Position numbers and translations under genes: made by a program
The notes under the pieces: model-generated
The model's database searches: none
Told to the model about the DNA's origin: nothing
Seen by the model: only the letters and a program-made list of their open reading frames with translations
Part shown: positions 1 to 64,000 of the stretch, piece after piece
How positions within the stretch are numbered: position 1 is the first letter of the stretch
How the letters are laid out: every line of letters begins with the position of its first letter
NCBI GenBank assembly: GCA_026874595.1
Contig: CM049313.1
Location: forward strand, 22,936,008 to 23,000,007
Length of the DNA stretch: 64,000 bases
Origin: Sipunculus nudus
Lineage: Eukaryota > Annelida > Sipuncula > Golfingiida > Sipunculidae
Direction: 5' to 3'

Positions 1-825
1 TTACAGACGGATGGACCATAGGAATACCACATCACAGTTAATCAACATAAAGTAAAGCCTAAAGTAAATATATATGTTAATAGAGACAAAAGACAAAATA
101 AAACAAAGTGCGAAATTATGACAGAAAAAAAGATCCCAACATTGAAAAAGAGTGACATGAATGAGCCAAACAAAACCCTTCGATTAGGATTAAACCTGAA
201 GTTAACTTTTTTTCTCTGTAGGTAACATCTGATGATAGTGATTAGGACGAAAGAGAAGTGGACGTCAGTGGCTCTGTGTCGGAGAACGACCAGATGACTC
301 ACAGACAACTAGGTCAACTGAGAAGTATAATGTAGACTGAAAAGGAAAATCATGTTACGTGTTCACACTAAACGACCTGTCCCATTGTGATGAAACAAAA
401 TAAGAGGAATAGGATAAAAAGTACTCTGTGCAGCTCTAGAATGTATGCACAGAATAGCAAAATAAAATATCTAAGCGTTAGTCAGGTAGCTGATGATGAT
501 ATTTTAGCAGATTAATTGCTCAGAAAATCAGAGGCTTTCCGAATGAGTGACTAAAATACTTTTATTTCCTTTTTCAGATTTTGTATGAAGCAAAGGCAAA
601 ATAGCTCTTTAGTAGTAATGTCATAAAGGAATTATCAGCCGACCAGTAAAAGATTTAAAACATGCATTACAGGGTCCTCATGCTAACGGGAATTCCCTGT
701 GCACTGACCGCCGTTCATATAACCACAAAGAGGATAGTCCAGCGGTTATGCTCCCATATTTGGATGAATTGTGCAAAAAATGAACGAAGCATGAAAGTTG
801 GCAAAAGTATTCTTTGGCGCTTATT
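1..825. other. AT-rich stretch without recognisable gene
   Basis: I see no coding domain, RNA gene or clear repeat boundary here. Short open frames exist on both strands, but none has recognisable motifs or splice signals that combine into a gene. Confidence 0.5.
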
Positions 826-827
826 GA

Positions 828-1345
828 TGAATTTCAGATATAGGGCCAAGCTGAAAATAAATTATCTTGGCCAAAATCCAAGATGGCCGCCAATTTAGAA
901 AATGTCAATAACTTGTGTTAAAATGTCCCGAGAAAGCATTGCAAGTACTCAAATATTATGTTTTTTGGACTGGGAAATTCAATTTTTGAGGTTTCAACCC
1001 TCTCCAGGTACTCATTAGCTGTTTTTTATCACGAATTTGGCAATATTCCCATTAGTCTTACAGTTCGGCTGCATATTAAAAAGAATTGAAATGAAATCCT
1101 GAAAAGAAGATTGAAACTTGGATAATAATTTTCCAGACCAAATTCTATATCTTCAGATATGGGGCCGAGCGGAATTCACAATATCTTGCTAAAACTCCAA
1201 TATGGCGGCCAAGATGGCCACCAAAAAATAAAATACCAATATAGTCGGTTATATTTTTCCTGGAATGCATTGCAAGTGCACTGTAACTATGTTATTAGGC
1301 TCGAAAAATTTATTTATAAGGGTTCCAGGTCTGCATCATGCATGT
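828..1345. repeat. Degenerate tandem pair of a ~320-bp dispersed repeat
   Basis: Two diverged units lie about 320 bp apart. Each starts near TTCAGATATAGGGCC (about 833 and 1153), continues with an AAGATGGCCGCCA-type segment (about 880 and 1205), and then a GCATTGCAAGT segment (about 939 and 1267). They are related in order and spacing but differ by many substitutions and indels, so this is an old repeat and not coding sequence. Confidence 0.55.
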
Positions 1346-1431
1346 GTGAAGGAAGTCTGATTTTGTTGGTATTGATATTGTGTTAAATTACCTTTTTTTC
1401 CCAGCTCATTTAACGATAAAACGTATTTGTT

Positions 1432-1702
1432 TTTTTTTTTATTTTTTAATGCGTTAACCAGGCCCGATGACTACTGCACCTGCGGGCCCTGGGTTGGTAA
1501 TCATACCACCGGGGACCCCGAAAGGCGCACTCGTTTGTGAGTGAAACACGGCCGTTGGGCACGACCTTCACATTAAGCCTGCAGAGCGCTCACTCTGGGT
1601 GCGGGCCGACCGTGAAAAACCTCACCGCCTCGGCTGAGATTCGAACTCACGGTCTCCCGGCTTTGAGTCCTGCGCTCTACCCCTGAGCCACAGAAGCCGG
1701 TT
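1432..1702 (-). mobile_element. tRNA-derived SINE (family A) with target-site duplication
   Basis: On the minus strand the element starts near 1700 with a tRNA-like head. An A-box-like TGGCTCAGGGG is followed by a B-box-like GAGTTCGAATCTC, the two halves of an internal RNA polymerase III promoter. A tRNA-unrelated body follows and it ends in an A-rich tail, seen as poly-T at 1430-1446 on the plus strand. A 14-bp direct repeat AAAACGTATTTGTT lies on both sides (1418-1431 and 1703-1716), as expected for LINE-mediated insertion. A diverged second copy lies at 59812-60059. Confidence 0.88.
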
Positions 1703-1785
1703 AAAACGTATTTGTTGATAACCCTGCCGAAATTTAATATATTTGCTAATTTTAAGTATTTTAACACTGTGTCTCTTTCAATGTA

Positions 1786-1985
1786 ATGAAAAGGACAGTC
1801 GATTGGTAAAACGCTCGGCTCTTTTCACTGGCGACTGAAGTTTCTGTTCCCTGTTGTTGCTATGAGAGTGGATTGTTGTGATCCATACAGAGTCGGTTGT
1901 TTTCTTCGTGTCCTCTGTTTCCATCCACCTCTTCGCCATCCGAGCCACAGAAAGTGCCTTGTAGTAGTTATTATAACCAGTAGTA
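1786..1985 (+). mobile_element. tRNA-derived SINE (family B), degenerate copy
   Basis: The segment begins with a head related to TGGTAAAACGCTCGGC and ends with CATCCGAGCCA...GTTATTATAAC. It is collinear with the reverse complement of copies at 4316-4528 and 19913-20125. The B box is decayed in this copy. Divergence is high, so this is an old insertion. Confidence 0.65.
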
Positions 1986-2292
1986 AAAATCAATGTAAAA
2001 GAAATTTTATTTGTTTATAAGTTGTGGCTATTTTGCTTTGAGGTGACGGTGCAGCTTCAAGACTCTTTGCTTGCATGAAGCGAAAAACAGTACATATTTA
2101 GCGGCTCACCACATTATGCTGTATGTTACGCTTTCTTTCAAAGTGATAGATTTAGGTCTGTTGGTATCACTTTCTACTTAATGAGAATGAAGTTATCCGT
2201 ATGATAAATGGTATGTTGTTAGAAAGAAGTCATAACCTATCGTTAAGACATTAGAGAAAATCTCATGGTTTGTGGCGAGATTTCACCCTTTT

Positions 2293-2377
2293 GCCATTGC
2301 GACATCGACGGGGTTTGAACCGGGGACCTACAGACACGTCCTTAACAACGAGGCAACGTTCTAACCCCGTATATGCT
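2293..2377 (-). repeat. tRNA-like relic (B-box-like sequence)
   Basis: Read on the minus strand, this stretch contains CCCCGGTTCAAACCCCG, a good T-arm/B-box match, preceded by a GGGGTTAGAACGTTGCC-like left half. It could be a decayed tRNA gene or the head of a tRNA-derived SINE. I cannot fold a complete cloverleaf with confidence, so I do not call a functional tRNA. Confidence 0.4.
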
Positions 2378-2568
2378 ATCTTTGTACTGTGGTAATGGTG
2401 CATGACATAATCTGGACACTTTACCTCCTACATTGATAATCTGGTTTATGATCCTTACCAATATGTTAACTTTGCATTTCCAAGTGAAGTCTTAAAATGC
2501 TTCGTTTGCTTACATAATGCACACTTTTAATAAATATAATGATAATTAGAAATAATAAATATTTGCTT

Positions 2569-2658
2569 CATTTATTGAAATAATTTATCTTCATGTGCAC
2601 AGAATGCAAGATTCATTTATTGAAATAATTTATCTTCATGTGCACAGAATGCAAGATT
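2569..2658. repeat. Perfect 45-bp tandem duplication
   Basis: A 45-bp unit starting CATTTATTGAAATAATTTAT is present twice in direct succession (2569-2613 and 2614-2658) with no mismatch seen. It is a recent local duplication in non-coding sequence. Confidence 0.9.
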
Positions 2659-3639
2659 GTAGGTTGGACTGAACTTTGCACATAAGATAAAAAGAACCGA
2701 TAGTAAGTTGGAATTGTGGGCGTTTTACTAGAAGAAAAACGCTCTTGTCCTGCAAAATATAAAAGAAAATATTCAGGCAAGGTTATAAATTTGCTGGCAA
2801 TATTACAAAAAAATAATGTCATAAACTGTTCTGTTCAGTAATAATATTCAGAAGTAGTCTATCCTCATTAATATATGTTCATTTCATGAAGCGAATGGTA
2901 TGAAATACAAGTTTCCCAAGCATTCTGCATTTGGGCATAAAACTGACATAAAGGGAAAGTACAATGGTTGCCAGAGCTTAGAAGCTGAATGCACAGCAAA
3001 GTTACAATCACCAATCAAGTCGATAAAAACTCAAACCAAACTCTGTACTGAATTTTTAGGTAGTCACGTTAATGAAGAAAGAATGCATGTCTGGAACCTG
3101 AGGGTGCATTATATTTTTCAACCTTGTTTTGTGAATTACTTTCTATCTTCCGTCTTGCTGTACCATTTTCTTAGCATCCATCCATGAAAGATCAGCTAGC
3201 TTGAATCTGGCAGCACCGACTCATACATGTGGTGAATATTTCTAACAATATATGCATGTACTACATAAATCTACAAATGTGCATAATGTCAGCAAATGAA
3301 AGTATTTTGTTGACACCAACGCATTACGCAAAGTGAATTTTAATGGGAACTCGTTGGGAAGGAACAGGTTTTATATCACAAAAATTGCATCACAGCAAAT
3401 GGCAGTGATACTTTACTGACACATGTGTCGGTCCTTTCCTACGATCATGCAGTCTTAAGTCTGCATCGCCACCGTATCACAAAATTAGTAATTTGCATGA
3501 ATGTTATTTCATGCATTCATCACCCTAGTACAAAGGCAGCATACAGCAACATGTTGCGCACCACTAATGTGTGTGGATTCTGTTTTCTTGACCAACATAC
3601 AGTCTGAAAGCCATGAGTTCATTGCAAAAGAAGCTTAGA

Positions 3640-5035
3640 ATCCACACCGCACACAGGTGTGAGCTTCTACATAAGCGCGTATCTTCACATGCACGCATGT
3701 ACTCTAAATTCATTTTAAATAAAAGTCTTTCATTTTAAACAGACATGGTGTTCAAATACTTTTAACTAGAACATTTAAATTAAATTTCAGCAGAACTATG
3801 TGATTTTTAATTACACTAATCAAGATTTACATGAATGTTAATTTGATGGTAAAATTAAATATCATGTTTGTAGATTTTCGAAAACCCTGCCTATTCTTCA
3901 CTGATATATGAAGCTCCCACTGATACCAGACAGGATACCTTTCTTTCATCCCTTATCTCGGCAAAGCAGTTCATACATTCGTGAGCATGCAAATAAAGGG
4001 ATTTCAAACAGAGGAAGTCAGATATTAAATATTAATATAATAAAACCTACACCAGCAAATGACACTTTCATTTAAAAGTGCAATATTCAGCAAATTTTAT
4101 CAAGTTTACCGTTGGGTGTACTGATGAAAAAGGGAATTTTAGTACAATTTCAGTAGGTACACACAGACTGAATCTATTCATCTGACAGGTGTGAGCTTCT
4201 TATATAGGTCTGTATCCTGCCACGCACGCATCCAGTCTGATATAAAAGTTATAAGCAGGATAAACTTTATATTATATGGATTGTCTAATTTATTTTATAA
4301 TAATATAAAAATAATATGGATTGTACAGTTAGTGGTAATTACTATTACAAGCCACTCTCCATGGCTCGGATGGAGGCGTCCGGTGGTATATATACAAGGG
4401 TGAAGGAAAGCGAAGGACAAGGAGGAATTCACCCAACTTGGATGGGCCATTATAACCCAATAGGAATAGGGGCGCCAGTGGAGATAGCCGAGCGTTTTAC
4501 CACTCAATTGTCCATTCCATTACATTGAAAAATTAATATATATGTTAAATGTCAGCACAGTTCGATTTATGCATTTGATATATCCCAATTGCCCTAACAG
4601 AGGTTTACATGAATGCTGATCTTAAAACCTAAGTACATGTATGTAGGTTTCAAATATTCTTATGGTAAGTGTTTACGGACATATTAAGTTCGATCCTAAT
4701 TTCATTGCAGATTTCGACAGATAAGTTTTTTGCACCCTTCACCTCTTCAAAGGAATTATATTTATAAGCATGCAAATAAAGGGGAAGTAAAAGGAAGAAA
4801 AGAAGAAACATTACAATAAAAATTGTTCTACTATTAAAGCATCCGAATTCATGACAAAGCAGACAAACCTAAGCCAGCAAATGACACTTTCATTTGACAT
4901 CGATCACAATGTATGCGACTACTGTGCAGAACTCGACAAATAATGTTTGCTTTCCATTGTGCTAGTAAACAAGGGAAAATGTAGGACAGTTTCAATATAA
5001 ACAAAACCAGGATTCATTCACACAGTCATTTTACA
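3640..5035. repeat. Tandem segmental duplication (~0.6 kb units), second unit interrupted by a SINE
   Basis: Landmarks repeat in order: GGTGTGAGCTTCT (about 3656 and 4189), GCATGCAAATAAAGG (about 3987 and 4769) and CAGCAAATGACACTTTCATTT (about 4052 and 4876). The offset rises from about 540 to about 780-820 bp because the second unit contains the SINE at 4316-4528. No coding potential is evident in either unit. Confidence 0.7.
4316..4528 (-). mobile_element. tRNA-derived SINE (family B)
   Basis: On the minus strand the head reads TGGTAAAACGCTCGGCTATC and the tail contains CATCCGAGCCATGGAGAGTG followed by a short A/T-rich end. It is collinear with the better-preserved copy at 19913-20125. It lies inside the second unit of the segmental duplication and is absent from the first. 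Confidence 0.7.
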
Positions 5036-5044
5036 GATTTTAAA

Positions 5045-5990
5045 CCCTTATAAATGAATTTATCGACCCCAAAAGTTGTATACCATCAAACGCTGTTGTA
5101 AAACTATGCATATACAATAAAACCTTCCTTTCTTTTTTCAACAAGTATTTCTGTATTGCCCCCATCAGAGTAAAAGCATCGTCCACTGTCATATGTTCTT
5201 TTCTATATCCACCTTGTGCATCTAACAAGACGCATTTATCTTCCACATGCAGCTGTAGTCTATTATTTAATATCTTTGAAAAATGTTTATTAATTGTATT
5301 TTGAAGGGAGATTCCTCTATAGTTTTGTGGATTTATTGTAGGGCCCTTCTTATGAACAGGGTATATTATAGCATCACATCACTCCGATGGAAAAACACAT
5401 TTAAGATACTGTTAAACAACTGTAGAATATAATCCGACAAATAAATGATTGTCCGTTTCAATATTTCAACTGTTATTCCATCTGAGCAGGGGGATTTTTC
5501 ATTTGATTAAGTGCTTGTTTAACTTCCTCAATTGTTATTTCACTTTTTAATTCATCATCTTCCTAAGTACAGTGACTTTCCTGTTTCAAGATGACCTTGA
5601 CGTATTGTTTAAACTGTATATCAACTTCATGTTTTGAATTATTCAGTAGGGTCATAAATTGCTTATTCCAGTTTATTGGTTCTATTCCTGTAGTTCCTTG
5701 TTTTCTATTAATCATTTTTATGTTCTTCCACATAGTGTTCATATCTGATGCACTTTATACTTTGTTTGCCTCATCAGCTAATCGCTTCTCTTTCTTTACC
5801 TTACAGATTTGTTTAAAATTTGATTTTGCATGCTTATAATTGTTAAGGTCAGTTATTACAATGGATTTTCTATATCTGTTTAGTACTAAGTATTTATTAT
5901 TTTTCATCAATTCACATTCCGCAACCTACAAGTCTGGTTGTAATACTTTTCTATTTTCATATTTTTTTACTTTACACTTTGTTGGGCCGT
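5045..5990 (-). pseudogene. Non-LTR (LINE) reverse transcriptase fragment, decayed
   Basis: Translating the minus strand from about 5990 leftward gives a reverse transcriptase of LINE type in pieces: a pre-RT region with NMNTMWKNI-like sequence, EVKQALNQMKN, a PVHKKGP segment, PQNYRGISLQN, INKHFSKILNNRL and finally QGGYRKEHMTVDDAF...FDGI. This order (motifs before and around the first catalytic aspartate) is typical of non-LTR elements. The reading frame has several stops and at least two frameshifts. It ends just after the first catalytic region, so the YxDD half is absent. Its 5' part is cut by the gypsy LTR at 5991. Best regarded as a dead fragment; the clade is not assigned. Confidence 0.8.
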
Positions 5991-6314
5991 TGTAGCGTAG
6001 AGTACATTACAATAATACTATTGTCAGTATTGATATATTTGTTTACCTTGTAGGTAGGTCTCTGGTGCAACGAAGTCATCGGTCACCCAGTACAGCTGGT
6101 GCTTCAAGTCACGTAACCAGGGTGACGTGACGTTATTACGTACAAACAGTTATCATTTTTAACCAATCAGTTTATAATATAGTTTCAGAGCGTCAAATTA
6201 TTTCTATGTCAAGTAAAAAACGGACTAATAATAATGTTTTTAATATGGGAATACATAAGGAGTCGAAAAAGATATGTTGGTGGAATAAAAGCCGTTAGTT
6301 TGGACACGTCTACA
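5991..6314 (+). repeat. 5' LTR of the 6-kb gypsy element
   Basis: 324 bp, TG...CA termini. It aligns along its length with 9106-9434, with scattered substitutions and small indels (for example the 3' copy has extra bases in the GTACAGACATTACAGACAG region). The divergence indicates a fairly old insertion. Confidence 0.93.
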
Positions 6315-8685
6315 AATTGGCAACCTGTGCCTGACAAATATCCTTTTCCTCATCTGCATGATTTCCCTACAAATTTGAAAGGAAAATGTGTATTCTCGTA
6401 GTTGGATTTAGTCAGAGCCTACCACCAAATACCAGTCAATACAGATGACGTGCATAAAACAGCCATCACTACACCGTGTTGTTTATTCGAGTTTATACGT
6501 ATGCCTTTCGGACTATATGCATATATCGATGATCTTCTCGTCGCCAGTGAGTCGCATGAGGAACACGTGCAACATTCGCATCTACTGTTCACGCGTTTGT
6601 GTGAATATGGCGTCATCATAAATCCACTCAAGTGAAGGTTCGGAGTGAATCAGTTGCAGTTCTTGGTCATCATGTGGATGAGCATGGTATCAGGCCGCTA
6701 GATGAGAAGGTGAACGCCATTTGAGTTTCCGCCTCCTTTATCTATTCTACAGCTTCGAATATTTTTAGGGTAAGTAAATTTATATCGTCGGTTCACCCAC
6801 AAAGCTGCAGAATTACTGACACCCTTAACCAATCTTTTGCGCGATCAGCCGAACAGGTCAGTGAATTAATCATCATGGAGTTCTATTTGTGACAAAGCTT
6901 TTCTTGCAATCAAGAATGCATAAGCTAATACTACAATGTTAATGATTCCGTCGTCAGATCTGCCTACTCGTCTAATGGTAGACGCTTCAGACTCTGCGAT
7001 AGCCAGTGTTTTACAACTATACTCTGACGGTGAGTGAAAACGACTTGCATTTTACTCACAGAAACTAACGCCGACAGAGACTCGCTATAGCACATTTGGC
7101 AGAGAGTTACCTGCGGTGTATCTGTGTCAAACATTTTCGACATTTCTTGGAAGGCAGACAGTTTACTATCTTTACTGATCATAAGCCTTTAGATAATGAT
7201 TTAAATTCTAAACCAGACAAACATTCTTCGCGGGAGATACGTCAGCTAGATTTTCTATCACAATTTACCACGGACATTCAACACGTCAAAGGACTTAAAA
7301 ATGTGGTAGCAGATACACTTTCGCGCTCGCGGATTCATGCACTACACACCAATGCGTGCATAGATTTTCGCATGATCACCGCTGATCAAGAAAACAACAA
7401 AGAGCTGCAATTTTTGCGGGATTCGTCATCTTCACTTGTATTCAAGCAAGTGCCACTTCCGGTGTCTGACTAATATATTTGGTGGTATATATATATCAAC
7501 AGGTCACGAACGCCCTTTCGTACCGGACAAACACCGTCGCGAAGTGTTCAATTCACTTCATTGTTTGTCTCACCCTGGAATCAGAGCAACTCAGAAATTA
7601 ATCACTACTCGATTCAATTGGCCTGGAATGAATAAAGACATACGCGCATGGGCGAAAACTTGTCTTGCATGCCAGAAAGCCAAAGTGCATAATCACGTAA
7701 AATCACCAATGGGTACTTTCGCTACCCCAGATGCCAGATTTGGACATATACATATAGACCTCGTTGGGGCCCTGCCTCCCTCTAAAGGATATTGTTGTAT
7801 TCTCACCTGCATCGACCGATATACGAGATGGGTGGAAGCTATACTTCTAAGTGACTTTTCGGCAGAAACTGTTGCCAAAGCTTTTATACATCAGTAGATT
7901 TCGAGGTATCGGGTATGGGGTTCCTTCCACCATTACTACAGACAGAGGTAGACAATTTGAATCTACATTGTTTAAGGAACTTACAAATTTGCTGGGATGC
8001 ACGCGCATACGTACCACAGCTTACAATCCCTAGCAAATGGCATTGTTGAACGATTTCATCGCCAGCTTAAATCGGCTATAAAAGCACAACCAGTGCCTAA
8101 CTGCTGGTATGAATACCTGCCTTTGGTGTTGCTTGGTATTCGCACCGCAGTTAAAGAGGATATACATTGCACACCCGCAGAACTTTTTTATGGAACAACG
8201 CTCAAGTAACCTGGTCAAATGGTTTCACCTTTTGAGCCATCTGCTGTACAAGACCAATCTGACCATGTATCTCGTTTGCAACAACACATGGCTAGTATTT
8301 CTTCTGCCATGACACGCAAACAGCACCGACAGTCACATGTGCCCAAAGAACTTTCAAACTGTTCTCATGTTTTTGTGCGCTGTGATATGGTTCGTGAGCC
8401 ATTACAGCCACCAAATGATGGACCATATAAAGTAATACGCAGAACACCCAATTTTTTTTTATCTTTGAAAAACACGGCAGACGAGAATCGATCAGGATTG
8501 ATCGCCTTAAAGTGGCATACACTGAGGACAATGTACCGTCAGCCACTGATTTTACTCAAACCACTAAGTCTAGCCAATCACCGATAACCACAGGTGATGC
8601 TAATCATGACATACACAAAGACATTCCTAAAACCAGAACGACGAAATCATGCAGGCATTTTAGATGGCCTGCGCGATATATGTAA
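6315..8685 (+). pseudogene. gypsy pol remnant: RT, RNase H, integrase
   Basis: The open sense sequence starts immediately after the LTR with an RT segment (PDKYPFPHLHDF, LDLVRAYHQIPV, FEFIRMPFGL). The catalytic YIDDLL follows directly after MPFGL, so roughly 20 residues usually found between them are missing. RNase H remnants follow (LMVDASDSAIASVLQ, FTDHKPL, DTLSRS, up to about 7350). Integrase has an HHCC zinc-binding segment (HPGIRATQKL...CLACQKAK, about 7565-7680), catalytic D in HIDLVG, D in TITTDRG and E in NGIVERFHRQ. The C-terminal part ends near WPARYM at about 8685. Multiple stops and frameshifts (for example at 6399, 6633, 7471, 7898) make it non-functional. Confidence 0.9.
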
Positions 8686-8731
8686 TATTATTTAAAGAGT
8701 TCGTGTATACTGCATATTAATGCATAAATAA

Positions 8732-9005
8732 GGCCAAAAAAAATAAAAGGTATGGTTCTCAGGCACCGCCCGCATCAATTTTAATCCCCCGCATCAAAAA
8801 TTTTTATTTTGATTTTCAAAAGAAACTTACCGATTTCGAGCTGCAGCCGCTCGAACATTTCTTTCAAGAAGATAAATCCATTCCATTTCCTTTGTTATGT
8901 TGTGCTTTTACTTGTTTAGCGAAATAAATATGTTATTATCATGCTTTTATCATGATTTCTGAAAAAAAAAGTGCCTGAGAACCATACCTTTTTTTTATTT
9001 TGGCC
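8732..9005. mobile_element. MITE with ~35-bp terminal inverted repeats, PIF/Harbinger-like
   Basis: The left end GGCCAAAAAAAATAAAAGGT continues with ATGGTTCTCAGGCAC. The right end is its near-perfect reverse complement (8971-9005). A TAA triplet directly flanks both ends (8729-8731 and 9006-9008). A 3-bp TWA target duplication with GGCC-type termini is the PIF/Harbinger pattern. No ORF is present in the 274 bp, so it is non-autonomous. It inserted between pol and the 3' LTR of the gypsy element, hence later than that element. Confidence 0.88.
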
Positions 9006-9085
9006 TAAGGTATTATATTTTTTTTGTCTCACTACAGACGATCTGTTCTCGATCGCTGTTTGCATATTTAATTTTTCAGCGATCT

Positions 9086-9105
9086 AGGAGGGGGGGGGGG
9101 CTATT
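9086..9105 (+). other. Polypurine tract of the 6-kb gypsy element
   Basis: An AGGAG plus G-run lies just before the 3' LTR, separated from it by CTATT. This is the expected position of the plus-strand priming site. The long G homopolymer may have expanded after insertion. Confidence 0.7.
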
Positions 9106-9434
9106 TGTAAGGTAGAGTACATTACAATAATACTAATGTCAGTATTGATATATATGTTTACCTTGTAGGTAGGTCTCTGGGTGCAACGTCATCGGTCACC
9201 CAATACAGCTGGTGCTTCAAGTCACGTAACCTGGGCGACGTGACGTTATTTCGTACAGACATTACAGACAGTTATCATTTTACACCAAACAGTTTATAAA
9301 ATAGTTTCAAGACGTCGTTTTATTTTTATGTCAAGTAAAAAAACGGACTAATAATGTTTGTAATATGGGAATAGATATGGAGTCGGAAAAGATATGTTGG
9401 TGGAATAAAAGCCGTTAGTTTGAACACGTCTACA
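9106..9434 (+). repeat. 3' LTR of the 6-kb gypsy element
   Basis: 329 bp, TGTAAGG...CTACA, partner of 5991-6314. It is followed at once by the target duplicate CCGT. Confidence 0.93.
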
Positions 9435-10820
9435 CCGTCGACAAGGCCCGAGGGCGTCGCTCGTTTTTGCAAAGTTCATGAGCACCATCTGGGGATTGTT
9501 TGTCATGAATATTCATGAGCCGACCAATGAGAGCGCCGTCGATCTGTCGCGTGACGCGCGCGTTAGTCTGTTTTGGGCTTTACTTAAATCTATGAGGAAG
9601 GATCTTTGACACAATTGCAACCAGCTGAGGAGCATCAGCGTACAAAGATTGAAGTATCCAAAATATGTTTTTGAAATACTTTACACTTTTTACTCAATGA
9701 CTACTTAAACAGCACAAATAATTATCTTCCATAAAATATAAGAATTGTTTCACATTATTGTTAGTGCATCTGTTGTTGTACTGATCTACATTTCTGTATT
9801 TTAACATAATTAATCAATAGTAAAATAACATTTTATTCTTACTTTAATTTTACTTATGATTAATAGTTACCCAGACTTCCATTACAAACATTTTCTATCT
9901 GCACTTATTGCTAAATTTCATGTGTTTAACTAAAATTTTATCAATGCATTTTTTAGGCTTTGGAAACAGCAGCAATTTCTCAGATTCATTGGTATGAACA
10001 GAAAAGAGGATGCCTCATATATCCTCTTAGGTTTGAATGAGAAAGACGAGTCCCACGAGTATCATTGCACAAAATCTCTCTTACACCACAGACATGGGAC
10101 ACAAAATGAGAAAGAGCTTCTTGAGGTCACGTGCACCAATTGAGATTGTTCTACAAGGTTGTGTACATATTTTTATCATAAGCGTGTTTTAGAAAGTATC
10201 ACTATTCTTATAAATGCAACCTCATAATCGCGTCTACTGTGTAGTGAAAGTATCGTGTCACATGGCAAGCGGGCCGTTTAGCCTGCTATGATTAACACAA
10301 GCCAAGCAAATCTCATGGCTTGCTTTACATTTCATTGGGCTATAACTGATTTGTCCCACATGCCCCGCCTCCTTGGTCGAAGGTCACGCGTGTCATTTTT
10401 CTTTCTTTTTTGGGGGGGCTACGCACCAGTTCTATTCCATATTTGGAAAGTAGTGCAACTTCACTTGCATGGTCACTTTTCATGACCCTGTGATGCAAGC
10501 AGATTTGAACGTACAGTTAGAACAAAGGAAAATACGCCGCATGTGGGACAATATTATATTACATTTCTGTAATCAGAACAAAATCTGTCACAAAATATCC
10601 AGTACTAATCCAGCTTCTCCAGCACAATAGTCTGCAGACATGATCATCATATGACCGACACGATTCTCACCTGTTGGTAACACCATCTGTGGTAACCCGA
10701 TTACTTTATTTAAATAAAAATGTTTTTTCTCAGTTTTCCTTAAGCAACAAAATTGATTAAACCTAGCTTTCTATCTTGTTCACTTTCGCTGTCTACCTCC
10801 ACCATCAGATTCCTTTCTAA
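9435..10820. other. Intergenic region with a CpG-rich patch at its left end
   Basis: The first ~130 bp (9435-9565) are rich in CpG (GTCGCTCG, GTCGCGTGACGCGCGCG) and contain CCAATGAG, which contrasts with the AT-rich surroundings. This could be a promoter remnant, but I see no attached gene. The rest is AT-rich. A 60-codon open frame near 9960-10140 begins after a TTTTTTAG acceptor-like site but shows no recognisable domain. Confidence 0.35.
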
Positions 10821-11056
10821 TGTAGTAGTTCATATCTTACTCTACTACAAAACTTACTCCTGAGAATGTCGGGTAAGTATCCTCAGCGTGGGAAGTAGTA
10901 GTTGTCAGTCCTTCCCAGGGTACGATTCAATCAAGCCATGCGGTATTCGTCTTCCGAGGGGTCAAGGTCGGGGTCGTCTCCACCAAAACCCGGAGGTAGC
11001 TCTCGATCATCCCGGAGAACGCTGTCTACTGAGGCAGTCAACCAAAACCTACCACA
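10821..11056 (-). repeat. 3' LTR of TatD element copy 1
   Basis: 236 bp, on the plus strand TGTAGTAGTTC...CTACCACA. Nearly identical to 18878-19113, with differences at the GAAGTAGTAG, ATTCGTC, GAACGCT and AAACCT positions. Confidence 0.95.
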
Positions 11057-11073
11057 CTCTCCCCCCTTTTCTG
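11057..11073 (-). other. Polypurine tract of TatD element copy 1
   Basis: Read on the minus strand this is CAGAAAAGGGGGGAGAG directly before the 3' LTR, the standard plus-strand primer position. The second TatD element has an equivalent purine run at the same place (about 62678-62692). Confidence 0.8.
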
Positions 11074-11475
11074 AAATGCGTCCTACTGTAGCAGAAACTT
11101 GAAAACAGACTATTTATAAGAAAACACGTAAGGGGAACAAATATTTATGATAATGGTAGGAGACATTCTATAAACGGTGCATTCCAACTGCTGGCACCTC
11201 AAGTTTCATTATTATGACAACAGCAAATAAATTAAACAGTGACACGCTGACACAACTGAACGTTAACTTAAGGCTATGAAATAGGAACTGCATCAACAAT
11301 AGTATAACAGGCTGAACAGGCCACTTGCTTAAATATCAAGGAAAGCTCTTGCAAAAAACAGAAACTACATAATCCAATAATGACATAGGGATAGCCTTCT
11401 TTGCCGCCAACTATGTCAATTGGAATAAAAGACCTTATATAGTATAAAAAGAACTGCTAATAAGTAAACACCCTT
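11074..11475 (-). other. 3' untranslated segment of TatD element copy 1
   Basis: About 400 bp between the TatD stop and the polypurine tract contain no open frame of note. Short matches to the equivalent region of the second element are visible (CTATTTA near 11110 and a GAACGTTAACTTAAGG segment near 11261 compared with CATTAACTTGAACCCC near 62808), supporting common descent of the 3' end. Confidence 0.5.
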
Positions 11476-12924
11476 TCAAAAATGGCCATACAGACTTGAG
11501 GCATTGCTGTTGCACTGGGCAATAAGCTCTGAGACTGAACATGAGCGAAGTGAGGCAACCTTAGAAGCTGTTGGTGAGATGTCCCAAGGAGAAGCTGCCA
11601 GATAAGGGCAGTCCGATTCGAGCAGGATTCGGTTCTCAGGTACATGCATAACCGCCGATTGTGTAGACTGCTTCCTGAAAATTGTCCCCGTAAAACCAAA
11701 ATAACAATTTGGCAAGGCTCTTGCCCACTCTTGTAATTCTAACTCATCCCCCGAAAAGCAATGGCGGTGAATTTTGGCACTAGCTAGTTCCTTGTCCTTG
11801 ATGAGCTGCAGTGTGCGTCCTGCAGCCATCCCTGTCCCTGGGTCACGACAATGTAGGATCAATACGGGCACGTTATGGTGTTGTTTAAATAGGTCAAACG
11901 CCTTTCCCAAGAATTCTGTTTGTGCTGTTTGGGACTCCTTGCTGGTTTTAGTGTGCTCTTATCCGAGCTCCCCAAATGCAATACATTCTGGTGTTGCTAG
12001 CAACTCGTCCAATTCCCTGATTCTCACATCAACTTCGGATACCTTTCTTATGCAACGCGGATGTAATCCAAATGCGACTTTGACCCTTGGGTCCTGGGCG
12101 ACTTGCCGGTAAGGTGCCCAATGACTGGGATATACAAAATTTGCCACAGCACCTAGCAACTTTATATGTGAGGACTTGGGTATGTATTCGGACAGTGAAT
12201 TGAGCCTTTCGTGTTTGAAGAGCATATCAAGGTGGCAATGGGAGTCAATCAATGCCAAGTCCTTATTGAGCAAGCAAACCTGTTGCTGAACTGACTCTGG
12301 TAAATCCTGTAGGATCCTAAGCAAAGCTTCCGGGTGCAATATACAAGCAACAGCATTAGGGGGGCGCGTATCTAAGGTCTCATATGTCACCCAAGCATGT
12401 GTCTCTGACAGCTCCCGCAGCCTTTTTTCCTCACTGTTGGAAAATCCACCTGAACCTTGTCCCTCAACATACTTTTTCTCTTCTTTCACCCAATCAAGTA
12501 AGCCAGCTGGTGTGCCCTGACCGGTCTCCTCTGCGAGTAGCACTATTAGTTCTTTGGCCCACTTGGTCCATTCTTTCTCCGCTCCTGGTTTTAAGTTTCC
12601 TTCACCCCCACGGGAGTGAAACTTGTCAATGGCATTTTGACACCCCTCCTGCTGCCGACAGGTCCAGCATGCTGTCTCAATCTTTAACCACCAGGGCAAG
12701 TGATTACAGATAACATGTCTCCCAAGATGTTTGGTAACAGTCTTGCATAATGGACAGGTCTTTGAGCGCCATCTTGGCCTTTTGGGGACCTGGCCATGAC
12801 TACTGTGAGAATCTTGAGTCTGGTTCACTAGAATGTTTCTCATGTCTGTCATTTCTGACGGATTATCAGCTGGTGAATCTTCTTCATAGTCAGGAACAAA
12901 TGCTGCTTCTGACAAGGGGTCCAT
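11476..12924 (-). pseudogene. Zinc-finger/TatD-family metallohydrolase ORF of the LTR element (one stop codon)
   Basis: 483 codons including the stop in one frame from ATG at 12924, broken only by TAA at codon 322. TatD proteins are metal-dependent hydrolases with a TIM-barrel fold; several are DNA exonucleases. The family's ligand motifs are all visible: HxH in LIDSHCHLDML (H229, H231), E319 in IAFGELG, H358 in LILHCRD, H388 in HRHCFSG and D438 in LLESDCPYL. The N-terminal part carries a C2H2-like cluster (C57, C60, H66, H70, H75) and a second Cys group (C86, C89, C95), then a linker to about residue 222. The gene lies 136 bp after the integrase stop, inside the LTRs. A TTTCATTTAGTCTTTAG sequence just upstream resembles a 3' splice site. 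The stop replaces what is a Leu codon in the second copy, so this copy is probably dead. Role in the element is unknown. Confidence 0.9.
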
Positions 12925-12960
12925 TGTCTGGAACCTAAAGACTAAATGAAACAGTTAGCC
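12925..12960 (-). promoter_or_regulatory. Candidate 3' splice site before the TatD start codon
   Basis: On the minus strand the sequence AACTGTTTCATTTAGTCTTTAG precedes GTTCCAGACA and the ATG at 12924. It has a pyrimidine-leaning tract ending in AG. A GTAAGT donor-like sequence lies in the 5' LTR (minus strand, 18914-18909). Together these could produce a spliced subgenomic mRNA for TatD, as env is expressed in retroviruses. This is inference from motifs only. Confidence 0.35.
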
Positions 12961-13059
12961 CTTGGCCTCTTTAAACATCTCTTCTTAACTAAGTTAGTTT
13001 TGAATTTGCAACTCAGGCAGCTCCATAATCTAGTTGACTTAAGTAGGTTACTCCATCAA

Positions 13060-15872
13060 TCATTCTGTATAATCCTTCAGGTACTTTGGTTTTCGCACCT
13101 TCCTCCCTTTTGACGTTCTCGTTAAAGGCTTGGAGTCATCCAGTTGTTCATTTGCTGCCTGTGTTGTCGTATCTGGGATGTCATTTGTGTTCTGCTGAGT
13201 TAGTTCTGGTGCTTGGAAAGAACTGATGTCCGTCTCTGCAACGCTTTCTGATGGGCCGGGAGAGCTTGGTTCAGCATGGCCGTCCACAGCAATCCCGGTG
13301 TCATCAGACTCTACTGCAGCCCATAGACGATTCCTTGCTCGCCGCAACAGGATAGGCACATTTCTATCATCACATAACTTTAAGTTATCATGATGGATGA
13401 ACTTTTCTCTCTTTCTAGTCAGGATTTTGTACTCTGGGTGCCTACTTTGTGTTACCAGAAACGGTCCCTTCCAAATCACCTGTAACTTTGGGCTCTGTCG
13501 CCTTTTGGGAGCTTTGTTCATGAGATACACCAAGTCACCTGGTTCGAACAGCTCTACCTTTGCCCTGAGATCGTAATCTTTCTTTTGGTAAGATAGACTG
13601 GCCTTCAAATGCTTCCTGACTTGCTGTTGAGTTTTCTCCAAGCGATTCCTCAGATCTTGGACACATTTGTTGGGCGTGACACGTTGGGTAACCTGTTTGG
13701 CTGTCCCCATCACTAAGTCTGCTGGTAATATGACCTCGCGCCCTAACATGATTTCATTGGGTGTGTAACCGGTGGTCCTATTAACCGTAGAATGGAGAGC
13801 CATGGTCAGCAGAGGTAAGTCCCTATCCCACGTGCGAATGTCATTCTCCAGGTAGCAACGGATCATCTGCAGGACTGTCCGATTCTGACGTTCGACCTGC
13901 CCATTAGAAGCAGGATGATACGGCGTTGTCCTGGTTTTAGCTATCCCTAGAACCTGACACAAGGTAGAGAACAAGTTGGACTCGAAGTTTTGTCCTTGGT
14001 CAGAGTGGATTTCTATCGGACATCCAAAGGTAGTAAAAAACCCATCACAAGCCTTTCTGCAACAACACCAGCTGATTGTTCCGGGATAGCAAAACATTCT
14101 AGCCACTTCGAAAACTGGTCAAAGACCATGAGTATATATCTGTTTCCATTTGTACTCTCTGTGAATGGCCCGAGGATGTCTATATGGATTCTCTCAATTG
14201 GGAATCCGGCTTGATACATCCCCAGTCCTGCCTTTGCTTTCTTTGGTGGTTTTTTGTTCCTACTACAAGTGTCTCAAGTTTTGACGTATGATTCAGCATC
14301 TCTGGCCATATGATACCAGTGGAAAGAGCTCTGGAGACGATGGAGAGTTTTGTCCCGTCCTAAATGCCCAGATATCTTCAAGTCATGACAATATTCTAAT
14401 ACCTCTCTTCGGAGTACAGCCGGCACAACTAGGCATATACGGAATGCAGGGTCTGTCTCCTTGGCTTCCTTGAGATACAACACTTCATCTTTCATCTCCA
14501 ACTGCTGTCTCTGTAGCCATAGGTGTTTCGTTGCTGGACTTTGGATGAACAACTCACTTTGGACCGGGTCCTTACCCTTTAACCATGACAGTACGGGGCC
14601 TATGTCTGGATCTTCCCTTTGCAACTTGCTGATGGTTGAATTGGAGTAAATGCTTGCCCAGTTACTGATTTCAGCTCCGTCACTCAGAGTAGTTTCACCA
14701 CTAGAATCATCTTCAGGTCCTAGTTCATCGTTGGAAGAACCTGTAACTGAGGTTTGTGCCGGTGGAAGCACACAGGCCGCCTCAGCATTCCCCTCTGCCA
14801 GGCCCAGTCCAACTGACCTGACACAAAGTGGCTCTGGTGAGATGATTTCTACTAACTCCACTGCTGACCCAATCGGCTGGTCGCGTCTAACTGATATGTT
14901 TCTGTTGGTGTCATTTATGGCTTCCAAATATCCAAGCTGATTGGTCACAGCGTTTGCAAGCAGTAAGCCATTCACATCACCCTTGGGTTCTATAATTGGT
15001 AGCAACGACCTTGTGTTTGGTGGAAAAACTGCTGATTTCTCTGCAACAACCGTAGACACTACACAAGACATGTCCTTTGAATTCTTTCTCAAGGAACCCG
15101 TGATGCAGTCATCAAGTATATTTATTTTGCAATTTGCAAAATCAACGACGCACCTATTGTCAATCAGAAAGTCCAAACCAAGCAGGATTGGGTCGGTTAC
15201 CTTGGCTACATAGGCGTCACATGAATAGATGTTCGAACCCAGTTTCATATTTAGTCGTGAAACCTTCTGGGCAGGTATGCATGCATCCGGTTCGCCTATC
15301 CCGCGAAGTACAGCAGTACCGACTACTTCAATTTCTCCTGGTAGGGAATCTCGTAATACCTCACTGATGACTGTGACCTGTGCTGCACTGTCCACTATGG
15401 CATTCGTCGCTATACCATTAATTTGCACTGGGACAGCAAAACTTAGACCTTCAGTCTTTCGGATGAGAGCTTCTTGTTCAGAATGCTTGACATTAATATT
15501 CTCACCTTCTGTTAACTCTCTATCTTGGGAATCCGTACCTATGAGCTCAACAAGCTTCTTAAGAGTATCCCCACCAAATTGCTTTGTCGACTGGCCCGTT
15601 TCATAAGAAATGGCATCTGCATGACTAACCTCCGTGATGGAATGTGGTGTAGCTCTTGAGGATATGGGCACTGAGGCTGATGAACCAATGTCAGATGTCA
15701 AAGTATATCCATGAGTGCTATCTTTGACCGAGTCATTAATCATTTGCACTTGTTGTTGATTTATTGTTAATGGTGTTGTTGTTAATGGTGGACCCCCCTC
15801 GGGTTTAGGTTGGCCTCGATCAGTAAACGGGGTGGACCTTTGGCCTGCAGAGTCACCCCTTATTCTTTTAAA
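13060..15872 (-). pseudogene. pol of TatD element copy 1: protease joined to integrase, RT/RNase H missing
   Basis: The frame opens at the frameshift site (15872) and continues to a TGA at 14274. It carries a retropepsin with VDSAAQVT (active Asp about 120 residues after Met 15749) and ILLGLDFL. After an acidic linker it passes straight into the integrase N-terminus (STISKLQREDPDIG, then H..H of the HHCC finger). About 550-600 residues of RT and RNase H normally found between them are absent, yet the frame stays open. The TGA at 14274 falls at the first Cys of the HHCC finger. The catalytic core follows: D in HIDILGPF, D in EIHSDQGQ and E in NGQVERQN, with exactly 35 residues between the last two. 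A one-base loss in a T run near 14035 shifts the frame. The C-terminus ends at 13060. Confidence 0.9.
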
Positions 15873-17785
15873 GAATCACCTTCTGACGAATCTGGCTTTT
15901 TTGTGCCAAAAGGGCAATCTCTCTGGAAGTGCCCTTTCTGGTGACACCGGAAACATGATAAGCCTTGGGGAGATCTGGGCGGTGTACCTGGGGACTTTGA
16001 TCTCGGAGGTGTTCTAGACCTCAAGAGCTGTCTCATCATAATTTCCAGGTCTTCCATCCGCTGACTTATCTCTTTTTGGAAGTTTCGTTGTGTTGCCGAC
16101 TCCTTGGCCACTGCTGATGACCTCACATGATAATCAGACTCACCTTCCGGGTGGAGATCAGCATTGGCGAAACTGAGCTTTTTTATAGTGGCGTTACCTT
16201 GAAGTTTTCCATAAACTGCATTCCGATTATTGACTGCATTTGTAACATAACTAATGGCTTTGTGGACTCTTTTGGGGTTTTTGTCCATTGCCACCGCCGC
16301 TGCGCGCTTGTCCGCACAACCCTTCAGAAAGTGTTCAACACTTATTTGCTCAACCGTCTCCTCAAGAGCTCCTGGGAAACCATCCATTACTAAGAAATTG
16401 ATTCTCTGTCAAAATTCTTCCAGGGACTCACTGGCTTCCTGCTTTACATAGGGGAGACTCCGCCGTACGGTTATTGGCGCATCCTTCACTCAAAACCTTC
16501 TAGAGAGCTTTTCCTTAAGCATTCCATAATCGTTCCCTATGTGGAGTCCTCTCACATACTCAAGGGCCTTTCCGCTCAATGAATCTAGTAGCCTCTCGGC
16601 TGTCTTATGACTTGACCAATCATATCGACCAGCGTAGCGTTCCAGCTGATAAATAAAATCATGCCAAGACTTATCACCCGAAAATATCGGCAGTTTTGGT
16701 GGTAGGGGGCTTCTGCACCTAGACTGTCGTCCTCGATGGTACCTTTCCGGTGATGAAGAGCGGTCACTATCAGAACCACCGAAACTTTGTCTTTTATTGT
16801 AGCTCTGTCTGCTAGTCTGTCGTCCTCTCGAACGGCTACGAGAGACTGAACCTGTCCCCCGGTGCCTCCTATTCTTTCTGTATTTATGTTCCAAGTCATC
16901 ATCAGCGAGGAAACCATGTATGTGACCATCTCTAAATGTATCCCTCCGAGGGCCTGTAACTGTAGAGTGAGATCCCCTTTCTTCACTTCGACAAGGTTGT
17001 CCATATTTCACATGACTAGGCTTGTCAAATCTTTCTGGGGAACTGGAGTAGGGGGAGCCACACCGGTTTCTGGTTTGATTATAACCTGGGGCAAAATACT
17101 GGTACTCTGGTGTGATAGGCTTCCTTTCATAGCTGCCATATGGAGGTCGCCTGAGGTGATCACGTTCCCGAGAATATGGTCTGTGAGATATTTCACTGAC
17201 GGATCTATGTGGCTCAATGGGTCCAAAAGCAGATTGGAATTGATGACAATTTCTGTTTTCAGCAGTTGGCCCAGCTCGCTCTGCGACAAACAGAGTCTGA
17301 TTCTGCCTGTCATGTACATTTCCTATAGCTTGATTAGCTTGTGCTGGCTCATCTGACCTCTGTTGGTAAATGCTGCTTTTTGGCAAAGCAGACATAATTT
17401 GATCAATTTTGTCATCAGGGTTCGGTTTTGGCATTTGACTGGCAGTCACAGTGCTGCCCCTATCCCATATACCAGCAGCATAAGAGTGCATACCATTTGA
17501 TCCAGAGCCATTATCTTTGTACAGATTGGGTTGAAAGACAGAGCTCTCTGACTGAAGACCTCTATGTCCCGGAGTATGCACAGGATTTATAATGATGGAA
17601 CCATCATGTATCAATTTTGCCCAGTCAGAAGCAGGGTAGTTGGTAACCTTCTCCAGGTCATGAATGCCAAAATCAGGTTTGACTTTGCGTATTGTAACAA
17701 TCGCTTGTGCGGAGTCACAGGTAAGAACAAATGGCAGCCAAGAAACAAGTTCTGGGACAGTTGCAGTGCACAAGTTCAATGCCAT
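15860..17785 (-). pseudogene. gag of TatD element copy 1 (two in-frame stops)
   Basis: One frame of about 640 codons from ATG at 17785 to TAA at 15860, interrupted by TGA at 16490 and TGA about 34 codons later near 16388. The first ~340 residues are low complexity and rich in Arg/Ser (RSRSRGR). A capsid-type region follows (LPIFSGDKSWHDFIYQLE, then LLDSLSGKALEYV), which is the pattern of retrotransposon Gag proteins. Near the C-terminus is one CCHC zinc knuckle, CFRCHQKGHFQRDC. It ends one codon after a -1 slippery heptamer. Gag would package the element RNA into particles; the stops make this copy defective. Confidence 0.88.
15866..15872 (-). promoter_or_regulatory. Programmed -1 frameshift heptamer T TTA AAA at the gag-pol junction
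   Basis: In the gag frame the minus strand reads TCT TTA AAA GAA TAA. The heptamer TTTAAAA fits X XXY YYZ and lies one codon before the gag stop. Shifting back one base enters the pol frame, which is open from 15872 through protease to 14274. Position, phase and motif all agree with the retroviral gag-pol strategy. I did not fold the downstream RNA for a stimulatory structure. Confidence 0.75.
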
Positions 17786-18860
17786 GATGGGTGAATAAAT
17801 TATCTGATATACTATTGATAATTAGAAAAAGAGTTTGATATCTCAAAGCATGCACAGTGCGGCTTAATAGCATGGGTAGATCTGCAGAGCTAACAGGCTG
17901 TTAAGCCGCAAGCAATGGGCAAAGTAATTTCAAAAAGTATAATAAACTGCAAATATTAATTGTTCACAGTTGTCAATTGGATTAACTACACAAATAACAA
18001 TGTAGTTATCAATTGCAGTGAACAAACAATGCAAATCTGGACCACAATTATAATGTAGGAGATGTTAAAAATACTGTAAGTGTAGTCAGAGTTGCCTATG
18101 GTCACATTGTAAAACTTTAAATAAACATCAGGGGCATGTGCATACACTTGCACATACACAGATATAATGATAATACACTAAGAAAGCTAGTGTATGAAGT
18201 CCTAAGCAACAACAAATTTTATGCTGTCATTTATCATGTCTATCTCTCTCTCTCTCTCTCTCTCTTTAAATTAGAAATTATTCAAATGTACTCAGTCCCA
18301 GCAACTAACTTGAAAAAAAAAATATCCAAGGATGTTCCCATATACAAGTGGGAAGATGAACAAAATATTCAATAAGCAGGTTTCTATGGGCCAGCAAAAT
18401 AGTCCTTGGTAGGAATTATACAAAGAAATTTGATTTCACTAAATGATGGATAATGCAAGAGAGACTGAGACCTTATAAATTATAGAATAAAAGGACTGTT
18501 GTGAGGTAGGCCGAATTGAGTATGGACGAATTTATCAGTAATCAAAGTCGTCACGGCTTCAGCACGCCACGAGTGACGTCAGATTCAATCGTGACCTACT
18601 ACAATCTGAATAGGGCTAAATGACACAGGTAAAATACTGACAACCTGTCAAGAATATATACAGGCTGCCGGAAAAATAACACAGAAGAACCTGTGTCTGC
18701 TGCTGCAGCAAGAATTTGCAACAGACACCGCGGACCACTTGGGGTAGGCCGAGATATAAAGGATGTTGCGAGCTGGTTACCGGCCGGATTCGGCCAGTAC
18801 GAACGAAATTGACAACCAAATGTTTATCGACCTCGTTTATAAAATTTAAGCCCGCCCTAT
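17786..18860 (-). other. Long 5' leader of TatD element copy 1
   Basis: About 1.1 kb between the primer-binding site and the gag start. It has no recognisable domain. It includes a TC microsatellite at 18240-18266. The part nearest the LTR (about 18520-18860) is less AT-rich than the rest and could hold packaging or transcription signals, but nothing specific can be named. Confidence 0.55.
18240..18266. repeat. (TC)n microsatellite
   Basis: About 13 consecutive TC dinucleotides within the leader of the LTR element. Confidence 0.9.
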
Positions 18861-18875
18861 CTAGACTCGCCGCCA
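18861..18875 (-). other. Candidate primer-binding site of TatD element copy 1
   Basis: Reading the minus strand out of the 5' LTR, the sequence after a 2-base gap is TGGCGGCGAGTCTAG. It begins with TGG, the complement of the tRNA 3'-CCA end, at the expected position. I do not assign the tRNA isotype. Confidence 0.65.
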
Positions 18876-18877
18876 GA

Positions 18878-19113
18878 TGTAGTAGTTCATATCTTACTCT
18901 ACTACAAAACTTACTCCTGAGAATGTCGGGTAAGTATCCTCAGCGTGGGAAGAAATAGTTGTCAGTCCTTCCCAGGGTACGATTCAATCAAGCCATGCGG
19001 TATTCTTCTTCCGAGGGGTCAAGGTCGGGGTCGTCTCCACCAAAACCCGGAGGTAGCTCTCGATCATCCCGGAGACCGCTGTCTACTGAGGCAGTCAACC
19101 AAAATCTACCACA
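18878..19113 (-). repeat. 5' LTR of TatD element copy 1
   Basis: 236 bp with TG...CA termini, about 2% different from its partner at 10821-11056. Because LTRs are identical at insertion, this suggests a fairly young insertion, in spite of the broken ORFs. Confidence 0.95.
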
Positions 19114-19315
19114 CTAATATGACTGACAGGGGGACAGTCGGATCGGGAGACTTTGCTTGATCTCCGAGTTTGAATCTGAGCCCGTCTTCTTATACGGAGT
19201 CGTAAGGGTTCTCTTTTTTAATTATATGCAAATTAAGCAACCTGGTTTGAATGGCGTGATGGCCGCAAGGAACGCCTTACAGGCCGAATTACTTGCTTTA
19301 AGAACTGATACTCCT

Positions 19316-19620
19316 AAGAGAAGCAAAGAAAGAGGGCCCTCGAAAGTTTAATTCAGGGAACAGACACTTTTTTATTTTTGCCTACCGGCTTATGAAAGTC
19401 TGTAATATTTGTTATGTTCCATCTGTTGTTGGAAATTGCCCGGGGAAACAAGAATGTTAGCCTGGTGGTTAGGCCCTCAAAGGATTTAATGAGAAACCTG
19501 GAATGCGAATACAAGGCAAAGGGTTTCTCTGTGGTTTATGTTAGAGACAGGAGTCTTGTGTCCGAGAAGGAGACATGCAAAAGGTATACGGATTATCTTT
19601 GTCTTTTAAAAGAAAACTAG
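19316..19620 (+). pseudogene. RecQ-like helicase N-terminal fragment
   Basis: The plus strand encodes, after an upstream stop, LESLIQGTDTFLFLPTGL, then TGA, then KSVIFVMFHLLLEIARG and NVSLVVRPSKDLM. This matches the order of RecQ-type motif I (LPTGxGKS, ATP-binding loop) and motif Ia (VVSPLxxLM). The TGA replaces the Gly of the Walker A loop. The open frame then continues to a TAG at 19618-19620 without reaching the DExH box, so the copy is truncated. It lies next to the LTR element and may be part of another mobile unit or a retroposed piece. RecQ rather than another SF2 helicase is my best reading, not certain. Confidence 0.5.
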
Positions 19621-19677
19621 ACTACTTGTTGACGCGATTAATTCACCGGCATGAAAACATTGAAACCGTTGGCAACC

Positions 19678-19850
19678 CGGGTTCGATCACCGGCGTGGCT
19701 ATATGAGAGTGCGTGGCAGTTACCCGTCAAAGGCTGCTGGTTTTCTCCCGTTTCCTCCGCCTATAAACATTACCGAACAGCACAACCTGAGCCATCAAGA
19801 GGCCTCGATTAATTATAAAAACTCTTTGTACAATCCGTTTAATTAGTCGA
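19678..19850 (+). mobile_element. tRNA-derived SINE (family B), 5'-truncated
   Basis: Starts within the B box (AACCCGGGTTCGATCACCGG) and follows the family B body (GTGGCTATATGAGAGTG, GGTTTTCTCCCG, CTTTGTACAATCCG). It lies tail-to-tail with the next SINE. Confidence 0.65.
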
Positions 19851-19912
19851 AATTGAACGTTATTATTATTATTTTTAATTTATCTAAGTTGTTATAAACT
19901 TTATTTATTTTA

Positions 19913-20125
19913 CATGGATTGTACAACAAGTTATAATAACTAATACGAGGCACTCTCCATGGCTCGGATGTTGGCGCTCGGTAGTTGGTAAGGGTGGAGG
20001 AGCCGGAGAAAACCACCGACCTCGGACGGGCAACTACAACCCATTCTCATAGCCACGCCTGGAATCGAACCCGGGTCTCCAGCGGAGAAGGCCGAGCATT
20101 TTACCACTCAGCTGTCAAGGTCCCT
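19913..20125 (-). mobile_element. tRNA-derived SINE (family B), best-preserved copy
   Basis: On the minus strand the head reads CAGCTGAGTGGTAAAATGCT, an A-box-like start, then CCCGGGTTCGATTCC, a strong B box. The body follows to CATCCGAGCCATGGAGAGTG and an end containing TTGTACAATCC. It is the reference for the decayed copies at 1786, 4316 and 19678. Confidence 0.82.
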
Positions 20126-23100
20126 AATTTATTTAAGTCACGCATTCTGTTTGATATCTGTCTTAAAGGTACGTTGATTTTGTTAACCTTTTAATAATAA
20201 AACTTGAAATCAACATTATATTGAATGGCATAAGATATAATAATATCCGGCATATTATATATCAGAGTCTTTTTAACTATCGTATTTTGACGGTACAAAG
20301 GTGCATAAATTGGTTTCAAAACAAAACTTATAATCGACAATATAGCCATCCAAATTCCATGATATAACGGAGATTATCTTAAAACAACAGCTGCTGTTTT
20401 TATAACATTTTAGTTTGTTCGAAGGGCAATTAACACAGCATTTAAGTGGTCTTCATACATCGTCACTGGTATTATTTTGCATGAACACTTAGGGCTCAAA
20501 ATTGAGGCCATTATAACGGCTTGTGTCGGTATTTCTCATGGATGGTCGGTAAAATCTGCCTTGCCCTATTGTGTGAAAATTCTACTCTTTCGCAAGTCAG
20601 TGGGTACCATTTGAAATGTCATTTTACCCAAGTTCTTACCCAAAATCTATTATTATATCATCGTCGGCGTGACGCCGCAAGTGGGTCTTTTCCGGTTCAG
20701 GTTGAGACTCGCACAAGTTCACAAGTCAACATCTTTAATTACAAACACGGTCTCCCCAGAATAAATCAGGCTTCCAGTATTGACATAAAAGTATGAAAAA
20801 CAAACACGAGTTCAAGTAAAATTATCTGCCCTACTAACCCCCTACAGTCTGGTTATCAACTCCTGTACTTTCGAGCCATTAATGATTTTAGGGTTATGAA
20901 AATATAGTTAAAATTTGATAGTATCATGTGGCTCATGGAACGATCTCAGTGTTCCATCCAGGGCATTGAAATGTACAAACATGTCAGGACCTAGCTTGTA
21001 AGTTTCAGTGTCACAGCTGGTCTTGTATACGTGTACCGTCCGAGTTTGTAAGTTTCAGTGTCAGTTTCAGTGTCACAGCTTGTCGTGTTCAACTCTTCCT
21101 GCTTTGATGACTTGTTTTCCCATGTACACTTGAGGTTACGTTCGATTTGAGAACGGGAGGGAGTCAAATGCCAGAATCACAGCGGCAGCACAAGTGATGC
21201 TTGCTATTATCGAGTTATTTATAAACGTTATTTTTTTAAGGATTTGTGAGGAATGGCCAACCTATTTGGTCTGGTGCTTTACGTGATTTTGTAAAGATGC
21301 CAGTCCCCGTTACGGCAGTACTATCATCACTTCAGCTGAATTATATTGAAGAAAATCTCTCTAAATTACTTACATCAATGCAAGAGTCTTTCAATCGGTC
21401 CTAATATCAAATGTATGCTAGAATAGATTCACTGACGCAATAACTGATATCTGCTATAATAAATAAAAAGACTAAATGATGAATAAAGAAACCCCATTAA
21501 ATTGACATCTTACACTTATGAACAGCACATCTACCTACAACTAAGCTAAAAAATAATATTTTAAAGACAAATTAAATTATATGTATAACGTATAAAAGGA
21601 TATGACTTTAATTGTTGCAACACAGCCGAGCCGATAAACAGGCAGAAATCATGAAATAGAAAAATCGGAAGAAATGGTCTTCTTGATTTACTGAAAGCGT
21701 TCGACACAATAAACGATGACACACTACTGACAAAAAAAGTAACATACTGCAGGTGTTAGAATAAGAAAGTTCCTTTAATAAAAAAATGACCATTCGGTCG
21801 AATAAATTGATCAAGCCGCAAAATGCATGGCATGATAAATAAGAACATGTTCTTCCATAACTGTATGAATTGAAAATAATATAATAACACTGTTCTTTAA
21901 ACATTGAGAAAAAGACATCAAACTGAATGAAATTACAGGGTTTTTTGGGGTTTTTTTGGCGTTTCCATGTTTCTTTTAGGGCAAAGAGATATTTTTGAAG
22001 ATTTGGGATAAATCTTGTCCACGCTTTCATATTTTTTTTTATTTTTGCTTTATTTTTTAACACTTTCCTGTCATCTTCAACGCATATTCTGATCTTTAAA
22101 AAATCCTTAGTCTTCTTTATATGTGGTAAATGCTGATCATACAAGCTCTCACAGGGGCCGTATCCTAAAAAACAGAGGGAAAAGGTTGGGAAAGGCAAGA
22201 GAACAACCGATGAAAAGTCTCTTTGGCTGATCGGCCCGGGGCCACCACCTTTGTGGGCCGATGATTTCCAATGAGACAAACGTCAAACAGACTACGTGTT
22301 GATCCTTAACTTCGGTTGGAAAACAAAATCTCATCCTCATCAGAAATTCCGGGATTACGAAATCCAGCGCATTTGAATTTCCAGGTCCACGTGGAAAGGC
22401 TGAAAGCAACGTTAGTGGATTAACCAACTCACCTAGCAAGCAGTCTCGCCATACTCTGGACTCGCCATACCCACCTAGCAGCCCGACAAGGGATGACAGG
22501 ATTTTTAACATATGCAAGTATCAATTTGAGCTGATATTGGAGGCTTAATATTTAATGTTCTCCGTAGGTTTGGTATCCCAGCTCCATGCTCCCAGCGCAA
22601 TGCAGCATTGCAAATTGTTTAGATTCCTCTAAAATTAGTTATCACGAATCCTCTGAAAATTAGTAATAATGCAACAAGAATTTTACTAAATTCCTTAACG
22701 GACGTAACGTAGAGTGCTCAAAGTTCGTCAGTTTTTTACCTCACTGCAATTTTCGATAGGGCGTTATTGCAAACTTTGTGCACACGTCGCATTCCATGGT
22801 GTCATTTAAAAGTAAATTTCCTTAGGAATCAAAGTGTTGTTCAGAATTAAATATATTCTAGAATCTCAAGATAACAGAACTTAGTAACCAACACGAGGTC
22901 GCCGTTGACGGAAATAGGTAAGCCGTGTTCTTATATCGTCAGTTGAGGTGTCCTTATATCGTCAAGGGGTTCTTAAGTCCGAAATCAATTTTTATGCGGT
23001 GTCGAAAGTTCGTCATATTTAATATGACTACTTTACCACTGGTAAAGAATAACTCATAAAACAAAAATTGCATCACAAGAAACTTTATTCTGAAAGGAGT

Positions 23101-23930
23101 AAACTTCCCGATGTCTACCAATCCGCCTGACAGAAGGACTTAGCGTCGACACGACATCTACCAATTCGACCTCATACGTCGTTGGCAATATGATAAAAAA
23201 AAACATCTGAACGCCTTTTGCAATACTGCAGTCAAACGAAATCCGCAGCTGAACAAACATTACGATTAGCCACCTGAAAGAAACAGACGTATCGTTAAAA
23301 GTGTAAACTTGTTTTGCTAGCGTTTGCCTTACCTTCCATCCATGATGATCCAACAAGAAAATCTTAACAAATCAGAACATATATGTGGGAAACGGATATT
23401 TCTCATAACACATTGGATTGTACAGGAAATATAATTTAAAACAACAACGTTGCATTACTGTACATAAACAGCTTTATATTGTTATCGTATAGTTTATTGT
23501 TCATAGTTATCATATATATGTAACAGTCATACAAAAACTACAGCATCATCGTATTACATACTGAATAGTGAAGCACGGTAAAATAGAACAAGAAGAAAAC
23601 AGGAAGGTGGTAACATTCCTTATTAGTTATAAACGAACCAGCGATTGTTAATGTGTAATGTTGAACAGCAAATGGTATCTTAACTAATATGTTTAATCAC
23701 AACCGCCGGATGAAATTCGGTCCCATATTTCACTTTGAGAAAGGTTCCAGGAGGGAATCTTTCAGGGATTAACAAGAAAATAGTAACTTTATATTGCATT
23801 TTGTCATTTATATTGCATTTTGTGTAATGACATGTACCAACTGCAAATTGATAACATGCAATTAACTGAATATTACAAAATAAATTCCCAATGAGAGCAA
23901 CCAAAAGAATTTACAGATATAAAACATTCT
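20126..23930. other. Long region without recognised gene
   Basis: Mostly AT-rich. A GTTTCAGTGTCA-type short repeat occurs at about 21000-21080. A minus-strand open frame of 223 codons (21608-22279) has no recognisable motif and biased, low-complexity composition. A Ser/Pro-rich plus-strand open frame (about 22306-22548) without a start Met is noted in the findings. Nothing here is firm enough to call a gene. Confidence 0.45.
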
Positions 23931-23937
23931 GATACTT

Positions 23938-24432
23938 AAAGGGGCTAATCACCTATAAAGCATGTTGAATTCACAAGAACAATAGTTTCTTCCTTTTAAA
24001 ATAAATTTATACCTTCCAAAATATTGCCCTGAAACCATTAGCTTATTCCTGTAACCGAGTGGTAAAGACAGTGGACCGGGCGCGATCACAGGTGTCTATA
24101 TCAACAGCGCGTGTGTCGCCCGATAACAAAACATGTCAAACAGGAGATGCTCTGATTAACTTGGCAAAAAAATGTAATACATGATCCTGCTGGCTGAAAA
24201 ATCGCATGTTGCGGCTCACTATTGGGCATCCGGTTACATAGCCTTCTTATTGTAAACAGACTCACGTGCACTATGTTTACCAACACATAGCTATAACAAG
24301 ATGTTCAACAGCCGTATGTGAAATACTGAGACTTTGTGGTGGTTTGGACATTTTTTTATATAAAGTAAAACTGAACTGAAAGTGACTGTGTGAAATAATA
24401 GGTATAATATTGCTCCTGATTATGTACCTTTA
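23938..24432. repeat. MITE-like dispersed repeat, copy 1
   Basis: Collinear over ~490 bp with 42868-43332. Shared landmarks include AATCACCTATAAAGCATGTT at the left, ACTGGCTGAAA-type sequence in the middle and CTGATTATGT(A/C)CCTTAA at the right. The ends are imperfect inverted repeats of about 16 bp (AAAGGGGC-AATCA against the complement of TGATTATG-CCTTT). There is no ORF, so this looks like a non-autonomous DNA element. Confidence 0.6.
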
Positions 24433-25395
24433 AACATTTGTAAATGCGGTGATCTTTAACAATGAAAAATACACCTTTGCCTCCATCTCTGTATTCTACT
24501 GTACATCTCTCCTGTGATTTGCTTTCATATCTGTATCCTGCTGTTCAAATCTGCCTTTGTTTGCTTCCGTCTTCTAACACTGCAACACGTTCCCTCGTTG
24601 GCGTTGCTCCATTTCTTCCACCCCAGGCACACTTTTGGTTTTGTCTGTTTCCAACTTTGTCTCCTAATGCTCAGTTACGGTTAGAGCTGCTGCACCTTCC
24701 TGCAAGAGCAACAACGGCCGTTCTTTAGATGCTACGCTCTTTACACAGCGCTTTACCTATAGGGCTTCTTCCTATATTGTAAGGCGCTGTTTGTTATGAC
24801 CTCGTATCCTGAATTGCAACACCAGAGGGGAGCACTGTATTTTTGTCCAATCAGATGAGACCTTGTGCTGGAAGACAAAGCCAAGCGATGAATACACGGA
24901 GCCAATCATATTAATTTCTTTTTGAGTGACAGCTCATCCCCCAGCGTAACCGTCTGAACAGGCCACAGGCTCAGAGAGAATTACCCCTGACCTGGTTTGC
25001 TTAGGGCCTTGGGCACATAGGATGCTCGGCCGGTGAGCTGTAATTCAAACGAAACGTGACAACAAAGGCTGCGTGCACACCTCGCTGGCTGGTTTCAGTT
25101 CTGCAGACAACAGGTACATGGCTACGCTAACACAGTCATAATGTCATAATCGAATCGGTCGATGATGCGAGAATGCAGAGGGAGCAATTTAAATTCGACC
25201 GGAAACTGATCAAGAGGCGCTTGAAGCGCGGCAATGGGCGGAGCCAGGATGCCTGTCGAGTGTTTGTTTATTGGCATCTGATTGGCTGCTTGTCACATCG
25301 TACGCACGTTTATTTCAGTGGACAACAAACCGCCATCTGGTGTCTAAATATATCATAAACGGTCAAAGCTGGCAGCGTGAAAATCAGTTGCTTCT
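24433..25395. other. Non-coding region with CCAAT and GC-box-like motifs
   Basis: Between about 24840 and 25260 there are CCAATCAG, CCAATCAT and GGGCGGAG motifs in less AT-rich sequence. This resembles promoter composition, but no gene start can be tied to it. Confidence 0.3.
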
Positions 25396-26250
25396 TTAGA
25401 AGCGCAAGATTTCCGCTGCCTCGGGAGCGTATTTAGATGCATGAACCAGAAAGTTCTTCTCGAACCATTCAGCATATATTTCCGGGTCAATGAAACCGGT
25501 TTCTGAAGGGCTACAAGTTGCATTTGGTGGACTCCCTTTCGTAGCGCCTTCCGTATGGCAGTCCCTTACTGGAGATGATGAGCGGAGGGATAAATTGCCT
25601 GCCCCCCCCCCCCCCCCCACTGATGCAACACAGAACTGATATGTGCTGGCTTGTACCATGTGCTAGTGTGTGGTAATGCTTATTTCTAACAGGGATTAGC
25701 ACCCTTTCTGACAACTTGTTTAAGAATATTGCAGCCTCATCGCAGTTGTATATCTGTGTCGGTTGTTCCATTAAATTGTTTTTCTCAAAGAGTGAGTGTA
25801 ACACCCTAAAGGAGTCTGCTATTATTTCAGTAGTGTGGCATTTGAAACACGACCTCGGTCAACCGATTCTGACCTGAGTGAAAGTTCAGGGTGTCGTTTC
25901 TTAAAACCTCGCCACCATTTTAGTGAAAGACCAGTTTCTCTGAAGCAATCATATCCTGCTTGAAGGGCTATTGTCCATGCTAACCCGATAACCTGGGTTC
26001 TTTTTATCGGAAACCGATGATTAGCCATGTATGAAATGTACCTAGTCAGGGCTGCTTCGTGTTGTTCCCCGAGTACAACAGGCCTTCCCATTTTTCCATC
26101 TACAGAAACCCGGCCAGATACTCTGTCGCTGACCGTCATTCTAGGAACACCATATTCTTTGCGGCAGATGACACTGATACACCGTTTTTTTGTCACAGAC
26201 TCAAAGGCCCTTTTCATATCGGCTTCTGCCCATGATCTTCTGGACGCCAT
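25396..26250 (-). pseudogene. pogo/Tigger-type transposase remnant
   Basis: The frame begins with MASRRSWAEADMKRAFESVT at 26250, a psq-like helix-turn-helix typical of pogo-type transposases. A CENP-B-type HTH follows (VLGEQHEAALTRYISYMANH) and WWRGFKKRHPELSLR. After a stop near 25824 another frame has YNCDEAAIFLNK, which contains the first catalytic Asp, then a segment ending APEAAEILRF. A run of 17 C at about 25602-25618 causes a frameshift. The second and third catalytic Asp are missing because the copy ends at 25396. A TATTTACAG acceptor-like site lies just before the start. It would have cut and pasted DNA; this copy is dead. Confidence 0.85.
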
Positions 26251-26279
26251 TTCCTGTAAATACCAATATTTTGTTTAAA

Positions 26280-27395
26280 AAAATAAAAATGGATTGATAA
26301 ACTGGGACGCTTTTCCAATAGGCCGGCATACGGTGCATAGGCGGCTGTTGCATCAGACAAATGCTTTACATCCCCTTATCCGGGGGCCTTTTTTTTATTT
26401 CGACCTGAATTTAGCTCAAATGTTTATGAAACACCGAGTGTTAGCAACAGAACGAAATCAATTTTATCATGTGAACCATGAAGGTATTTTCCATTTTAGC
26501 CATCCATGTTGTTATGTATGTTGCGGGTTTATCACACCATTCATATCAAGCATGGCTGTATCAGTAACTATCTGTTATATTTAAAAAAAGCTTGCGCATA
26601 AAAATTCGGTCCATAGGTAAATAGGTTTCTAATTTTTTTGCCCGCAAGTTATGACGATGAAGGATTCTGTAGGCAAAATTTAGAAGGTCATACACAGGAC
26701 ACGATCGAACAACCAACACCTCGCTCCATACCGTAATGTCGGACCATAGGAAAAGCGGGCTGTTGCTGTGAAACATGTTAAAAAGGAAGGGAATTTCATT
26801 GCTAATGCCAAGGATTTATTTTTCAGAAACCTTGAATCCAAAAACTCTGCATACTTTGACCCACTGGTGGTTTCTCATCATCTCAAGCCTTTTATCGGTA
26901 ATACTACGAACCACTAAAACACACTTATTTTAGTGGTAGCTGTATTAATTTATATCATTTTAATACCGACTAAACGTGCAAAAGAGTTGCATTATATACT
27001 TTGTGATGACGATATTTGGACACCTCTGACGAATAAAGGACCATTTCGGCAGTAAGGTGACTTATATCCGTCACAACTCACTTTTTTTAGACCTTATATC
27101 GGCACTTATTATACGTGTCCATAGGAAATAAATAATGCCTTGTCCCTTTCAAAGTCGACTCAATTACAGGACCATGACCTCTGCTGAACGCCTTGTTGCT
27201 CAGATAGCATAGTTCGGTGTATAATTTCAAAAGATATTCCACCGTGTACAGAGGTACGTGCACACTGTGGAGTGTAAAAATACGACCTTAAGCAGAGGTA
27301 CCTAACTTTCACAACATATTTTTATACACAATAAACATTTTTTATGACTTATCTTGCTTGAAATATGCAGAGCCAACTAACCTGGATCGAACGGT
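26280..27395. other. Region without recognised gene
   Basis: AT-rich sequence with no domain, repeat boundary or splice pattern that I can support. Confidence 0.45.
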
Positions 27396-27399
27396 GTGC

Positions 27400-27495
27400 C
27401 CGCACCCGCCCCGCAAAGTTTTCATTCAGCCCGCACCCGCCCTGCCCCGCACATTTATCAAACTCAAGCCCGCAATAAGCCCGCAATTTTTATAA
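27400..27495. repeat. GC-rich CCCGCACCCGCC repeats at the 3' side of a hAT relic
   Basis: Motifs GCCCGCACCCGCC, GCCCGCACCCGCCC and repeated AGCCCGCAAT occur within 95 bp in otherwise AT-rich DNA. They lie about 200 bp past the hAT stop codon. hAT elements often have subterminal repeats of this kind where transposase binds, so I read them as the element's subterminal region. Confidence 0.45.
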
Positions 27496-27690
27496 AGTAA
27501 CATGAAATAAAAAAAGTCGCACAAAAATTACTATTTATTAATAACAATATGCACAAAAGAACAGTTTAACAAAAGTCATATATATATATACATGTCTGTT
27601 CATCAAAATAGAACTCCATCACCACTAGTCACAAAATGTACAACACCAGAAGTCACACAAAAACCATATATAACAAAAGTAAAATGCAAA

Positions 27691-27902
27691 TCACTGAGTT
27701 GTTGTCAAACTGTTGTTGAGCATCAGGATGTCATCGACGGCTGTGCTGCTTAGAGCGGTCCTCCTCTGAGTGATGACCTGGCCTGCCACACTGAAGTTTC
27801 TTTCCGATGCCGCGCTTGTAGCCATGATGCATAGAACATCCCTTGCCACAGTGGATAGTCTTGGATACTCCTCTGTGTGCTGTCTCCACCATACAAGGGG
27901 AT
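27691..27902 (-). pseudogene. hAT transposase C-terminal exon (dimerisation domain)
   Basis: The minus strand encodes PLVWWRQHTEEYPRLSTVAR, then ATSAASERNFSVAGQVIT and RRTALSSTAVDDILMLNNSL before a TGA at 27691. This is the hATC dimerisation domain, with the conserved WW, SERxFS and AG residues. The 5' edge has a strong acceptor: a poly-T tract then TTTACTTTCAG. Splicing to the exon ending at 28086 completes an Asn codon and gives NPLVWW, the usual start of this domain. No intact N-terminal BED or RNase H-like part was found, so it is a fragment, either of an element or of a ZBED-like host gene. Confidence 0.8.
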
Positions 27903-28085
27903 CTGAAAGTAAACAAAAAAAAAAAAAACTGGTATTAAAAAATATATATACTTATATAGTGTAGTATCACCTGAGGTTAGATCAACCTATTTCTTCAGCC
28001 TGGTAAATTAAAAATTATAATATTCATAAAAAGATACAGTGGATCACCTGAATTTTCTTGTGTTTAAAAGATATTTATAAGTCAC

Positions 28086-28190
28086 TTTGTGTTTCGGAAG
28101 TGATCCTTGCAGTTCTGTATTTTGCCACCTCATCTTCAACTGACTCTTCCTCATCGTCGTCATCAAAGCTGCTGTACTTTTGACAGTATA
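28086..28190 (-). pseudogene. Upstream hAT exon, acidic segment
   Basis: The minus strand encodes FDDDDEEESVEDEVAKYRTA and ends ...ETQ plus one base at a GTGACT donor (28085-28080). Acidic residues followed by a short helix and then NPLxWW is the usual arrangement just before the hATC domain. The junction with 27902 is in phase. Its 5' boundary is uncertain. Confidence 0.55.
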
Positions 28191-28199
28191 TATTTCATC

Positions 28200-29560
28200 T
28201 ACCTGGACTCATTAATTCTCATATAATTATCCTGAATTATAGCTTTCAGGCAAGTGACCGCCGGAATTTCTACAAATTTTCCCCAACTTCCCCAACGTAT
28301 CCTTCCAAGCCTATTGCTCGGGTATATTTTAATGTTAATTCCATTACTGAAAGCTGTATTTATCTGTCTATTTATTGCTCAACTTTCTGATTCATAAATT
28401 AATTGAATGATTCTTCCCTTTTTTAAATGTTTGAGCAAACACCTGTCTACGCCTGTTAGTCATTGTTCTTAGGAGAATTGTATAACATACAGTTTATTAA
28501 AATACTGTACTACCTTAAAACATCTAAAAGCTTAAAGGCTTTATCAGCAATAATAGAAGGAGAAGCTGAAAGAGAACACAAGTCATTGATATATTATCAG
28601 TTGATCTAGGTAAAAATATCTTTATTTTTCAAACGATGAAAATATCTCATCGGACACTTGTTTCTCCTAATTGAATGCCTTCCTGCATGTGACCGTCGGA
28701 AGTTTCTGACTTTTTTCCAAACTTCCTTCTCTCTTTTTTGGAAAGAGTTGTTACAATTTCCTGGTGTGTCCTGTCCATACAGGAATATGTTTTTTGAACA
28801 TAGAAATGGCTGAGCCTCCAGATAGGTGGTCTGGAGTGAACTTAGGTGGTCTGGAGTGAACTTAGTATTTAAAGGACAAGAGGGTCGAGTTCGGTACATA
28901 GCTGGAAAAGAATGCGACTCACTTGTTACATTTTTTATCTTAAACAAAATTATATACTTAGATAATAAAAGTAGTAGCTGATACTACTTAAAGTAAATTA
29001 CTAAAAGTAAATTATGGATTATTTAAAAGTTGGTCGATTTATTTGAATGTTCTAAGCTGTGCATTCTTCAGTGCCTGTTGCTCAGGTTTATTTTTATGTT
29101 TAATCAATCAAATATAACTGTCCATGAATTTGCTTTTTATGATACTAAAACTTCAAATCCATAAATTTCTTTTTTCAATTTCCCAGATGCAGCTCTCTAA
29201 GCAATACAATCTGTTTTAATTTTGTTTCTCTCTTTATTTTTACAAAGTTATGGCCATTTAAAGGTTTTCAGGAAAATGTGCCCCGGGAGAAACACCTGTC
29301 CTGAAATGTCCAAATTTGTTCTTGCCAGTTTTGTGGTTTCCATATTATGAAATTTAATGTATAATATATTACAATTTATCTTTTATCCCATGTAACTTTC
29401 TTAACATTTCATAATAATGTTAAAATTTATATATAATTTATCTTCAATTTTTTTAATGGTCAAGTTAAAAAAAAATAATAAAAAAAAATGTCAGGACTTA
29501 GTCAAATATGGGCGGTAGCCCTTGAAATAAGGCATTTTTCGCAGATTTCAGATGTCTTTG
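28200..29560. other. AT-rich region with a diverged internal duplication
   Basis: Related segments occur at about 28248-28310 and 28680-28740 (GTGACCGCCGGAA...TTTCC and GTGACCGTCGGAA...TTTCC). CTATTGCTCGGG / CTGTTGCTCAGG segments lie at about 28312 and 29081. I see no gene. Confidence 0.4.
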
Positions 29561-29564
29561 TACT

Positions 29565-29880
29565 GTTTTTCCCGCGCTTTCGCGGGACGGGGGACATTGA
29601 TTTGGGTTTGTCTATCTGTCCCTCTGTCTGCCTGTCTGTTCGTCCGTCAGGTTCGTTATCGTGCGATAACTTTCCTAAATATTATTTGATTTCATTCAAT
29701 TTTGGATCAATGATTGCTCTCATGCTTACCTTGGGTGGGATTTGTTTTGGAGTTTCTGAAAAAAATTCTCTCCAACTCAAAAACAAAATTATCAAATTTG
29801 GGTCCAATTTCTCAATTTTAGTTTTTATGTTCGCCTGCAGATGTCTCCGCAGTCATATTAGATCTGTTTAATTATTCATT
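29565..29880. repeat. Dispersed repeat R1 (GGGGACATTGATTTG...CTAAATATTATTTGATTTC)
   Basis: Begins with CGCGGGACGGGGGACATTGA and GTC-rich sequence, then TTTCCTAAATATTATTTGAT and TGATTGCTCTCA. The same two halves reappear separated by 4.5 kb at 36478-36520 and 40988-41240. Confidence 0.6.
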
Positions 29881-32318
29881 AATTCCACGAATTAGATTGT
29901 TAGCATTTGAGAGAGGTGGATAATTCTTTCAAATTCTATAACAGCTATGAAATGTTCATTAGGACAATATATATTGTCAAATTCATAATATCAATAGTAA
30001 AAAATTATTTGGTGTCTAAATTGGAGGAGCTTCTAATTTGGCAAAAGCTTCAGTTTTAGAGGTTCGGTGAGGGGGAATCAGAGGCAACTATGGCAAACCA
30101 CGCGAAATATTACACCTAAGAGGTGTAAGGGAATGCATGCATTCATATATGAAGAGTTACCATCCACCTCATGAAATCGAAAGGTGCAAATCATTTTTAA
30201 TGAAACAATAATATACAAAGAAGAAGAAAATAAAAGGTTGGCTCCAGAAATCTTATAAATATAAAACATCAAAGTAAAAAATTACTGTGGCCACAAATCT
30301 GTGAAAGCAAATCATGAGGCTATACAATAACTTAAATGGCACTGGATGTGTTGAAACATAAGTAGCTGCTGACTTTCGGCTGGGCCTCCTGAAAAAGAAA
30401 AGAAAAAAAATGGTTCAGTTTCTTTTCAACTTAAAACCTTGATTTTTATAAGTACATCATTATTTTATAGCACAATATGCAGATTTTCAATAGGGTCCTG
30501 GGTCCAGTGAACATTTCAATTGTATTCACATGAAAGGCAAATTGACTACACTCATCCTTTATGGACCCGACTCGGCAAACTCGCCATGAGGTAGTGGCAA
30601 CGCCATGTCCCTCAGCATTGCATAGCAGTGAGAGAGCAACTACCGTTGCATATGGAACACATATAGAATAAAAATGTAAAATACTGAACATTGTTACGTG
30701 GTGACATAAAAGCGGACCGAACTGTGTCGCTAGTGTTACAGATGTCTCTTGTATTTTGTCAAAGGGCAGACCAGGGCAGCCAACAAAATACACCTTAGTG
30801 CTACACAGAAGCCCCAGCTGAATGCTAACTGGCACATTGACCCTTTGTCAATCACTTGAGGCCCTGTTAAAAAATGAATGGCCATAAATATGACAAAACA
30901 ACCGTGACATTGGAAATAATATAAGATTACTGATTCCAACATTGCTAGTACTTATTATAGTCTTTGATGATAATAATATTTTTATGTTGCATGTTAGAAG
31001 TATATATACGACAATTGCACTGCCAGCAGGGTAGTAATGATTTTATATTTGGACGTAGGAGAAAGTAATAAATTATATCTAGTATGTATTTATCATACAT
31101 ACCAGATATAATTTATCAAGTTGTATTTATAATGATCAAAATGATCTTACACCACCCACACCTGAAAATTTCTTCGTCTGGCTTTGTAGTATCCCTAACC
31201 GGCCGGCATGTGGACTGTTGACATCGTGGACAGTCAGGCACGTGGACTGTTGATATCCTTGACATTCGAAGCATCTCTAATCAGGTGTTTGGAGGCAATT
31301 GTTTGGCTCGATTATTTGAAAAGTTGCGATGGATATACTGCTGTTTTTTCCGTCACTACATGTCTACCACATAATTATCAACAAGATTCCTGAAGATAGC
31401 GCAAGGATATGCAATCTTTACATTACTCCTTTCATTATTGTATTTTCAATAACTTTTTTAATAACAATATTTCAGCTTTAACAACTACGCCGACAAGACG
31501 GGAGCACAGTCATCCTTTCTGTACCTTCAAACTAAATTTTATGAACTTACACAGGTTATACCAGCTGAGGGAGCAGGCAAAGAATAATTCATTGATCATG
31601 GTATATACTGCTCATCCTTCTATGAATCCTCTTTGCTGCTTTCTACGCGTCGCTCCTTCTGTTCCAGTGCGACACCGCAGTGGATTAGAAAAATTAGGCT
31701 TAATAATTAACATTTGTCTGACTAGATGTTTCAAGTGACATGTCATGGAAAATTTTAAAACAATGTACTATTAATAGTATTATTATATAATTATAATTTT
31801 TTTAATAGTTTTATGCCATTTACTGGTACTAGCTCACGAGTACGAGTGCGTTAATTTTTCTATCAAGGTTGGGGGGGGGGGGGGGATGACTTGCACACAA
31901 AAACACAAACATATTTCAATTAATTATAAAGTTTTAGGAAATAAGGTATTAATAATACCTTAAAATAAATAAAACATAATAATATTATGTTTCCGGTATC
32001 AGATGATTCGATGTGCCGGGTTAATGTATATATTTCATAGTAAACTCATAAATGGTACCAAAGTCTATAAATATATTTTTGTAAATGTTTTCCTTTGCAA
32101 CATATAAGTATTATTGACCATCCTCCCCTTGCCAAAAATTAAGTGGGGGGATATATATATTAGATCCCTACCCCCCCCCCCCCCCCGCCCTCCCGGCGCC
32201 ATCCCCCCTAAATTGACGCCCCTGTTCTATGAAGTATGATGTTAAATGTAAAAGTCTAAGATTCTAGAAATTCATTTTTCAATGAAGGCTGTTAATTTTT
32301 ATTTTAATTCATATCGAT
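29881..32318. other. Region without recognised gene
   Basis: AT-rich, with a G homopolymer near 31869-31885 and a C homopolymer near 32168-32187. A minus-strand open frame of 129 codons (30446-30835) overlaps another in a different frame. Neither has motifs I recognise, and I do not call either a gene. Confidence 0.4.
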
Positions 32319-32320
32319 TA

Positions 32321-33848
32321 TAGTCCGTTCCAGTACCCCTGTCCACCAGTTTTTTCGCGATTATTTATTTGTGAACCAAAGAACGCCGAAACTGTTTGAC
32401 CTTGGGGATGAAAGGGGAAAAAGCGTAATTAACAATTATGGAAATAATAGCCTACCTTATGTAATTTTCCTGTAAACAATGTAAAACCATTTTATGAGTA
32501 ACTAGTCTATTCTTTAGCGACATCTTGCCACTAATCTGTTGAATGGGCATATCAGGGGATAGTGATGACGTCATAATAGACGTGACGTACTAAAGAGGCA
32601 CCAACATTCACGGAACCAATAATCAAGAGCTGCCGACCCCTGTTTACAGCGAGACTTGTATTCTCCGCGTGCACGCGCTTCACTGTTACGTCACATTACT
32701 TTATATCCATATCCAAGGCACCCTTCCGCCAGAGGTCGTTTCTACTCAAAACGAATCTCTTCTGTTTGGGCACTGTGGGAAGGACCGAACTACTTGACAA
32801 GTGTAGCCTGGTACAAAATTCTCTCAACATGGAATTAACGGACGGACGGACTAACCATAACTACAGCACATATATTTATACCGGGTTACTTATCAGCTAA
32901 TAGTCATGCAGACGTCAGCTGAGCTAAAATTGTGGGTTCCCTTAACTTGCCGAAGCCCGAAGTTCAGCCCCGTATATATAATGCACCTATATACTACATC
33001 CCAGTACCCGTGTAAACATGTTTTCTGGGATAATTTTTCATACGTGTAATGCAGTGTAAACCTTTCTTGTCCAAAGGTTGCCGGAGCTTTTCCGCCGACT
33101 GCTTGCGTAAAAAGTAATGCCTTACCTTGTTTTGATTTTGTATGAGAATCTAAAATATGACAAAACAGATCACAGCGTTTAAGAATTATTCCTTGTCTGA
33201 GAACTGATAATAAAAAAGCCAGTCAAACTTATGACGTCAGTCAATTGAAGGTGACGCGCGACCGAACATTGTGACGTCTTTGTGACGTCACTGTTCTCTA
33301 ACGAACACAAAACGCAGAAGTGTACCATGGAGGAATGTACTGTCCAGCAGTGCCGATAAGACGCCAACCACGGTATTTCAGCATAAATAAAGCAAAAGAG
33401 TCGCAAAGTAAATTCGTTTAACATGACATAGAACTACTTTACACAAAATTCAACGCATTTTAACGGACTACATTGGCCCCTTTTCACCACTTGTGTATTT
33501 CCGCTGTCAGTGTACATGTTGATGCCGCGCGGTGCATTATTGGAGTCAGATTTTGACTCCAACAATCCCTAGACAGCAGTGTCGTACTCTTGAGAGTCCG
33601 AGTCTGCGCAGTGTGTATCCAAGGAGGATGAACAATGGCCGCATATTAGGGACGCCAAGAGCCACGGATATATTTGAGACATGTCAACCAGGCCGTAAAG
33701 TAAATAATATTTATATCGTGAGTAGGTAAGGTACCAAAAATTACGCTTTTGCCTCTTTATGCCAATGGTGCAAATTTTGTTTGCCAAATTTGTCTTATGT
33801 ACAGATAATCGCGAAAAATCAGGTGGACAGGGGTACAGGAACGGACTA
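32321..33848. mobile_element. TIR DNA transposon without transposase gene (~1.5 kb)
   Basis: The left end TAGTCCGTTCCAGTACCCCT continues GTCCACCAG-TTTTTTCGCGATTAT. The right end (to 33848) is its inverted copy with few mismatches, about 44 bp. TA dinucleotides flank both ends (32319-32320 and 33849-33850), which suggests a Tc1/mariner-type TA target. No transposase is seen in any frame, so it is non-autonomous. The interior contains several TGACGTCA-type motifs. Confidence 0.82.
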
Positions 33849-33884
33849 TAATATTCGTGACAGAGACCATGGAGTAACTATAGT

Positions 33885-34154
33885 CCGTGTCATGTGACCA
33901 TGTTTTCTGGACTTAAGCCTGCTACCTGACAGGCTTGGGGCTTAAGCCCCCAAACGGACTTAAGTGATTTTTGGTATTTTTATTGAATCGGGCTTAACTC
34001 TTCAGCTGGGTGGCTTAAGTCAAAATCGGTCATTTTCGGGCTTAAGTCAGTTTATTGAAAGACCCCCCTGAGCTATTAGCGATCACTCCGTCCGTCCGGC
34101 CGTCTTACCGGTCGTCCGTTTACAGGGCAAAATTCGTAACTGTTGGACCTTGAA
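33885..34154. repeat. Decayed 5' part of a GCTCAGCTGAC-family repeat
   Basis: From about 34068 the sequence reads CTGAGCTATTAGCGATCACT, GTCCGTCCGGCCGTC, then CGTAACTGTTGGACCTTGAA, matching the start of the family copies at 36531 and 57309. Upstream are several AGGCTTAAG/GGGCTTAAG motifs (33913-34045). The repeat leads directly into the 26-bp minisatellite. Confidence 0.65.
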
Positions 34155-36158
34155 TCTTTTAACTTGACATTCAGGGAGGCTCTTTTAACTTGACATTCAG
34201 GGAGGCTCTTTTAACTTGACATTCAGGGAGGCTCTTTTAACTTGACATTCAGGGAGGCTCTTTTAACTTGACATTCAGGGAGGCTCTTTTAACTTGACAT
34301 TCAGGGAGGCTCTTTTAACTTGACATTCAGGGAGGCTCTTTTAACTTGACATTCAGGGAGGCTCTTTTAACTTGACATTCAGGGAGGCTCTTTTAACTTG
34401 ACATTCAAGGAGGCTCTTTTAACTTGACATTCAGGGAGGCTCTTTTAACTTGACATTCAGGGAGGCTCTTTTAACTTGACATTCAGGGAGGCTCTTTTAA
34501 CTTGACATTCAGGGAGGCTCTTTTAACTTGACATTCAGGGAGGCCCTTTTAACTTGACATTCAGGGAGGCTCTTTTAACTTGACATTCAGGGAGGCTCTT
34601 TTAACTTGACATTCAGGGAGGCTCTTTTAACTTGACATTCAGGGAGGCTCTTTTAACTTGACATTCAGGGAGGCTCTTTTAACTTGACATTCAGGGAGGC
34701 ATTTTTTAACTTGACATTCAGGGAGGCTCTTTTAACTTGACATTCAGGGAGGCTCTTTTAACTTGACATTCAGGGAGGCTCTTTTAACTTGACATTCAGG
34801 GAGGCTCTTTTAACTTGACATTCAGGGAGGCTCTTTTAACTTGACATTCAGGGAGGCTCTTTTAACTTGACATTCAGGGAGGCTCTTTTAACTTGACATT
34901 CAGGGAGGCTCTTTTAACTTGACATTCAGGGAGGCTCTTTTAACTTGACATTCAGGGAGGCTCTTTTAACTTGACATTCAGGGAGGCTCTTTTAACTTGA
35001 CATTCAGGGAGGCTCTTTTAACTTGACATTCAGGGAGGCTCTTTTAACTTGACATTCAGGGAGGCCCTTTTAACATGACATTCAGGGAGGCCCTTTTAAC
35101 TTGACATTCAGGGAGGCTCTTTTAACTTGACATTCAGGGAGGCTCTTTTAACTTGACATTCAGGGAGGCTCTTTTAACTTGACATTCAGGGAGGCTCTTT
35201 TAACTTGACATTCAGGGAGGCTCTTTTAACTTGACATTCAGGGAGGCTCTTTTAACTTGACATTCAGGGAGGCTCTTTTAACTTGACATTCAGGGAGGCT
35301 CTTTTAACTTGACATTCAGGGAGGCTCTTTTAACTTGACATTCAGGGAGGCTCTTTTAACTTGACATTCAGGGAGGCTCTTTTAACTTGACATTCAGGGA
35401 GGCTCTTTTAACTTGACATTCAGGGAGGCTCTTTTAACTTGACATTCAGGGAGGCTCTTTTAACTTGACATTCAGGGAGGCTCTTTTAACTTGACATTCA
35501 GGGAGGCTCTTTTAACTTGACATTCAGGGAGGCTCTTTTAACTTGACATTCAGGGAGGCTCTTTTAACTTGACATTCAGGGAGGCTCTTTTAACTTGACA
35601 TTCAGGGAGGCTCTTTTAACTTGACATTCAGGGAGGCTCTTTTAACTTGACATTCAGGGAGGCTCTTTTAACTTGACATTCAGGGAGGCTCTTTTAACTT
35701 GACATTCAGGGAGGCTCTTTTAACTTGACATTCAGGGAGGCCCTTTTAACTTGACATTCAGGGAGGCTCTTTTAACTTGACATTCAGGGAGGCTCTTTTA
35801 ACTTGACATTCAGGGAGGCTCTTTTAACTTGACATTCAGGGAGGCTCTTTTAACTTGACATTCAGGGAGGCTCTTTTAACTTGACATTCAGGGAGGCTCT
35901 TTTAACTTGACATTCAGGGAGGCTCTTTTAACTTGACATTCAGGGAGGCTCTTTTAACTTGACATTCAGGGAGGCTCTTTTAACTTGACATTCAGGGAGG
36001 CTCTTTTAACTTGACATTCAGGGAGGCTCTTTTAACTTGACATTCAGGGAGGCTCTTTTAACTTGACATTCAGGGAGGCTCTTTTAACTTGACATTCAGG
36101 GAGGCTCTTTTAACTTGACATTCAGGGAGGCTCTTTTAACTTGACATTCAGGGAGGCC
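34155..36158. repeat. 26-bp minisatellite, about 77 units
   Basis: The unit TTTTAACTTGACATTCAGGG plus AGGCTC repeats without spacers for ~2.0 kb. Units are nearly identical. Variants include AGGCCC (near 34544, 35064, 35090, 35741), CAAGGA (near 34406), an extra T unit near 34700 and AACATGAC near 35074. The unit corresponds to a piece of the flanking GCTCAGCTGAC-family repeat (GTAACTTGGGATTCTGAGAG at 37269), and the sequence after the array (CCCATGAACAATCTC) resumes that repeat. Confidence 0.97.
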
Positions 36159-36477
36159 CATGAACAATCTCATTGAATAAATTCTGTCCATGGGAGATTC
36201 CTCTTTATCTCTCTTTCTTATATATACACACACAGGTATATAAAATTCATTTTTAGTATCACACCTCTTAATAATGTGTAAAACTATTTTTATATACCAA
36301 TGTAGGATACATAATTAAATCGGTTAGCAATCACATCAGTGTACCTGCACAATATTAGATCAAGAGATACCTACGTTTACACTTGCTTGCATGTATGAGG
36401 GCACACACATTTATGTTCATGTATGTAGATACATTGTATCCCACTTACAGTAATTTTAAAAAGTCGCTTCCTAGGAA
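36159..36477. other. Short AT-rich spacer
   Basis: Contains a TATATACACACACAGGTATA segment and no gene. Confidence 0.5.
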
Positions 36478-36520
36478 CGGGGGGCATTGATTTGACTTTG
36501 TCTGTCGTTCGTCCTTCCGT
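36478..36520. repeat. Left half of dispersed repeat R1
   Basis: GGGGGGCATTGATTTGACTT and GTCGTTCGTCCTTCCG match the left part of the copy at 29565. The right half is found at 40988. Confidence 0.5.
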
Positions 36521-36530
36521 TTTTTTTTTA

Positions 36531-39500
36531 GCTCAGCTGACTGTAAGTCATCTGAGCTATAGCGATCACTTTGTCCGTCGTCCGTCCGGCCGTCTGTCCG
36601 TTAACAAGGCACAAATCGTAACCACTGGACCTGGAATCTTCTTACTTTACTACCGGAGAGGTCCATCAAAAATCTCCTTGGAAACCTGGAATTAGGTCTC
36701 TGTTACTCATATTCTTCGCGCTATGGGGCCCCAAAGTACCCCCCAGATAGTGAAAAATTTCATACAAATACTTCAATATCTCATTAACTACATCACTGAT
36801 GGTCATGATTTTTGGCATACATATTGATCATGAGATGTTCCATCAGTTCCTGCAGACTGGTGGCGCCACCTGTATTTTTTTATTTTTTACGATTTTTTTT
36901 TCTCTATTTTTGAGACCTTTAAAAATGTGGACATCTGTTAACAGGGCACATATCGTAAAGACTGGACCTAGAATCTTCATTCCTGAAATTTTGAGAAACC
37001 TATGAAAAGTGTCCATGGAAACCAGAAATTAGGTCTCTGTTACCAATATCCTTCGGGCAATAGGGCCCCAAAGTACCCCCAAGAATAGTCAAAAATTTCA
37101 TGAAAAAATTTCAATATCTCATTAACTACATCACTGATGGTCATGATTTTTAGCTCAGCTGACTGAAAGTCATCTGAGCTATAGCGATCTCTCTTTGTCC
37201 GTCGTCCGTCTGTCCGTCTGTCCGTCCGTTAACCAGGCACAAATCATAACCGCTGAACCTAGAACCTTGTAACTTGGGATTCTGAGAGGTCCATGAAAAA
37301 TCTCCTTGGAAACCAGAAATTAGGTCTCTGTTACCATATCCTTTGAGCTATGGGGCCCCAAAGTACCCCCCAGAAAAGTAAAAAATTTCATACAAAAACT
37401 TCAATATCTCATTAACTACTTGACTGATGGTCATGATTTTTGGCATACATATTGATCATAAGATGTTCCATCACTTCCTGCAGACTGGTGGCGCCACCTG
37501 TATTATTCGATTTTTTACAATTTTTTTTCTCTATTTTTGAGACCTTTAAAAATGTGAACATCTGTTAACAAGGCACAAATCGTAAAGCCTAGACCTAGAA
37601 TCTTAATTCTTGATACACTGAGAGGTCTATGAAAAATCTCCATGGAAACCAGAAATTAGATCTCTGTTACCCATATCCTTTGAGCTATGGGGCCCCAAAG
37701 TACCCCGCAGAAAAGTCAAAAACTTCATACAAAAACTTCAATATCTCATTAACTACTTGACTGATGGTCATGATTTTTGGCATACGTATTGATCATGAGA
37801 TGTTCCATCACTTCCTGCAGACTGGTGGCGCCACCTGTTTTTTTCGATTTTTTTCGAATTTAAAAATGTGAACAGCTGTTAACAGGGCACAAATCATAAA
37901 GACTGGACCTAGAATCTTCATTCTTGACACACTGAGAGGTCCATAAAAAGTCTGCATGGAAACCTGAAATAAGGTCTCTGTTACCCATATCCTTTGAGCT
38001 ATGGGGGGCTCCCAATAACCCCCCAGAATAATGGAAAATTTGATAAAAACAAACTGCAACATCTCAATAACTACAACACTGATGGTCATGATTTTTGGCA
38101 TACATATTGATCAAGAGGTGTTTCATCAGTACCTGCAGACTGGTGGTGCCACCTGTATTTTTTCAAATTTTCACAATTTTTTTCCCTCTATTTTCGAGAC
38201 CTTTCAGGATGTAGTTATCTGTCAACAGGGTACAAATCGTAAGGACTGGACCTAGAATCTTCATTGTTGACACACAGGGAGACCCATGATAAGTCTCCAT
38301 GGACACCTTAAAAAATGTGAACATCTGTTAACAGGGCACAAATTGTAAAGACTTGACCTAGAATCTTCCTTCTTTACATTCTAAGAGACCTATTAAAAAT
38401 CTCCATGGAAACCAGAAATTAGGTCTCTGTTACCTATATCCTTTGAGCTATGAACCCCCAAAGTACCCCCCAGAATAGTCAAAAATTTCATAAAAAAACT
38501 TCAATAACTGATTAACTACATCACTGACGGTCATGATTTTGGCATACATATTGATCAAGAGATGTTTCTTTAGTTTCTGCAGACTGGTGGCGCCACCTGT
38601 ATTTTTCAAATTTTTACATTTTTTTTTCTATTTTTGAGACCTTTAAAGATGTAGTTATCTGTCAACAGGGTTCAGATTGGACCTAGAATCTTCATTCTTG
38701 ACACACAGGGAGTCCTATGAAAAGAATCCATGGAAACCTGAAATTAGGTCCCTTTTACCCATATCCTTTGAGCTATGGCACTCAAAATACAGCTCAGTAT
38801 AATGGAAAATTTGATACAAAAGCTAAAGTTTCTGAACAACTAGTGCAGAGATCACCATAATTGTTTGTATGGATATTGATCATGGAGTGTTTCATCAGTT
38901 TCTGCAGCCTGGTGGCACCACATGTATTTGTTCGGGCTTTTTTTCGAATTTTTTTCTCTATTTTTGAGACCTTTAAAGATATGAACATCTGTTAACATGG
39001 CACAAATCATAACAACTGGACCTAGAATCTTCATTCTTTACACACAGTGAGACCCATGAAAAATCTCCATGGAAACCTGAAATTAGGTCTCTGTTACCCA
39101 TATCCATGAAGCTGTATGGCTCCAAAATACCCCCCAGAAAAATGAAAAATTTGATACAAAACTCCAGTATCTCAATTACTACAACACTGATGCGCATGAT
39201 TTTTGACATACATATTGATCATGACATGTTCCATCAGTTTCAGCTGAATGGGTGCGCCACCTCTATTTTTTTCAAATTTTTACGAATTGTTTTCTCTATT
39301 TTTTAGACCTTAAAAGATGTGGTTATCTGTCAACAGGGTACAAATTGTAACAACTAGACCTAGAATCTTCATTCTTGTCATGCAAGAAGGCCCATGAAAA
39401 GTGTCTGTGGAATCCTGAAATTAAGTCTCTGTTACCCATATCCTTCAAGCTATAGGACTCCAAAGTATCCCTCAGAACAATGGAAAATTTGATACAAAAG

Positions 39501-39794
39501 CTGAAGTATCTGAACAACTAATCCAGAATCCACCATGCTTCTTTGCATGGATATTGAGCATTAAGTGTTTTTATTAGTTTCTGCAGACTGGTGGAGCCAC
39601 CTGTATTTTTTTAAAGTTTACGCATTTTTTTCTCTATTTTTGAGATATATTAATACAGACACAATCTCAGCCTGTTGGTTAATCTGTTTCATGCTTCAGT
39701 TGAATGGTTATATACTACCATTCAGATGATAAAATTTCCTTTTGCAAATCTCTTCCCAGTCAGCTGAACGTCATGACCCATGGGTCACTTGTTA
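36531..39794. repeat. GCTCAGCTGAC-family repeat with ~335-bp internal tandem monomers
   Basis: Begins GCTCAGCTGAC with a hairpin (AGCTCAGCTGAC, loop TGAAA, GTCATCTGAGCT) and ends GTCAGCTGAAC...CATGACCCATGGGTCACTTG. The ends are inverted copies (one mismatch here, perfect at 57309 and 40492). The interior holds about eight diverged monomers of 320-340 bp, each with a segment like GGCATACATATTGATCATGA, CTGCAGACTGGTGGCGCCAC, TCTATTTTTGAGACCTTTAA and ACATCTGTTAACAGGGCACA. A second head lies inside at 37153. Short open frames in the monomers are by-products of the repeats. Confidence 0.9.
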
Positions 39795-40490
39795 ATGAAA
39801 TTTAATCGGATTTTTCAACTTTGGCCCTGTGAGCGAGATATCTCCAAAGGTATTCAACACAGGAACTACATTTCTTCAGTGCTGATGCATATTGACAAAA
39901 TCTTGGTCATGTTTAAAGATGGGTGACCTTGACCTTCTTTCAAGGTTTCAACACTTAGAATAGGGTAAAACTTAAGAGCTTATTTCTCAGGAAGCATTTG
40001 GTGGATTGTTATGAAACATGGTACATACCTCTCCAGTTTAAATTTATAACTGAGACATGTACAGATATAGGTCCATGTGAGAACAAATATTTCGTACGTG
40101 TTACTGTTACCTCGTATAAACACTGTTCTTTTAGCTGAGGGCTTTTGTCAGCTTTTGCTGATATTCTAGTTTCTATAAAAAGACCTTTAGTCATGCTTTC
40201 TGCATTTCTTTTCTTTCAGGTTTTGCAGTTTACCTACCCTGCTGATCCCATTGAAAAGCAGAGTGATAATAAAAAAATATTGGACTTACACTTTTTACAT
40301 TTGCATATCTATAAATCTAATATGGGGGCCTTAAAAAATGCCTTTTGAATTGTTTTGGACATTCATTTCTGTAACATCCTTTGGAGAATTTGCTACAAGT
40401 TTGGTCTCTTATTGGAGGATGTGTGATATCAAATGTCTGCCAGTTAGCCACCTTAGAAATCCTTTTGTAGGTGCAGTTTCAGTGATTTTT
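39795..40490. other. Spacer between two GCTCAGCTGAC-family copies
   Basis: Contains GGCCCTGTGAGCGAGATATC and GACCTTGACCTTC-type sequence, likely from another dispersed repeat. No coding motif is seen. Confidence 0.4.
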
Positions 40491-40491
40491 A

Positions 40492-40987
40492 GCTCAGCTG
40501 ACTTTTAGTCATGCTGTGCTATAGCGATGGGTCTTTGTCGGTCGTCCTTCCGTCTTTCCGTCCGGCCAGCCGTCCGGTCTTTAGCAGGGCACAAATTGTA
40601 ACTGTAAGGGCTAGATACATGAGCCCTATGCAGTCTTAGAGGTTCTAAAAAGATTTTCTTGCAGATCTGAAATTAGGTCACTGTGACCTATATTATCTGA
40701 GTTACGGGGTGTGTGCACCTCCCAGAATTTATTCTTATAGCCAAAATAATCATCCCAAACCTAACATGTCATTAGAGGAACAAACCTTTTGATATTAAGG
40801 TCTTAGGGTCAAAGGTCAATGTCACAGGACCAGCTTCTTGAAAAAAGTTGTGGATGCATTTCAAGTCAGACTTTTCATCCCAAACCTTCCATCTTCCAAG
40901 TAGGTCAGATACCATATGGTATACCGTCAGGCTTTAAATACAGGTCATGCTTGTCAGCTGAGCGTCATGACCCATGGGTCACTTGTT
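40492..40987. repeat. Short GCTCAGCTGAC-family copy without tandem core
   Basis: Starts GCTCAGCTGAC (40492-40502) and ends GTCAGCTGAGC (40953-40963) followed by GTCATGACCCATGGGTCACT. At ~500 bp it lacks the tandem monomers of the long copies, which shows that the two termini define the unit. Confidence 0.85.
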
Positions 40988-41240
40988 GTTTCCTAAATAT
41001 TATTCGATTTCATTCAAATTCGGGTCAGTGATTGCTCTCAAGTATTTCTTGATTGGGCTTGGTTTTGGAGTGTCGGTCTGAAAATTTATAATCAGCAGCT
41101 CAAAAACAAAACAAAAATAAGCTCCTTTGGTTCCCAATTCACAACCAAAAATTAAAACATGTGGAGACATCTTTAGGGGGCAATGAAATCTTAAGACACA
41201 GCCACTATGACATGTGGAGACATCTTCAGGGGACAATAAA
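40988..41240. repeat. Right half of dispersed repeat R1
   Basis: TTTCCTAAATATTATTCGAT and CAGTGATTGCTCTCA match the right part of the copy at 29565. An internal repeat ACATGTGGAGACATCTT occurs twice (about 41158 and 41211). Confidence 0.6.
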
Positions 41241-41698
41241 AACTAAAACATATTGATAGGGCAAACAGGGGACAATAAGAGGCGGAAGAGGTGGACTTTT
41301 AATCCACGAATTTGCTTGTTGTAATTTTCAATTGCCAGGCAACTGGAGAAAGTGCTGTGCTCACATTAATTGGCAAGAGATTTATCCCCATTATAGACGA
41401 GATCTCGCGTGTGGAGAATCTGTTTTAGTATTTCCCACCGTTTCCCACAGGGGACGTTTTTGTGAATAAATCTGTTCTGTTCTAGGGCAAATATCTCGAA
41501 GCCATCGGAAGCATAACGAGAGCTAAATGAACTCGGAATCTGTTCGTTAATCTTAACTACGGTATCTCGAAGCTTTCATTAATTTATTACCTTTGCTACG
41601 GGTCCTTTTTTTTCCTCTCGTTAATAACGTAAGGACCGAGGCATCCATTGGGCTTCGCTTGCTTAACGTGGTCATGATACTTCTACATTTCGCAAATA

Positions 41699-41704
41699 TA
41701 TATT

Positions 41705-41736
<32 letters not shown>

Positions 41737-41751
41737 CATATATATATATGA
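41699..41751. repeat. (TA)n microsatellite
   Basis: TA dinucleotides with brief CACATACA interruption. Confidence 0.9.
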
Positions 41752-42092
41752 TTGTTACGGAACCTAATAACAATAGATCACGTAATCATGACCAGCACAA
41801 ATTTCGTTACGGAGATGAAAAAAAATGGGGTGTGAACTCGAAAATTTTATAGTTTTGTCGTTATCTCTTTCGTTAGGTGTACTTTAACGAGAAAACAACG
41901 AGAATCAAAACTCGAAACCCTTCGTTGTTGTCTCGTTATATGTATCCACATTTTAAGTAACGAAACAGCGTTAGCCTCTTTCGTTGCCGTTTCTAATAAG
42001 GTTCGTTGAAGCATGTAATGCCAATATTCCTATACTTTTCTGAATCCCGTGCTAGTTGTGAGAGATTATAACCATTTTTTGGGCTTGGGATT

Positions 42093-42093
42093 A

Positions 42094-42126
<33 letters not shown>

Positions 42127-42134
42127 GAGAGAGT
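42093..42134. repeat. (GA)n microsatellite
   Basis: GA dinucleotides with one GC interruption. Confidence 0.92.
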
Positions 42135-42867
42135 GTCTTTCCCCTAATAATCTCCATGATATGTAAGCTGGTTTTAATGTGCATACATAAAAGCTTCACT
42201 TGACGCAATACAAAGCGTTCCTCTATTTACAAGATGGAAGTCTTTGTTGGTGTCCTGCTATCAAATCATGCTTACAAACTATAAACATTGTTTTAAATGC
42301 AACTTTATGATAACGATTGAGACCGAAAGCAAAGGGAATACTTTTACATCAGTTTTGGAGGGACTGTATACGAGCTTATATTGTGAAGTGTCTGAATTAT
42401 TCTTGACAGTGTCAAAATGCCGAACTTCCAAAATTCCGCATCTATATTGTCAGATGAATAATAATAAAAAAACACGGCAAAGAAATAAAGCATTTTTGTT
42501 AATATTTAAATATCCGCCAATCGTAATCCAAAAAGACCATCTGTAGGCAAACAATACGGAACTATATGAGATTGCAAACGGCAGAAGAAGGCATTGCTGG
42601 GTTTACTTGTGCAAACAGCTACTTCCGGTCATTCTCAACACGGGTTCGTGTCCGGCGTTCATGGTGATCAAAAGAATGGTTTCACTTAATGGCTAGCAGG
42701 TATATTAAGCGAGATTTGTAAAGCTCTAACATTTACGATGTGTGCTCTGCTACAGGATTTCTCAAAATGTATGAAAGTTAGAAAAGCTCATAACAATAAA
42801 TTGCATATTTAGAAAAAATAGGCATTCCATGATGGTAGACCAAAAGCGATTTGGTTAAACATTCTTT

Positions 42868-43332
42868 AAAGGGGCCCAATCACCTATAAAGCATGTTGAA
42901 TAAACACGAAAAATAGATTTTTCTCTTTAAAATAAATCTGTACTTGCCAAAATTTTCCCTTGAAATTATTCAAAACAGTGGACCAAAGGTGTAAACATAA
43001 ACACAGCATATGCATCGCCGGGCCACAACATGTGTACACTAAGAAATGCCCTGACTGACTTGGCCTAAAAAATGAATACATGTTCCCACTGGCTGAAACA
43101 TCACGTTTGCGCCTCACATTCAGACTTCCGGTTAGACAGCCTTGTTATGGTTAACAGAAACACACGGACTGTGTTTACAAACACGCGGAGTCATATAAAG
43201 TTATCAAACAACCGTAGACTGAGACTGAGACTGTGTGTTGGGATGGTGTAGGCCCGAAACTTTTGTAAAAAGCAAAACTCAATTGATTGTGTGAAAGAAC
43301 ACTCATAATATAGCTTCTGATTATGTCCCTTA
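42868..43332. repeat. MITE-like dispersed repeat, copy 2
   Basis: Collinear with 23938-24432 in the same orientation, starting AAAGGGGCCCAATCACCTAT and ending CTGATTATGTCCCTTAA. Divergence is high (many indels), so both are old. Confidence 0.6.
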
Positions 43333-45036
43333 ACTTCAACACCTTTAATGTGTGTTTTTAAATCATGATTATTTGTATTAAATTTATAATGAATAACATC
43401 AAAATGGTGTTGTATGGTGTTATAAATCCTGTTTTATTTCTAATTTTGTAATTGAAAAGGTTGTGACCATATGCGCGTGTATGCAGACTGGCAGACGTAT
43501 ATTTGTGTACATTGGTATCGAGCAGGCCTTCTACAAAAAAAAGTGTGACGTGATTTTAGCCCGAATCCCTGCGTTCACGCAGATCCTATGCGTGAAAAAC
43601 GACGCTCCTGTGACGATTTTCACGTATACACGCACATTCGCAAATACGATGACGAATACATGGAAACACCCCAGTTGACAAATCATATATGAGCGATGTT
43701 TTACACATATACGCGCACATGGAAACACATCTATGCTTACGGTTGAAATGATTGCTTATTCTGAGATTATTATGTATGGGAGAAATAAAACACATGCACT
43801 TTATATACTTTTATGTATACAAATTATCCGTTCTACGTTTCAAAACTGAGATGTGATATCAGTATTATAAAATTTGTTTAAAATACGTTTTAACTAGTTT
43901 TATATTGTTTCAGGAAAACTATCTTTATTATGATTACATTCCCCTCGGTCATTTAAAATTGATTCTATCGATAATTATACGTGATGGAACGTTTTGCAGT
44001 AAATTATATTTTATACCGATTTATTTATCGTGGATTTTACACACTCATTGTTCATTGCATAAATAACAGAATTAAATATTACAACCAGGGACTAATTGCA
44101 CAATGTCCATCTACAATAAAGGACTGAAGGGACATTCTCAGCTCGTCTTTTATTATATGGCTTATTTTGCCTCTTATTTTCCATTCTCATGCAAGCAATA
44201 TAGATAAATGCAACACAACAAAAATATCCTTATACCGGTATGCATTTAGAAAATATTTGCACCATAATCACGAGCAATTTTCCTCAGTTCATTGGTTTGT
44301 TAGGTGCTGTAAACCTTCATATGATTCGGAATGTGGTCCCTGTATGCGGTCGCGGATAAAATACATGTATATATGTGTAATATATATATATCTATATATC
44401 TATATATATATATATATATTATGACTATTTTCCCTGTAATTTAAAACATGAATGGATAAGATTAGTTATATGTAAACATGAATTGACAACATAAGGGAAT
44501 GTTTTATATATATTTGCAATGATTTCGTTTCCAGACGAGGACATTTTTCCTTTTGACTCGATCCACAATCACGCCCGTACCGCATCCGCAACCCCTTAAA
44601 GGATTCGTAGTTCATGGTATATATGTTAATCTTTGAATGAGTTAGATGCTGTTAAATGTGATCTGCTTTCCCAACTTTAAACAAGAAGGGATAAAAAACC
44701 GATAGCCGTCATACATGTTATGTTATAATGAAGTTATAGGTTGTAATAATTTGTTATTATTTACACATGTCATTACATATGGTAGGCACGGCACAATAAT
44801 TGTATTAGGTTTACTAATCTCAGTCGAGTATAAGTAGAAAAATACCGTCTGACGACACTTGTACACGTTTTCGTTACCGTAACGGATGGTCCGGACCGTC
44901 CGTTAAATTATCGAAAAAATTGAGGCATTTACGAACGAGAAGAATTTAAAGAAAGTTTCGAGTTACCCAAAAAATGTGTAACGATGGAGTAACGAGTTCG
45001 TTATGCATTCGTTCGGCTTACGAATGCTTCGAGTTC
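43333..45036. other. Region without recognised gene
   Basis: AT-rich. It contains a TA microsatellite (about 44375-44420) and a near-perfect 24-nt palindrome AACGGATGGTCC/GGACCGTCCGTT (44881-44904). No coding domain is seen. Confidence 0.4.
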
Positions 45037-45037
45037 A

Positions 45038-45061
45038 CCCCCCCCCCCCCCCCCCCCCCCC
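45038..45061. repeat. Poly-C run (~24 nt)
   Basis: An uninterrupted C homopolymer. It is a likely site of length error or polymorphism. Confidence 0.9.
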
Positions 45062-45068
45062 AGGTTCG

Positions 45069-45692
45069 GTAACACTATACAGCATGAAATGTCTAGGAGA
45101 ATGAATAAAGAAGTCAGTGGTTTTTTGTTAACAAATAATTTTATTATTCTTAGAACAATCCTAACATTACAATACACTAAATCAATACAATTACACAGTA
45201 TGACAATAAAAATGTACAGACCAGAGTGTCCGGATCCTAGGTTTGATTCCTGGATACCACCACTAACACAGCTCAACAAGAGTCATTTAACACCAATATT
45301 CAACGTAAATAGTAATAATCCAAAGGCAACTGGAGACAGTCCGTATAAAATCTGTATTAAGTCCGTTAATATCTTGCACCACTGCAATTATCGGTAAGGT
45401 TCCAAAACTGACGAGAAAGTAACACTCTTAGTGCTCGCCGGTATTTTCCTTTCTGTCGGCTCTAAACACAGCCCCTTATTTGTTGCTTCTCACCAGAAAT
45501 TTCTAGAAATGGAAAATTCCAAAGAACAATACACACGCACATGAACAGACCCGAAACATCTAGAACAAAAAACGCTGTGTGTCTACGCTTCAGACCCTAC
45601 ACGCGAGACAGCGCCCAACAAGCGAGGTTCCCATAGCAACGAACTATGCCTGCGCTACACGAATGAGAATGTCAACCGATACATGTAACACT
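45069..45692 (-). repeat. Possible solo LTR or LTR-like segment
   Basis: On the minus strand the segment begins TGTTACATGTATCGGTTGAC, has a polyadenylation-like AATAAAA (about 45140), and ends near a second GTGTTAC. The 8-mer GTAACACT occurs at 45069, 45419 and 45685 on the plus strand. The overall look (TGTTACATG start, polyadenylation signal) suggests an LTR, but there is no partner copy in the window and the ends are not defined. Confidence 0.28.
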
Positions 45693-46534
45693 CTTGACAG
45701 GCTAAAAATGATTTTGAAGGTAAATTAACTGTGCAAGTTAAATGTAGAATCTTTGTAAGGATGAATTCTTCTTTATCATTGAGAATAAAATTAACACTTC
45801 TTCAGATACTGTGGTAAGAATTTAATAGTATACAGTTTAGCCAAGTAATAAATAAACTTCAAATGTATTTCGAGACGTTTATAATCTTAACGTCTTAAGG
45901 AATATTAACTGACATTTATATAATTCAAATCGATAATTAAAAGTTCAAATTAATTCAGAAACATTTTATTCGATTAAAAATTCTCATTTAAAGCAAACTT
46001 TCTCATTTGATTATGAAGAGAAAAAAAGACCAAACCTATTTCATGACAACGGTTTAATATTTCAATTTCTACAGTCAACTGTATTTTTTACAAATATTGT
46101 GCCTGATGACTCATACCCTTAAAAAAGTTCATGTTAATTACTTGTGCACAATCAAACAACGCACAAAAAAGAACTTTCAAGAAATTAAGATGTGAGTGCG
46201 TATATTTTGCAGTTTTGGTGTGTAAAAATGTTACTGAGGTATCAAGGCTTTTGATCTATATTCCAAGGTTCATAAGTGCGTCGTGAATCCAGATAATATC
46301 CAAATAAACGTCCTTCCTTGATGCTCATGAAAAGGCGGATCTACACAAATATCCTTTTTAACCGTTCCTGAGGTGCCCTGAAACTTTCATGAGATTCCGC
46401 ATATGACTGCGCTATTATATTATGAAAAAAAAACACATGCTCACCAACGACGATAAATGCACACCGTTCTTGCGGAGGCAATAAAACCATTATTTATGTA
46501 TGCGGCATACTGAACCAAATTTCTCTGAAAATTT

Positions 46535-46596
<62 letters not shown>

Positions 46597-47879
46597 AGCT
46601 TTTAGCTAGACAAATTTGAGTGCCGGCTTCTGATTTTGGTGAAGCAAGTGGAGGTGGTCACGGCGGGGGTTAGGGGCCATCTTTTTCTTTGTAAGCTTCA
46701 TCTTTGCCTTGTCCTGTGTGTTATAACTATATTTTTAATGATTTTTCTTGTTCTCCACTTCTTCATTTTTGTAAACATACTTATGAGGTACACTTTAAAT
46801 GAAGTTTGGGTAATAAATAACGGAAGTTCCATTGCTGTATCTGATTTTTTGTTGTTGTTTTTTTTAATGATCTTTAAGATCTTTTATGCCGGTCATTTGG
46901 TTGCAAAAGTAAGCTTTGTGCCGGCCAGCTGAAGCCCGTCCCGGATACCCTCGACCGGCGTGGCTATAACCCTATATATATTATATTATATAGGTTACAC
47001 ATATATATAAGGTTTACGCATTTTTCAATTAAATATAAGGCACTCTTAGAAGAGAAAGCCCTAAGGATTATATTGCTTTATAGATATTCGGTTAATCCTC
47101 TTCAAAGTTACCAAATACAACTAAACTTTAACAGAAAATTTTTAATGTGGCTTTCATGGGTACCATTGGCCCAGAACTCTCTAATTGAAATCAGGAGACA
47201 TGGTCAAATGATATATCGATGCTTTCAAGAGTGGGGTCGTTTGACAAGAAATATTCACCATAAATATATTTAAGATTAAGAACTGTAGGAGACCATACAG
47301 CCTAGCAGATTGTAGATCTGATAAAATTTATAACCAACTTCAGCTGGTTGGGAAATAATTTTCTGTCTTGTCTTTGTTTAATAGTGTACATTTTAGTATT
47401 ATGGGCACAGCTGCTCAAAATAAAACGGAACTTATTTTAGGAATCAACAAGTTTCTTCCTTTAAAGAATGCTAAATTTACAAACAAAGAAAACTCGACTC
47501 ACCTCTAAGGTCCAAGTTTTCAATTAAATATATGAAACTCTTAGAAGGGTCTACATGCTTTTTTGAGAATTCGCCTAAACCTTTTAAAGATTACCAAATC
47601 CAACAAAAAAGTTGCAGAATATGTCGTGTTTAACAGCTGCAACTTTCACTGAATCTCAAACCTCTTTAAAGTGACATTCTGGGTACAATTCGCGTCTCTG
47701 CTTTTACTCTTGTAAATGAAATATCTAAATGTTGCAGATGAAGATTCATTATAACGTCATGTAAATCTTTATCAACCAGTGTATTACTGTAAGCATAATG
47801 AAATGAGTCAAAGCATCTTGTTCATACAGAAAACCAATGCTCGAAACCGGTAGGCCTGAAATTTCCAAATATGTGAGTT
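45693..47879. other. Region without recognised gene
   Basis: AT-rich. It contains a TA microsatellite of ~55 bp (46539-46594), a short relic of SINE family B near 46920-46975, and a diverged direct repeat (TTTTCAATTAAATATA...CTCTTAGAAG at about 47021 and 47517). Confidence 0.4.
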
Positions 47880-47945
47880 TCATAATATCAACAAAACATT
47901 TGAAAACAGGATATCTAAATATGGTGATGGGGTACCAGTGTCTAC

Positions 47946-48138
47946 GTAGGGCAGCGAGAGTTTCCGCATGTTGGGTAGATGCGACAAGATATCTTCAAGT
48001 TCAGTCTGAGTCACACAGATCAGACCATCAGCAGAATCTATTGATACTATTCGCAAGACCCGTGTCGCACTATATAGAGCCGCATGTAACTGATTTGACA
48101 CAGCTGGTAAGGCAAGAACATCTGACAAGTCCATGTAG
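47946..48138 (-). CDS. Putative F-box/LRR-like protein exon
   Basis: The minus strand opens after TTAGAAGGAATTGCAG (acceptor) with YMDLSDVLALPAVSNQLHAA, which resembles the second half of an F-box, and continues to ELEDILSHLPNMRKLSLPYV, which resembles a leucine-rich repeat. A possible donor GTAGAC follows at 47945. Joined to the exon at 48522-48704 the reading phase fits (2 bases plus 1 base make an Asn codon), and the F-box-like stretch FQLMVLN + YMDLSDV spans the junction. F-box proteins link substrates to SCF ubiquitin ligases. No first or last exon is found in the window. The family assignment is inference. Confidence 0.45.
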
Positions 48139-48521
48139 CTGCAATTCCTTCTAACACATAAACAGGGAGCTGGCACAATGACATCATAAACGGTCGATAT
48201 CCTTTAAAGTACACAATCAAGATTATCAGGGATATTAAATAAATTTAGGCAAAAATTCATATTCCGAGACAATACTGGCTCAGTCCACTGGCTCAGAACC
48301 GAACGGCCTTGTATCTTTTGATTTATGATAATATCGTGATTGAAAACAGTGTTTGTGTGCTATTCTACAAGCTATATCTAACGATCAAATTTCCTACCTG
48401 AAATAACTGTTTTACGACAATACATGGTAAAACATATCCCAAGTCAAAAAGTAACAAAATATCATTTGATATAAAATGATTAATGTGCACTATAATATGT
48501 ATCAATCAAATGCGTGCTTAC

Positions 48522-48704
48522 TTGAGCACCATCAGTTGGAACGCACACTTTAAAAAATGCTCATCTGCACCATCTGCAGCTGGAACGTCAACCATTAATG
48601 GTGATCTATGCAGATATAATGCAGGATGGCAGTGGCAACGATGACCCGACAACATCGTAATGAGAAATACATCATATGTCCAACCGTTATATAGTCCGTC
48701 TGTC
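48522..48704 (-). CDS. Putative upstream exon of the F-box-like gene
   Basis: 183 bp between a good acceptor (poly-T then TTGTTTTCACAG) and a donor CTCAA/GTAAGC. The open frame contains SPLMVDVPAADGADEHFLKC and ends AFQLMVL, which would supply the first helix of the F-box continued in 47946-48138. Phase is 2 at both ends and consistent with the next exon. It could belong to a partial or decayed gene; other exons are not seen. Confidence 0.42.
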
Positions 48705-48929
48705 CTGTGAAAACAATAAAAAAATAAAGAATATGAGAGTATAAATATAATTAACAAGGGTATTCAATGAACACAGGTAGACATCTTGTGACCTTGTCAT
48801 CAAAGTAAAGGAACAAGTGTACAGTATTGACCATCCAGAATTAGAATTTGAGGATTATCCTTGCTTGGTCTGACATATTTTATGAAGTGTTACAGCCATT
48901 GCACGAACAGTTTTGTGTATACATCTGTC

Positions 48930-49010
48930 TCGCCCCATTGGTCGATCTAAAAATAGGTTATCTGAAGATGGGTCAGCGCCATCGGTCGACATAAAATATC
49001 AAGCTTTACA
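48930..49010. repeat. Relic related to the CATCGGTCGA palindromic repeat
   Basis: CCCCATTGGTCGATCTAAAA and GCCATCGGTCGAC resemble, in opposite orientation, the CATCGGTCGA/CATCGGCCGATGGG units at 53935-54040. Confidence 0.35.
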
Positions 49011-49389
49011 TTGTACATACAATAGAAGTAACATGCAATATTTATATTTTAGTAACAGATACGTAAAATATCATGCTGTACAATGCATTAACAATAATTT
49101 TTTTTTCAGTATGTAATGTATGATATAGTTTCAAAGGTAATAAATATGGGAAACGGGACTCTTTTGTTTCAGTGGAGGCAATTTTAACATTGTAACAAAA
49201 CATAAGTGGTTTTGTTTTCATAACATTTATTTTTTTTAAAACACGTACATACAACAAAAAGTAATACAATCTTACAGAAATGCAATTATCATCTGGTATC
49301 TCAGCATTTCCTATTTCTTCAGTTGTACACATAATATCTCTCTTTTCTGAGCTATAACATATTCTACTTTCTGTTTTTATTTCAACCGG

Positions 49390-50510
49390 TTTTCTGATTA
49401 CTTGTCAAACCGTAAACAACGAGTAGTAATAAACGGAAAATCTTCATCCTTCTTGTCTGTAAAGGCAGGAGTGTCACAGGGATCAATACTAGGGCCATCA
49501 CTTATTCTAGTATATATAAATCACTTGGTAGATTAATTGTGTAAAACAAATATAAGATTGTTTGTTGAAGATGCGTCACTCTTTGTAGTGGTAAGCGAGT
49601 TAAACTTTATGTCAGTAAACTGAATAATGATGTAAAATCTATTGGAAGATGGGCTAGAGAATGACAAGTCAAATTTAATCCAGATAAAACAGAAAGTATG
49701 ACATTTAGTAGGAGAAATGTAACAGCTCCATCTCTTGCTATGTTTGGCAAACCACTTTTGTCAAATAGTCAACACAGACACTTGGGAGTTATACTTCATG
49801 AACGTGGTAATTGGAAGGATCATATTAACTGCATCTGTGACAAAGCAGAAAAGAGAATTGACGTATTAAGATCGCCTATGTATAGGCTAAGTAGGAAAGC
49901 TCTAGAAATACATGTATTGTATATGTCATTTATACGACAAGTTTTAGAGTATGCAAGTGAGTTTTGGGATGGGTGTAGCGAAACCCAGGCAGGTCACCTA
50001 GAAGAAATCCAGCTAAATGCTGCTAGAATAGTTACAGATGCCACAAGGGGTACGTACCAGCCATGAACTTACCTACAGAGAAACAGGATGGCAAACATTA
50101 TCTGAGAGGCATAAAATCCGAAAATTGATACTCCTTTTTTTTAAGATAAGTGGACTAGCACCAAAATACACGTGTAACTTGATTCCGGAGTAGTTTGTAG
50201 TACCGCTCATTATCTGCGTACTGGAAATAATTTGAGACCTCCAGCAGTTTGCACAACCCTGAGACAAAATTCTTTTTTATTATCTACAATGTCACTGTGG
50301 AATTCTTTAAATTACCATCAAGAAACAGTCCTACAATCCTGAGTTTTAAGAAAAGGTTAGAATCAATTATACAAATCGATTTTGAATTGTTTACAGGCAC
50401 TCAGATGGTTCGAGAGGCACTGAAACATAATATATATATATATATATATATATACTTGCATATCACTATTAACACGCATCCTCTGGAATTCTGCAATCTT
50501 GCATGTATTT
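49390..50510 (+). pseudogene. Non-LTR (LINE) reverse transcriptase, 3' half, decayed
   Basis: The plus strand encodes FSDYLSNRKQRVVING, VSQGSILGPSLILVYINHL and RLFVEDASLFVVV. The last corresponds to the catalytic (F/Y)xDD box with the first Asp replaced by Glu and the second kept (FVED). A long open part follows (49698-50066: SNSQHRHLGVILHERGNWKD, KRIDVLRSPMYRLSRKALEI, ARIVTDATRGT), typical of the thumb and C-terminal region of LINE proteins. Stops and frameshifts occur before and after. The 5' half of RT is missing, so it is 5'-truncated as LINEs often are. A TA microsatellite lies in its 3' part (50431-50454). The clade is not assigned. Confidence 0.85.
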
Positions 50511-51187
50511 GATTTTGCATTTTTCCATATATTGGCAAAGAACGATGAGAGATGCCTAGGAGAACGATATAATCATATGGTTGTTTATTATGCACAGGTG
50601 CAATATGCATGTATTTGCAATTTTCTATTCTTGTTTTATGATATCATATGAATCTATTATTTGTATTTGAGGAGAAGAAGTAATATAAGGCTGTGCCCTG
50701 TTTTCTTATCCTCTTGCTATTTTGCAATAAAATAATGTTAAAATTAACTGTCACTCGCTGCCGCTGGAATAGAAGGGAGGGTTCCCGCTTGGCAGATGTG
50801 TGGCCAGATGACATATTGGATAAATTTAATTCTGCCTATTCAGATTTTTGCCCATAAGGAGGTTTTCGCATAAGCTATAGCTAAGACCCCAGAGTCACTG
50901 GAGTTGGTCTGTTTGTGTACGTTCATAACCTGAAGGGTTAGTTCCTCTGGACTAATCTCCATGAATTTCGCAATTTGGATGAAGCGGATGGTCTAGGATG
51001 GTTAGGTTTCCCTCTTAGATTAGAAACCCTCCCTGTCCCCTCCCTCCTAAAACGAGCCCTCCTAATGGATATGTGACCAGACCAATCGACTATGACAGGT
51101 AATGTAGATAATTAAAAACAATTTATGCTTTAAAGTTTCGAAAGCCAACACTTTCATTTAATTTTACATCCATATTGAGCAATAAGA
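50511..51187. other. Region without recognised gene
   Basis: Possible 3' untranslated remainder of the LINE (AATAAAATAATG near 50728), then sequence with no features I can name. Confidence 0.4.
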
Positions 51188-51189
51188 TA

Positions 51190-53931
51190 CAGTGGAGCGC
51201 CGTTCATCCGAACATCTCAGGGGACACGGGTTTTGTTCGGATAAACGAACGTTCGGATGAACGAACATCTGTAAAATAAAATCGTTTCATCGATGTTGTC
51301 ATCCCGGTATAACTACTAGATGGTGGTACGGTGTCACGGACTTCGGTTAGCTTTCAGAGTTATAAAAACGGGAACAGAACGGAATAATGTGTTATAAATA
51401 CCTTTTTACTATCAAATCAAAATTTCAATCAAGCTATTATAATATCTTTAATTACTTTATTAAGATTTTTTGTCAGTAAGGTACATGTACCTGTTAATCT
51501 TTCGCTGAACGTGTGGATATCCGCCATGATAGATTTACCGCCCTCGGTGCCGCCCCCTATGTGCAGACAGTTAAACTAAATGTGCTTGTGGGACTCATTT
51601 ATTACTTGCTGCGATGTAGAAATTGACAAAATATAAAAAAAAAGTTTTATATGAATGCACAGTTTATTTACAACAATAGTGCGGAAATATCACACAAATA
51701 TCACATGAAAACTGATGAACATGGGGTTCGGCGGATCACATGCATCGAGAAAGTCACATAATAAAATCAGTAAAAATAACTGCGGATATCAGACTGCCTG
51801 GAACGATAACTGCCTGCCTGATTTCTGATGTAGCGTAGCACACTCAAGTGAAGCGGGTCGGCCTTCGGTAGGCTCTCTAACCACGATAGAACACCTTCGA
51901 CATGAACAAATGCCTCTGAAGCTGTGGGTGGGGGCTTCACGGGGGCTGATGTGTCTTCCTCATTATCAGATGTCTCGGGAGCAGCTTCTTGAGTGACTGA
52001 CTGCACAATCTCCTCGTCTGTCAGCATTGCAGCAGTTGGTAGATCACCATCACAGTGGAGCCAGTCAGCAACTATCAGTTCACTGTAGTCCGAGTCCACC
52101 GCCTTGGCAACTGAGCTGACCTGAATGTCTGTCGGTGATTCCACCTCATCCGCATCAGCTGGGGGCTGAGCACCAGCAGGAGATTTAAGCTCCAGAAAAA
52201 GGGAATTCTTCCAGCACTTGTGGATTGTAGACTGTCTCAGGTCATTCCAGGCATCACCTAACAGGTTGATGGCATCACGCAAGTTGAAACCGCGCATCCG
52301 TTCTATGATGGACAAGCTGTTGTCGACGCAGTCTGCAAGCAAGGATGACAGCAAGCGTTTACGATAATATCGTTTTGTACATTCTATGATGCCAGCATCA
52401 CAGGGCTGTATCTTGCTGGTGCAGTTCTTCGGCAGGAAGATACACCATATGTTCCCGTCACTAGTCCGCAGTTCATCTTCAATGGGATGGGCGGGGCAGT
52501 TGTCCACAAGAAGTAATGCGCGTGCTGGCGTCTGCTTCAGACTCTCCCTGGCATACTGACGGACGGACGGGATGAATTCCTGGTGAAACCAATCCGTGAA
52601 GAGCTCACGGCTCATCCACGCGTTTTTCTGAGCCCGATACGCCACAGGCAGGGAGTCCATGTTCACGTGCTTGAAACACCTTGGTTTAGTTGACTTCCCG
52701 ATCACCAGGGGGCGCACTTTGTGTTTACCGGTTGCGTTGGTGCACAACAGAGCAGTAATCCGCTCTTTTGACACCTTATGTCCAGGAGCACATTTCTCGG
52801 ACGCATCAGCTAGGGTTTTGTCAGGCAAAACCTTCCAGTAGAGACCTGTCTCGTCGGCGTTTTACACTTGACAGTCTCTCAAACCTTCCCGTTCTTGCAA
52901 TTCACGCACGTGGGATCGGAATTCGTTGATGTGGCTGGTGTCCGCTGAAAAGGCCTCGCCCTGAATCTCAAGCTGCCGGATGCCGTGACTTTCCTTGAAC
53001 CGCTTGAGCCACCCACTTGACGCCAAAAATGTACTGTCAGAGCCATGCATCGACTTGTTGTACATCGCTGCCTTTTCCATCAGGATTGGACCGGAGATGG
53101 GGCTGCCTTTGGACCGTTCCTGCAGAAACCATGTGTATACAGCCGAATCCAGCTTGTCATCAGACGCCGTGCGCATCGTCTTTCGTCTCTTGGAAGCATG
53201 CGTGTCTGGCATCTGGCCCTTGAAATCCTTTATCTTCTGACCACTGTTCTTGATGTCACTAATAGTAGATCTGCCAACACTGAACTCTCTGGCATGCTCA
53301 GCTGCCTTGGTGCCTCGATCAAGTCTCTCCAGAATGCTGAGCTTGTCTTCAAGTGACAGGACATGGCGTTTGCGCTTGACATGAAACTTGAGTGCTGTGT
53401 TGTCGTGGTGAAGATTTGCTAAATTGTGAATGAACTTGCGTGTCATGGTATAGCTTATATAGAAGATAGATTTGCCTGCACTGTTAAACTGTTCAGATGA
53501 GTACAAGTTCGAGCGTATCAGAGTCCGACATTATCAGCTCAAAATCTACTCGCTCTCATGGCCGGATGGTTTGCAGGTGTGAACAACTCGACATTGCAGG
53601 ACACATGGTTAATGAGGGGACTCGGCCGGTGGTAGTTTTCACATCTATAACTGCTCAAATGAGTACAAGCCCAAGCTGCGTGTGTACAACTTGGGTAATT
53701 AGGCGTTGTCACACCTGCAGAAACGAACCGGTGATGCATTCATAATTAGTCGGGACTGACCGGGAGTAAATACACGAGCCATTATCAGTTCTTCTTATTG
53801 AATAAATATTATTTTTATATTTCCAGATTTTCAAAATTACGGATAAACGGTCATAATTTCGGTTCTCCAGTTTTAATTACAGATAAACGATTTCACGGAT
53901 AAACGGTGTTCGGATGAACGGCGCTCCACTG
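51190..53931 (-). mobile_element. Full-length Tigger-like (pogo superfamily) DNA transposon
   Basis: 2742 bp with perfect terminal inverted repeats of ~25 bp beginning CAGTGGAGCGCCGTTCATCC. TA dinucleotides flank both ends (51188-51189 and 53932-53933). Subterminal copies of CGGATAAACG/CGGATGAACG lie inside both ends. The single transposase gene is on the minus strand and is broken by only one stop codon. Confidence 0.95.
51767..53506 (-). pseudogene. Tigger-like transposase, one nonsense codon
   Basis: 579 residues in one frame from 53506 (a later Met at 53443 may be the real start) to 51767, with a single TAA at 52862-52864 (codon 215). Domains: psq/CENP-B N-terminal HTH (KRKRHVLSLEDKLSILERLD, about 43-95), CENP-B-type HTH (DDKLDSAVYTWFLQER...GWLKRFKESHGI), then a DDE core with D218 in NADETGL, D335 in LLVDNCPAH and D370 in SKIQPCDAGII. 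The stop falls one codon before NADETG, where the family usually has Tyr or Phe. An acidic tail follows (EETSDNEED-like, about residues 470-520). All other positions are open, so the inactivation looks recent. The enzyme binds the terminal repeats and moves the element by cut-and-paste. Confidence 0.93.
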
Positions 53932-53934
53932 TAT

Positions 53935-54045
53935 CAGCTGATGGCACAAACCCATCGGCCGACGGGCGACCCATCGGTCGATCAACTGATGTCGCAAACC
54001 CATCGGCCGATGGGCTAGATCGACCGATGGCGCGTGACGTATCCA
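53935..54045. repeat. CATCGGCCGATGGG palindromic repeat cluster
   Basis: The motifs CCCATCGGCCGACGGG, CCCATCGGTCGATC, CCCATCGGCCGATGGG and GATCGACCGATGG occur within 110 bp, separated by CAGCTGATGGCACAAA/CAACTGATGTCGCAAA. Several are near-perfect palindromes. It lies exactly between the Tigger element and the next transposase relic. Confidence 0.7.
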
Positions 54046-54049
54046 CTAC

Positions 54050-54740
54050 ATGCTCCTATTGCCCCTGCTGGCGCCCTCTCATCAGCTGATCGAGAATGCG
54101 TTGCTGAGGAAATATCATCATGGGCGGCAAGTAGGTCCCGGCGGCATTGATAGTGCACACAACTGTGACCGTTTTTTCTTTTTCTCCATTTGTGATTTCT
54201 ACACTTGTTTGATACCTGTCGTGGCAAGAATTTATTAGGGCTATGGACGTATGTAATGCCACTCTCCACGTTCCAAATGGACCTGGCTGTGACATTTTGA
54301 CATTTCTTAACTAGTCCTTCATAATCAGCGACCTAAACTAGTGGTTTCCTGATTGATATTTCATAGTGACGTGTGCAAAACCCATAGAACCAGTTAACTC
54401 CTGCTTGTTTGCTTTCTTTGTTAAAGGAATTTGTTTTACGTTGACTTTCTTCCATTTCGTAAGCCAGGCGCCGACCATCACTTGGTTGATTTCCGAAGCT
54501 AGAGCGCCCTTTCAATAAACTGGATATGAAACACTAACACCTGGAGTGCAATACCGGTTGGTGTCCCCACAACTTACAAAAACCCTGGCATAGAAACCTG
54601 TTTGTCCCAATGTCGTCTCAGTGTTCGGAGAGGCACCCCTAACTGATCAGAGACCTTCTTTAAGCTGCATACCTCAGCAAGGCATTTGATGGCATTTTTC
54701 AATGCTGCGTCACCATATGACCCTCTTGGTGCTTACATCA
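54050..54740 (-). pseudogene. pogo-type transposase fragment
   Basis: On the minus strand: a psq-type HTH (SYGDAALKNAIKCLAEVCSL, then GVPLRTLRRHWDKQ) near 54715-54580, then RLAYEMEESQRKT...GVNWFYGFCTRHYEISIRKP (54515-54333), then KEKTVTVVCTINAAGTYLPP of the catalytic domain (54295-54056). This order is that of pogo/jerky-type transposases. Stops and frameshifts separate the parts and the last catalytic residues are missing. It differs clearly from both other pogo-type copies in the window. Confidence 0.82.
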
Positions 54741-57305
54741 TATATGAACGAACCATCTACAAAACAAATATGTATTTTGACCGGGTCAACTTAAAGTTTC
54801 AGGCTTATATTTTAATATAAAGCAACTTACTAGTTAATTAAATATGAGTGATACATTTTGATGCAAAATTTACTTAGAATTTTAATTTGAACATCTGGGG
54901 CATACTGATAAAAGTTAGTATTTGATTTCAAATATTACCTAGGCAGTGACCAATTCACGATCCAAACATAGGTAGTTAAGCATTCAAACTATAAAGAAAG
55001 CATGGGCCTATATGGGCCTGCCGATCAAATCCGTAAATGATTGGGAAAGCAGGCTTGAGAGGAGAAACAATATAAAATAAGAATATGCCATTCACTAGTT
55101 ACCTCTAAAACATTAACTCCTGGCCTTAAAATCTGTCTGTGATTTTTTTTTTTTTTTTTTGCGTATGCCTAAAATGTTAGACGCTGGGCGTTTTACCCCA
55201 ACCACGTGAATGTGGCACATTCCTTGGAACATTTGAAGGCTTATATTTTTTTTACATTAAGTAAATGCAAGTTTTATTAAATGTCCAATATGTTGTTTTA
55301 ATTTCTAATCCATACTACAACTGGCAGAGGAATACAAGTTATGTTTTACCTGTTTTTATGCCGTTACAGCTGAAAAGCGTCTCCATCTGTCTGTCTGTCA
55401 GTCTGGCGTAATAGTACTTAATTTTCAATATAAGAGGCGCCAGGGATTTCTTCACGAACCAAAACATGATATTCAACAGCACAGAACAAATTCAAGGGTT
55501 GGGCCTTTTGCCCCCTGTGGGCGTCTTGCCCCTGTCTACCCATTCTCTTTGAAACAGCAAACGTGACATTAATCCCTCTGTAGTGCCTAATTAATGTGAA
55601 ATGTTATGAATAATAATGAAATAATCATGATAATGAAAATCATGACTCATTGAACAGCAAAATGTGATAAATATACAGAGTGCAGTCTTAAAAGGATATG
55701 GATGTCATTGCACAATTTCCCAGAATACTTCCCAGTAAGATTGTGTAAAAAATAAAGGAACTATTTGCAGTGATTTTATAAAATCCCTTGAAATTTTAGT
55801 GACTTTATGATATCCCTATTTACACACTTTTTCTGTGATATATCTACATTTGTTGAAGGTAAATAAATGTTTAATATATATAACGATCTCGATCTCATGT
55901 TCTGCATTTGATTATTTATCTGTTATACACCCATTTCCAATATCATGTAATTTATGAACCACATGATTGATTTTATTTTTTTTAATTGCTACACCGCCTT
56001 TTTTCACTCGCTTTTTTATGTCCAGAACAGGGAGCTCATCTTCATGAAAACATTCATGTTAGAGGTCAGGGTATCAAGGCAGGGATTAAAAATACGTTAA
56101 AACTTCACCTTTCATACGGAAAGGCATTAATACAAGATTGCCATTCCGCAGAAAAATTGCCTTTCCGCAAAAGAAGCATCCTACCATCATATCAAAATTG
56201 AATGTTTTCAATAGTAACACTGTTATATCAGAAACACTGTTGTGCAGAGAGAAAAACCCAGGAAAATATAGGAGATGAAGGCATAAATGCCTCACAGTAT
56301 ATAATATTATACACATCTGTATATAGGAAAATATATAGGAAATGTGGATGGAACACCACCTGTAAAACATTTTTTTGGTGTCATGTTTGTTACTGCTACT
56401 AATGTGGAAAACCAAAGTGATCACCTTTCCAAAGGATTGGTAAAAAATGAAAAATGCCTTTCCGTGGGCGAGTTTGCCTTACTTGGATAGGGGTAAAGGC
56501 GTTATTACGACCCCTGCAAGGTATGAGAGAAAATCCAGATAAAGATGATGCTTCTGTATGCACAAATATTGGATAAATCACCAAGTTCCCTAGGGTACGT
56601 ACAGTGACGATGACTTCATCCCACTACAGTTAGGTGTGGCTATTGAAAAACTCACAAAAAATCAGTAAGTTAGAACAAATAATGGTGATTTACATTCACT
56701 GGTCATATTTAGACTCACGACAACTTATCCGTGGTGGCCAGATGGAATTTGAAGTTTACATGTAGCCAATATATATATCGTAAATGTGTGGTAATGCTAA
56801 GGTTTTCTACATCTATTTCAATATAAGTATGAAATATTTTTTTATTCAGAGCTGTGACATGAACATTATTCTACAATTATCAATATTACATTGCCATTCT
56901 GTTCAAACTGATCTGAGAAATAACATTTATGATACATTAATATAATGAATCAACATGAATGGATAATGTTGACCGGTCTGGTATGCTTATATTATCGGTA
57001 TGTTACGAAATGATAGTCTTTGTGATATTACGTGGGGAAACGTAATAGGTACGTGGGGGAAAAACAATGCTAGGGGAACATGTGAAGTATTACTTGTGAA
57101 TTCGTTTACTATGTTCTGTATTTTATTTCGCAAAAAAAATTATAACCAAATCTCGACGAGAAAAAGAAGGAAATTACGATTTATTAGAAAGCAATCATCT
57201 CCTGATATTGACTGGTAAAATAAATAAGAAAAAAAAAACACCAACGCATGTTACTTCAATAGAATATCTGCACTTTTAGTCATTAATGATATACTGTCGT
57301 GTTTT
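54741..57305. other. Region without recognised gene
   Basis: AT-rich, poly-T near 55148-55160. A weak inverted-repeat pair at about 56074-56130 and 56445-56525 (GCAGGGATTAAAAATACG... and ...CGTTATTACGACCCCTGC) may mark a decayed MITE. No coding domain is seen. Confidence 0.4.
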
Positions 57306-57308
57306 TTA

Positions 57309-58775
57309 GCTCAGCTGACTGAAAGTCATCTGAGCTATAGCGATCACTCTTTGTCCATCGTCCGTCTGTCCGTCCGTTAACCAGGCACAAATCGTAAGCC
57401 GCTGGACCTAGAATCTTGTAACTTAGGATTCTGAGAGGTCCATAAAAAATCTCCTTGGAAACCTGAAATTAGGTCTCTGTTACCAATATGCTTTGAGCTA
57501 TGGGGCCTTAAATTACCCCCTAGAATAGTCAAAAATTTCATACAAAAACTTCAATATCTCATTAACTACATCACTGATGGTCATGATTTTTTGCATACAT
57601 ATTGATCATGAGATGTTTCATCAGTTTCTGCAGACTGGTGGCGCCACCTGTATTTTTCGATTTCTTACGAATTTTTTTCTCTATTTTGGAGACCTTTAAA
57701 AATGTGAACATCTGTTAACAGGGCACAAATCGTAACCGCTGGCCCTAGAATCTTCATTCTTGACACAGTGAGAGACTTATGAAAAGTCTCCATGGAAACC
57801 TAAAATACGGTCTCTGTTACCCATATCCTTTGAGCTGTGGGCTCCCAATTCCCCCCCAGAATAATGGAAAATTTGATAAAAACAAACGGCAACATCTCAA
57901 TAACTACAACACTGATGGTCATGATTTTTGGCATTCATATTGATCAAGAGGTGTTCCATTAGTTCCGGCAGACTGGTGGCGCCACCTCAATTTTTTTCAT
58001 ATTTAAACATTTTTTTTTCTCTTTTTTTGGATGTAGTTATCTGTCAACAGTGTACAAATCGTAACGACTGGACCTAGAATCTTCATTCTTGACACACAGG
58101 GAGACCCATGTAAAGTCTCCATGGAAACCTGAAATTAGGTCTCTGACCGTTTGACCGATCAGGAAAATTTTTTTTATACAAATGTAGCCCTTGGATAGCT
58201 ATATGACATACACAAAATATGGTGGCGCCATATTTGCACAGTGTCCATCTGTTCGTCTGCCTTGGGTTAAAATCACTCATATCTCTGCAGTGAATTGACT
58301 AATTCACCTGAAATTCGGGGTGTGTATACATCCTGGGCTAAAATCACACTTATCTCTGTAGTTGTTTAACATAACTGCCTAAAATTTCGCATATGTATAC
58401 AACTTGGACAGCTTTCTGGATTTGTGGTAGGTGGCACAACCTACATACACATTTAGGCTGCAGACATCCATGCTAATATGCACCACACCTCACTCTATTT
58501 CCCCTTGCCACTCAATCCATGCCTCACTCCACCCATTCCACTCTGATTTTGGCGGATACACTTAGTCGCTTGTTGACCACCCGTATTCTAGTTTTTAAAG
58601 TTTACGCATTTTTTCTCTATTTTTGAGATATACAAATACAGACACAATCTTGGCCTGTTGGTTAATCTGTTTGATGCTTCAGTTGAATGGGTATATACTA
58701 CCATTCTGATGATTAAATTTCCTTTTGCGAATCTCTTCCCAGTCAGCTGAGCGTCATGACCCATGGGTCATTTGT
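57309..58775. repeat. GCTCAGCTGAC-family repeat with tandem core, second long copy
   Basis: Starts GCTCAGCTGACTGAAAGTCA (57309) and ends GTCAGCTGAGC (58742-58752) with the palindrome TGACCCATGGGTCA (58757-58770). It contains about two of the ~335-bp monomers seen in 36531-39794, then unrelated sequence (58150-58580), then the shared right end. Confidence 0.88.
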
Positions 58776-59810
58776 TTATAAAGGTAAACGCCTTCATTTT
58801 TAATGATTAACTTAAGTACAGTATTGCACCGTTTTTCCGAAAGCTACTTAATCGGAAAACGAATTTTCGGAAAAATGGTCAGGGGTCCAGCGGCAAGTTC
58901 GTACGACAGTTAATGATAAACTGAATGCCATTTAACCCGGGGGACACGGTGTTTCTTTTCGACCTACGTAATGGACATATAAAAAATATTGGATTTATTT
59001 CAGAGATTGAGCGACAAAGTCAAAGTCTACTTTTTTTGGGATACTTGCGTGCCTTTTTTTCATACAAAGTCAGCGGAAGGAAAGGTCAAATGACGTCGCC
59101 TTTGGCGACTCGTATTAAACAAAATCCATTTGAAGTATTTACATGCTTGAAAAAAAATGTTATATACAAATAAACTTTCGGTCCCCATTTAAATTTTCAG
59201 GGAAAAAAAACAATATCAGAAAAGCGGCGTTCTATTGTGTCTACATCTGCAGAGTTTCGGTTTGGGACGACGTGACGAGGCAGCAGCACTCGCTTCCTGT
59301 CTGTTATTTTATATCCTGGTGTCACCCAGGCCTGGTTATACAGATCATAACCAGGATGCATTGGCGATAAAACTTACAAAGTCTCCAAGGTGATGTTCAA
59401 AATTCTTTATTACAACTATATACAGCAGAGGGGCTGCCAAGCCCATGCTCAGGGCATTGCACCCAGTTTCTAACTGACCTTCAACACATAACATGTCTAC
59501 AAGCAAAATTCATTAACAATTAGTTAGCCAATTAGAGATTTTGCTGACATGTCAAAGAATAGCAATTAAAGGAGGTTGCACACAGGATCAGCTGATTGAA
59601 AGTGCAATCAGACTGAATAGAGTTGCCATGTAATTAAGGCTTAGGAATTGCAGTCATCGTGTAAGTACCAGGCAACTCAGCTAAGGCATATCTCAGGCCT
59701 GACACTTGAATCAACAATTAACATTAACACCTACACTTCACATGTTATATAATCATAATGAAATAAACAGAGAGTGAGGAATGTATATGTTAATAAAATC
59801 ACTGGCCCTA
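58776..59810. other. Region without recognised gene
   Basis: The 82-codon plus-strand open frame at 58925-59173 has no recognisable motif. The stretch 59390-59760 is less AT-rich but unassigned. Confidence 0.4.
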
Positions 59811-59811
59811 A

Positions 59812-60059
59812 GTACCTTACATGGTGACTACCGCACCAGGTCCTGCGCAGGGGAGAGGGTAATAACCCCTGCTGCTTGGTCATAACACCGAGGAATCTCT
59901 CAAAGACGGACTTGTTTTTGAATGATCCCTTCCTATGAATGGCTCACCCTGGTTGTTGGCCGACTGTAAAAATCTCACCATTCCTCGGCTAAGATTTGTA
60001 CTCACGATATCACGTACGGCTTTGAATCCTGTGCTCTTCTCCCATACCACAATAGCCGG
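59812..60059 (-). mobile_element. tRNA-derived SINE (family A), second copy
   Basis: On the minus strand the head CCGGCTATTGTGGTATGGGA is collinear with CCGGCTTCTGTGGCTCAGGG of the copy at 1432-1702. The body includes AGCCGAGGAATGGTGAGATT and ACAGTCGGCC in place of AGCCGAGGCGGTGAGGTTTT and CACGGTCGGCC. Both pol III boxes are decayed (GAGTACAAATCTT). It is older than copy one. Confidence 0.8.
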
Positions 60060-60554
60060 TATAATATCCTGTTGTATATCTATCCTATAGCTTAATGTCA
60101 CAGAATTTAACAGAATTAGCATCTAGGGAATCTAAAAACCATTCACATAATATGATCTTCAATATTTCTAAAAACATCCTTGATTTAATTATTACATATT
60201 TTTTAATTGAAATAAACAAATATTGAGTTAGACATTTAACAAATAAATGACAATTAATGAAATTGTTAATGAACACATTACCTGTACAAGCACAAGAAAT
60301 TTCTTTGCTTTATTTACCTTCTGAATGAGTGCTGTTTTCTTTTTTGCGATTAATGTCGTGAACGAGCTTTGTATATGAAAAGCAGATTTTGTAAGATTTG
60401 CTTGAGTCCCAAGTTTTAATACGTACTTATCAAACATAATTTTGCTGTGTTTCAACAGGCTTTATCATCTTTAAAATTAACAAGGTCGCCTCTTTAGATG
60501 CTTGTAATAAGGTGAAGTGAATCAAAATCCTCCCATCCCAACCCTCTTGGGAGG

Positions 60555-60972
60555 ATTCGCTATACCCCATGAGAATGGAGAACACTGATAACATCCTCTG
60601 TACCCCGAGAGAGTGGAGAACACTGATAACATCCTCTGTACCCCGGGAGAGTGGAGAACACTGATAACATCCTCTGTACCCCGGGAGAGTGGAGAACACT
60701 GATAATATTCTCTGTACCCACGTAGAGTATAGAACACTGATAACATTCTCTGTATTCCGAGAGAGTGTAGAACACTGATAATATCCCCTGGGCCCCGTGA
60801 GAGTGGAGAACACTGATAGTATCCCCTGTAACCCGGGAGAGTAGAGAACACTTATAATATCCTCTGTACCCGGGAGAGTGGAGAACAATTATAATATCCT
60901 TTGTACCCCGGGAGAGTTGAGAACACTTATAATATCCTCTGTTCCTCGGGAGAGTGGAGAACACTGATAATA
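60555..60972. repeat. 38-bp minisatellite, about 11 units
   Basis: The unit contains CCCCGGGAGAGTGGAGAACA then CTGATAACATCCTCTGTA. The spacing between units is exactly 38 bp for the first four. Later units vary (AACATTC, ATATCC, GTAGAG). Overlapping minus-strand frames of 109-152 codons run through it because the units lack stop codons. Confidence 0.93.
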
Positions 60973-62207
60973 TAAAATTATTTCACACAATTGTCGCACC
61001 ACAGTGCAAGCTGAAAATATGTTACTTTACAGGTCTAATGTATAACTTGGCTGACATATGACAACTCTTGATAGTAAACATGGCACAAATCACAAAACTG
61101 TGAAAGCCACGTCTTTCAATTTCAAATTTGACATGCTTTTAGATGTTTAGAAGTTTTCTCACCTTACCTGAACTCATTTCTACTAAATTATCACTTATAT
61201 CCTCTCCGGCCTATTCTTCAAATTTACATACATATTTTCACGAATAATATCTATAGTCACTGTAAGATTGTGTTTATTATTAAAGAAGGTTAATGCCATA
61301 ATTTCTTCCTGGTGGCATTTTTATGTCATCTTTATTTTCTATACACATTAGGACTTCGACTATCAGATTCTAATTTTTTTTTAAAAATGTTATTGGTATT
61401 TCAGCCATTTTAAAACTAGAAAGTGAGAGCATATTGAAATATATTGTTCATAGATTAAATAACCTTATGACCATTATTGCATCGGAAGGGGGGGGGGGAG
61501 GCAAGGAGGCATGATTTATCTGGGGGCTCTCCTGCTGATGGGTTAGGCAAGCAGGGCCTTGTGCTACCAGTCACTTACATGCTACATACCAATAAAACGC
61601 TTCCATTTCCTAATTTGCTTCTGTCTCATAATATAAGGCAGATAAATCCAGAATTTTTGTATGCACAAAGTTATATGAATGTTCCCACGGCCTCGTAAAA
61701 TGTTCGTAACTTTTCATAATGTTTAGTTTTTAATTGTTATGACAGTTGATTCACTTTTGGATAATTTTGAATTTAAACTACTTTGTTTCTTATTAAAGTC
61801 ATGTATGAAAAAGATACAACAGAAGATATACCACATCATGAGCCATCAGGAGCCATATTGTGTTAAAAATTAGGATTTTATACAGGGAAATAATTTCAGT
61901 CTTCAAAATATCATTACGACAACATTCTTAGTGTGCAGAATTAAATGGAGGTTCTGGCAGTTGTATTTTGGTTTAAAGCAGTATGTTATAAGTAAATAAT
62001 ACAGGACCCATAAAAGCAAAGACTGTGGTTTCTCTTTTTTCTTGGTGTTAACATCTGAAATGGAATGAAAATCCTGAAATGATACAGTTAATGCAAATTT
62101 CAGTTTAACTGAGAAACTGTAGAAAGAACTTAGTTTTCCTATCAGCTGTCCGCTCTCTGTTGTCATATTATTTAAAGAGTAATATTCCTTTGTTTCTCCT
62201 TTTTAAT

Positions 62208-62256
<49 letters not shown>

Positions 62257-62444
62257 AATGCATGTAATATACATCATACTTACATTCAGTACTGGGCCAT
62301 CCCTTTTAAAAAATCCTGGAAACGCCCCTGTTGTGGTCAGCTTTAATTATGGGACCTATATTTACATACAAGTTATGGGTGTGTTAATTGTACGTACATC
62401 ACGCGTCGTATTATAGTAATTCGTTACTACTTGATCATCCTACC
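60973..62444. other. Region without recognised gene
   Basis: AT-rich, with a G run near 61489 and a TA microsatellite at about 62207-62252. Confidence 0.4.
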
Positions 62445-62677
62445 TGTAGGAACTACACCATAAAACCTCTGTTCGCCGTTGAACAGCTCAATAATCTCTT
62501 AAGTGGCCTTCCATCACCCAGCTGTGTCGCGCCAACCAGAACCTCTGTCTTCTGCTTCCCGTAGCTCCCAAAATCCGGAGGTCCCTCTGTGTTTCCCGGA
62601 GCATGTGCAGGTGTCACATAATCAAGTGGCCCCCAGCCGTTATCTTTAGCACAGGCTGTTTTGCTCCCTACCACACA
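62445..62677 (-). repeat. 3' LTR of TatD element copy 2
   Basis: About 233 bp from TGTAGGAACTAC to CTACCACACA (plus strand), against 236 bp in copy 1. Shared blocks include AAAAYCCGGAGGT, CTCT, CCCGGAG and the terminal CTACCACA. A purine-rich tract (minus strand CAGAAGGGGGAGGAG) adjoins it at about 62678-62692. Confidence 0.78.
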
Positions 62678-62879
62678 CTCCTCCCCCTTCTGTGAGATGC
62701 CAGGCTTTACTTCTCAGGGCGGCACACACCAGAGGCAACAAACAAATTTTATAGGCTATTTACTAATGAGCTAGACATTGGCGACTGGGATAATCTGACA
62801 GAATTAAACATTAACTTGAACCCCTAAAATTACATAGCCGACCAAGAGTCGGAATTAGACCTTGCAAACCTAATCTAAA

Positions 62880-63145
62880 AGAACAGCTGTATGGGGACGG
62901 TGGAACCGCTGAGGCTTGCCTCGCAGACATCAGTAAAACCCCGTTAACACCCCGTACAGCTACTGAACCTCCAAGGTTACACTTAATCATCTAAGCATAT
63001 AACCCTAGCAAAACAAATTACTACATGAATAAACCACAGGGTATATGGACCTGCCACTGGCCAATATTATGATGAAAACAGCTGTACAGAGACAATTAGA
63101 GAGGTCACCGAGGGCTTGCCTCGCAGACATCAGCTGTACCCTCCG
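62880..63145. repeat. Direct repeat pair in the 3' region of TatD element copy 2
   Basis: AACAGCTGTA...GGCTTGCCTCGCAGACATCAG...AGCT occurs at about 62881-62960 and again at about 63068-63145. The second unit overlaps the end of the TatD ORF, so the 3' tail of the gene has been duplicated into the untranslated region. Confidence 0.7.
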
Positions 63146-64000
63146 TATAGCTCCTGAGCATTAGAATTACACTGATGTAAGAATGTCTCTGCGGGTAGCC
63201 CCCTCATCTGGGCCAGATGATCAATGAGGGACCTGAGATGCCAAGGTGAGTCTGCTAAATACGGACAATCCGACTCCACCAAGATTTTGTCTAAAGGTAC
63301 CTCCGAGACGGCTGCTGCAGTTTCCTGGCTTCTGAACACTGTTGACGTAATGCCAAAATAGCAATTTGGAAGGTGCTTAACTCACAATTCAAGCTCCCTC
63401 TTTCCCCCGAGAAACAGTGACGATGAATTTTGTGATTCTTCAAACCTGCATCTAGCAGCATGGTCAATGTCTGCCTAGCAGCCTCTCCCCCACCATAGTC
63501 ACTACAATGAAGAATTAACACTCTAGACCTGAAGGCTTCTGCTGTAATAAACTGAAGGCTTCCCATAGAAACTGAGTTTGCAGCCTCTGTTCTCTTCCAC
63601 TGGTGTGGGTAAATTCTAGGCCTATTTCTCCGAACGCCACACAAGTAGGAGAGGCCAGAAGCTGCTTTAAGGTTGTGAATTGCTGGGCGACTACAGTTTG
63701 AGACTTAGTTAAACGGGAATGAATGCTAAATGAGCATTTTACTCGTCTATCCTCAGCTATGACCGTATGGTGATTCCAATGAGATGGATACACAAAGTTG
63801 CTGACCAGGCCAGCTACACGACATCCCTGCGTCTCAATAGAGGCTTCATAATCTACTAATGATATATTTCCTGTCCTGCTAAGCAATACGTCCAAATGGC
63901 AATGGGCATCAATAATACCTGCAGATCCCAGGGATTCCTCGTCTAAAACAGGTGTAAACTCAGAGATACAGGACCTAACATCCTCAGGAAGAGTGGCCAT
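63130..64000 (-). pseudogene. TatD-family ORF of LTR element copy 2 (frameshifted, partial)
   Basis: The first frame runs in from the right edge to 63515 and shows IIDAHCHLDVLL (HxH) and CVAFGEIGLE (Glu ligand). After a one-base shift near 63530 the second frame gives LILHCSD and HRHCFSG. After another shift near 63400, and a TGA where copy 1 has Trp, the third frame has LVESDCPYLADS and ends at 63130. So the five ligand motifs of TatD are all present, in order and at the same spacing as copy 1. It extends beyond the window, so the ATG at the very edge need not be the start; the zinc-finger part is not in view. Inactive as it stands. Confidence 0.85.

What the first reader, a model, noticed from the sequence alone, without database searches (positions are those of the whole stretch)
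10821..19113. A Ty3/gypsy LTR retrotransposon that carries a TatD-family metallohydrolase gene after integrase
Seen: 236-bp LTRs with CTAA target duplicates enclose gag, protease and integrase, and a 482-residue zinc-finger/TatD ORF between integrase and the polypurine tract. All five TatD metal-ligand motifs are intact. Known: gypsy elements may carry extra ORFs such as env at this position; TatD proteins are metal-dependent hydrolases, several with DNase activity. I do not know of a described LTR retrotransposon lineage with a TatD gene. Inference: the element captured the gene and uses it, perhaps on its cDNA or host DNA.
Basis: partly seen in the sequence, partly recalled or inferred. Interest (0 to 1): 0.88.

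Follow-up and report, generated by a model that had tools for sequence, protein, structure and literature searches.

The report
Jumping gene lineage carrying TatD nuclease
A whole lineage of retrovirus-like jumping genes in this animal genome carries, as its usual third gene, an enzyme of the TatD nuclease family joined to a zinc-binding front part of its own, which suggests the enzyme helps the element, although the particular copy in this window is dead.

Summary
The finding is real, but the copy in the window is less intact than described. Window 10821-19113 is a minus-strand Ty3/gypsy element with 236-bp LTRs (5 mismatches) and a CTAA target duplication. It carries gag, protease and integrase and, before the polypurine tract, a zinc-domain/TatD gene. 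This copy is dead: TatD has an in-frame stop (11959-11961), gag and integrase frames are broken, and RT/RNase H is missing (its nearest relative found, L019, still has it). TatD follows the RT in 50 of 59 elements of one RT clade, but in 0 of 50 RTs below 56% identity. Some copies have identical LTRs and open gag, pol and TatD frames. The TatDs form one clade (100/98) with proteins from other sources, apart from the intron-bearing host TATDN2-like gene. So TatD is a standing third gene of a gypsy lineage; nine literature searches listed no such lineage. Its biochemical role is inferred, not shown, and six TatD-deleted copies show it is not strictly needed in cis.

The parts
10817..10820 (.). 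target-site duplication, left (CTAA on + strand)
10821..11056 (-). 3' LTR (236 bp)
11057..11070 (-). polypurine tract (AAAAGGGGGGAGAG on the element strand)
11476..12924 (-). zinc-domain/TatD gene (third gene), interrupted by an in-frame TAA at 11959-11961 in this copy
12262..12924 (-). N-terminal zinc-binding plus helical domain of the TatD protein (no Pfam match above cut-off, no PDB fold match)
11479..12258 (-). TatD (PF01026) domain
12935..12955 (-). splice-acceptor-like tract 10 nt before the TatD start codon (inferred)
   Evidence: second-best acceptor-like site of 642 scored in the element
13060..14433 (-). integrase core and C-terminal part, broken frames (stop near 14272, frame change near 14040)
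14274..15749 (-). protease plus integrase H2C2 frame; the RT/RNase H that lies between them in L019 is missing here
15860..16387 (-). gag C-terminal part with CCHC zinc knuckle
16490..17785 (-). gag N-terminal frame (broken from the knuckle part)
18860..18877 (-). primer-binding-site-like stretch (TCTGGCGGCGAG...; primer tRNA not assigned)
18878..19113 (-). 5' LTR (236 bp)
19114..19117 (.). target-site duplication, right (CTAA on + strand)

Best explanation
The window holds a dead, internally deleted copy of a Ty3/gypsy lineage whose usual make-up is LTR - gag - pol (PR-RT-RH-IN) - zinc-domain/TatD - PPT - LTR (shown). TatD is a long-kept third gene of one RT clade, acquired once and passed on with pol (association shown; single gain inferred). 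It is read as its own frame, probably from a spliced subgenomic RNA, since acceptor-like tracts sit before its start codon in most families (inferred). The protein is a metal-dependent nuclease with an added zinc/helical domain (fold and ligands shown by sequence and model; activity inferred). Most likely it trims or removes RNA or 3' ends in the RNA:DNA and cDNA intermediates of the element, as cellular TatD enzymes do on ssDNA, AP sites and R-loops (inferred, about 0.4 by itself). It can be supplied in trans, because TatD-deleted copies have spread (inferred).
For: LTR family: all 6 LTR pairs that I read out of 14 LTR matches hold a call-11 TatD match just inside the 3' LTR. RT clade: 50 of 59 RTs at 66% identity or more have TatD downstream (49 within 4.5 kb, 1 at 10 kb inside an LTR pair), 1 of 2 at 56-65%, 0 of 50 below 56% (Fisher p 4e-22 with the two middle rows left out). 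Gene order: of 20 loci, 19 have gag and protease and 18 integrase-core matches upstream of TatD. 10 of 20 show LTR pairs, 97.3-100% identical over the aligned stretch, five of them 100%, all 10 with a 4-bp duplication by my reading. L014 has three open frames of 689, 1472 and 505 codons and a full pol by Pfam. Of 124 chromosomal TatD matches, 32 lie in stop-free frames of 450 aa or more (counted). All six ligand positions are kept in 17 of 21 rows, although the family representatives are only 30-39% identical to L014's protein. Between families pS is 0.73-0.86 against pN 0.43-0.46, 7 pairs. One clade 100/98. A pol (P0066) and a TatD (P0002) from another source have the same longest-contig length, 557,787. 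Acceptor-like sites, 8 families combined: p about 9e-5 with one chosen row per family, 0.0013 with the worst scored row of each.
Against: Activity, expression and splicing were not measured. The acceptor is weak in the L014 family (0.13-0.30), in L012 (0.36) and absent in L027 (0.96). Donors rank first in L020 and L026 and third in L011, but are weak in the window copy and L019. Of the 9 clade members without a TatD match, all now looked at: five have TatD cut out (L034-L036 one shared junction; L038 and L041 others), L042 a larger deletion, L039 keeps the front domain only, the match of L037 ends before TatD, and L040 shows no TatD in 4.15 kb. TatD is therefore dispensable in cis. Within-family dN/dS is 0.26-0.56 in 9 pairs but 0.79 and 0.95 in two pairs with L011; three more pairs have 1-3 nonsynonymous and no synonymous changes. 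Pol was not run as a yardstick. Four of 21 rows lost a ligand.
Confidence: 0.6

Rival explanations
1. TatD is a passive passenger: captured once, copied along by an amplifying element, and not under selection for the element.
For: Six TatD-deleted copies, three sharing one junction and so probably spread after the loss. Some within-family dN/dS values are near 1 (0.79 and 0.95 in pairs with L011). Bdelloid enzymatic ORF3s were reported without significant departures from neutrality (PMC5408684, passages).
Against: Eight family representatives, 30-39% identical to L014's protein, keep the ligand and zinc positions in most rows, and synonymous change between families is near saturation while pN is 0.43-0.46. 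32 of 124 chromosomal matches are in long stop-free frames. Eleven proteins of other sources keep the same two-domain make-up.
Confidence: 0.15
2. The enzyme acts on the host rather than on the element's own intermediates: it counters a nucleic-acid-based defence or DNA-damage response in germ cells.
For: In the tree the host TATDN2-like gene lies on the element side of a 99/95 branch against bacterial TatDs, TATDN1 and TATDN3 (unrooted). Tatdn2 guards germ cells against R-loops in medaka (PMC12709183, passages). The TatD protein differs more between families than RT (30-39% against 67-75% identity to L014), as arms-race genes may.
Against: No direct evidence; a fast rate also fits loose constraint. 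No target is known.
Confidence: 0.2
3. An LTR element inserted beside, or caught by chance, an ordinary host TatD gene; the association is local.
For: An ordinary TATDN2-like host gene in separate exon-like pieces does exist (L029).
Against: Recurrence at the same place in 6 of 6 LTR pairs and 50 of 59 clade members. The host gene lies outside the element clade at 100/98. Each of the 10 fetched paired copies has its own 4-bp duplication.
Confidence: 0.01
4. TatD takes the place of an envelope gene and serves transfer between cells.
For: It has env's position and perhaps env's spliced expression.
Against: The protein is a TatD-type hydrolase by profile and fold. Membrane segments were not tested by a dedicated program.
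Confidence: 0.03

Closest known systems
Bdelloid rotifer LTR retrotransposons (Vesta, Juno) with enzymatic ORF3 (DEDDy exonuclease, GDSL esterase); PMC5408684, passages read
   Same: An extra enzymatic gene after pol, catalytic residues kept; one of the types is a 3' nuclease; the paper says ORF3s of LTR elements are typically expressed from spliced messages.
   Different: Different fold (TatD barrel against DEDDy), different host. There the extra ORF3s are family-specific and the DEDDy one was gained at least twice; here one gene marks an RT clade. The zinc/helical domain here has no counterpart found.
Orchid Ty3/gypsy elements with an m6A RNA demethylase domain (PMC9289625; title and start of abstract only)
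   Same: Ty3/gypsy elements that gained an enzyme domain.
   Different: Demethylase, in plants.
Ty3/gypsy elements with env as third gene (recalled)
   Same: Position of the third gene and perhaps splicing.
   Different: Enzyme instead of fusion glycoprotein.
Cellular TATDN2 (R-loop RNase; PMC12709183, passages) and TATDN1/TATDN3 (AP endonuclease and 3' exonuclease; PMC10085689, passages)
   Same: PF01026 domain, HxH type (Group II, like TATDN2 and TATDN3), ligands kept, IHRHCF motif shared with the host TATDN2-like gene L029.
   Different: The LTR-borne proteins form their own clade (100/98), are read from one uninterrupted frame where open, and carry a zinc/helical front domain that I saw only in proteins of this kind.

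Membership tests
Ty3/gypsy LTR retrotransposon | Paired LTRs, short target duplication, PBS and PPT | tested here: met
   LTRs 236 bp, 4-bp duplication, PPT; a PBS-like stretch is present, its tRNA not assigned.
Ty3/gypsy LTR retrotransposon | pol order PR-RT-RH-IN | tested here: met
   for L014 and L021. In the window copy RT/RH is missing, so the copy itself shows only PR and IN.
Ty3/gypsy LTR retrotransposon | RT placed within Ty3/gypsy by an RT tree with named reference lineages | not tested
   Only Pfam and database matches were seen, such as a Pol named from 'transposon 17.6'; no named clade was assigned.
TatD (PF01026) hydrolase | PF01026 above its cut-off and metal ligands | tested here: met
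   95.7-150.7 bits in 7 proteins with open frames; 30.2 and 83.7 bits for the two pieces of the window copy; cut-off 27. Ligands in 17 of 21 rows (positions from recalled motifs).
TatD (PF01026) hydrolase | Barrel fold like solved TatDs | tested here: met
   model of P0001 (a database relative, not the window copy), best match 6l25, E 8.9e-13, TMt 0.83.
TatD (PF01026) hydrolase | Nuclease activity | not testable with these tools
   Needs a bench assay.
TATDN2 orthologue | Groups inside the TATDN2 clade | tested here: inconclusive
   Own clade at 100/98 with the host TATDN2-like gene outside. That gene stands on the element side of a 99/95 branch, but its nearest rows by path are bacterial, and the tree is unrooted. 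One search, with a recalled human TATDN2, agrees (99/97) but held a misframed window row.
Retroviral env-type third gene | Fusion glycoprotein with membrane segments | tested here: not met
   Profile and fold show a TatD hydrolase; membrane segments were not predicted by a dedicated tool.
Retroviral env-type third gene | Expressed from a spliced subgenomic RNA | tested here: inconclusive
   Acceptor-like tracts, combined p 9e-5 (chosen rows) to 0.0013 (worst rows) over 8 families. Donors are strong in L020, L026 and L011, weak in the window copy and L019. No RNA data.

The most novel reading that the evidence does not exclude
A Ty3/gypsy lineage took over a TATDN2-like R-loop nuclease, gave it a zinc/helical targeting domain seen in no other kind of protein here, and uses it in germ cells as a second hybrid-processing enzyme beside its own RNase H (or to blunt the host's response to hybrids). 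It can be shared in trans, so TatD-less and TatD-only derivatives live off the full elements.
Probability: 0.25. Interest if true: 0.85.

Novelty: new variant of a known kind. Interest (0 to 1): 0.7.

Why it matters
LTR elements with extra enzymes are known, but what the enzymes do is unsolved. Here one nuclease marks a multi-family lineage with very recent copies, and natural deletions of that gene exist, so its contribution can be tested by comparison. It also warns that some 'TATDN2' or TatD annotations in animal genomes may be transposon genes: a giant squid genome paper lists a 'TATDN2' among transposon-like genes in the legend on its Hox cluster (PMC6962438, passage; lead only). The zinc/helical domain matched no Pfam family above its cut-off and no solved structure.

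Tried and rejected
Local host gene next to an LTR: rejected. A retrotransposed spliced copy: L010 (LTR-TatD-LTR, 2.6 kb) looked like one, but its junction lies inside the integrase end of its relatives, so it is an internal deletion. The TatD deletion shared by L034-L036 was checked for GT-AG ends; it has a short repeat at the junction instead. Relatives in viral contigs and genome contigs with the N-terminal alignment: 40 and 81 pattern matches, none confirmed. N-terminal domain without TatD, among proteins of 117-373 aa: only P0062 and P0063, truncated members of the P0003 kind, P0062 still with part of TatD. N-terminal fold in PDB: nothing below E 2.9. A whole-genome search with the N-terminal domain did not complete. 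The tree had my misframed window row; replaced, in which I also left out P0012, P0055 and the recalled TATDN2. P0011 and P0013 were in neither tree. Literature: searches list no paper whose title or abstract start describes TatD in an LTR element. I looked at passages of PMC6962438, PMC5408686 and PMC6238403 (no TatD in the last) without finding one; other listed papers were not opened for this.
Full report
What is in the window. On the minus strand, 10821-19113 is an LTR element: two 236-bp LTRs with 5 mismatches, TG..CA ends and a TTAG (CTAA) target duplication, a PBS-like stretch and a polypurine tract. Pfam finds a CCHC knuckle, an aspartic protease, the integrase zinc domain, the integrase core (below its cut-off) and TatD in two pieces. 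The nearest relative found, L019 (TatD pieces 94.7 and 98.1% identical), has 1.75 kb at that place, with the RT in it; its own TatD frame also has a stop. The window copy is a dead, deleted derivative.

Is TatD part of the family? The window's LTR has 14 matches in the 1.43-Gb genome. I read them as six pairs, one solo LTR and one weak partial match. All six pairs, the window's included, contain a TatD match near the 3' LTR; in C14, C5 and C9 only part of the domain matches, and in C17 it comes in two pieces. The PF01026 search scored 150 of 171 candidates and gave 138 matches, 124 on contigs C1-C17 (109 loci) and 14 on small contigs that look bacterial (my judgement, not examined). I fetched 20 of the chromosomal loci. 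In them, 19 of 20 have gag and protease and 18 of 20 integrase-core matches upstream of TatD in order; 10 of 20 show LTR pairs within the 10 kb taken, and each of the 10 has a 4-bp duplication by my reading.

Is it a lineage trait? The RT of L014 was searched in the genome (111 of 9,919 first-look candidates scored) and set against the TatD matches. Of 59 RTs at 66% identity or more, 49 have TatD within 4.5 kb downstream on the same strand, one at 10 kb inside an LTR pair, and 9 none. At 56-65% it is 1 of 2. Below 56% it is 0 of 50. Because only the best RTs were scored, more distant lineages are not covered. I looked at all nine exceptions. L034-L036 share one deletion that removes nearly all of TatD; L038 and L041 have other TatD deletions; L042 has a larger one from integrase to the end of TatD; L039 keeps the front domain (72% to L021) without the barrel; the match of L037 ends before TatD; L040 (RT 67%) shows integrase but no TatD in 4.15 kb. 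TatD-less derivatives have therefore spread, and conversely L010 has lost nearly all but TatD.

Recency and integrity. L013, L014, L016, L017 and L018 have LTRs identical over the aligned 206-210 bp. L014 has open frames of 689 (gag), 1472 (pol) and 505 (TatD) codons, and pol shows PR, RT, RNase H and IN. 32 of the 124 chromosomal TatD matches lie in stop-free frames of 450 aa or more (counted).

The protein. It has a zinc/helical front domain and a TatD domain. All six TatD ligand positions are kept in 17 of 21 rows; L011, L024, L025 and L026 each lost one. The six front Cys/His positions are kept in 19 of 21 (not L025, L026). Both assignments follow motifs as recalled. An AlphaFold model of P0001, from another source, has mean pLDDT 80.8; its barrel matches solved TatDs (6l25, E 8.9e-13; TATDN3 2y1h, 1.1e-11). 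The front domain of the window copy, modelled apart (81.9), matches nothing solved (best E 2.9) and no Pfam family above its cut-off; the nearest is a sub-threshold TRAF6 zinc finger in L027 (E 0.0032). Among predicted viral structures only one protein, of Yasminevirus, matched at E below 0.001.

Relatives elsewhere. A profile search (7,991 candidates scored, a capped list) gave 61 proteins. P0001-P0010 and P0012 show the front domain too; P0011 and P0013 are TatD pieces of the same kind; the other 48 look like cellular, mostly bacterial, TatDs (few are named). P0002 (TatD) and P0066 (pol, RT 77%) have the same longest-contig length, 557,787, so they probably lie on one contig; this could not be opened. 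The tree of 29 rows puts 8 element TatDs and 10 database proteins in one clade at 100/98 and the window copy next to P0001 (100/99), with the intron-bearing host TATDN2-like gene L029, TATDN1, TATDN3 and bacterial TatDs outside. L029 stands on the element side of a 99/95 branch, but the tree is unrooted and its nearest rows by path are bacterial. An earlier tree with a recalled human TATDN2 agreed (99/97) but held a misframed row of mine.

Selection. Between families synonymous differences are near saturation (pS 0.73-0.86) while pN is 0.43-0.46 in 7 pairs, which speaks for long constraint. Within families dN/dS is 0.26-0.56 in 9 pairs with synonymous changes and 0.79 and 0.95 in two pairs with L011; three pairs have 1-3 nonsynonymous and no synonymous changes, and one pair has no change. 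I did not run gag or pol as a yardstick.

Expression. TatD has its own frame; in L014 its ATG lies 70 nt after the pol stop. The best acceptor-like site within 120 nt upstream ranks high in most families (window 2nd of 642, L009 2nd of 836, L010 and L023 1st), is weaker in the L014 family and in L012, and is not convincing in L027; L011, L019 and L025 were not scored. Eight families combined give p about 9e-5 with one chosen row each, 0.0013 with the worst row each; the weights are recalled, not trained on this genome. Donor-like sites in the leader rank first in L020 and L026, third in L011, 13th in L014, and are weak in the window copy and L019. Splicing is likely but unproven.

How it works. 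Cellular TATDN1 and TATDN3 are 3' exonucleases, mainly on ssDNA, and AP endonucleases (PMC10085689, passages). TATDN2 is reported as an RNase that resolves R-loops and is needed in medaka germ cells (PMC12709183, passages). An LTR element passes through RNA:DNA hybrids, primer remnants and flapped cDNA (general knowledge). I therefore think it most likely that the enzyme processes such intermediates, in cis or in trans. Action on a host defence is the main rival.

What is known. The nearest precedent is the bdelloid LTR elements with DEDDy exonuclease or esterase ORF3 (PMC5408684, passages). Searches of an open-licence library list no TatD-bearing LTR element; only listings were seen, apart from the papers named with passages. 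Subscription papers and repeat databases were not available. I rate it a new variant of a known kind.

Noticed in passing
window 63108-64000 (-) and G000:C8:23002622-23003689: A second TatD of the same lineage at the right edge of the window, in broken frames, with an RT of the clade (82%) about 2.6 kb beyond the window end: a second element of the lineage in this neighbourhood.
   Followed up: partly
window 6279-8461 (+): Another RT and integrase of a different gypsy-type lineage (28% and 22% identity to L014), without a TatD match nearby.
   Followed up: no
window 19666-19702 and 20049-20085: Inverted pair of 37-nt stretches with a tRNA-like GGTTCGAT box (box recalled), perhaps two SINE copies in opposite orientation.
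   Followed up: no
L034, L035, L036, L038, L041, L042: TatD-deleted copies of the L014 family: three share one junction with a short repeat, the others differ: natural loss-of-TatD derivatives, at least one of which spread.
   Followed up: yes
L040: A clade member (RT 67%, integrase 60%) with no TatD found in the 4.15 kb after its RT: truncated, interrupted, or a real TatD-less branch.
   Followed up: partly
L010 (oriented about 7070-9655): LTR-TatD-LTR miniature of 2.6 kb with its own target duplication TGCT, nearly everything from the PBS to the integrase end removed.
   Followed up: partly
G000 contigs C61, C62, C64, C65, C66, C69, C72, C74, C75, C89: 14 TatD matches on small contigs, several with identical scores; they look like bacterial contigs (symbionts or contaminants) in the animal assembly.
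   Followed up: no
PMC6962438 (giant squid genome): A legend lists a 'putative deoxyribonuclease TATDN2' beside transposon-like genes in the Hox cluster; it could be an element of this kind.
   Followed up: no
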